35,101 bases of DNA, taken from contig MNXV01000083.1 in NCBI GenBank assembly GCA_001871575.1, positions 1-35,101 of the forward strand. Direction: 5' to 3'. Source of the stretch: Caldisericum sp. CG2_30_36_11. Its GTDB lineage: Bacteria; Caldisericota; Caldisericia; Caldisericales; Caldisericaceae. Below, piece by piece: positions 1 to 35,101 of the stretch. Below the pieces are notes generated by a model that was given only the letters and a program-made list of their open reading frames with translations, did not search any database and was not told where the DNA came from. Both the position numbers and the translations under genes were made by a program. How positions within the stretch are numbered: position 1 is the stretch's first letter; every line of letters starts with the position of its first letter.

Positions 1-957
1 CATACCCTTTATTTCTATGCACAGGACAGATTCCAGAACAAAGAAGTTACCCAGAGTAAACAGTTCAAGGTTGATACAGCTCCACCAGCAATTACTGTTA
101 CTTACCCTCAGCAGAATGCAATCCTCAATACAAAGAACTTCACAATCACAGGGACAACGGAAGCAGGTGCAACATTAACAATTAATAATAACTCGGTTAG
201 CGTTGGTGCAAACGGAGCCTTCTCTTATGATGCGATAATTTCGGGACTTCAAACTTTTACCATCGTTGCAAGAGATAGTGCAGGAAATACCGCTCAATTT
301 TTACTGAGTCTTTCTCTTGATACAACACCACCTATACTTAATGTTTCTGAGCCAAAGGCATTTGAAGAGATTCATGCCCAATTTGTGACTGTAAAAGGCA
401 AGACAGAAAAGGATGCAAAGGTTACAATCAACGGAACAGAAGTTGCCGTAAACCCAGCAGACTACTCTTTTTCTTACTCACTGCAGCTTGCAACTCCTGG
501 TTTGAATTCAATTCAAGTCATTGCTGTGGACCTTGCAGGAAATCAAACTACTGCCGGGATACCTGTAAACTTCATTCCTAAGACAAAAATTGTTCTTCAG
601 GTCGGTAATAGTGTTGCTCTTGTGAATGATAAAACAGTTAAGCTTGATGCATCGCCTAAGATAGTCAAAGACAGGACTCTTGTACCGCTTAGATTTATTG
701 CGGAAGCTTTTGGAGCAGACGTTCAATGGAACTCTGTATTCAAGCTTGTAATTATTAAACTTCAGGATAAAGAAATTATTTTGCAGATTGGTACTTCTTA
801 TGCTTCCGTAGGTGATAAGAAATATATACTTGATACTGCTCCTATCATTGATAAAGGTTATACAATGGTTCCTATCAGGTTTATCGCAGAAGCTCTTAAC
901 TCTTCTGTTGAGTGGGACAGCACAACCAAAACTGTCACGATAGTTTATCCTAAATAA
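1..957 (+). CDS. C-terminal part of a secreted surface protein with Ig-like repeats and copper-amine-oxidase-N-like domains
   Basis: The frame is open from the first base, so the 5' end lies outside the window; 318 residues are visible. They begin with at least two bacterial Ig-like repeats, each opening near a D-T-x-P-P motif and carrying the G-T-T-E-A-G-A or G-K-T-E-K-D-A type strand followed by A-x-D-x-A-G-N. The last ~120 residues are two tandem copies of the copper amine oxidase N-terminal-like fold (PF07833 type), recognisable by D-R-T-L-V-P-L-R-F-I-A-E-A-F-G and V-P-I-R-F-I-A-E-A-L. In many clostridial and thermophilic exported proteins this domain is a wall or stalk module and not an enzyme. 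No catalytic domain is visible. A hairpin follows directly. The N-terminal part and the function cannot be judged from this window. Confidence 0.8.
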   Translation, partial: HTLYFYAQDRFQNKEVTQSKQFKVDTAPPAITVTYPQQNAILNTKNFTITGTTEAGATLTINNNSVSVGANGAFSYDAIISGLQTFTIVARDSAGNTAQFLLSLSLDTTPPILNVSEPKAFEEIHAQFVTVKGKTEKDAKVTINGTEVAVNPADYSFSYSLQLATPGLNSIQVIAVDLAGNQTTAGIPVNFIPKTKIVLQVGNSVALVNDKTVKLDASPKIVKDRTLVPLRFIAEAFGADVQWNSVFKLVIIKLQDKEIILQIGTSYASVGDKKYILDTAPIIDKGYTMVPIRFIAEALNSSVEWDSTTKTVTIVYPK

Positions 958-960
958 TAC

Positions 961-991
961 ATTTCGAGGGGGAAAAGATCCCCCTCGAAAT
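961..991 (+). terminator. Strong hairpin after the surface-protein gene
   Basis: Perfect 12-bp inverted repeat (961-972 with 980-991, arm ATTTCGAGGGGG) and a 7-nt loop, starting three bases after the stop codon. The following sequence is pyrimidine-rich but lacks a clean T run, so termination efficiency is uncertain. Confidence 0.65.
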
Positions 992-1004
992 CCTCCTCTT
1001 CAAT

Positions 1005-1248
1005 TTGTCACCCTGAGGCTGAATGTATTTTATGAGGCCGTGAGGATCTCAGTTTTTTTGGGCAAGACAAAGGAGGAGATCGTCACGGGCATAAAAGTAG
1101 TGTGCCCTCACGATGACAAAGGAGAGAGATTGCTTCGGTCGTTGCTCTCTGCTTATATAAGGAACAGAGTGTGCAATGAGAAAAAAAAGAAGTTTATCGT
1201 AATGGTTCGGCCCCTACTAGTTATTGCGAGCCTTTGGTGAATCAATCG
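1005..1248. repeat. Degenerate composite of REP-like intergenic repeats
   Basis: This gap between genes (992-1320) holds pieces that resemble widespread bacterial intergenic repeats: GTCACCCTGAGGCTGAATG ... GAGGATCTC (1007-1050), GAGATCGTCACGGGCATAAA ... CCCTCACGATGACA (1077-1117), GAGATTGCTTCGG ... GTGCAATGAG (1126-1180) and ATTGCGAGCC (1223-1232). The second piece can fold into an imperfect hairpin. A 66-codon reading frame across it (1040-1240) has no ribosome-binding site or recognisable sequence and is probably not a gene. The family resemblance is from memory, not from a search. Confidence 0.5.
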
Positions 1249-1320
1249 CTTTTCATAAGAGTTGTAAAAAATTAAGAATTAGTAAATGGTAAAGAAAAAT
1301 TATTAAGCAGGGAGGAATAA

Positions 1321-2052
1321 ATGAAAAAAGAAAATTTAATCGTTGGATTGTTGGTAGTAAGTATTTTGGTTTCAGCAGTTTCACTTTATGGTGTATTTGG
1401 CAGGGTGCCGAAAGTTTTCAAAGGTGAAGTGGTCAACGTAACAGGCGTTGCAAAGGTAGACGTCAAACCTGATACTGCATACGTCACATTGGGCGTTAGC
1501 ACGACAGAAGTTACTGTTCAATCTGCACTTGATAAGAACAGTGCCTCGGTGGTCAAGGTAATCGACGCAATAAAGAAGCTTGGTGTAAAAGATGAGGATA
1601 TCCAAACTTCCAATTTTTGGGTAAACCCTCGATATGACTATAATAAACAACCAGCAGTACAAACAGGTTACACTGCTGCAAATGATGTTACAGTCAAAAC
1701 AACTCCTGAAAAGGTTTCCCAGGTGATACTTGCCGGGGCAACGAACGGCGCAAACAACTTCTACAATTTTATTCTCAAAGTTAGCAACGAAGAAGATATA
1801 AAAATTACCCTTATGGCACAAGCAATTGATGATGCAAAGAAAAAGGCCGAAGCCATAGCAAAAGGTGCGAACAAAACACTCGGCGACTTCAAGGTGATTT
1901 CTTACGATTACGTCCCACTTGCACAAAATTCATCGATGTTGCAAAGCAGAGCAGCGTATGGAATGGGAGGAGGAGAAGGGTACGCCCCACCAGTTAGCAC
2001 GGGTTTAAATGAAATTTCTGTAAACGTATATGTAACATTCGAGCTTGAATAA
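1321..2052 (+). CDS. SIMPL-domain (DUF541) protein, membrane-anchored or secreted
   Basis: A 243-residue protein with an N-terminal hydrophobic segment (about residues 5-27) that can act as signal peptide or membrane anchor. The rest is a SIMPL/DUF541 domain: the opening strand reads V-T-G-V-A-K-V-D-V-K-P-D-T-A-Y-V-T-L-G-V, followed by the usual long helix with A-L-D-K-N and I-K-K-L-G-V-K-D-E-D-I-Q-T. The family (YggE, BP26) is periplasmic or surface-exposed and linked to oxidative stress or envelope integrity; its biochemical role is not settled. The ATG has a good GGGAGGAA ribosome-binding site a few bases upstream. It stands alone between the repeat region and a terminator. Confidence 0.85.
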   Translation: MKKENLIVGLLVVSILVSAVSLYGVFGRVPKVFKGEVVNVTGVAKVDVKPDTAYVTLGVSTTEVTVQSALDKNSASVVKVIDAIKKLGVKDEDIQTSNFWVNPRYDYNKQPAVQTGYTAANDVTVKTTPEKVSQVILAGATNGANNFYNFILKVSNEEDIKITLMAQAIDDAKKKAEAIAKGANKTLGDFKVISYDYVPLAQNSSMLQSRAAYGMGGGEGYAPPVSTGLNEISVNVYVTFELE

Positions 2053-2080
2053 GTAAGTAACAATCTTGTATTTGCGCCCA

Positions 2081-2104
2081 AGCCCTCACTTTCAACTGAG
2101 GGCT
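2081..2104 (+). terminator. Terminator of the SIMPL gene
   Basis: Perfect 8-bp stem AGCCCTCA (2081-2088) with TGAGGGCT (2097-2104), 8-nt loop, followed by the T-rich TCTACTTCTT, about 30 bp after the stop codon. Confidence 0.7.
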
Positions 2105-2134
2105 TCTACTTCTTAAAATACTAAAAGGAGAAAA

Positions 2135-2190
2135 TCCTGAAATACCCTGAATCAATCCTGAAATAAATTCAGGACTAAAGGTTTTTCAGG
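2135..2190. repeat. Five CCTGAA half-sites, partly helically phased
   Basis: CCTGAA occurs at 2136, 2146 and 2157, and its reverse complement TTCAGG at 2168 and 2185. The first four starts are 10-11 bp apart, so they face the same side of the helix. TCCTGAA (2156-2162) and TTCAGGA (2168-2174) also form a perfect 7-bp inverted repeat. The arrangement resembles a multi-site protein-binding region; the binding protein is unknown. Confidence 0.4.
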
Positions 2191-2276
2191 GCAGGACAAG
2201 TTCTAAATTAAAATTTCTTTGAAATAACGGTCATTGTATACATAAAAATAATTTTGTTAACAAGATATCAAATTGC

Positions 2277-2401
2277 TGTGGATAAAGGGTGTTAATATAG
2301 AAATCATCAATACTTGTGATTTCTTTAATTTGAAAATAATGCATAGTCTTGAGAAATGAGTTTTAAACTTATCCACAGTGAATTGTGGATAGTGTGCATA
2401 A
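2277..2401. promoter_or_regulatory. DnaA-box cluster, possible replication-origin element
   Basis: The gap between the convergent genes at 2052 and 2406 holds TGTGGATAA (2277-2285) and TTATCCACA (2369-2377), both exact matches to the DnaA box, plus TGTGGATAG (2384-2392) and TGTGCATAA (2393-2401), each one mismatch away. The surroundings are very AT-rich. 2369-2392 is also a near-symmetric inverted repeat (TATCCACA, 6 nt, TGTGGATA), and AGAAATCA (2299-2306) pairs with TGATTTCT (2317-2324). An alternative is that the hairpins are terminators of the minus-strand scp operon. Confidence 0.45.
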
Positions 2402-2405
2402 CTAA

Positions 2406-2906
2406 TTATTCTTTTTCTTTGAAAAGTCCACTGTCTTGTAGAATGCTTTTTGTTTCGGGTTTTAAAGATTTAAACAAGGTATCTGTAAGAGAGTAAAAAA
2501 TTTTTCCTTCGATAATTTCTTTTTTGACATAACCTTTTCTGATCAGTATATTCAAACTTCTTGTGTTGTTTACTCCTCTCAACCTGTCTATCCTTTCTTT
2601 CGGTGCTCTTTCTTTAAGTAGAATAGCTACAACCTCAAGCACCTCCCGGGATAAGGCAGCTTTCCTTTTCTTTAAAAATTTTGAAAAATATCTTCTGTAT
2701 TTTTCGGTGGGGATTATAGTAAACCCTTTTTTGTTAATTGCGATATTTATTCCGGAATCTTTAAGGTTTTCTTCAAGAGCATTTAGAAGCTCTTGAACAG
2801 TATTGGAATCCATATTTAAACATCTACATATTTCTTCCAATTTAAGTGGTTTTTGTGAGACAAATAATATTGATTCAATTGCTGCTAAGTAATCTTCTTT
2901 CTTCAT
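2406..2906 (-). CDS. scpB: Segregation and condensation protein B
   Basis: A 166-residue winged-helix protein that dimerises and binds ScpA in the SMC-ScpAB condensin complex. The N-terminus has the family opening A-I-E-S-I-L-F-V-S-Q-K-P-L-K-L-E-E, and the second winged helix carries L-S-R-E-V-L-E-V-V-A-I-L-L and R-L-R-G-V-N, then L-I-R-K-G-Y-V. It is a little shorter than the usual ~180-200 residues. The start overlaps the end of scpA by 32 nt, with no clear ribosome-binding site before the ATG, which suggests translational coupling. It is the last gene of the M50 protease-trpS-scpA-scpB operon. Confidence 0.88.
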   Translation of the reverse strand: MKKEDYLAAIESILFVSQKPLKLEEICRCLNMDSNTVQELLNALEENLKDSGINIAINKKGFTIIPTEKYRRYFSKFLKKRKAALSREVLEVVAILLKERAPKERIDRLRGVNNTRSLNILIRKGYVKKEIIEGKIFYSLTDTLFKSLKPETKSILQDSGLFKEKE

Positions 2907-3528
2907 TTAGTTCAATATAAATTTCCTTGAATGTTTTTTTCTGAACAATTTTTGCAAATTTATTCTTGGCAAGTATCAGAATTGCAAGAAAAGTGATTAC
3001 TACCTCTATTCTTGAATTACTTGATAGAAATATTTCTTGAAATATGATACGCTTTTTTTTGTTCAAAATTTTCTTAACATTTTCGATAGCTTCTTTTATT
3101 GAAAAGTCGTTCTTTTTAATCTGCCTTTCTTCAAGATATTGTTCTCTTTCCAGGATTTCCTTGACTATTTTTGATAATTTCAATACGGGTATTTCGTCGT
3201 CTTCTTCTACTTCTTTGTATCCTTTGTGTTCATAAACCTTAGACGAAACGCCTTTTTCTATTATTGACAGTATCTTTGTTATTTCTTCGTCATCGCTAAG
3301 CTCTCTTACTCGTTTTTGAATTTTCTCTAATGAAAAGATATACAGAAGAAGTTCTGATTTTAATTTTATGAGAATGCTTAATTCAAGAATCTTTTCCGCA
3401 ACTTCAACGTTAGTTTTATTTTTGAGGTCCTCTGTTTCCTGCTTTATAATACTCAGCAGATTAACGGCAAGAAGATTTTTTCTGTCTTTTTCTCCATTTG
3501 AAATAATTATCTCAACTAGATTTTCCAT
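2875..3528 (-). CDS. scpA: Segregation and condensation protein A (kleisin)
   Basis: A 217-residue kleisin subunit that bridges SMC heads in the bacterial condensin. The N-terminal part is compact: the usual G-P-L-D-L-L-L-x-L-I stretch is poorly preserved, but the following helix A-E-K-I-L-E-L-S-I-L-I-K-L-K-S-E-L-L-L matches the E-F-L-V-M-A-A-T-L-L-x-I-K-S-x-x-L-L pattern. The C-terminal winged helix has V-V-I-T-F-L-A-I-L-I-L-A-K and the I-V-Q-x-x-T-F-K-E-I ending. The middle is rich in Glu and Lys. It overlaps trpS by 17 nt upstream and scpB by 32 nt downstream. The adjacent scpB supports the call, since sequence conservation alone is modest. Confidence 0.82.
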   Translation of the reverse strand: MENLVEIIISNGEKDRKNLLAVNLLSIIKQETEDLKNKTNVEVAEKILELSILIKLKSELLLYIFSLEKIQKRVRELSDDEEITKILSIIEKGVSSKVYEHKGYKEVEEDDEIPVLKLSKIVKEILEREQYLEERQIKKNDFSIKEAIENVKKILNKKKRIIFQEIFLSSNSRIEVVITFLAILILAKNKFAKIVQKKTFKEIYIELNEERRLLSSN

Positions 3529-4501
3529 CGATTTTCATTAAACTCATTGCTTCTTCAAGTGTTTTTGTTGCAATGCTTCTCGCTTTTTTGCTACCTTCTG
3601 TAAAAGTTTCTTCAACACCGTGGATATTATTATTTAACTCCATTCTTTTTGCTCTTATGTCTTTTAAGGAGTAGTTTAGTTTTGCTGCAAGCCTTTTTTT
3701 GCAAGCGACGCATCCAAGTGCACCACTTTTGCAGTCTTTTTTGATTTCTTCAGATTCTTCTTTGTTAAAAACCTTTTGATATGTGAAAACCGTGCAAATG
3801 TCAGGATGCCCAATGTCATGAAGTCTTACTTTTTGGGGATCTGTCACAGCGGACATTATTTTCTTTGTGGTCTGTTCTTGTGAATCTGCAATCTTTATGT
3901 CGTTGTCAAGACTTTTTGACATTTTTCTTCCGTCTACCCCTGGTAAATATGGAAATTCCGTTAGCATCGCTTGAGGCTCTACAAAAAGTTCCCCATAAAG
4001 ACCGTTAAATCTTCGAACAATTTCTCTTGATATTTCAAGGTGAGGTAGTTGATCCTTTCCTACTGGTACATAATGTGCTTTGTAGATAATAATGTCAGTT
4101 GTCATAAGAATTGGATAGCCAAGCAAGCCATATGAGGCGTTTTCTTTTAAATTTAAATCTCTTATCATTTCTTTTACTGTTGGGTTTCTTTCAACCCATG
4201 GAATCGGCACGATCATTGATAGAAGAAGGTGCAGATAGGTGTGTTCTGGAACTTCAGATTGCACAAATAGGGTGCATTTTTGTGGGTCAAGCCCTACTGA
4301 AAGCATATCAAGCATTACTTCAACCCTGTTTCCTTTTAGCATTTCTGTGTGTTCGTAATTTGTCGTGAGAGCATGCAAGTCCGCGATAAAGAAGAAAGAT
4401 TGATACTCTTCTTGTAGTTTAAGGTAGTTTTGAAGAGCTCCAACAAGATGTCCTATATGAAGTTGGCCTGTTGCTCTAATTCCGCTAACAACTCTTTTCA
4501 T
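3512..4501 (-). CDS. trpS: Tryptophan-tRNA ligase with an iron-sulfur cysteine pattern
   Basis: A 329-residue class Ic aminoacyl-tRNA synthetase that charges tRNA-Trp. It has the HIGH signature at residues 15-18 (after G-I-R-A-T-G-Q-L) and KMSKS at 193-197. The C-terminal anticodon-binding part contains C236, C257, C264 and C267, a C-x20-C-x6-C-x2-C array. Thermotoga maritima TrpRS carries a [4Fe-4S] cluster on the nearly identical C-x22-C-x6-C-x2-C array, so a cluster is expected here too; that is inference. The start is clear: AAGGAGGAATC precedes the ATG. It lies 9 bp after the M50 protease gene and overlaps scpA, an order also seen in other low-GC bacteria. Confidence 0.95.
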   Translation of the reverse strand: MKRVVSGIRATGQLHIGHLVGALQNYLKLQEEYQSFFFIADLHALTTNYEHTEMLKGNRVEVMLDMLSVGLDPQKCTLFVQSEVPEHTYLHLLLSMIVPIPWVERNPTVKEMIRDLNLKENASYGLLGYPILMTTDIIIYKAHYVPVGKDQLPHLEISREIVRRFNGLYGELFVEPQAMLTEFPYLPGVDGRKMSKSLDNDIKIADSQEQTTKKIMSAVTDPQKVRLHDIGHPDICTVFTYQKVFNKEESEEIKKDCKSGALGCVACKKRLAAKLNYSLKDIRAKRMELNNNIHGVEETFTEGSKKARSIATKTLEEAMSLMKIDGKSS

Positions 4502-4510
4502 GATTCCTCC

Positions 4511-5143
4511 TTAAAGTAAGAATTTCAAGATAGGATTAATAATTGATAGAAACAAGTTTCCAAAGTTAAAAAATGGGATCGATATTAAAATAATGAGAAA
4601 AATAATCCCATACCAGTTCATTGATTCATCAAAAAGGAATCTCTGAGGTCTTTTGCTTATTGCAAAGAGAACTTTAGAACCGTCAAGAGGAGGTATCGGA
4701 ATGAGGTTGAATATGCCAAGGTAAACACTGTATATTATTATGTATTCAACGAGTACTATAAAATAAGAAAATCCCGCCTGCATTACTGAAGAGTTGTACA
4801 TCAGTTTGTACAACGGGGAAAGAGCTAATGCAGTGAGAAAGTTAATTCCAGGACCCGCTAAAGAAACAACTACCATGCCCTTCCTGAGGTTTCTTAATGC
4901 AAAGAAATCTACGGGTACTGCTTTTCCCCATCCAAACCTGAATAAAATGAGGGCAATCATACCAAATGGATCAATATGGCGCAATGGATTAAGGGAAAGT
5001 CTTCCTTCTCTTTTTGCTGTTTCATCGCCCATTTTATAAGCTGCATAAGCATGTCCGAATTCGTGCAATGTCAAAATAATAATTACTGCTGGTAAAACAA
5101 AAAGTCCTAGGTTTATAAAATAATCTTTAGTAAACATTTTCAA
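4511..5143 (-). CDS. Site-2-protease-like membrane metalloprotease (peptidase M50)
   Basis: A 210-residue integral membrane zinc protease of the M50 family. The zinc site H-E-F-G-H is at residues 27-31 in the first hydrophobic segment, and the third ligand motif N-L-I-P-I-P-P-L-D-G is at 146-155. G-P-G-I-N-F near residue 98 is the usual conserved loop, and about five hydrophobic segments are visible. There is no PDZ domain, so it belongs to the short group (YwhC/rip3-like) whose substrates are mostly unknown. AAGGAGATT lies in front of the ATG. It is the first gene of the operon with trpS, scpA and scpB and has its own promoter. Confidence 0.88.
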   Translation of the reverse strand: MKMFTKDYFINLGLFVLPAVIIILTLHEFGHAYAAYKMGDETAKREGRLSLNPLRHIDPFGMIALILFRFGWGKAVPVDFFALRNLRKGMVVVSLAGPGINFLTALALSPLYKLMYNSSVMQAGFSYFIVLVEYIIIYSVYLGIFNLIPIPPLDGSKVLFAISKRPQRFLFDESMNWYGIIFLIILISIPFFNFGNLFLSIINPILKFLL

Positions 5144-5161
5144 TCTCCTTTTCCTGAACCT

Positions 5162-5189
5162 ATTATATATATTTACTTCGGTTTTTAAA
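5162..5189 (-). promoter_or_regulatory. Promoter of the M50 protease-trpS-scpAB operon
   Basis: On the minus strand TTTAAA (5189-5184), 16 bp, TATAAT (5167-5162); transcription would start about 10 bp before the ribosome-binding site. The -10 is perfect, the -35 is weak. Confidence 0.5.
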
Positions 5190-5242
5190 GTTTAAAAAAT
5201 TAGAATTTAGTGCCAGGCACTGCTCTCTAATTGTTTTAAAAA

Positions 5243-5266
5243 TAGAGGGAGCTTCTGCTCCCTCTA
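5243..5266 (-). terminator. Terminator of the transketolase operon
   Basis: Perfect 10-bp stem TAGAGGGAGC/GCTCCCTCTA with a 4-nt loop, followed on the minus strand by TTTTTAAAAC; it begins about 20 bp after the transketolase stop codon. Confidence 0.85.
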
Positions 5267-5287
5267 TAAAATATGTTTGGTTATTTA

Positions 5288-7585
5288 TTATCCAACAATC
5301 TCCTTTATTCGGGAGAGTCTCTTTTCTCTATCTCTTACAAATTTTTCAATGCTCTCGAGCACGTGTTTTGGATCAAGATGAGCCTCTTCAATGACCTCAT
5401 CCAGGGTCCCTCCAGTCCTCCACCTATTGTCCCAGTCGGAGGAAAGCGAATATTCCCTTACAATAGGGTTTGCAATCCAATTGTTCATCAGTTTAATAGA
5501 TTCATTTGTTATTATCATCGTATCGTGGAAAAGCTTCCATGGGAGTACTTTGTTTTTGTATTCTTCTCCCTCTCTTCTGTATAATTCATAGCTTGGTGCC
5601 GAGACAATTCTCACATTAAGCTTAGCGTTTCTTAATTCTTCGACAACTTTAACTACGCTCAGGGTAGAACTTGTACCTTGAACAATTACTGTGCCCATTT
5701 GTGGCAGATCTTTCTCAAAATCTTTTAGAATATAAGCTCCGCGGGATGCCTCAAGATAAGAACCCAATCCCATAGAGACTCTGTCAGGAATATTAATTGC
5801 AGGCCTTGTAAGCACGAGTGCAATAATTGGTGTATTGAGCTGTAATGCCTTGCCGAGCAGGACTGGCACCTCATTATATTCCCATGGTATAAGATCAATT
5901 AATTGCCCTGTAGGAAACAAATCTCTAACTCCAGGAGAGAAAATACCGAAATGCGTCCTTGAATCGTCCGCGGTTTCAGGTCCTGAGTGTCCCATTACCC
6001 AGATAACTTTGCCAACTTTTAGCTCGCAGTCCTGAGAAAGCTGAGAGAAAAGTCTCATCATTCCGTATTTTAGATAAGCAAATGAGCCATATGTGGAGCA
6101 TGTTGTAAAAAATCCATTGAATTCTTTGAATGGGTCTTTTGCAAAGTTTACTGTTGCTGTACCAACAGAAATTCCTGAATTTACAAATTCTGTAATCTCC
6201 TGTGGAAGTAGCACGCCGTCAGGGTTTGTTTCTCTATTGTACCACCCATAGCCCTTGAAATCTTCAAAAGGTTTGGCAAATCCTGAAATTTGTGTTGAAT
6301 CAGCAAGGTCTGCTGACATAGCAATAAACAAAGGCCTGTTGTATTTTTTCGCTGTATAAGCATTCACCCATGCTCCCCACTTGCTGAAAGCCTCTCTATT
6401 TGCAGCATGAGTTCCTGGTTTTGCATAAAGTCCTGGTGGGTAGTTTTTAAAATCACTTATTACAGGGTCGTTTACAGGATTTGCATCGCTTAATTTAAAT
6501 CCTTCGATTTCTTCCGGTACAGATTCGGCAATTTCTATAAGACGATTTGCAACATATTCAACAAGCTCCAGATCAGTGAGTATTACGCCCATAACAATGT
6601 CAATATTTGCCTTAAATTGTTTATAAATCTCAGATTCTTCTTCTGGAGCCCCTTCTCCAAAGCCTGCAAATTTTACTCCATATTTATTCTGGAACTCTTT
6701 CTTTGTTTCCCAGAATAACTCTGAATTCATCTTATGCGGTGAGCCATGTGAGGCATTGTCATATTTCAAATAGCCTCTTCCTTTTCTTGTTTTAAACCAT
6801 GCTACATTAGGGATATTTTTTTGAATTTTTGTCTGGTTAAATAGCTCCGAAACTGTCTCGTAGACTTCTTTAAAGTCGCTTCCTCTTTCGGTTCCTATCA
6901 CTCTCCATCCATGAGAGGAAAACCATTCATTTGGTCCACCATAAATAGTGCTTGTTAGCGGATGGTCGTCAATTCCAAAATTATTCCAATCAATGAGGAA
7001 AAAAAGATTATCAAGCCCGAGTTCCCAGGCAGAGTTGAATGTTTCGTGTGCACCACCCGGGGTAAGCCCTGCGTCTCCTTCAATTGCGATTACTTTTACC
7101 CCGTTAGCCACTGCTCTTTTAAGAGCAATTGCTTCTCCAACTGATGCAGTTACTCCATGCCCTGATGGTCCCGTATTAAACTTCAAAAACAAGGTTTTTC
7201 CAGTAAATTCAGCATGTCCTGAAAGTCCTTTGTTCCTTCTAAAACCTAAAAGATCTTCTGGAAGTAGTGCAAATTCTCTTCTTAGTCTGAATCTTTCGTC
7301 TCCTGTTTCTTTATATTTTTTGTCAACTATTCCGTTAAGTACTGCAAGTGTTGAGTACACGAGTGGAATCGTATGACCAGCAGAAAGGATAAATCGATCA
7401 CCAAATCTTTTCTCTGGGAATCTCAAATCGTATCTCATAACTCCTGAAAGCATAAGTGTAAGAAGCATGTGCATTTTTGATCTTGATCCGCCTGGATGCC
7501 CGCTTTGCCTGTAATTTAGCATTAGATCAATTAGTTGATCAATGGCATCGCCGAGTTTCTCCCAATACTTTAATTCCTTTTCCAT
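5288..7585 (-). CDS. Divergent full-length transketolase
   Basis: A 765-residue protein, about 100 residues longer than usual, holding both halves that many archaea and thermophiles split in two. It transfers two-carbon ketol units between sugar phosphates using thiamine diphosphate. Visible landmarks are S-G-H-P-G-G near residue 29, L-S-A-G-H in the first third, the diphosphate/Mg2+ motif G-D-A-G-L-T-P-G-G-A-H-E ending in D-W-N-N-F-G-I-D, G-R-G-Y, then M-S-A-D-L in the pyrimidine domain and E-I-T-E-F with the conserved glutamate. The cofactor motif starts G-D-A where most family members have G-D-G. It follows the transaldolase gene by 18 bp with a GAAAGGAGA ribosome-binding site, supporting a pentose phosphate role. 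A related ketolase with other substrates is possible. Confidence 0.8.
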   Translation of the reverse strand: MEKELKYWEKLGDAIDQLIDLMLNYRQSGHPGGSRSKMHMLLTLMLSGVMRYDLRFPEKRFGDRFILSAGHTIPLVYSTLAVLNGIVDKKYKETGDERFRLRREFALLPEDLLGFRRNKGLSGHAEFTGKTLFLKFNTGPSGHGVTASVGEAIALKRAVANGVKVIAIEGDAGLTPGGAHETFNSAWELGLDNLFFLIDWNNFGIDDHPLTSTIYGGPNEWFSSHGWRVIGTERGSDFKEVYETVSELFNQTKIQKNIPNVAWFKTRKGRGYLKYDNASHGSPHKMNSELFWETKKEFQNKYGVKFAGFGEGAPEEESEIYKQFKANIDIVMGVILTDLELVEYVANRLIEIAESVPEEIEGFKLSDANPVNDPVISDFKNYPPGLYAKPGTHAANREAFSKWGAWVNAYTAKKYNRPLFIAMSADLADSTQISGFAKPFEDFKGYGWYNRETNPDGVLLPQEITEFVNSGISVGTATVNFAKDPFKEFNGFFTTCSTYGSFAYLKYGMMRLFSQLSQDCELKVGKVIWVMGHSGPETADDSRTHFGIFSPGVRDLFPTGQLIDLIPWEYNEVPVLLGKALQLNTPIIALVLTRPAINIPDRVSMGLGSYLEASRGAYILKDFEKDLPQMGTVIVQGTSSTLSVVKVVEELRNAKLNVRIVSAPSYELYRREGEEYKNKVLPWKLFHDTMIITNESIKLMNNWIANPIVREYSLSSDWDNRWRTGGTLDEVIEEAHLDPKHVLESIEKFVRDREKRLSRIKEIVG

Positions 7586-7603
7586 ATCTTCTCCTTTCTA
7601 TAA

Positions 7604-8428
7604 TTATTTGAATATTTCTCTATACTCCGGAATTGTATCTTTCATGAAATTTATCATTCCCTCAAATGTTTTTGGGTGTTTGACCATGTCCTTTATTACA
7701 GAAAATGGAATTGTGGCAATATGTACACCAACTTCTGCAAGTTCTCTAACCTGTCTTGCATTTCTTACACTTGCTGCAATGATTTCCGTATCGAAATTGA
7801 AATTGTCGAGGATTTCTTTTATGCTTGCGACGAGATCCACTCCACTTACTATTCCATCGTCATTTAAAACCTTCTCGTCAATAACTAAGCCTTCCTCAGG
7901 ATAATAATCCTCTTTCTCAAAAGTCATTCCGATTTTTTTTCTTAGAAAATCATCAATTCTTCCTGCGAAAGGACTTACATACTTTGCACCCGCTTTTGCT
8001 GCAAGGAGTGCTTGATTCGATGACATAATGAGAGTGCAGTTAACAGGTATATTTTTTTCTTTTAGCTTTTTTATCACTTTTAATCCGTCGAAATGTTTTG
8101 TTCCGTTTTCTTCAATTTCAGGATTTACAGGTATTTTAATAATAACGTTATTTGAGATGTTGTTGAATTTTGCAAAAAGAGTTTCCGCCTCGCCAAGCAT
8201 ATCATCTTCTGTGTTTCCAATTACTTCAAGACTTACCCAGCGTCCCTTTCCAGCAACTTTTAGGAGTTTTTCAATATATTCTTCCATCGTAAAACTTATA
8301 CCCTGGTTTTTGAAATATTCCACAGCCTTTTTTATAAGGCTTGGATTTGTTGTAACTCCATCGACAATACCCCACGAAATTGCCTCTTTGATTTCATCAA
8401 TATTTGCAGAATCAATAAAAATTTTCAT
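7604..8428 (-). CDS. Transaldolase of the short FSA/TalC-like family
   Basis: A 274-residue TIM-barrel class I aldolase. It opens M-K-I-F-I-D-S-A-N-I-D-E-I and has the T-T-N-P-S-L-I motif; the Schiff-base lysine lies in V-I-I-K-I-P-V, then N-C-T-L-I-M-S, S-P-F-A-G-R-I-D-D and I-I-A-A-S-V-R-N. Family members are typically ~215-220 residues; here an extra segment follows G-R-I-D-D, with more around residues 50-60. It moves dihydroxyacetone units between sugar phosphates; fructose-6-phosphate aldolase activity cannot be excluded by sequence. Its ATG overlaps the stop codon of the upstream membrane-protein gene (TAATG), and the transketolase gene follows, so the two pentose-pathway enzymes are made from one transcript. 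Confidence 0.87.
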   Translation of the reverse strand: MKIFIDSANIDEIKEAISWGIVDGVTTNPSLIKKAVEYFKNQGISFTMEEYIEKLLKVAGKGRWVSLEVIGNTEDDMLGEAETLFAKFNNISNNVIIKIPVNPEIEENGTKHFDGLKVIKKLKEKNIPVNCTLIMSSNQALLAAKAGAKYVSPFAGRIDDFLRKKIGMTFEKEDYYPEEGLVIDEKVLNDDGIVSGVDLVASIKEILDNFNFDTEIIAASVRNARQVRELAEVGVHIATIPFSVIKDMVKHPKTFEGMINFMKDTIPEYREIFK

Positions 8429-8718
8429 TATTCTTCCTCTTCATCAATGTAGTATTTCTTAGGAAGAATTGCAAGACTGATTGCAAGGCCAACAATACCG
8501 GTGAAAAGACCAATGAAAAACCATCCAAAGCCATTTCTTCCCTTTTTTGAGGCCACAATAGCGGTAAAAATTGCTAAAATAAGTAAAATAGCAATAATTG
8601 ATCCGCAAATAATAATCATAAGGCCTGTTGCATAGCTTGCTATATCAGCTGGAGTTTCTCTAAGGTTCGAGTAATCCCAAAAGTAATTCCAAAACTTTCC
8701 GTTTATCATTCCGTTCAT
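8428..8718 (-). CDS. Small two-helix membrane protein of unknown function
   Basis: A 96-residue protein with two hydrophobic segments (about residues 30-55 and 65-85) joined by a short basic G-R-N-G-F-G-W-F turn, and an acidic tail ending in E-E-E-E. The K-G-R-N-G-F-G-W motif between two helices is common in small bacterial membrane proteins, but I do not recognise a characterised family. It is the first gene of the transaldolase-transketolase operon, with an AGGAGGAAAAA ribosome-binding site, and is coupled to transaldolase by a one-base overlap. A role in sugar metabolism would be guesswork. Confidence 0.75.
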   Translation of the reverse strand: MNGMINGKFWNYFWDYSNLRETPADIASYATGLMIIICGSIIAILLILAIFTAIVASKKGRNGFGWFFIGLFTGIVGLAISLAILPKKYYIDEEEE

Positions 8719-8751
8719 TTTTTCCTCCTCTTATTAAAATTTAACTATCAT

Positions 8752-8779
8752 ATTTTAACATTTTGCAAAACTTATCCAA
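8752..8779 (-). promoter_or_regulatory. Likely promoter of the transaldolase-transketolase operon
   Basis: Minus strand TTGGAT (8779-8774), 16 bp, TAAAAT (8757-8752), about 35 bp before the first start codon. The boxes are imperfect. Confidence 0.35.
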
Positions 8780-8836
8780 AAAAGTTGTTTTAAATTCTTC
8801 TATGAAGAGAGAAAATAATGAAGAAATTGTTAATTA

Positions 8837-8892
8837 TTGGTTTATTTGAACCTAATCTTATAATTTGCTTTCAAACTTTTAATCCTTATAAT
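8837..8892 (+). promoter_or_regulatory. Tandem promoters of the thiamine pyrophosphokinase gene
   Basis: Two similar promoters 28 bp apart: TTGGTT (8837-8842)-16 bp-TATAAT (8859-8864) and TTGCTT (8865-8870)-16 bp-TATAAT (8887-8892). The second would give a leader of only about a dozen bases. Confidence 0.6.
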
Positions 8893-8911
8893 TTTTAAAA
8901 AGGCAGGGCTT

Positions 8912-9592
8912 ATGAAAAAAGTTCTTATAGCAGGAAGTGGAAGAGAAAATTCGAAGGATTTTTACTTAAAACTTTCACACAATTTTGATTTTATTATAGG
9001 TGTTGATAGAGGGGTGGAGGTTCTAATAAAAGCAGGGATTAAACCAGATATTGCAATAGGAGATTTTGATTCTGTGAGTGATTTATTATATGTCGAAAGT
9101 TTAGAGATAAAGGTTTTAAAATTCCCTGTTGAAAAGGACAAATCTGATACAGAACTTGCAATTGATTTCGCTATGGAAAAAGGCTTTGACGAGTTTGTCA
9201 TGACAGGCATGCTCGGGAGAAGGACAGATCATCTCCTCTTCAACATTTCTCTTCTTGTAAGTTTGTATAAACAGGGAAAAGAGTGTGCAATCATTGAAGA
9301 ACATGAGGAGATTCGTCTACTTGATTCTGAGAAAAAAGTTTTCCAGGTGAGAGTTGGCGATATTATATCTCTTTTCCCGATTGATAAAATTGTTTATGGA
9401 GTTTCGACGGAAGGTTTGAAGTATGAACTTCAAAACAAAGACCTTTTTTATGGCTCAACTCTCCCTTTGAGTAATGTTGCCTTGAAAAACGAAATTTCAA
9501 TTTCGATTAAGAAAGGTACGGCGCTTGTAATTATAGAGTATGCAAAGAAAATGCGAGATTTTGGATGGACCTTTTTGAATACTAAAGTATAA
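8912..9592 (+). CDS. thiN: Thiamine pyrophosphokinase
   Basis: A 226-residue enzyme that transfers pyrophosphate from ATP to thiamine, making the thiamine diphosphate needed by the nearby transketolase. Characteristic motifs in order: G-V-D-R-G near residue 30, K-P-D-I-A-I-G-D-F-D-S near 45-55, E-K-D-K-S-D-T-E-L-A-I near 75-85 and G-R-R-T-D-H near 103, followed by the C-terminal beta-sandwich with F-P-I-D and V-S-T-E-G-L-K-Y. Length is normal for the family. The ATG follows a modest GGCAGGG site. It is divergent from the transaldolase-transketolase operon, with the promoters in the shared gap, so cofactor and enzyme supply could be co-controlled; that is inference. Confidence 0.9.
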   Translation: MKKVLIAGSGRENSKDFYLKLSHNFDFIIGVDRGVEVLIKAGIKPDIAIGDFDSVSDLLYVESLEIKVLKFPVEKDKSDTELAIDFAMEKGFDEFVMTGMLGRRTDHLLFNISLLVSLYKQGKECAIIEEHEEIRLLDSEKKVFQVRVGDIISLFPIDKIVYGVSTEGLKYELQNKDLFYGSTLPLSNVALKNEISISIKKGTALVIIEYAKKMRDFGWTFLNTKV

Positions 9593-9713
9593 TGTCAAAC
9601 ACTTATTGAAGGCTTGATGAATTGCATATTTGTTTCAACCAAAAAATACGCACATTATTGATGGGATATGAGTAATTTGGCTAAAAAGATTCAATTTAGG
9701 TAAGGAGGTATTA

Positions 9714-10271
9714 ATGGCCTGGATTAAAGTAATCGATGAAAAAGATGCTACTGGGAAACTTAAAGAAGTTTATGAAAAGATCGGAGGTGAGAGAGGAAAG
9801 ATCGCGAACATTTATAAGATCAACAGTTTGAACCCTCAGTCAATGGAAGATCATCTGAACTTTTATATGAACCTTGTTTATGGGCATTTAGATCTAACGA
9901 GAGAACAGCGAGAACTCATTGCAGTGACTGTATCAGTAACAAATGGTTGCCAATATTGTATTAATCACCATGCAGAAGCGCTGAATGCATACTGGAAGAA
10001 CAGAGAAAAGTTAAATAAATTTATTGATAATTTTAATTTCGTAGAACTCCCAGAAAAAGATAGAACAATGATTGAATATGCTATTAAACTTACAAAAGCT
10101 CCTAAAAGCATCAGCTATAAAGATATCGAAAAGCTTCAAGAACAAAATTTTTCGGATGCCGATATACTTAATATCAACCTCGTCACCGCCTATTTTAACT
10201 TTGTAAACCGCGTTGCACTTGGTCTTGGTGTAGAATTTAGCTCAGACGAAATAACTGGATACAAATATTAA
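9714..10271 (+). CDS. AhpD-like / carboxymuconolactone-decarboxylase-family protein
   Basis: A 185-residue all-helical protein of the AhpD superfamily. The redox motif is C-Q-Y-C at residues 79-82 followed by I-N-H-H, the usual C-x-x-C-x-x-x-H arrangement for peroxidase or disulfide reductase activity. The preceding L-T-R-E-Q-R-E-L-I-A-V-T-V-S helix is typical of the peroxidase-related subfamily. In an anaerobe it would help detoxify peroxides, but the reductant and substrate are not evident. The ATG has an excellent TAAGGAGGT site. It stands alone, 121 bp after thiN, without a convincing promoter or terminator that I can see. The 200-bp gap after it, between convergent genes, shows nothing clear. 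Confidence 0.85.
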   Translation: MAWIKVIDEKDATGKLKEVYEKIGGERGKIANIYKINSLNPQSMEDHLNFYMNLVYGHLDLTREQRELIAVTVSVTNGCQYCINHHAEALNAYWKNREKLNKFIDNFNFVELPEKDRTMIEYAIKLTKAPKSISYKDIEKLQEQNFSDADILNINLVTAYFNFVNRVALGLGVEFSSDEITGYKY

Positions 10272-10473
10272 AAAAGGAAGAAATGTTTTTTTTGAAAAAT
10301 TTTTACTGAGTTTCAAAGCGGATTGTAAATATACTTTTTATGAAGATAGGTTTATTCCTTTGTTGAGTAATTTAACTAAGAAACTCGAAATCTTAATATT
10401 GTTCAAAAACTTATTTTTAATTGAATTATTTAAGAATAGGTTTTTATTTTATTCGCAGGTTCAATAATTTGGA

Positions 10474-11766
10474 TTAAGTTTTGGAGTACTTCGAAATCCT
10501 TTTGTAACTTTCTTTAAACCTTTCTTTTACGTATCCCTCGTCTATCGTTAAAATCTTCTTATTTTCCATTATTACTTTACCATCAATAATAACTGTATCA
10601 ACATCCTCGGGATACATTGAATAAGCAATAAGGGAATGCGGGTCTGTTAGTGGCATAAGGTTTGCTTTGGCCATATCGATGAGTATTAAATCTGCCTTGA
10701 AACCTTCCTTTATAAGTCCAACATCGTTAAATCCAAGGTTTATGGCACCATTTACGGTTGCAAGTTTTAGAGTTTCATATGCGTTAAGCTCTGATGGGTT
10801 CAAACTTACTCCTTTTGCCAGTAGAGATGCAAGCCTCATATCTTCAATGAGTGCAAGGTTGTTGTTTGATGCAGCGCCGTCCGTTCCAATTGAAACAGTT
10901 ATCCCATTGTTGATTAGCTTTGCAATATCTGGAATTCCCGAGGCAAGTTTCAAGTTGCTCTGCGGGTTTACGGTAACTCCAACATTGTTTTTCTTTAGAA
11001 TTTTAATGTCATTATCATTTACCCAGACGCAATGAGCAGCATTTACCCTTGCTTTAAAAAACCCAATTTCTTCAAGTTTTTTAATTGGAGTCTTCCCATA
11101 TTTTTTTATATAATCTTCTACTTCTTTTTTTGTTTCATGGAGATGTATCTGTACCACGGCTCCAAGTTTTTGCGCAACATAAGCTGTGTCTTTTAGCAAT
11201 CTTAAATTGCAGGTGTAAGGTGCATGAGGAGCAAAGCTAATTAAAATTTTTCCATCCCGGCTATTATTATATTTTTTAAAGAAATTTTTAGCTCGATTTA
11301 GAATAAGTTTATCCATATAAGGCTTTGAAGCATATGAAAAACCTATGTTTGCGCGTAATCCTATTTCTTTAATTGCTTTAAAAACTTCTTCCTCATAAAA
11401 ATAAAAATCTGTTATGGTTGTTGTGCCTGTTCTAATAGATTCAATAAGTGCAAGAAGAGTGCCATAATAAACATCCTCTTTTGTGAGTTTGCCTTCGATA
11501 GGGAAAATTGTCTCATTAAGCCATTTATCAAGTGGAAGGTCGTCTGCAATACCCCTCATAAGAGTCATTGCAAGATGAGTGTGAGCATTCACGAAGCCAG
11601 GCATAACAATATGATTTGATGCATCTATTTTATATTCGAACTCTTCTTTCCATTCTTTTGAAGGGCCTATGTATTGAATGGTTGAGTCTTTTAAGACTAT
11701 GTCGCCATTCTCAATAATTTGTTTGTTTTCAAGAGTAAGTATCAAACCATTTTTTATAAGTATCAT
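10474..11766 (-). CDS. mtaD: 5-methylthioadenosine/S-adenosylhomocysteine deaminase
   Basis: A 430-residue metal-dependent amidohydrolase of the MtaD/TrzN group. The metal-binding N-A-H-T-H is at residues 60-64; H-L-H-E-T lies near 210, H-C-V-W near 246 and the catalytic G-T-D-G-A-A-S-N-N near 295. G-G-I/G-I-A-D-D-L-P-L-D-K-W-L and the tail V-D-T-V-I-I-D-G-K are typical. It deaminates methylthioadenosine, adenosylhomocysteine or adenosine. Its ATG directly abuts the speE stop codon. Since SpeE releases methylthioadenosine, the operon context strongly supports methylthioadenosine as a main substrate. No methylthioadenosine phosphorylase or nucleosidase gene lies in the window. Confidence 0.9.
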   Translation of the reverse strand: MILIKNGLILTLENKQIIENGDIVLKDSTIQYIGPSKEWKEEFEYKIDASNHIVMPGFVNAHTHLAMTLMRGIADDLPLDKWLNETIFPIEGKLTKEDVYYGTLLALIESIRTGTTTITDFYFYEEEVFKAIKEIGLRANIGFSYASKPYMDKLILNRAKNFFKKYNNSRDGKILISFAPHAPYTCNLRLLKDTAYVAQKLGAVVQIHLHETKKEVEDYIKKYGKTPIKKLEEIGFFKARVNAAHCVWVNDNDIKILKKNNVGVTVNPQSNLKLASGIPDIAKLINNGITVSIGTDGAASNNNLALIEDMRLASLLAKGVSLNPSELNAYETLKLATVNGAINLGFNDVGLIKEGFKADLILIDMAKANLMPLTDPHSLIAYSMYPEDVDTVIIDGKVIMENKKILTIDEGYVKERFKESYKRISKYSKT

Positions 11767-12690
11767 CTATTTTCTCGGCAAGAATACAGGATTCTGATCT
11801 GTAATTATTTCGCTATCTTCGGACAATATTAATTTAATGTCCTTTGGAAGCGAGAGCATCTGTATGTGTGTATCCCCGTCGTAGAATTTAAGCTGTCCTT
11901 CTATTCTTTCGCTAATGAGACTATTGATTTGATTTGCAGACAAATTTAGAGGATCATACTTTTTTGAGGCTATAATAAAACCCCAGGTTGTATCAAAACT
12001 TGGTATATATGTATAATAACTTCTGACAACAGGGAAAATTTTTTTAAGAGTATTTCTTATGGAAAGATGCATTTTGAAGGTGGTAATTCTCAGGATTGAT
12101 GCTTGAAGTGCAAATACACCTCTATCTTTTAACCTGTCATTAATAATTTCGAAGAATTCTTTCGTAAAAAGTTTGTATGATGGGCCATCTTCAAAAGGTT
12201 CGGTTAAATCCGAGATTATTACATCAACCGATCTTGTGGATACTTGTGTTTCCATAAATTTTCTTGCGTTAAGATTAAGGACTTTTGCCTTTGGGCTTTC
12301 AAGAGCACCCTGGTGCCATTCTTGGAGATACTTTTTGGCAATTTGAATTGCATCTTTATCGATATCTATCATTAAAGCCTTGACGATGCTTTTGTGTTTG
12401 AGTACCTCTCTTAAAGTTGCTCCTTCACCTCCACCCAGGATTATTACGTTTTCAGGTTTTTCTGAAAGAAGCATTGCAGGATGAACGAGCGATTCATGGT
12501 AAATATATTCGTCTTTTGATGTCGATTGGATATCTCCATCGATGATAAGCATTTTTCCAAAAATAGGACTCTGTACCAACTGCAAGTGTTGATACGGAGT
12601 CCTCAAATCGACGAGAATTTTCTCGATCCCGTGAATATGTTCTTCGGATTTTTCGAAGAAGTCATGGAAGTAGAGATAATTCTTTTCCAT
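11767..12690 (-). CDS. speE: Aminopropyltransferase resembling thermospermine synthase (ACL5 type)
   Basis: A 307-residue Rossmann-fold aminopropyltransferase. It has the decarboxylated-AdoMet motif G-G-G-E-G-A-T-L-R-E-V-L-K-H and D-I-D-K. The catalytic loop reads D-L-T-E-P-F-E-D-G-P-S-Y-K-L-F-T, not the D-S-T-D-P pattern of ordinary spermidine synthases, and is followed by P-S-F-D-T-T-W-G; both are close to plant ACL5 thermospermine synthase (D-L-A-D-P-V-E-G-G-P-C-Y-Q-L-Y-T and P-S-F-A-D-T-W-G). The C-terminal E-R-I-E-G-Q-L-K-F-Y also matches. The ATG at 12690 is chosen; a TTG at 12714 is in frame but has no better ribosome-binding site. It overlaps speH by 29 nt. The exact polyamine product is inferred. 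Confidence 0.85.
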   Translation of the reverse strand: MEKNYLYFHDFFEKSEEHIHGIEKILVDLRTPYQHLQLVQSPIFGKMLIIDGDIQSTSKDEYIYHESLVHPAMLLSEKPENVIILGGGEGATLREVLKHKSIVKALMIDIDKDAIQIAKKYLQEWHQGALESPKAKVLNLNARKFMETQVSTRSVDVIISDLTEPFEDGPSYKLFTKEFFEIINDRLKDRGVFALQASILRITTFKMHLSIRNTLKKIFPVVRSYYTYIPSFDTTWGFIIASKKYDPLNLSANQINSLISERIEGQLKFYDGDTHIQMLSLPKDIKLILSEDSEIITDQNPVFLPRK

Positions 12691-13081
12691 TTCTTTCTGA
12701 GCTTGTGCTCTCAACCCTGTGGAGGTATTTTCCCTTTATTTTCTCTCCTCTCGAAACCACAGTTGTTTGTATATGGCTTGCCTCTAATGAATCTGCGACA
12801 AATTTACATGCAGCTTTTGGATCGATGTCTCCACAGGTATAAAAATCTAAAGCCGCATAACCATACTCTGGCCACGTATGAATGGAGAGGTGAGATTCGG
12901 AAATTACCGCCACCCCACTAACTCCCTGAGGAGTAAAGTGGTGAAATGCAACATTTAGTACTGTTGCATTAGCTCTTTCTGCGGCTTCTACGAGAAGCTT
13001 CTTAAGGAAGGTTAAGTTGTTTAGCAAGTCGAGGTTACACCCCGAGATATCCATAATTACATGCTTTCCTTCAGTACGCAT
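12662..13081 (-). CDS. speH: S-adenosylmethionine decarboxylase proenzyme (class 1B)
   Basis: A 139-residue proenzyme that self-cleaves to form a pyruvoyl cofactor and decarboxylates AdoMet, giving the aminopropyl donor for SpeE. The processing site is E-S in V-I-S-E-S-H-L-S-I-H-T-W-P-E-Y-G-Y-A-A-L-D, followed by D-F-Y-T-C-G-D with the catalytic cysteine; F-H-H-F-T-P-Q-G-V-S-G precedes it. A GTG at 13090 is in frame, but the ATG at 13081 has AAGGGGGTGG at ideal distance, overlapping that GTG, so the ATG is preferred. The C-terminal tail past T-V-V-S-R-G is longer than the minimal enzyme and overlaps the speE start. First gene of the polyamine operon. Confidence 0.92.
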   Translation of the reverse strand: MRTEGKHVIMDISGCNLDLLNNLTFLKKLLVEAAERANATVLNVAFHHFTPQGVSGVAVISESHLSIHTWPEYGYAALDFYTCGDIDPKAACKFVADSLEASHIQTTVVSRGEKIKGKYLHRVESTSSERNGKELSLLP

Positions 13082-13109
13082 TTCAGCCACCCCCTTTCCA
13101 AAGAATTAG

Positions 13110-13129
13110 TAAGGTAAAGAATTACCTTA
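13110..13129 (-). promoter_or_regulatory. Inverted repeat at the transcription start of speH
   Basis: TAAGGTAA (13110-13117), 4 nt, TTACCTTA (13122-13129): a perfect 8-bp inverted repeat just downstream of the predicted start near 13131. It could be an operator or a 5'-end stem that protects the mRNA. Confidence 0.4.
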
Positions 13130-13137
13130 TCTTATAA

Positions 13138-13165
13138 TTTATAACAGATTTAATTTTTTTTTCAA
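13138..13165 (-). promoter_or_regulatory. Promoter of the speH-speE-mtaD operon
   Basis: Minus strand TTGAAA (13165-13160), 16 bp, TATAAA (13143-13138). Good boxes and position, giving a leader of about 50 nt. Confidence 0.6.
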
Positions 13166-13284
13166 TACTATTTACTTATAATTCCTTGCATTTTAATTAA
13201 TTTCTTAGATTTTTTAATTCATAGTTTAGTTAAAAATTTAAATACCTGAAAAAAATCTCAGATGTATGCGATTCATACAACATA

Positions 13285-13312
13285 TTGACAAAAAAGCAGA
13301 AATCATTAAACT
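13285..13312 (+). promoter_or_regulatory. Promoter of the rplU-rpmA-obg-nadD operon
   Basis: Perfect TTGACA (13285-13290), 16 bp, TAAACT (13307-13312). The -10 is weak; the position, about 60 bp before rplU, is sensible. Confidence 0.5.
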
Positions 13313-13330
13313 TAAAAGGTTAAATTCACT

Positions 13331-13357
13331 TATAGAAGGCTCCCAGTGCCTTATATA
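13331..13357 (+). promoter_or_regulatory. Leader hairpin before rplU, possible L21 autoregulatory element
   Basis: In the short leader of rplU, TATA-G-AAGGC (13331-13340) pairs with GCCTT-A-TATA (13348-13357) around a 7-nt loop, with one internal mismatch. It ends just before the GGAAGGAGG ribosome-binding site, so folding could affect initiation. Structured L21 leaders are known in Firmicutes; identity with those is not shown. Confidence 0.4.
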
Positions 13358-13373
13358 GTGGAAGGAGGTCAAT

Positions 13374-13694
13374 ATGGAAGCGATAATTAAAACTGGTGGA
13401 CACCAATATAGAGTTAAAGAAGGTGACTTAATAAAAGTCCAGAAATTACTAAATGAAAAAGGCGAAAAGGTAAAATTTGACACCGTTTTGATGTTAAAAG
13501 ATGGTGAGAAACTTTTGGTAGGAAATCCAACTGTGCAAAACGCTTATGTGGAAGGCGTAGTAAAAGAGCAAGGAAAGGATAAAAAAATTACTGTTTTCTT
13601 TTATAGACACAAGACAAGAAATAGAAAGAAAACAGGTCACAGGCAACCTTATACAATGATTCAAATTGAGCGTATTGTCGGAGAGGTGAGTTAG
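13374..13694 (+). CDS. rplU: Large ribosomal subunit protein bL21
   Basis: A 106-residue protein of normal length that binds 23S rRNA. It begins [14 protein letters not shown] and has the typical C-terminal [18 protein letters not shown] signature. A strong GGAAGGAGG site precedes the ATG. First gene of the conserved rplU-rpmA-obg cluster, one base from the rpmA start. The cysteine-protease gene (prp) often found between rplU and rpmA in Firmicutes is absent. Confidence 0.97.
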
Positions 13695-13695
13695 T

Positions 13696-13941
13696 ATGTC
13701 AAGAAAAAGAGCAAAAGTTAATGGAAGAGATGGTAATCCTAAATATCTTGGAGTAAAATTATTTGATGGCGAAAAAGTAAAAGCAGGTAATATAATAATC
13801 AGGCAGAAAGGTGAACGAATCAAGGCTGGAAAGAACGTAGGAATAGGCCATGATTATACTCTTTTCGCTTTAAGAGACGGCGTAATTAAGTTCGAGAAAA
13901 AGAGAGAAATTACAAGAGTATATGTTTTAGAGGAGGCTTAG
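13696..13941 (+). CDS. rpmA: Large ribosomal subunit protein bL27
   Basis: An 81-residue bL27 that reaches into the peptidyl transferase centre. The core [13 protein letters not shown] and [18 protein letters not shown] is clear. The N-terminal tail, [11 protein letters not shown], is about three residues shorter than the E. coli tail A-H-K-K-A-G-G-S-T-R-N-G-R-D and lacks the G-G-S-T segment. There is no cleavable Firmicutes-type extension, which agrees with the missing prp gene. Its last codons carry the AGGAGG that must serve the following obg gene. Confidence 0.96.
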
Positions 13942-13945
13942 CACT

Positions 13946-15235
13946 ACGCCTGAAAGATCTTTTATAGATCAGTCTTATATTATTGTTCGGAGTGGAAAAG
14001 GGGGAGATGGAATAATAAGTTTCCGTAGAGAAAAGTTTCTTCCTAAAGGTGGACCGGACGGTGGTAATGGGGGTAGAGGAGGGGACGTCATAATAAAAGC
14101 ATCGAAAGATGTTTCTACTCTTTATAGTTTTAAATATAGACGGCACTACTTTGCTGGAAATGGTGAAAATGGAAGTTCTCGCCAGAAACATGGCAAAGAT
14201 GCGAAGGACCTTATAATTCTTGTTCCGTTAGGCACAACGATTTTAGATAAAGAAACTGGAGAAGTTATCAAAGATTTAGAGAACGATGGAGACTTTGTTA
14301 TTTCAAAAGGTGGAAAAGGCGGTAGAGGAAATAAAAGCTTTGCAACTTCTCAGGAACATGCTCCGAGATATGCAGAAAAAGGGGAAAGCGGCAGAGAAAG
14401 AACAGTAGAACTGAAACTAAAAATTCTTTCTGATGTAGGGATTGTTGGTGCTCCAAATGCAGGGAAATCTACTCTTTTAACTGCAATATCAAATGCAAGG
14501 CCAAAAATTGCTGATTATCCTTTTACTACTCTTGCTCCAAAAATTGGAATTGCTAACCTTGGAATCGGCAAAAGACTTATTCTTGCAGATTTACCAGGCC
14601 TCATCCGTGGTGCAAGTGAAGGAAAAGGTATGGGAAATAGATTTCTTTCCCACATCGAAAGAACAAAAGTCCTTTTATTTTTAATAGACGGAACTGTAAG
14701 GGAAGACATTAAGAGAACATATAAAATGTTAATCAATGAACTTAGAAGTTATAACGAAGAATTAATGAATAAGAAAAGAGTAATTGTTGTAAATAAGATA
14801 GATACGTGGAAAAGGAAGAGAACAAAAGAATTTGAAGAATACTTTTTGAACATGGGAGAGCCAGTTTTCTTTATATCAGCAATAAAAAAAGAAGGACTAA
14901 GAGAATTGCTCCAAAACCTTTATGAAATTTCATTGGTTTACAAAAAAGTTGATGAAGAAACACCTTACGAAGAGCGAGTGGTTGAAGTAGACGAAAGATT
15001 GTTGGATAAGGTTTTGAAAATAGAGAGAGTTGATGCAAATACTTTTAAGGTTTCCCAGAAAGAAATTGAAAGAAGAGCAGAACTTTCAGACTTCAAAAAA
15101 CCAGGAAGCTTTGAAGAACTAAGGAGATATTTTGAAAGGATAGAGCTTGAGAAGCAACTCAAAGTAGCTGGTATAAAAGAAGGGGATAGAGTAATAATAG
15201 GTAATAAGGGCTTTATTTATAAAGAAAATGGGTAA
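13946..15235 (+). CDS. obg: GTPase Obg with no ordinary start codon
   Basis: A 429-residue ribosome-assembly GTPase. The N-terminal glycine-rich Obg fold is intact (G-K-G-G-D-G, F-R-R-E-K-F-L-P-K-G-G-P-D-G-G-N-G-G). The G domain has G-A-P-N-A-G-K-S at about residue 168, D-L-P-G, N-K-I-D at about 283 and S-A-I. The C-terminal OCT domain is present. The frame opens after a TAG at 13928-13930, and the first in-frame ATG is at 14630, inside the G domain; no GTG or TTG lies between. AGGAGG at 13931-13936 is followed 9 nt later by ACG (13946), the best candidate start, three codons before the position that aligns with Met1 of other Obg proteins. A sequencing error or mutation (ATG to ACG) is the main alternative. 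Confidence 0.88.
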   Translation, partial: TPERSFIDQSYIIVRSGKGGDGIISFRREKFLPKGGPDGGNGGRGGDVIIKASKDVSTLYSFKYRRHYFAGNGENGSSRQKHGKDAKDLIILVPLGTTILDKETGEVIKDLENDGDFVISKGGKGGRGNKSFATSQEHAPRYAEKGESGRERTVELKLKILSDVGIVGAPNAGKSTLLTAISNARPKIADYPFTTLAPKIGIANLGIGKRLILADLPGLIRGASEGKGMGNRFLSHIERTKVLLFLIDGTVREDIKRTYKMLINELRSYNEELMNKKRVIVVNKIDTWKRKRTKEFEEYFLNMGEPVFFISAIKKEGLRELLQNLYEISLVYKKVDEETPYEERVVEVDERLLDKVLKIERVDANTFKVSQKEIERRAELSDFKKPGSFEELRRYFERIELEKQLKVAGIKEGDRVIIGNKGFIYKENG

Positions 15236-15827
15236 ACTTGGCATTTTCGGTGGGGCATTTAATCCCATTCACATTGGTCACTTATTTGTCGCGAAGGAAG
15301 CACTCAAAATTTTTCAACTTGATAAAATAATTTTCATTCCAACAGGTAATCCTGTTTTTCAAAAAGAAGAACTGCTTGATAAAAAAGACAGAGCAAAATT
15401 AGTAAATTTATCGATAAAAGATGAACCCTGCTTTGAGGAATCCCTCTTTGAAGTTAATAGGGATGTTCCATCGTATTTTATAAACACGCTTGATCAATTT
15501 ATGAATCCTCATGATGATTTATACACAATACTTGGGGAGGATACTTTTATTTTGTTCCATAAATGGAAGTCTTATAGAGAAATTATATCAAAGACAAATT
15601 TCATTATAGCGGAAAGGTTTGAAGACTCTTTTACGATATCCAAAAAATATATACAAACGTACTTTCCGGATTTTAAGGAAAAAATATTTTTTCTTTCACA
15701 CCCTCTTTACAGAATATCATCAACATTAATAAGAGAAAGAATAAAATCCAATAAATACATTTCTTATCTTGTCCCGAAAGAAATCGAGATGGAAATTTTG
15801 AATAAGAGATATTACAAAAATATATAA
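15228..15827 (+). CDS. nadD: Nicotinate-nucleotide adenylyltransferase
   Basis: A 199-residue nucleotidyltransferase that adenylates nicotinate mononucleotide in NAD synthesis. G-G-A-F-N-P-I-H-I-G-H is at residues 8-18, and the C-terminal I-S-S-T-L-I-R-E-R-I motif is near residue 165. P-T-G-N-P-V-F follows the first domain as expected. The length is typical. The start overlaps the end of obg by 8 nt. The obg-nadD order is common in bacteria; the usual next genes (yqeK, rsfS) are not here. Confidence 0.94.
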   Translation: MGKLGIFGGAFNPIHIGHLFVAKEALKIFQLDKIIFIPTGNPVFQKEELLDKKDRAKLVNLSIKDEPCFEESLFEVNRDVPSYFINTLDQFMNPHDDLYTILGEDTFILFHKWKSYREIISKTNFIIAERFEDSFTISKKYIQTYFPDFKEKIFFLSHPLYRISSTLIRERIKSNKYISYLVPKEIEMEILNKRYYKNI

Positions 15828-15846
15828 AAAATCTTAAAATTATCTA

Positions 15847-15872
15847 TTGACAAATTCATTTTTCTGTATAAT
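15847..15872 (+). promoter_or_regulatory. Promoter of the lysine-rich small protein
   Basis: Perfect TTGACA (15847-15852) and perfect TATAAT (15867-15872), but only 14 bp apart, shorter than other promoters here. Confidence 0.5.
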
Positions 15873-15903
15873 TAAATTAGGTTTAAATTTTAAAGGAGGA
15901 GAA

Positions 15904-16023
15904 ATGGCTGATAAAAAGGTTAAAAAAGCAACAACTAAAAAAGCTGTCAGTGTGAGTAAAACGACCACAAAGAAAACAGTAGCAAAGAAAACAGTAGCAA
16001 AGAAAAAGACAGCAAAGAAGTAA
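15904..16023 (+). CDS. 39-residue Lys/Thr/Ala-rich basic protein
   Basis: A short gene with an excellent AAAGGAGGAGAA site before the ATG, its own promoter and a strong hairpin after the TAA. The product has 17 lysines and one acidic residue; K-K-T-V-A-K-K-T-V-A-K-K repeats a 6-residue unit (K-K-T-V-A-K) and the end is A-K-K. This composition resembles the C-terminal tails of histone-H1-like or HU-like DNA-binding proteins. There is no folded domain. It could bind DNA, RNA or ribosomes; the function is unknown. The gene signals make it much more likely to be expressed than a random frame of this size. Confidence 0.75.
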   Translation: MADKKVKKATTKKAVSVSKTTTKKTVAKKTVAKKKTAKK

Positions 16024-16057
16024 AAATATTGTAAATCGATTTTTATACAATTCTCAG

Positions 16058-16082
16058 GCCAAACGCTCGAAGAGCGTTTGGC
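16058..16082 (+). terminator. Hairpin after the small basic protein
   Basis: Perfect 11-bp stem GCCAAACGCTC/GAGCGTTTGGC with a 3-nt loop, followed by the weak T tract ATTGTTGT. Flanking TTCTCA (16051) and TGAGAA (16090) could add an outer helix. Confidence 0.7.
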
Positions 16083-16114
16083 ATTGTTGTGAGAAATTTA
16101 TTCAGGCGATTTAG

Positions 16115-16140
16115 GCTGCTTTAATTCTTATTAAAGTAGC
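16115..16140. other. Second hairpin in the gap before the tRNA cluster
   Basis: GCTGCTTTAAT (16115-16125) pairs with ATTAAAGTAGC (16130-16140): 11 bp with one G-U pair when read on the plus strand, and a 4-nt loop. It may be a backup terminator or part of a small RNA. Nothing else clear is seen up to the tRNA promoter. Confidence 0.35.
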
Positions 16141-16263
16141 TATTGTTAATGAATAAAAAGCCATAATAAGTTATACAAATGAAAGTATGATACACAAATA
16201 CCATTTTTACTTTCACACTAATATATAAACCCGTTAAACAAAGGTTTTAAAACAGATTTAAAT

Positions 16264-16291
16264 TTGACTAAAGGGAAAATCTAAGTATAAT
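16264..16291 (+). promoter_or_regulatory. Promoter of the Gly-Cys-Leu tRNA cluster
   Basis: TTGACT (16264-16269), 16 bp, TATAAT (16286-16291), 10 bp before the first tRNA. Confidence 0.75.
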
Positions 16292-16301
16292 ATCACTGCA
16301 A

Positions 16302-16376
16302 GCGGGAGTAGCTCAGGGGTAGAGCGCTGGCTTCCCAAGCCAGTTGTCGCGGGTTCGAATCCCGTCTTCCGCTCCA
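16302..16376 (+). tRNA. tRNA-Gly (anticodon CCC)
   Basis: Full cloverleaf with CCA encoded; anticodon loop TTCCCAA between CTGGC and GCCAG. Very similar in sequence to the minus-strand tRNA-Gly(GCC) at 19830, differing mainly in the anticodon arm. Confidence 0.96.
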
Positions 16377-16378
16377 GA

Positions 16379-16453
16379 GGCGCCGTGGCCAAGTGGTAAG
16401 GCAAGGGTCTGCAAAACCCTCATTCGTCGGTTCGAATCCGATCGGTGCCTCCA
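16379..16453 (+). tRNA. tRNA-Cys (anticodon GCA)
   Basis: Cloverleaf with loop CTGCAAA between AGGGT and ACCCT, acceptor GGCGCCG with CGGTGCC, encoded CCA. Two bases after tRNA-Gly. Confidence 0.96.
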
Positions 16454-16463
16454 GTATTATTAT

Positions 16464-16550
16464 GCCGAGGTGGCGGAATAGGCAGACGCACGGGACTTAA
16501 AATCCCGCGGTGGTAACACCGTACCGGTTCAATTCCGGTCCCCGGCACCA
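16464..16550 (+). tRNA. tRNA-Leu (anticodon TAA)
   Basis: 87-nt tRNA with a long variable arm, loop CTTAAAA between CGGGA and TCCCG, encoded CCA. The acceptor stem GCCGAGG/CCCCGGC has an A-C mismatch at the fifth pair. Confidence 0.94.
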
Positions 16551-16700
16551 AATTGGAATGTACCTGATTTATCAAAACTTTTACATTTAAGCCCGACTAT
16601 TGTTAAACTTGGAAGTGAATATTAATTGAAAACTGCAAAAAGTTAAGAGGAAAAAATAGTCGTCAATACAACAAATATCTTTTTCTGTACCTTAGAGAAT

Positions 16701-16724
16701 AATTCACTGAAAGGATCGTGAATT
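16701..16724 (-). terminator. Possible terminator after the LCP-family gene
   Basis: AATTCAC (16701-16707) and GTGAATT (16718-16724) form a 7-bp stem with a 10-nt loop, about 27 bp after the stop codon. There is no good T tract. Confidence 0.25.
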
Positions 16725-16751
16725 ACAAAAGATTAAATAATGTATAAAAAT

Positions 16752-17687
16752 TTATTTATCAACCGTGAAATACTCACTTCCAATTTGTTTCAATTTTGTA
16801 TAATCAGGCACTACATAAGATATCTCATCGATATAATCAGGTCTACCTGGAAAATTAACGATGTTCAAATCTTTTGAAGTGTCATCTTTAAGCAAAAGAA
16901 TTAATTTTGTGATCTGAGAAGGAGTAAGGTTTGTTTCTATTGCATCTCCTATCGTCTTTGCAATTGTAGGGAATTTCCAAATTGTTCGTATATCCTTGGT
17001 CTGGTCGATAATGGCTTTTATGAGTTCTTCTTGTCTTTCAACTCTTCCGTGAATAGTACCCTGTTCATCCACTGTAAAATCTCCATAGGCATCATATCTG
17101 AATCTTGCATATTCAAGTGCCTCTTCTCCATTTAGATGTTGAACTCCAGGTTTCAGGTTTATTTTCACATCACCTGCCTGTGAATAATAAACCATTTTCT
17201 CTTTTACATCTATTGTAACGCCGCCAAGAGCATCTATTACTTTTTCAAACCCGGTAAAATTAACTACAGAATAGTATGGAATCTTCCCCTCTTTTAGTCC
17301 TAATATGCTTTCAACTGTTTTAGTGCTGAGCTTGACTCCTCCATCGTTAAAATAGGCTGAATTGAATGCAGAGTTTATTTTGTCGTAGCCATGTCCAGGA
17401 ATATCTACTCTTGAATCGCGGGGAATTGACATTAAGTTGATTTTCTTTGTTTCAGGGTCAATATTTATAAGCATCATTACATCGGATCTTGAAGGTTCAT
17501 CTTTTGTCCTCTGGTCTGTTCCGAGTATTAGTATGTTTATCTTTTGCGATAGATCAAGCGGGACTTTCTCATTAACCCCTTGATTTATAAAGCTTAGATT
17601 TTTTGCTACCATAAAAACGAAATATCCAACTACAACAATAACAACTACTAAAACCCATATAATTATTTGTTTTAAATTTTTTTTCAC
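16752..17687 (-). CDS. LytR-CpsA-Psr (LCP) family cell-envelope ligase
   Basis: A 311-residue type II membrane protein with one N-terminal helix (about residues 8-30). The LCP domain shows I-L-I-L-G-T-D-Q-R, R-S-D-V-M-M-L-I-N-I-D, S-I-P-R-D-S-R-V, Y-D-K-I-N-S-A, the helix with G-G-V-T-I-D-V and Y-A-R-F-R-Y-D, which together hold the arginines and aspartates that bind a polyprenyl diphosphate. Family members attach wall polymers to peptidoglycan in Gram-positive bacteria; the acceptor in this organism is unknown. The start is GTG with AGGAGA upstream. It lies 18 bp after hppA and is probably cotranscribed with it. Confidence 0.9.
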   Translation of the reverse strand: MKKNLKQIIIWVLVVVIVVVGYFVFMVAKNLSFINQGVNEKVPLDLSQKINILILGTDQRTKDEPSRSDVMMLINIDPETKKINLMSIPRDSRVDIPGHGYDKINSAFNSAYFNDGGVKLSTKTVESILGLKEGKIPYYSVVNFTGFEKVIDALGGVTIDVKEKMVYYSQAGDVKINLKPGVQHLNGEEALEYARFRYDAYGDFTVDEQGTIHGRVERQEELIKAIIDQTKDIRTIWKFPTIAKTIGDAIETNLTPSQITKLILLLKDDTSKDLNIVNFPGRPDYIDEISYVVPDYTKLKQIGSEYFTVDK

Positions 17688-17705
17688 CTATTTTCTCCTA
17701 TATTT

Positions 17706-19706
17706 TTAAAAAGGCTTTGCAAGAAAAGGACCAAATAAAAGTGAAATTGTCGCAAGCAATTTTATTAAAATATTTATTGAAGGTCCTGCCGTATCTTTTA
17801 ATGGGTCTCCAACAGTGTCTCCAACAATACTTGCTCTATGGGCTTCAGACCCCTTTCCTCCAAAATTTCCTTGCTCAATAAATTTTTTTGCATTATCCCA
17901 GCTTGCACCTGCATTTGCCATGTAGATTGCAAGGAGTACTCCACTAACAAGGGATCCAGCGAGTAATCCTCCGAGAGCCTCTTTTCCGTACTTTGCAAAT
18001 ACAAAAAAGATAACAAATGGAGATAGTACAGTTATAACAGATGGTTTTACCATATTTCTCAAAGCACCTTTAGTGCTTATTGCAATACATTTTTTGTAAT
18101 CTGGATCTGCTTTTCCAAGCATTAATCCAGGAATTTCTCTGAACTGCCTTCGCACCTCTTCTACCATCAGGCTTGCCGTTCCGCTAACAGCTATTATTGC
18201 CATTGAAGAGAAAAGATATGGTAAAGCGCTGCCAATAAGAACACCTGCAATTGTGTAAGGAGAGAGTAAATCAAGTGTGCCAAGATGGACGGAGCTTATG
18301 TAAGATGAGAACAATGCAAGTGCTGTAAGGGCAGCTGAGCCAATTGCAAAACCTTTACCCATTGCAGCAGTTGTATTACCGAGCACGTCAAGAACGTCTG
18401 TTCTACTTCTTACTTCATCTGAAAGGCCAGCCATCTCAGCAATTCCACCAGCATTGTCTGCGATAGGTCCATAAGCATCTACACTTAAACTTATCCCAAG
18501 AGTAGATAGCATACCAATGCCTGCAAGTGCAATGCCATATAATCCAGTACTGATATAAGAAATAACAACACCGCCTGCAATAAAAATTATCGGTAGGAAA
18601 GTACTTTGCATACCTACTGCCATGCCCGTAAGAATTGTTGTAGCGGCACCACCTTCGGCTGCTGACCCTGCGATAGTTTTGATTGGCTTACTTGCTGTAT
18701 AGTATTGTGTAATAAAGCCAATAGCAAGGCCTGTTACAATGCCTGTAATAATTGGCAATGTCCCTTTAAAACTATTTAAGACTGCCTTTGATAAGTAGAA
18801 AGAAAATACTACTGTTAGAATATTTGCAATAATTGTGCCAATGTTTAATGCTTTTTGGGGATGGACATTTAATCGAGACGATAAAAATACAAAGAGGATG
18901 CCAATGATAGATGAAACTGCTCCATAAGCTACCATTAGATAAACGAACTTTGCTCCATTTAAACCGAAAGCTATTGTGCCGAGAATAACTCCACCTACTA
19001 TGGAACCTACATATGATTCATAAAGGTCTGCTCCCATACCTGCTATGTCCCCGACATTATCCCCCACATTATCTGCAATAACGGCTGGATTTCTTGGATC
19101 GTCCTCTGGTATGCCAGCTTCCACTTTTCCTACAAGATCTGCCCCTACATCGGCAGCTTTTGTATAGATTCCACCGCCTACGCGGGCAAATAGTGCTACA
19201 AAGCTTGCACCAATTGAATAACCAGTTATTGCTACAAGAGGGCTAATATGCTGTGAGAAAAACTTTGATACTATAAGGTATACCCCGATTGAACCTAAAA
19301 CACCAAGACCAGCAACGGTAAGTCCCATAACTGAACCACCTGAGAATGCAACATTTAAGGCTGACCCGATGCTTATTCTTGCAGCCTGGGTTGTTCTACT
19401 GTTTGCACGAGTGGCAATGAGCATTCCAAAAAAACCAGATGAAATAGAAAACATTGTGCCAATTATAAAGCAAATTGCAACGATAGGAGAAATGACTATT
19501 CCTATTACGATTGCAAAGATACCAGCCCACAACGCCATTGTTTTATATTCTTCTTTAAGAAAGGCAAGTGCACCATCTTGAATTGCTCTTGAAATTTTGA
19601 TCATTTTTTCGTTACCAGGATCTTTTTTCAAGATTGAAATAGCAAGAATAATCGCCAGAATAACTGATGCTGCTCCAAATGCAATTACAATACCAAAATT
19701 TGTCAT
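17706..19706 (-). CDS. hppA: Membrane-bound ion-pumping pyrophosphatase, K+-dependent type
   Basis: A 666-residue protein with about 16 membrane helices that couples pyrophosphate hydrolysis to ion export. The substrate site is clear: G-A-D-L-V-G-K-V-E, D-D-P-R-N-P-A-V-I-A-D-N-V-G-D-N-V-G-D and the C-terminal V-G-D-T-V-G-D-P-L-K-D-T-A-G-P-S. In G-N-T-T-A-A-M-G-K-G-F-A-I-G-S the alanine sits where K+-independent enzymes have lysine, so K+ dependence is expected. G-A-D-L-Y-E-S-Y-V-G-S places a glutamate in helix 6 as in Na+-pumping enzymes such as that of Thermotoga. Na+ transport is therefore likely but not proven. The gene begins 27 bp after tRNA-Thr, with AAGGAGG but no promoter of its own in that gap. 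Confidence 0.95.
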   Translation of the reverse strand: MTNFGIVIAFGAASVILAIILAISILKKDPGNEKMIKISRAIQDGALAFLKEEYKTMALWAGIFAIVIGIVISPIVAICFIIGTMFSISSGFFGMLIATRANSRTTQAARISIGSALNVAFSGGSVMGLTVAGLGVLGSIGVYLIVSKFFSQHISPLVAITGYSIGASFVALFARVGGGIYTKAADVGADLVGKVEAGIPEDDPRNPAVIADNVGDNVGDIAGMGADLYESYVGSIVGGVILGTIAFGLNGAKFVYLMVAYGAVSSIIGILFVFLSSRLNVHPQKALNIGTIIANILTVVFSFYLSKAVLNSFKGTLPIITGIVTGLAIGFITQYYTASKPIKTIAGSAAEGGAATTILTGMAVGMQSTFLPIIFIAGGVVISYISTGLYGIALAGIGMLSTLGISLSVDAYGPIADNAGGIAEMAGLSDEVRSRTDVLDVLGNTTAAMGKGFAIGSAALTALALFSSYISSVHLGTLDLLSPYTIAGVLIGSALPYLFSSMAIIAVSGTASLMVEEVRRQFREIPGLMLGKADPDYKKCIAISTKGALRNMVKPSVITVLSPFVIFFVFAKYGKEALGGLLAGSLVSGVLLAIYMANAGASWDNAKKFIEQGNFGGKGSEAHRASIVGDTVGDPLKDTAGPSINILIKLLATISLLFGPFLAKPF

Positions 19707-19733
19707 CTAAGCCTCCTTGCAAGCTTTATCATC

Positions 19734-19808
19734 TGGAGCCGGCGATCTGATTTGAACAGACGACCAGCTGATTACGAATCAGCTGCTCTACCCCTGAGCT
19801 ACGCCGGC
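19734..19808 (-). tRNA. tRNA-Thr (anticodon CGT)
   Basis: Loop TTCGTAA between GCTGA and TCAGC; acceptor GCCGGCG with CGCCGGC, encoded CCA. Last tRNA before hppA. Confidence 0.96.
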
Positions 19809-19829
19809 TTATCTCTCTATAAATAAAAA

Positions 19830-19904
19830 TGGAGCGGAAGACGGGATTCGAACCCGCGACAGCTGCCTTGGCAAGGCAGTGCTCTACCTCTGAGCTACTC
19901 CCGC
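19830..19904 (-). tRNA. tRNA-Gly (anticodon GCC)
   Basis: Loop TTGCCAA between CTGCC and GGCAG; same acceptor and T arm as the plus-strand tRNA-Gly(CCC), encoded CCA. Confidence 0.96.
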
Positions 19905-19911
19905 TTACTAT

Positions 19912-19988
19912 TGGCGGGATCGATGGGATTTGAACCCATGGTCTCCGGCGTGACAGGCCAGCGTGTTGAACCACTACACTACGACCCC
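19912..19988 (-). tRNA. tRNA-Asp (anticodon GTC)
   Basis: Loop CTGTCAC between CTGGC and GCCGG; acceptor GGGGTCG with CGATCCC, discriminator G, encoded CCA. Confidence 0.95.
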
Positions 19989-20001
19989 GCATCTAATAAG
20001 G

Positions 20002-20029
20002 ATTATAACAATATTGGTTAAATTTTCAA
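20002..20029 (-). promoter_or_regulatory. Internal promoter before tRNA-Asp-Gly-Thr and hppA
   Basis: Minus strand TTGAAA (20029-20024), 16 bp, TATAAT (20007-20002), 14 bp before tRNA-Asp. This is the nearest recognisable promoter upstream of hppA. Confidence 0.7.
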
Positions 20030-20044
20030 AATATTTTACCTGAA

Positions 20045-20119
20045 TGGTGGGCGAAACAGGATTCGAACCTGTGACCCCTTCCGTGTGAGGGAAGTGCTCT
20101 ACCGCTGAGCCATCCGCCC
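20045..20119 (-). tRNA. tRNA-Val (anticodon CAC)
   Basis: Loop CTCACAC between CTTCC and GGAAG; acceptor GGGCGGA with TTCGCCC (one mismatch or wobble), encoded CCA. Confidence 0.94.
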
Positions 20120-20123
20120 TCCA

Positions 20124-20198
20124 TGGTGCCCTCGAGGAGGGTTGAACTCCTGTCGCCGCCTTGAAAGGGCGATGTCCTAGCCGCTAGACTACGAGGGC
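20124..20198 (-). tRNA. tRNA-Glu (anticodon TTC)
   Basis: Loop CTTTCAA between TCGCC and GGCGG; acceptor GCCCTCG with CGAGGGC, encoded CCA. Confidence 0.95.
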
Positions 20199-20201
20199 GC
20201 A

Positions 20202-20277
20202 TGGTGAGCCGTGCAGGATTCGAACCTGCGACACCCGGCTTAAAAGGCCGGTGCTCTACCTCCTGAGCTAACGGCCC
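20202..20277 (-). tRNA. tRNA-Lys (anticodon TTT)
   Basis: Loop CTTTTAA between CCGGC and GCCGG; acceptor GGGCCGT with ACGGCTC, encoded CCA. First tRNA of the six. Confidence 0.95.
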
Positions 20278-20301
20278 ACTCAGGTTATTTTAACCTCTTT
20301 A

Positions 20302-20329
20302 ATAATACGAATTATCGTCTTTCTGTCAA
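20302..20329 (-). promoter_or_regulatory. Promoter of the minus-strand tRNA cluster
   Basis: Minus strand TTGACA (20329-20324), 16 bp, TATTAT (20307-20302), beginning 5 bp after the dnaB stop codon. A 6-bp inverted repeat AGGTTA/TAACCT (20282-20296) lies at the predicted start of transcription. Confidence 0.7.
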
Positions 20330-20334
20330 GAGAA

Positions 20335-21663
20335 TTAACTAATATTTTTTTCATCAATACTTTCATAAAATTTTGTGTAGTCACTTTCAAACCTTAGTTT
20401 AACATTACCAGTAGGACCGTTTCTTTGTTTTGCAATGGATAGTTCTATCTCATTTCTGTTGTTTTCATCGGGTCTATAAAGAAACATAACTACATCTGCA
20501 TCCTGCTCAATACTGCCTGATTCACGAAGATCTGAAAGAATTGGCCTTTTGTCATCCCTTCGGTCAACTGCCCTGCTTAATTGAGAAAGAATAACTATAG
20601 GTACTTTAAGCTCTCTGGCTAGGTTTTTAAGTCCTCTTGTAATTTGAGAAATTTCTATAACTCTGTTCTCGACTCTTTGTTCCATTCGAACGAGCTGCAA
20701 GTAGTCAATTATAATAAGTTCGATATTTGTTTCCATTTTTAACCTTCTTGATTTAGTTCTTATATCCATAAGGGACCCATCAGGACTATCATCAATATAT
20801 ATAGGTGCCTCGTAAAGTGCACCGTAAGCTTCGGTTAATTTTGTCCAATCCTCGTCCCTTAGGTAGCCAGTTTTTAATCTCTGCATGTCCACCTTGGCAA
20901 AAGAGCATAACATTCGCTCAACAAGTTGCTCTTTTGCCATTTCGAGGCTGAAAAAAGCAATGCTTTTTTGTTCTTTGATTGCAATATTTTCAGAGATATT
21001 TACTGCAAGAGAAGTTTTGCCAATGCTTGGTCTGGCTGCTATTACAATGAGGTCTGACCTCTGGAAACCTCCAGTTATTTTATCCAGTGAAGGAAAGCCT
21101 GATGGCAGCCCTGCAATTCCCAACCTCTGCTTGTATCGTTTTTCTATCTCAGAGAAACTATTACCAAGAAAATCTCTTATTTGAATAAAATAACTTTTTG
21201 ACTTCTTTTGAGAGATAGAGAAAATTTTTTGCTCTGCAGTGTCAATAAGTGTATCAATTTCAATTGCTTCGTTAAAGCCTAATTCTGATATTTCTGCACC
21301 TGTTTGAATTAACTGCCTCATCAAAGACTTAATTTTAACTACTTTAGCATAATATTCTGAATTTGCAGAATTAGGCACAGAGTCTGCAAGGCGAGCAAGA
21401 TATGAAATGCCCCCCACAAATTCAAGTTTGTTTATATTCTTGAGCTCTTCTGCTACGGATACAATGTCGACAGGTTTTTCGTTAAGCGAAAGTTTAAAAA
21501 TTGCATGCATTATTAGACGGTGCTCTTCTCTATAAAAATCTTCCGGTCTAATTGCTTCAATAACTTTATATACTGCCTCTTTGTCTATAAGCAAAGAGCC
21601 AATTACTGATTGTTCTGCTTCAATGCTATGTGGTGGTACTCTTAAAATGCTCTCGTCAGCCAT
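20335..21663 (-). CDS. dnaB: Replicative DNA helicase
   Basis: A 442-residue RecA-fold hexameric helicase. The N-terminal domain has P-P-H-S-I-E-A-E-Q-S-V-I-G-S-L-L. The Walker A motif is A-R-P-S-I-G-K-T-S, followed by F-S-L-E-M and a Walker B-like L-I-I-I-D-Y-L-Q-L. S-Q-L-S-R-A-V-D-R-R-D-D-K-R-P-I-L-S-D-L-R-E-S-G-S-I-E-Q-D is standard and no intein is present. It lies 6 bp after rplI as the last gene of rpsF-ssb-rpsR-rplI-dnaB. No terminator separates it from the tRNA promoter, so transcription may run on. Confidence 0.97.
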   Translation of the reverse strand: MADESILRVPPHSIEAEQSVIGSLLIDKEAVYKVIEAIRPEDFYREEHRLIMHAIFKLSLNEKPVDIVSVAEELKNINKLEFVGGISYLARLADSVPNSANSEYYAKVVKIKSLMRQLIQTGAEISELGFNEAIEIDTLIDTAEQKIFSISQKKSKSYFIQIRDFLGNSFSEIEKRYKQRLGIAGLPSGFPSLDKITGGFQRSDLIVIAARPSIGKTSLAVNISENIAIKEQKSIAFFSLEMAKEQLVERMLCSFAKVDMQRLKTGYLRDEDWTKLTEAYGALYEAPIYIDDSPDGSLMDIRTKSRRLKMETNIELIIIDYLQLVRMEQRVENRVIEISQITRGLKNLARELKVPIVILSQLSRAVDRRDDKRPILSDLRESGSIEQDADVVMFLYRPDENNRNEIELSIAKQRNGPTGNVKLRFESDYTKFYESIDEKNIS

Positions 21664-21669
21664 AAATTA

Positions 21670-22113
21670 TCACTCTTTTTCGACATGTACTTCAATTTGA
21701 GCTTGTATTTCTTTGTGTAATTTGACAGTGACAAAATAAACTTCGGCTTTCTTGATTGGAACTTCGAGTTTAATTTTCTTCTTATCTATATCAATGTTAA
21801 AAACCTTTTTAATTTTGTCGGCTATATCTGATGAAGTTATCGAACCGAAGAGTTTTTCTCCATCTCCCACTTTTGTTTTAAAAGTGAGAACTTTTGATTC
21901 AAGAATTTCTTTTTCTCTTTTTGCTGACTCTTCTTTTTTGTTTTCAACGTTTTTTTCCAGTCCTTTTGCAGATTCAAACGACTTTTCATCAACTAATTTA
22001 GCATACCCTTTGGGAACAAGATAATTTAAAGCATAGCCTCTTGAAACTGAGACTATGCTTTTTGCATTTCCGAGCCCTTTTACATTAACAAGTAGGAGGA
22101 CTTTTGCCTTCAT
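21670..22113 (-). CDS. rplI: Large ribosomal subunit protein bL9
   Basis: A 147-residue two-domain protein. The N-terminal rRNA-binding part has the signature around [17 protein letters not shown]; a charged connecting helix follows, then a C-terminal domain with [10 protein letters not shown]. Length is normal. It overlaps rpsR by 4 nt (ATGA-type overlap), indicating coupled translation. Confidence 0.96.
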
Positions 22114-22358
22114 CTTCTTATGTAAGGAAGAAGGGCTATTTCTCTTGCCCTTTTAATAGCTGTTGCCAGTTGCCTCTGATGTTTTGCACAAAGACCGGTA
22201 TTTCTCCTTGGAAGTATTTTACCTTTATCGCTTATAAATCTTGATAATTTTGCAATATCTTTGTAATCTACTCCTTCTCCTTTTATGCAGAATGTACAGA
22301 CCTTTTTTCTTGGCTTATAGTAAGCAGATTTCTTTTGGAATTTCTTTGTTCTTTCCAT
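22110..22358 (-). CDS. rpsR: Small ribosomal subunit protein bS18, cysteine-containing form
   Basis: An 82-residue bS18 that pairs with bS6 on 16S rRNA. The core [22 protein letters not shown] is clear. C-T-F-C near residues 21-24 together with C-A-K-H gives four possible zinc ligands, so this is the metal-binding form. It follows ssb by 12 bp. Confidence 0.96.
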
Positions 22359-22370
22359 TCTTAGTTCCCT

Positions 22371-22766
22371 TTAGGAAAAAGGTACATTGGGTTCGTTATT
22401 TTCATCGGCAGGTTCTTCTGTCCCCGCTTCTTTAGATGTACCAGTAAGCGTATTCAAGCTCCATGCAATTATTTCTGTTATCCATTTTTTCACACCATCA
22501 ACTTCATAATTTCTAATCCTCAAGATTCCTTCCACAAAAACAGCGTTTCCCTTTTTGAAGGTTTTCTCGACTTTTTCTGCAAGTCTATTCCAGGCAATGA
22601 TCGTTACAAAAAATGTATCTTCTTGCCATTGCTCGCTGTCTTTCAGTTTGAAGTTTCTATTTACAGCAATTCTAAATTGAGCAACTTCCTTACCTGTCGG
22701 CGTGTATTTTATATCAGGGTCAGCAACAAGCCTGCCAGTGAGAAATATTCTATTTACGTCAGACAT
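22371..22766 (-). CDS. ssb: Single-stranded DNA-binding protein with an atypical C-terminal tip
   Basis: A 131-residue SSB: the OB fold covers roughly residues 1-105, beginning N-R-I-F-L-T-G-R-L-V-A-D-P and including A-V-N-R-N-F and I-A-W-N-R-L-A-E-K. A short acidic linker follows. The C-terminus is N-E-P-N-V-P-F-S: the conserved P-F pair that binds partner proteins is present, but the acidic residues next to it are missing and a serine follows the phenylalanine. The gene overlaps rpsF by 8 nt and sits between rpsF and rpsR, the usual bacterial arrangement. Confidence 0.95.
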   Translation of the reverse strand: MSDVNRIFLTGRLVADPDIKYTPTGKEVAQFRIAVNRNFKLKDSEQWQEDTFFVTIIAWNRLAEKVEKTFKKGNAVFVEGILRIRNYEVDGVKKWITEIIAWSLNTLTGTSKEAGTEEPADENNEPNVPFS

Positions 22767-23103
22767 TCCCTTCTACCTCCTGTTTGTTTTTTACTTCAGG
22801 GGCTACTATAGTGGGTTTCTTTTCCTTTTTAAGAATCATTGACCTTAAAAAGCCCTCGTTTACTTTGAAGAAGTATTTTAGGTCTTTTACAGACTTTTCA
22901 GGTAGTTCGAGGTATGTTAGGACGTAGTAACCCTTGTTTTGGTGTTTAATAGGATAAGCGAGGCTTCTTAATCCCCACTTGTTTTCACTTTCGATAATTC
23001 CTTTGTTTTTCTCTGTGAAATCTCTAAGTTTTGCAATAAGATTGTCTCTCTCCTCATCTGGAAGAGAAGAGGAAACAACGTAAAGCATTTCATAATAACT
23101 CAT
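22759..23103 (-). CDS. rpsF: Small ribosomal subunit protein bS6
   Basis: A 114-residue bS6: Y-E-M-L-Y-V-V at the start, W-G-L-R-S-L-A-Y-P-I-K-H-Q-N-K-G-Y-Y-V in the middle and F-K-V-N-E-G-F-L-R-S-M-I-L later, followed by a short charged tail. TAAGGAGGC precedes the ATG. First gene of the rpsF-ssb-rpsR-rplI-dnaB operon, with a structured leader. Confidence 0.95.
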   Translation of the reverse strand: MSYYEMLYVVSSSLPDEERDNLIAKLRDFTEKNKGIIESENKWGLRSLAYPIKHQNKGYYVLTYLELPEKSVKDLKYFFKVNEGFLRSMILKKEKKPTIVAPEVKNKQEVEGNV

Positions 23104-23161
23104 TTAAGCCTCCTTATGGTCTTAAGCCTTACAGAATCTTTCTGTAAGGAAAGAGTTTCCG
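23104..23161 (-). promoter_or_regulatory. Structured rpsF leader, possible S6:S18 control element
   Basis: The predicted leader is about 58 nt. CCTTACAG and CTGTAAGG (23149-23142 and 23134-23127) form a perfect 8-bp stem with a 7-nt loop, and GGAAA-CTC-TTTCC just upstream can form a competing small hairpin sharing two bases. Leaders that bind the S6:S18 complex are known in many bacteria; I could not place their conserved CCG element here, so identity is open. Confidence 0.4.
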
Positions 23162-23167
23162 CATAAT

Positions 23168-23195
23168 ATTATATAGAATGCAATATTTTAATCAA
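23168..23195 (-). promoter_or_regulatory. Promoter of the rpsF-dnaB operon
   Basis: Minus strand TTGATT (23195-23190), 16 bp, TATAAT (23173-23168), 13 bp after the end of the upstream permease gene. Confidence 0.7.
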
Positions 23196-23208
23196 GTTTT
23201 TTTATAAG

Positions 23209-24234
23209 TTATATTTTCTCTTCAGGCAAATTAGTTGACTCGATGATATTTTTAATAATGAGAAATGCCGGTGTCGCAATGATTACACCGAGTGCTCCCA
23301 AGAGTACTCCTCCTATGGCAATCATTATTATAATAATAACAGGTGAAATTTTTAGCCTTCCACCTATGAAGTGCGGAATTACGAAATTATTCTGGACGAT
23401 TTCTATGATCGAAAATAGTATTGCAAAAACTATTAAAGTTTTTAAAGATGTAAATAACGAAATTGTTCCTCCAACAATAAAAACAATCGTAGGACCTACG
23501 TATGGCACTATTTCAAGAATCGCATCCAGCGCACCTATTAAAAGAAAAAATTTTATACCAGATACATAAGCTGCAAGTCCCATAAAAAAACCAGTAAATA
23601 TTGAAATAAGAACAAGTGTACTAAAATATGTCCTTAATGATATGTTAGTTTTTGTGAGAAAATTTTTAACTACTTCTCTAGAACTCGGTTTTACATTTCT
23701 TAATAAAACTCTGTAAAGAATTTGTGATTCGTTCATAAAAAAGAATCCAAGCATCATTGAAAGTATTATCGAAGGAATAAGTGTTATTTTGTTTATTGTA
23801 AATCCCATCCATTTGCCTAAAGCCAACCTCATATTTTCTTGTAAAATCAGGATTAAGTTTTGAATTATTTGTTCTGAGTTTTGCCCGGTCTGTCCAAAAA
23901 AGCCCTTAACCCAGGAGAGAATTGCAGAGATATTTGCGTATATATCTGGCAATTTCAGTGTAATTTCATTAACGCCGGAGATAATCACTGGAATAAAGAA
24001 ATAGATTATTAAAGAGAAAATAACAATAAAAATTAGCATTGAAATGAGAGATGCTAACCATCGTGGGGTCTTTTTTGAAATATAGTTTGTTACGGGGAGA
24101 AGGATATACGCAATTATAGCACCATACAGTATTGTTGGCAAAATCACTCTTACGCGGTAAATCAGGTAAAGAACTAATATCGCTGCTCCAACAGTTAGAC
24201 TTTTGTAAAATATTAATTTTAGTTCTTTATTCAT
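23209..24234 (-). CDS. AI-2E family membrane permease
   Basis: A 341-residue protein with about eight hydrophobic helices. The family core is clear in the C-terminal half: [15 protein letters not shown], then [20 protein letters not shown] and [10 protein letters not shown]. The family (PF01594) includes exporters of small molecules, Na+/H+ antiporter-like members and the questioned autoinducer-2 exporter TqsA, so the substrate cannot be named. Its start overlaps the end of gyrA by 8 nt, placing it third in the gyrB-gyrA operon. Confidence 0.88.
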
Positions 24235-26671
24235 TCTGCGAGGTTGTAATTGATGAGACTGAATCCCCCTCTCCCCTGAATTTTACAATTCTGACTCCTC
24301 TTGAATATTTTGACATTACAGGTATCTCTTTTATATTTATTTTTATCACATTTCCATTTTTTGACATGACGAATAATAAATCTTTATCTTTTACGACTTT
24401 AACTGCTTGCAATGTACCTGAAGCTTTGTCAAGTTTTATTGCTTTGACACCTTTTGAGCCTCTTCTAACTTTTCTTATATCTTTCGCGCACAGCCTTTTC
24501 CCGTATCCATTGGTAGTTATGAGCAGTAGCCTGTCTTCGTTCTTTACGACCTCTCCTTCAACAACAAAATCGTCTCCTAAAAGTTTTATTCCCCTTACGC
24601 CTCTTGCAGTTCTGCCCATTGAACGTATTTGTTCGTTGTTGAATCTAATTGCCTGACCTTTTGCTGTTGTAATAAGTACTTCGTCTTTGTCCTTAGTCGC
24701 AACAGAAGAGACAAGCTTATCGTCGTTATCAAGGCCTACTGCTATTTTTCCGCCGCTATAAACATTTTCGAATTGAACTATACTTGTTTTCTTAACTACT
24801 CCTTTCTTTGTTACTAAAACAATGTTTTTTACTTTTGAGTCTTTTTCTAAAGCAAGCACCGATGAAACAATTTCATCTTCTGAAAGTTTTAGAATTCTAT
24901 GAATTGCTATCCCCTTTGCTTCTCTTTCGCTTTCAGGTATCTCATAGGCTTTAAGGGCATAAACTTTTCCTTTGGTTGTAAAGAATAAAATTCTGCTTTT
25001 TGTAGTTGTGACTATGATTTCCTTTGCGTAATCTTCCATATTTTTCGCCTGCCCAAGTACTCCCTTTCCGCCCCTCCTCTGGAGCCTGAAGGTGTCAAAC
25101 GGGATCCTTTTTATGTAGCCATCGTTAGTTATAGAGAGGATAGTTTCTTTATCTTCAATAAGATCTTCAATACCAAATTTTTCTTCTTCGAATTTTAGCT
25201 CGCTTTTTCTATTATTGCCGAATTTATCTTTTATTCTTTGAAGGTCTTTTTTTATCTCTTCCCAGAAGGTTTCTTTTCTTGTTAGAATTTCATTGAACCT
25301 TTCAATGTTTTTTTTAGTGGAAATAATGTCCTCGTTTATTTTTGTATTTTCAAGATTAGTTAATCTTGCCAATCTCAGGTCAAGTATTGCTTTAGCTTGT
25401 GTATCAGTAACTATAAGAAGTTCAACAAGCTTCGAAAGTGCTTCCTGGGAATCCTTTGAGGACTTGATCATAGTAATAACTGCGTCAATTTTTTGAATTG
25501 CTTTGCTCAACCCTTCAAGTATTTCGAGATGCTTTTGAGCTTTGTCGAGTTCAAAATGGGTTTGTCTAATAAGTGTTTGTTCTCTAAACAAAAGGAATTC
25601 TTTTAGGAGCTGTTTTATCGAGTAAATCTTTGGTGCATTGTCCTTTATTCCAATAAGAATAACCCCGTACTTAATCTCAAATGGAGTATGTATTTTAAGC
25701 AGATTTTCAAACACATTCACATTTGTGTCCTCGGAAAGCTTTATTACAATTCTTACGCCATCTCTGTCTGATTCATCCCTTAAATCTTCTATTCCTTTAA
25801 TTTTTTTGTTCTTTGCAAGGTCTGCAATTTTTTCTACGAAGAAGGCTTTATTAACCTCAAAAGGAATTTCAGTTATAACAAAGTCAACCTTTTTATGCTT
25901 TATTTCTTCAACATGCCATTTACTTCTTATGGTTACGCTTCCCCTACCTGTTTCGAAGTAGTCCTTTATTCCGGAGTTTCCGATTATATATCCGCCTGTT
26001 GGGAAATCTGGCCCTTTTATAAAATTTAAAAGTTCTGAAGTAGTTACTTCTTGCTCTCCCATTATCTCTTTGTCGATAATATAAATAAGAGTATCGATGA
26101 CTTCTCTAAGGTTATGAGGAGGAATGCTTGTTGCCATACCAACTGCAATGCCTGAGGAGCCATTGATAAGAAGATTAGGAATTCTTGCAGGAAGAATGAC
26201 TGGTTCCTTAAGAGTATTGTCGAAATTTGGAGAAAAATCAACTGTGTTTTCATCAAGACCTTCAAGCAGCTCAAGGGAAATGTTTGAAAGGCGTGCCTCA
26301 GTGTAACGCATTGCAGCAGGCATATCTCCATCGATTGAACCGAAGTTTCCATGACCATCAACAAGAGGGTATCTCAAAGAGAATGTTTGCGCCATCCTTA
26401 CTAGTGCATCATATACTGACGTATCCCCATGTGGATGATACTTGCCGAGGGTCTCTCCAACAATTCTTGCGCACTTTTTATAAGGCCTGTCAGGGAAACA
26501 GCCAAGTTCATTCATTGCATATAGTATTCTTCTATGAACAGGCTTAAGCCCATCTCTTATATCAGGAAGTGCTCTTCCTATGATAACACTCATCGAGTAG
26601 TTAAGATATGATTTTTTGACTTCTTCCTCAATTGGGACGTTAAGTACTTTTTCTCCAAAAAGATCTGCCAC
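24227..26671 (-). CDS. gyrA: DNA gyrase subunit A
   Basis: An 814-residue type IIA topoisomerase subunit. The breakage domain has [26 protein letters not shown] and the catalytic tyrosine Y123 in [11 protein letters not shown]. The C-terminal beta-pinwheel carries the GyrA box Q-R-R-G-G-K-G, which identifies gyrase over topoisomerase IV. Threonine 84 occupies the E. coli Ser83 position of the quinolone-binding region, as in some naturally Thr-containing species. It lies 8 bp after gyrB. No parC/parE pair is in the window. Confidence 0.96.
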
Positions 26672-26679
26672 GTTTCACC

Positions 26680-28590
26680 TCATATATCAAGATTTATTAC
26701 TTCTTTTGCATGTTCTTCTATGAACTTTCTTCTCGGCTCTACCTTTTCTCCCATTAACAGATCAAACAATGCATTTGCTTCCTCGGCTTCTCTCATTGTT
26801 ACCCTTAGTATTAACCTTTTTGAGGAATCCATTGTTGTTTCCCACAGTTGTTCTGGATCCATTTCACCCAAACCCTTGTATCTTTGGATTTCAGCTTTAT
26901 TTGGGTCAGTTAACCTTGAAAGTGCCCTTTTTAATTCGTCGTCAGAATACGCATAATAAAGGGATTTTCCGTGATTTATCCTGTAGAGAGGAGGTTGAGC
27001 AATATATAAATAACCACCATCAATGAGGCTTTTCATATACCTGAAAAAGAATGTAAGAAGAAGAGTTCTTATATGAGCTCCATCTACATCTGCATCAGTC
27101 ATTATAATTACTTTGTGATATCTCAGGTTTTCAGCCTTGAAATCCTCTTTTACACCACAGCCGAGAGAAGTTATAAGGTTTTTGATTTCCTGGTTTGAAA
27201 GAGCACGATTCAGGTTTACTCTTTCTACATTTAATATTTTGCCTCTCAGTGGCAATATTGCCTGAAACCTTCTATTTCTCCCTTGCTTAGCGCTTCCACC
27301 TGCCGACTCGCCTTCAACTATGTAAATTTCAGCTTCTTTTGGGTCATTAGTTGTACAATCGGCGAGCTTGCCAGGAAGTCTTCCTGAAAAATCAAGAGCA
27401 CCTTTTCTCCTGATTAGTTCTTTTGCTTTTCTTGCTGCGATTCTTGCGTTCTGTGCAAGAAGAGCTTTCTTCAGGATTTCCTTCAGCTCTTCAATATGCC
27501 TGTCGAAATAAAGAGTTAAAGCATTTTTAGTAGCATTATATACTTTGTTCTTGATGGGAGCGTTGCCAAGTTTTGTTTTTGTCTGTCCTTCAAATTGGGG
27601 TTCAAGTATTCTCAAATTTATAATTGCAGTAAGCCCTTCTCTTACATCGTCGCCTGTCAATGTTTCATCCTCTTTGATAAATTTGAGTTGTTGAACCTCA
27701 TCGTTAAAGACTTTCGTGAGAGCAAGTTTAAAACCCACTTCATGAGTGCCCCCTTCTGTTGTATGAATGTTGTTGACGAATGACATAATGTCAGAGCCAA
27801 AACCACTATTGTACTGCATTGCCAATTCTATGAAAAATCCTTCTTCGTCTTCTAAAAGATAAATCGACTCCGGGGGCATAACTTGTTGATCTTTATTTAC
27901 TTCTGCTATTAAATCTTTTATTCCGTTTTCTGATTTATATATTTCACTTTCATTGGTGTTTTCGTTCAAGAATTTTATTACCAAGCCCTTGTTTAAATAT
28001 GAAAATTCTTTTAGCTTTGCTTTAATAATTTGATCTTTAAATTCAAGTGTTTCGAATATTGTTTTGTCGGGTTTAAATGTAATTTCAGTGCCATTTTGTC
28101 TTTCTTCTTCAGAGATTCCAACTTGTTTAAGTGGGTATTTCGGGGTTCCTCTTTCGTATTCTTGCTGATAAACCTTTCCGTTTCTCGTTACTTTTACTAT
28201 TAAATATTCGGAAAGGGCATTTACTACCGAAACACCAACTCCATGTAAGCCACCTGAGACGTGATAAGCTTTTCCTTCAAATTTTCCACCGGCATTGAGC
28301 TTGGTAAGCGCCACCTCAACCCCTGAAACTTTTAATTCAGGATGAGTATCTGTTGGAATGCCTCTACCATTGTCTATCACTGTTATGCTTCCGTCTTTTC
28401 TCATAATTACTTCTATTTCTGTGCAAAACCCAGCCATTGCTTCATCTATACTGTTATCGACAACTTCAAAGACAAGATGGTGTAAACCACTTTCACTTGT
28501 TGAACCAATATACATAGAAGGTCTCTTCCTTACATGTTCGAGACCTTCGAGTACCTTTATACTGCTTGCATTGTATTCGCTATTGATCAT
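26680..28590 (-). CDS. gyrB: DNA gyrase subunit B
   Basis: A 636-residue ATPase subunit of normal length for non-proteobacterial GyrB. The GHKL motifs are E-V-V-D-N-S-I-D-E-A, D-N-G-R-G-I-P and G-G-L-H-G-V-G; the TOPRIM domain has V-E-G-E-S-A-G-G-S-A and D-A-D-V-D-G-A-H-I-R. The tail ends with Q-R-Y-K-G-L-G-E-M and M-G-E-K-V-E-P-R-R. The ATG has GGAGGCTC before it. First gene of gyrB-gyrA-permease, divergent from clpC. Confidence 0.96.
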   Translation of the reverse strand: MINSEYNASSIKVLEGLEHVRKRPSMYIGSTSESGLHHLVFEVVDNSIDEAMAGFCTEIEVIMRKDGSITVIDNGRGIPTDTHPELKVSGVEVALTKLNAGGKFEGKAYHVSGGLHGVGVSVVNALSEYLIVKVTRNGKVYQQEYERGTPKYPLKQVGISEEERQNGTEITFKPDKTIFETLEFKDQIIKAKLKEFSYLNKGLVIKFLNENTNESEIYKSENGIKDLIAEVNKDQQVMPPESIYLLEDEEGFFIELAMQYNSGFGSDIMSFVNNIHTTEGGTHEVGFKLALTKVFNDEVQQLKFIKEDETLTGDDVREGLTAIINLRILEPQFEGQTKTKLGNAPIKNKVYNATKNALTLYFDRHIEELKEILKKALLAQNARIAARKAKELIRRKGALDFSGRLPGKLADCTTNDPKEAEIYIVEGESAGGSAKQGRNRRFQAILPLRGKILNVERVNLNRALSNQEIKNLITSLGCGVKEDFKAENLRYHKVIIMTDADVDGAHIRTLLLTFFFRYMKSLIDGGYLYIAQPPLYRINHGKSLYYAYSDDELKRALSRLTDPNKAEIQRYKGLGEMDPEQLWETTMDSSKRLILRVTMREAEEANALFDLLMGEKVEPRRKFIEEHAKEVINLDI

Positions 28591-28616
28591 AGAGCCTCCA
28601 TATAGTTAAACACTAT

Positions 28617-28644
28617 ATTTTATCAGAAAAAAGAAAAAAGTAAA
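28617..28644 (-). promoter_or_regulatory. Likely promoter of gyrB-gyrA
   Basis: Minus strand TTTACT (28644-28639), 16 bp, TAAAAT (28622-28617), both imperfect. An ATATAG/CTATAT inverted repeat (28600-28618) covers the predicted start of transcription and could be an operator. Confidence 0.4.
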
Positions 28645-28675
28645 ATTGCAAAATGCAAAGTTAAATCTTGTAGTT

Positions 28676-28703
28676 TTAATATTTTGCTAGAATTCGTTAA
28701 AAT
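28676..28703 (+). promoter_or_regulatory. Weak candidate promoter of clpC-lepA-hemW
   Basis: TTAATA (28676-28681), 16 bp, TAAAAT (28698-28703), about 18 bp before the clpC start. Position fits but boxes are weak. Confidence 0.3.
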
Positions 28704-28721
28704 ATATAAGGAGATGATACG

Positions 28722-31175
28722 ATGAACTGGAATAATTTGACAGAAAGAGCTCAGCGAGCAATATTGGTTGCTCAAGAAGAAGCTCATGTTCTCAATAATG
28801 ATTATCTGGGCACTGAGCATCTTCTTCTTGGACTTGTTAAGATTGAAGAAGGCATAGCTTATAAAGCTATTACAAGTATGGATATTGATCCTGACGAGAT
28901 AGTTAAGCGAGTGGAGTCGTTTGTCAAAGAGAATAAGCAAAATACTGGACAAACAAGTAGAGAAGAGGTTATTCTTACTCCCAAAGCAAAAAGAGTACTT
29001 GAACTTGCAGAAAGAGAAGCAATAAATCTTGGAGATTCATATATTAGCACTGAACATATTTTGCTTGCCATAATTCATGAAGGTGGCGGTGTAGCTATTA
29101 AGATACTTCAAGATTTAGGCATTGACCTTTCCAAATTTGAAGAAATTATTTATTCAATGATTGGAGAGAAAAGCACATCACAGAGCAATAAATCTTTTTC
29201 TACTTTCGTCCAGAATAAAACTCCTACACTTGACCAATTTAGCAGGGACCTTACCATCCTTGCATCAAGAGGAGAACTTGACCCCGTCATAGGCAGAGAA
29301 GATGAGATAGAAAGAGTTATTGAGATATTAATGAGAAGAAAGAAAAATAATCCTGCAATTATTGGAGATCCAGGTGTTGGTAAAACGTCTATAGTTGAAG
29401 GACTTGCCCGGAGGATTGTTGCTGGTGACGTGCCTGACTTACTTAAAGGAAGGAGAATTGTATCTCTTGACCTTGCTTCTATAATTGCTGGCACTAAGTA
29501 TAGAGGTGAGTTTGAGGAGAGAATGAAAAAAATACTTAAAGAAGTATCAAGGACCCAGAGTAGTGTTATTCTCTTCATTGATGAATTTCATAATATTGTT
29601 GGCGCAGGTGCAGCAGAAGGAGCCATTGATGCTTCAAATATTCTTAAACCTTCCCTTACAAACGGAGAAATTCAGGTTATCGGGGCAACTACATTAAAGG
29701 AATACAGAAGATATATAGAAAAGGATGGTGCTTTGGGAAGAAGATTTCAACCTGTGTTTGTCAAAGAACCTTCAATTGAAGAAAGCATTGAAATACTAAA
29801 CGGACTCAGGGAAAGATATGAGAGGTTCCATGGAGTAAAAATTACTGATGAAGCAATTACGGGAGCGGTAAATCTTTCGATTAAGTATATAAACGATCGA
29901 TTTCTACCTGATAAAGCAATTGATCTCATTGATGAAGCCTCGGCAAGAGTGAAATTACGTCTATCTAAAAGCTCGGAGATAAAGGAAATGGAAAAGAACC
30001 TCAAATCAGTAAAAGAAAGGAAATTTCAGGCCATAAGAGAGAAAAAGCTTTTTGAGGCAGATAAGATGAGAGAAGAAGAAAGGAATATACTTAATAAACT
30101 TAAATCATCACTTTCTCAATCCAATGATGAAATTCCTGAACTTACCCAGAACCATATAAGGAAGGTTGTTTCATTATGGACAGGCATCCCTGTTGAAAAA
30201 CTTGTTTCTGACGAGAAGAGAAAGCTTGTTAATATGGAAAGCGAGTTGCATAGGAGAATTGTTGGTCAAGAAGAAGCTGTAAAAACTGTGTCAAGAGCTA
30301 TTAGAAGAGCTCGCTCAGGTCTCAAAAACCCTAACAAACCGATTGGCAATTTCCTTTTCCTTGGGCCGACCGGGGTAGGTAAAACTGAACTTGCTAAAAC
30401 TCTTGCAGAATTTCTTTTTGGCAGTGAAAATGCTTTAATAAGATTTGATATGTCTGAGTATATGGAGAAATTTGCAGTTTCAAGACTTATTGGATCGCCT
30501 CCAGGATATGTGGGATATGAAGAAGGTGGTCAATTAACGGAAACCGTTAGAAGAAAACCGTACTCGGTAATTTTATTTGACGAAATCGAAAAAGCACACC
30601 CTGATATTTTTGATCTTTTGCTGCAAATCATGGATGAAGGAAGATTGACGGATTCGCAAGGGCATACTGTTGATTTTAAAAATACTGTAATAATACTTAC
30701 TTCGAATTTTGGAACAGGTCTTTTGAAAGATAAAGCCATGGGTTTCGCATTAGGCGAAAAAGAAGCTTCTTTTGAAGACAAGAAAAGGAAACTTCTTGCA
30801 TCTTTGAAAGAAATATTTAAACCAGAGTTTCTCAATAGACTTGATGATATAATTGTCTTTTCTCCCCTTACACTTAAGGAAATGGAGGAGATAGTTGATA
30901 TTATAATGAGGAAAATTGAGAGAAACGTATCAGAGAGTAATATAACAATAAAGCTAACGAATCCAGCAAAAGAATATCTTGCAAGAAAGGGGTATGATTC
31001 TGATTTTGGTGCTCGTCCACTTAATAGGCTCATCGAGAAAGAGATTGAGGATCCTATAGCTTTGAGGATTCTTGAGGGTGAACTCAAGGAAGGAGATGTA
31101 GTTATTGTTGATTATAATCCCGTGAGAGACCTGATAATTTTCGAAAAGGAGAAAGACAAGGTTGGTTCAAAGTGA
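28722..31175 (+). CDS. clpC: AAA+ unfoldase ClpC
   Basis: An 817-residue Hsp100 protein that feeds substrates to ClpP. The N-terminal domain has the double Clp repeat (L-G-T-E-H-L-L-L-G-L and I-S-T-E-H-I-L-L-A-I). The first AAA module has G-D-P-G-V-G-K-T-S and L-F-I-D-E-F-H, and the second has G-P-T-G-V-G-K-T-E and L-F-D-E-I-E-K-A-H. Between them is a short coiled-coil middle segment (about residues 415-460) of the ClpC kind, shorter than that of ClpB. The ATG follows TAAGGAGATG. No mcsA, mcsB or ctsR genes adjoin it, unlike in Firmicutes. Its end overlaps lepA by 14 nt. Confidence 0.94.
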   Translation: MNWNNLTERAQRAILVAQEEAHVLNNDYLGTEHLLLGLVKIEEGIAYKAITSMDIDPDEIVKRVESFVKENKQNTGQTSREEVILTPKAKRVLELAEREAINLGDSYISTEHILLAIIHEGGGVAIKILQDLGIDLSKFEEIIYSMIGEKSTSQSNKSFSTFVQNKTPTLDQFSRDLTILASRGELDPVIGREDEIERVIEILMRRKKNNPAIIGDPGVGKTSIVEGLARRIVAGDVPDLLKGRRIVSLDLASIIAGTKYRGEFEERMKKILKEVSRTQSSVILFIDEFHNIVGAGAAEGAIDASNILKPSLTNGEIQVIGATTLKEYRRYIEKDGALGRRFQPVFVKEPSIEESIEILNGLRERYERFHGVKITDEAITGAVNLSIKYINDRFLPDKAIDLIDEASARVKLRLSKSSEIKEMEKNLKSVKERKFQAIREKKLFEADKMREEERNILNKLKSSLSQSNDEIPELTQNHIRKVVSLWTGIPVEKLVSDEKRKLVNMESELHRRIVGQEEAVKTVSRAIRRARSGLKNPNKPIGNFLFLGPTGVGKTELAKTLAEFLFGSENALIRFDMSEYMEKFAVSRLIGSPPGYVGYEEGGQLTETVRRKPYSVILFDEIEKAHPDIFDLLLQIMDEGRLTDSQGHTVDFKNTVIILTSNFGTGLLKDKAMGFALGEKEASFEDKKRKLLASLKEIFKPEFLNRLDDIIVFSPLTLKEMEEIVDIIMRKIERNVSESNITIKLTNPAKEYLARKGYDSDFGARPLNRLIEKEIEDPIALRILEGELKEGDVVIVDYNPVRDLIIFEKEKDKVGSK

Positions 31176-32973
31176 AAACATAAGAAATTTTTCGATAATT
31201 GCCCACATAGACCATGGCAAATCAACACTTGCAGATAGGTTTCTTGAGCATGCTGGTCTTTTAATAAATATACAGGAAGGGCAGGTATTAGATACTCTCT
31301 CTCTTGAAAAGGAGAGAGGTATTACTATTCGCTCCCACCCGGTAACACTTTTGATAAAAAATAAAATAGGTGAGACTTTTTGTTTTAATCTCATTGATAC
31401 TCCCGGTCATGTCGATTTTAGCTATGAAGTATCAAGAAGTTTAAAGGCATGTGAAGGTGCTGTTCTTCTTGTTGATGCTACACAAGGAGTTGAGGCGCAA
31501 ACGATTGCTAACACTTATCTTGCGTTAGAAAACAACTTGGTGATTATCCCGGTTATAAACAAAATTGACGTTAAGAATGCCGATATTGAAGGTACGGAGA
31601 AGGAAATTAGAGAAATTCTTGGTTTTTCGGAAAATGAGATTTTAAAAATAAGTGCAAAACTTGGTACCGGCGTTACGGAACTTATAGAGGAAATAATAAG
31701 AAGAGTACAACCTCCTGGAGGCGACCCAGATATGCCACTGAGGGCACTTGTTTTTGATTCTCACTTTGATACTTATAAAGGTGTTGTCGTCTATGTGCGA
31801 CTGAAAGAAGGTAGAATTAGAGTCGGGGATAAAATAAAATTTATGTCGACTGGCAAAATATTCCAGATTGAAGAAGTTGGTATATTTAGACTTAAAATGG
31901 AAAGTGTAGAAGAATTAAAAGCAGGAGAAGTGGGTTATTTTGCAGCTATAATTAGAGATCCGTTAGATGTAAATATTGGAGATACTGTAACAAGCGTTGT
32001 AAAGCCGGCTACTATACCTATTCCTGGATTCAGGAGAAATATTCCAATGGTTTTTGCTGGGATTTTCCCCATAAATACAAATGAATTTGAGAATCTTAAA
32101 AAGTCCCTTGAAAAGTTACATTTGAACGACCCTGCCTTTAGTTTCGAGATGGAGACATCAGAAGCTCTTGGCTTTGGTTTTAGATGTGGATTTTCGGGCT
32201 TGCTACATATGGAAATTATGATTGAAAGGCTTAAGCTCGAATTTGGACAGGATATTATTGCCACAGTCCCAAATGTTGAGTATGAAGTTGAACTCATGGA
32301 TAGTAAAATTATCAAACTTGATAATCCTGGTAAGTTTCCAGAGGAAACAAAAATAAAGGAGATAAAAGAACCAATTGTAGAAGCTTCAATTATGACTCCT
32401 CCAGAGTATATTGGAAATGTACTCGAGCTTATTAAATCAAGAAGGGCAATATACAAAGAAATGCTTTATCCACAGTTACAGAGGGCTATTATAAGATTTG
32501 AAGTTCCATTGCAGGAGATAATTATAGATTTTTTTGATAACCTTAAGTCTATTACAAGAGGGTATGGGACGCTTGACTACGAGCTCAAGGGGTTTAAGTC
32601 TTCTGATATTGTTAAAGTCGATATCCTTATTAATAAAAAATCTGTAGATGCTCTTTCTTTTATGGCACACAGAGAAAAGGCAGATTATATTTCAAGGAAT
32701 CTGCTTGGAAGAATGAGAAAAGTTATACCAAGACAGATGTTTGAAGTAAGCCTCCAGGCAGCCATCGGCGGCAAGATTATAGCCAAAGAGAGAGTCGTAC
32801 CTTTTAGAAAGGATGTGCTTGCAAAGTGCTATGGGGGAGATGTAACAAGAAAACGAAAACTTCTTGAGAAACAAAAAGAAGGCAAGAAAAAAATGAAACA
32901 AATAGGAAACGTTGCCATACCCCAGGAAGCATTTTTTTCTATTCTTTCAGTTAAAGGTGAACAGAAAAAATAA
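31162..32973 (+). CDS. lepA: Elongation factor 4 (LepA)
   Basis: A 603-residue translational GTPase that acts on the ribosome, associated with back-translocation and initiation. The G motifs are A-H-I-D-H-G-K-S-T, D-T-P-G-H-V-D-F and N-K-I-D. The EF4-specific C-terminal domain is intact, with R-V-V-P-F-R-K-D-V-L-A-K-C-Y-G-G-D. The start is TTG at 31162, inside the end of clpC, with AAGGAG about 10 bp upstream; the next residues N-I-R-N-F-S-I-I-A-H-I-D align with the normal LepA beginning, so no better start is available. Confidence 0.96.
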   Translation: MVQSENIRNFSIIAHIDHGKSTLADRFLEHAGLLINIQEGQVLDTLSLEKERGITIRSHPVTLLIKNKIGETFCFNLIDTPGHVDFSYEVSRSLKACEGAVLLVDATQGVEAQTIANTYLALENNLVIIPVINKIDVKNADIEGTEKEIREILGFSENEILKISAKLGTGVTELIEEIIRRVQPPGGDPDMPLRALVFDSHFDTYKGVVVYVRLKEGRIRVGDKIKFMSTGKIFQIEEVGIFRLKMESVEELKAGEVGYFAAIIRDPLDVNIGDTVTSVVKPATIPIPGFRRNIPMVFAGIFPINTNEFENLKKSLEKLHLNDPAFSFEMETSEALGFGFRCGFSGLLHMEIMIERLKLEFGQDIIATVPNVEYEVELMDSKIIKLDNPGKFPEETKIKEIKEPIVEASIMTPPEYIGNVLELIKSRRAIYKEMLYPQLQRAIIRFEVPLQEIIIDFFDNLKSITRGYGTLDYELKGFKSSDIVKVDILINKKSVDALSFMAHREKADYISRNLLGRMRKVIPRQMFEVSLQAAIGGKIIAKERVVPFRKDVLAKCYGGDVTRKRKLLEKQKEGKKKMKQIGNVAIPQEAFFSILSVKGEQKK

Positions 32974-34105
32974 TACAGGTATATCGGTTTATCTGCATAT
33001 ACCATTCTGTCTAAAAAAATGCAATTATTGCGATTTTATTTCGTTCGATTATTCTTTTGGAGATCTTCAGAAGTATTTATTATATCTGAAGAAAGAAATA
33101 GATATTTTATTCTCAAAATTTCCTGCATCCAGGTTTTCTCTTAAATCTCTTTATTTAGGTGGTGGGACGCCTTCTTTGATGAGTGCTGAACTTCTTAGCG
33201 ATCTTGTAGAACATCTTTCCAAATATTTTGATTTCTCGACTTTGATTGAGTTTACTATCGAGGCAAATCCTGAAACTGTAGAGTTTGACAAGTTTAAAGA
33301 GTTCAGACAATTTGGAGTTAACAGGGTTAGTTTGGGCGCACAATCGTTTGATGATGAATTATTAAAATTGCTTGGAAGGGTGCATGACTCTAAAAAAATT
33401 TATAAAAGTTTTGAAATACTTAGAAAATCCGGGTTTGATAATATAAATCTTGACCTTATGTTTTCATTACCTGAGGAAACTATCGAAGATGTTATGTTTT
33501 CACTGAGCGAGGCCATTAAACTTTCGCCAGAACACATTTCATTTTACTCGCTTACTATAGAACGAGGCACTAAATTTTTTAAAATCAGGGACAGTTTAGG
33601 AATACCCCAGGAAAATGAGCAAGCGAAACATTATAAAATGGGCATTAAACTCCTTGAGGGTCATGGTTATAAGCAGTATGAAATCTCAAATTTTTCAAAG
33701 GAGGGCTTCCAATCTATTCATAACCTATCATACTGGCTAAGCTTTCCCTACGCTGGTTTTGGAATAGCAGCAGGAAGTTTTATTTCAAGAATAAGGCGTA
33801 GAAATGTTCTGAACTTAAAATCCTATTATGAAAAAATTGATTCAGGGATGCTACCAATTGGACTTTTTGAACACTTAACGGAGAGGAGGCAGAAGGGCGA
33901 ATATATTATGATGTGCTTAAGACTTAAAGGAGGATGCAAAAATAGCCTTTATTATGATAGATTTGGTGTATTTCCTGTTACCGATTTTGGAAACGAAATA
34001 AGCAATTTATCTAAAATGAAATTGTTAAAGGCCGATAAAGAAGGTTTCTCTCTCACTTCAAAGGGTTTGTTAATTGCAAATCAGGTAATGGAGTATTTTA
34101 TTTAG
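32957..34105 (+). CDS. hemW: Radical SAM heme chaperone HemW
   Basis: A 382-residue radical SAM protein. The cluster motif is C-L-K-K-C-N-Y-C-D-F at residues 18-27; the F after the last C-x marks HemW, where true coproporphyrinogen dehydrogenase HemN has a further cysteine. L-G-G-G-T-P-S and V-N-R-V-S-L-G-A-Q-S-F follow as in the family. HemW binds heme and inserts it into respiratory proteins; other heme genes are not visible here. GTG at 32957 gives a normal N-terminus; an upstream in-frame TTG at 32912 would add 15 unrelated residues. It overlaps the end of lepA by 17 nt; lepA-hemW is a widespread pair. Confidence 0.9.
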   Translation: MNRKNNTGISVYLHIPFCLKKCNYCDFISFDYSFGDLQKYLLYLKKEIDILFSKFPASRFSLKSLYLGGGTPSLMSAELLSDLVEHLSKYFDFSTLIEFTIEANPETVEFDKFKEFRQFGVNRVSLGAQSFDDELLKLLGRVHDSKKIYKSFEILRKSGFDNINLDLMFSLPEETIEDVMFSLSEAIKLSPEHISFYSLTIERGTKFFKIRDSLGIPQENEQAKHYKMGIKLLEGHGYKQYEISNFSKEGFQSIHNLSYWLSFPYAGFGIAAGSFISRIRRRNVLNLKSYYEKIDSGMLPIGLFEHLTERRQKGEYIMMCLRLKGGCKNSLYYDRFGVFPVTDFGNEISNLSKMKLLKADKEGFSLTSKGLLIANQVMEYFI

Positions 34106-34865
34106 TTTTCTTTCTTAAACTAATTTTTCCCTGGCTTAAAAGGTATTTTAGAATATCTCTTCCATCCTTGAAGTTTATTCCTATTTCTTTTACAATTGTT
34201 ACAAAGTCTTTTTTATTATCGATTTTTTTGTAAAATTCAATGTTTTTTTCTCCATATATAACTGTATTTACAGCGACCCGACCAGCTTTTTTTAAAGGTA
34301 TTACTTCGTCTTCGGGCATCAGTTTATCCTCTTTATTCTTAGTTGTATGTATCAATTCTTTCTCTTGTAAGCTCGAAACAAGTGAAAGTGTTTTTAGCTC
34401 TCTAAAAGGAGAAATTTTTATCAATTCATATAAATATATAGGTTCCTTTACAAACGACAGGATTTTCCACTCTTCCCCGGACAGTTTTATTTCATTATTA
34501 TTTTTAGTTTCAGATAGGGTTACTGTTAAATTTTGAGTCGGGAAACGGCTTTTAATTTTTTTCCATTTTAATTTGATTGAATCTATTGTTGAAAGTAATT
34601 CGGAAAGTTCACCTGAGAATTTTGACTCCGGGATATTATCGTTTTTTTTGAATTCAAAGAAACCCTGCTCAAGGCTTATTATTTTTTCTATTGTTTCAGC
34701 GGGTTCCTTTTCTCCTTCTGCATCAACCGGCTCTCCATTTTTAAAATACACAATCAGTGGTGAGGAATTGTTATTAATTATAAGTTTACCCGTTGCTTTT
34801 ATGTTTTTAATAAAGCTTATAAGAGTTTTAACATCAACTTCAGTTAAATTCCCGTTTAAATTCAT
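34098..34865 (-). CDS. DUF4388-domain protein of unknown function
   Basis: A 255-residue protein. The first ~100 residues resemble DUF4388 (the PatA-like N-terminal module): G-N-L-T-E-V-D-V-K-T-L-I, then A-T-G-K-L-I-I and I-V-Y-F-K-N-G-E-P-V-D-A, which in other proteins is joined to response-regulator or gliding-motility domains. The remainder has a helical, possibly winged-helix stretch (E-E-W-K-I-L-S-F-V) and ends with basic residues. No catalytic motif is seen. The ATG at 34865 has AAAAAGGGGG upstream; an in-frame TTG at 34895 lies upstream of the promoter -10 and is excluded. Its 3' end overlaps the end of hemW by 8 nt, tail to tail. Confidence 0.75.
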   Translation of the reverse strand: MNLNGNLTEVDVKTLISFIKNIKATGKLIINNNSSPLIVYFKNGEPVDAEGEKEPAETIEKIISLEQGFFEFKKNDNIPESKFSGELSELLSTIDSIKLKWKKIKSRFPTQNLTVTLSETKNNNEIKLSGEEWKILSFVKEPIYLYELIKISPFRELKTLSLVSSLQEKELIHTTKNKEDKLMPEDEVIPLKKAGRVAVNTVIYGEKNIEFYKKIDNKKDFVTIVKEIGINFKDGRDILKYLLSQGKISLRKKTK

Positions 34866-34884
34866 TAAAATCCCCCTTTTTAGA

Positions 34885-34912
34885 ATTATATTCAATTATA
34901 TTAAATTTTCAA
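34885..34912 (-). promoter_or_regulatory. Promoter of the DUF4388 gene
   Basis: Minus strand TTGAAA (34912-34907), 16 bp, TATAAT (34890-34885), about 20 bp before the ATG. Decides the start codon of the gene. Confidence 0.7.
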
Positions 34913-34930
34913 TTAATTTTTATTGTAGCA

Positions 34931-34975
34931 GAAAAGCTATTAAATCTTGAGAAATAGCTTTTCCTAAAATAGCTT
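34931..34975. repeat. Three AATAGCTT sites upstream of rapZ
   Basis: A perfect 11-bp inverted repeat, GAAAAGCTATT (34931-34941) and AATAGCTTTTC (34953-34963), is followed by a further direct copy of AAATAGCTT (34967-34975, repeating 34952-34960). They lie between the divergent promoter region of the DUF4388 gene and a TATAAT (34984-34989) before rapZ, so they may be an operator. Confidence 0.4.
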
Positions 34976-35030
34976 AAAAACAGTATAATAAAAATGTGGA
35001 AATAAGTGCAGAATACAAAGGAATAAAAAT

Positions 35031-35101
35031 GTGGAAGAAAAATTAAATTTTGTAATAATAACAGGGCTAAGTGGAGCAGGCAAAACTAAAACAATTGGTA
35101 T
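35031..35101 (+). CDS. rapZ: RapZ-like P-loop nucleotide-binding protein (5' end only)
   Basis: Only the first 23 codons are in the window. They read V-E-E-K-L-N-F, then V-I-I-T-G-L-S-G-A-G-K-T, the Walker A motif in the form typical of RapZ/YvcJ proteins. In E. coli RapZ guides RNase E to small RNAs; in other bacteria the family is linked to cell-wall metabolism. GTG is the likely start, with AAAGGA upstream; an ATG two bases earlier is in another frame and stops after five codons. A clear TATAAT lies at 34984-34989, but no good -35 is seen. Confidence 0.75.
   Translation, partial: MEEKLNFVIITGLSGAGKTKTIG

Follow-up and report, generated by a model that had tools for sequence, protein, structure and literature searches.

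Genes of the operon

Three genes follow one another on the minus strand of the window (the whole 35,101-nt stretch of DNA that was analysed), in the order speH, speE, mtaD. As contig C75, the window is part of a Caldisericaceae MAG of 1.22 Mb that is 90% complete. The first gene, speH (12662..13081, ATG at 13081), encodes a class 1b S-adenosylmethionine (AdoMet) decarboxylase of 139 aa which matches PF02675 at 2.9e-41, scores 143.2 bits against TIGR03330 (cut-off 75.65) and, by direct reading, contains the self-cleavage region ESHLSIHTWPE with its Ser cleavage motif. An alternative start at GTG 13090 is possible, but it falls inside the AAAGGGGG ribosome-binding site at 13090-13097. The second gene, speE (11767..12690, ATG at 12690), encodes a thermospermine-synthase-type aminopropyltransferase of 307 aa. 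A start at the upstream TTG (12714) would lengthen the protein by eight residues and give a 53-nt overlap with speH; the ATG is preferred because the family alignment begins there. The two genes then overlap by 29 nt (12662..12690, minus strand), an arrangement that would couple their translation. The gap to the third gene is zero, the mtaD start at 11766 lying directly after the speE stop codon. This gene (10474..11766, minus strand) encodes an amidohydrolase of 430 aa, a probable methylthioadenosine/S-adenosylhomocysteine (possibly 5'-deoxyadenosine) deaminase, with matches to PDB 4f0r (2.4e-85), TM0936 (1p1m/2plm; 3e-70) and PF01979 (1.1e-70). We infer its exact substrate, because the NCBIfam equivalogs shown for it all score below their cut-offs.

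The gene order, with comparable overlaps and with mtaD directly after speE, is kept in 14 of the 14 Caldisericaceae relatives examined. The 29-nt overlap, the abutting mtaD and the coupling of both neighbours to SpeE, which an earlier note on this DNA had described, are thus present as described and conserved in the family. Further afield, the distance from speE to the mtaD downstream of it is approximately 170-290 nt in Cryosericum and 14 nt in locus L040, and no mtaD was seen within 1.5 kb of speE in three other Caldisericota families (L017, L020, L021, L023), as judged from the genomes with that much sequence. The same note had called the operon 'complete', a description that has to be given up: it contains no ornithine, arginine or lysine decarboxylase, and indeed no diamine-making enzyme. 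Other genes of the pathway are encoded elsewhere, which leaves the operon as its aminopropyl-transfer part. Rfam searches returned no riboswitch near the operon, their matches in the window being only tRNAs elsewhere, and scans for promoters and terminators gave results near chance level. The tRNAs form two clusters, of three genes at 16302-16547 (plus strand) and of six genes at 19737-20277 (minus strand), which flank LytR-type and membrane pyrophosphatase genes.

Placement of SpeE in the thermospermine-synthase-type branch

SpeE contains the Spermine_synth domain (PF01564, 6.6e-42) and the tetramerisation domain PF17284 (2.4e-10), and scores 212.6 against TIGR00417, the model for the classical spermidine synthase SpeE, below the curated cut-off of 249.55. 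In an alignment of 138 sequences, seven of which came from alignments to solved structures, we assigned the columns their counterparts in the Medicago thermospermine synthase (MtTSPS; PDB 6bq2-6bq7). In motif 2, SpeE reads GGGEGA, as reported for thermospermine synthases of bacteria (PMC11107197), and its Glu89 is Glu in 71/72 rows on the thermospermine side versus 0/65 on the other. In the ribose-binding motif 3, Asp109 corresponds to MtTSPS Asp129 and is Asp in 71/72 versus 6/65 rows. The catalytic loop DLTEPFEDGPSYKLFT (12163..12210, minus strand) runs for 16 residues from the catalytic Asp161, which is followed by Leu162; the branch has a hydrophobic residue at this position and a loop of 16-17 residues. 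Leu162 is the equivalent of MtTSPS Leu179, which helps stack adenine (PMC6514230). On the substrate side, a loop reading PSFDTTWG from Pro230 (11980..12003, minus strand; IPSFDTTWG with the preceding residue) replaces the PTYPSG loop of spermidine synthases, the TYPSG-type loop being present in 60/65 rows on the spermidine-synthase side and in 0/72 on the thermospermine side. These four columns (Glu, Asp, hydrophobic, no TYPSG) split the two sides almost perfectly and SpeE has all four states. It matches MtTSPS at Glu109, Asp129, Leu179 and the GP-Y-LYT loop, whereas the Bacillus and Thermotoga spermidine synthases have GGGDGG, a Ser after the catalytic Asp and a PTYPSG-type loop.

Both motifs quoted in the earlier note, DLTEPFEDGPSYKLFT and PSFDTTWG, are therefore present, and its contention that they are not those of an ordinary spermidine synthase stands. 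They are not, however, specific to plant ACL5: the same states occur in the Thermus, Pyrobaculum and Chloroflexota enzymes and in two rhizobial plasmid enzymes, and so mark the whole branch. A chance resemblance was considered and rejected, as the motifs follow the deepest division in the tree; the domain matches, the TIGR03330 score and the conserved gene order with its overlap also show that they are not accidental.

The closest relatives of SpeE are in Caldisericaceae, Caldisericum exile among them. In an IQ-TREE phylogeny of 86 sequences it groups with its own family (14 rows, support 100/99), inside a clade of 28 rows (100/99) that are all from Caldisericota except for one MAG labelled Coprothermobacteraceae. 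This clade lies within the thermospermine-type branch together with MtTSPS, the Thermus thermophilus enzyme TtTAPT and Pyrobaculum SpeE (99/95). Grouping the Caldisericaceae SpeE with the spermidine synthases of Bacillus, Thermotoga, human and worm was rejected (AU test, p = 3.6e-10), so the phylogeny that had been proposed as the check on the assignment comes out on the thermospermine side. The fold is in agreement. The AlphaFold model of SpeE (pLDDT 93, pTM 0.92) is ranked by Foldseek closest to Thermus TAPT (1uir, TM 0.94), next to MtTSPS (6bq2, TM 0.90), including the thermospermine complex, then to Pyrobaculum SpeE and only afterwards to spermidine synthases, which share the superfamily and the fold (TM 0.81-0.86 for those of Bacillus and Thermotoga). 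The best PDB matches by sequence are likewise 3anx/1uir (8e-73) and 6bq2 (1.5e-57), and identity to function-proven enzymes is 37-41%, with Thermus TAPT at 41% and MtTSPS at 37%.

Searches of plasmids with tblastn returned mostly distant spermidine synthases. The two exceptions, on plasmids of the root-nodule rhizobia Rhizobium sp. BG4 (L159) and Phyllobacterium (L160), are thermospermine-type and group with Thermus TAPT (99/94); one of them is annotated as a fused MFS/spermidine synthase. Separately, two Chloroflexota genomes (G105 and G170; loci L135 and L136) carry a spermidine-synthase-side gene and a thermospermine-type gene next to each other in the same orientation.

The suggestion that this family is a candidate relative of the donor of plant ACL5 fares less well. 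In tests with one plant sequence, and with Cyanobacteria left out of the sample, a clade of the plant enzyme with Caldisericaceae alone was rejected (p = 1e-4), one with all Caldisericota was disfavoured yet not rejected (p = 0.088), and one with Chloroflexota was allowed (p = 0.34). The best tree places the plant enzyme among Chloroflexota with weak support (31/81), and its identity is 42-45% to the best Chloroflexota enzymes and 37% to the SpeE of the window. This agrees with published work, which points to Chloroflexota/Cyanobacteria for the origin of the plant enzyme and in which assayed enzymes gave the Chloroflexota result (PMC12803844). The phrase 'relative of the donor family' applies only loosely, as it would to every bacterium in the branch, and the view of the origin of plant ACL5 is unchanged by the Caldisericaceae SpeE.

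Diamine supply and predicted products

A family search found a single Spermine_synth-family gene in the genome, and the relatives have at most one SpeE match each. Decarboxylases of PF01276 (ornithine/lysine/arginine decarboxylases of the aspartate-aminotransferase fold) are encoded by 16 of 17 family relatives. None was found in the window's own MAG, which also gave zero matches to PF02784 (the alanine-racemase-fold decarboxylases). The gene gpsA, which neighbours the decarboxylase gene in a relative, was not found in this MAG either, in a search run without a positive control; because neighbours in the relative are both absent here, the lack of an ornithine decarboxylase is likely an assembly gap, a missing stretch of the MAG and not a true loss. 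The purified C. exile decarboxylase prefers ornithine (PMC8503589), and the arginase/agmatinase family PF00491 is absent from all 31 Caldisericota genomes searched, with a positive control in Thermus. Both observations count against a route in which SpeE would act on agmatine like Thermus TAPT, its closest solved relative by sequence and by fold, to give N1-aminopropylagmatine, from which an agmatinase-like enzyme would release spermidine. We regard this route as improbable. The setting of SpeE is that of a single aminopropyltransferase, ornithine-fed and agmatinase-free.

The explanation to which we incline, with some reserve, is that speH-speE-mtaD forms an aminopropyl-transfer module whose SpeE makes spermidine and probably then thermospermine, and whose MtaD removes the by-product. 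SpeH would decarboxylate AdoMet, and SpeE would transfer the aminopropyl group first to putrescine, supplied by the ornithine decarboxylase that relatives encode elsewhere. Formation of spermidine from putrescine is the most likely activity of the enzyme. A second transfer, to the aminopropyl end of spermidine, would yield thermospermine, a continuation that the branch and the active site make reasonably probable. MtaD would deaminate methylthioadenosine, relieving product inhibition and starting its salvage, in which enzymes of the PNP/MTAP family (three genes in the genome, judged by family membership) could act after MtaD. Methylthioadenosine would be produced by BpsA as well as by SpeE, and removed by MtaD in either case. 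The genome encodes a BpsA orthologue on contig C50 (15404-16132; L165 326-1354) with the GDDD motif and an acidic C-terminus, which can branch spermidine further, and branched polyamines are therefore likely to be made besides the products of SpeE. Given this BpsA, it could even be that all the long polyamines are branched.

It is possible, if distinctly less likely, that SpeE stops at spermidine and that long polyamines arise through branching by BpsA. Spermidine and aminopropylagmatine synthases are interspersed in the branch and cannot be told from thermospermine synthases by any motif (PMC11107197), and because of these spermidine-only enzymes the production of thermospermine cannot be read from sequence. 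A glaucophyte ACL5 homologue also makes spermidine only (PMC12803844), and in this genome SpeE is the sole member of its family alongside a spermidine-using BpsA. Against this, the proven relatives in the tree that share the diagnostic columns (MtTSPS, TtTAPT and Pyrobaculum SpeE) make thermospermine, and GGGEGA is the published thermospermine pattern. The motifs bear in a different way on spermine, which SpeE might make as a spermine synthase or as a broad spermine/thermospermine enzyme, given that in red algae homologues from the thermospermine branch have turned into spermine synthases (PMC12803844). The tested bacterial spermine synthases have GGGD(G/C)G and a motif 3 Glu (PMC11107197), where SpeE has GGGEGA and Asp instead, and we consider such an activity very improbable. 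A polyamine profile of any Caldisericum was not found among the papers searched.

Relation to known systems and the polyamine toolkit of Caldisericota

Bacterial thermospermine synthases are already known and were widely reported in 2024. SpeE shares GGGEGA with these enzymes (PMC11107197) and with those of Dehalococcoidia (PMC12803844), of which one homologue (L059) belongs to the same branch and likewise has an AdoMet decarboxylase gene upstream. The published enzymes were assayed, and Caldisericota is not among the phyla given for them. The closest parallel is Thermus, with GGGEGAT, the motif 3 Asp and DLT(D/E)P in its TAPT, and with a genome in which this enzyme is single and has an AdoMet decarboxylase upstream; a control search found BpsA in Thermus as well. 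Thermus differs in its route from agmatine, which needs the agmatinase-like enzyme that Caldisericota are without, and in having no MtaD beside the Thermus genes examined. Caldisericota thus joins the phyla from which thermospermine-type aminopropyltransferases are known, and the Caldisericaceae SpeE should no longer go under its customary label of 'spermidine synthase'.

The more surprising point concerns BpsA, which is found in 34 of 54 Caldisericota genomes, those of the permafrost organism Ca. Cryosericum among them. The Cryosericum loci, from a permafrost and cold-lake genus, are L166, L167, L193-L195 and L197, with Ca. Cryosericum septentrionale (G030), Ca. C. hinesii (G038) and others of the genus among the hosts. 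The Cryosericum BpsA has the GDDD motif and a C-terminal YFDEDT, and matches T. kodakarensis BpsA (5xnc) at 3.5e-66. Published accounts call bpsA absent from mesophiles (PMC12175538) and BpsA restricted to thermophiles (PMC12979288), and the Cryosericum enzyme bears on this thermophile-only view of branched polyamines. We tentatively propose that Caldisericota ancestrally had a single thermospermine-branch enzyme working on ornithine-derived putrescine, together with BpsA and, in several families, removal of methylthioadenosine on site, so that thermospermine and branched polyamines might be made side by side, and that this toolkit was kept in Ca. Cryosericum. If this is true, polyamines associated with heat would also serve a permafrost lineage at low temperatures.
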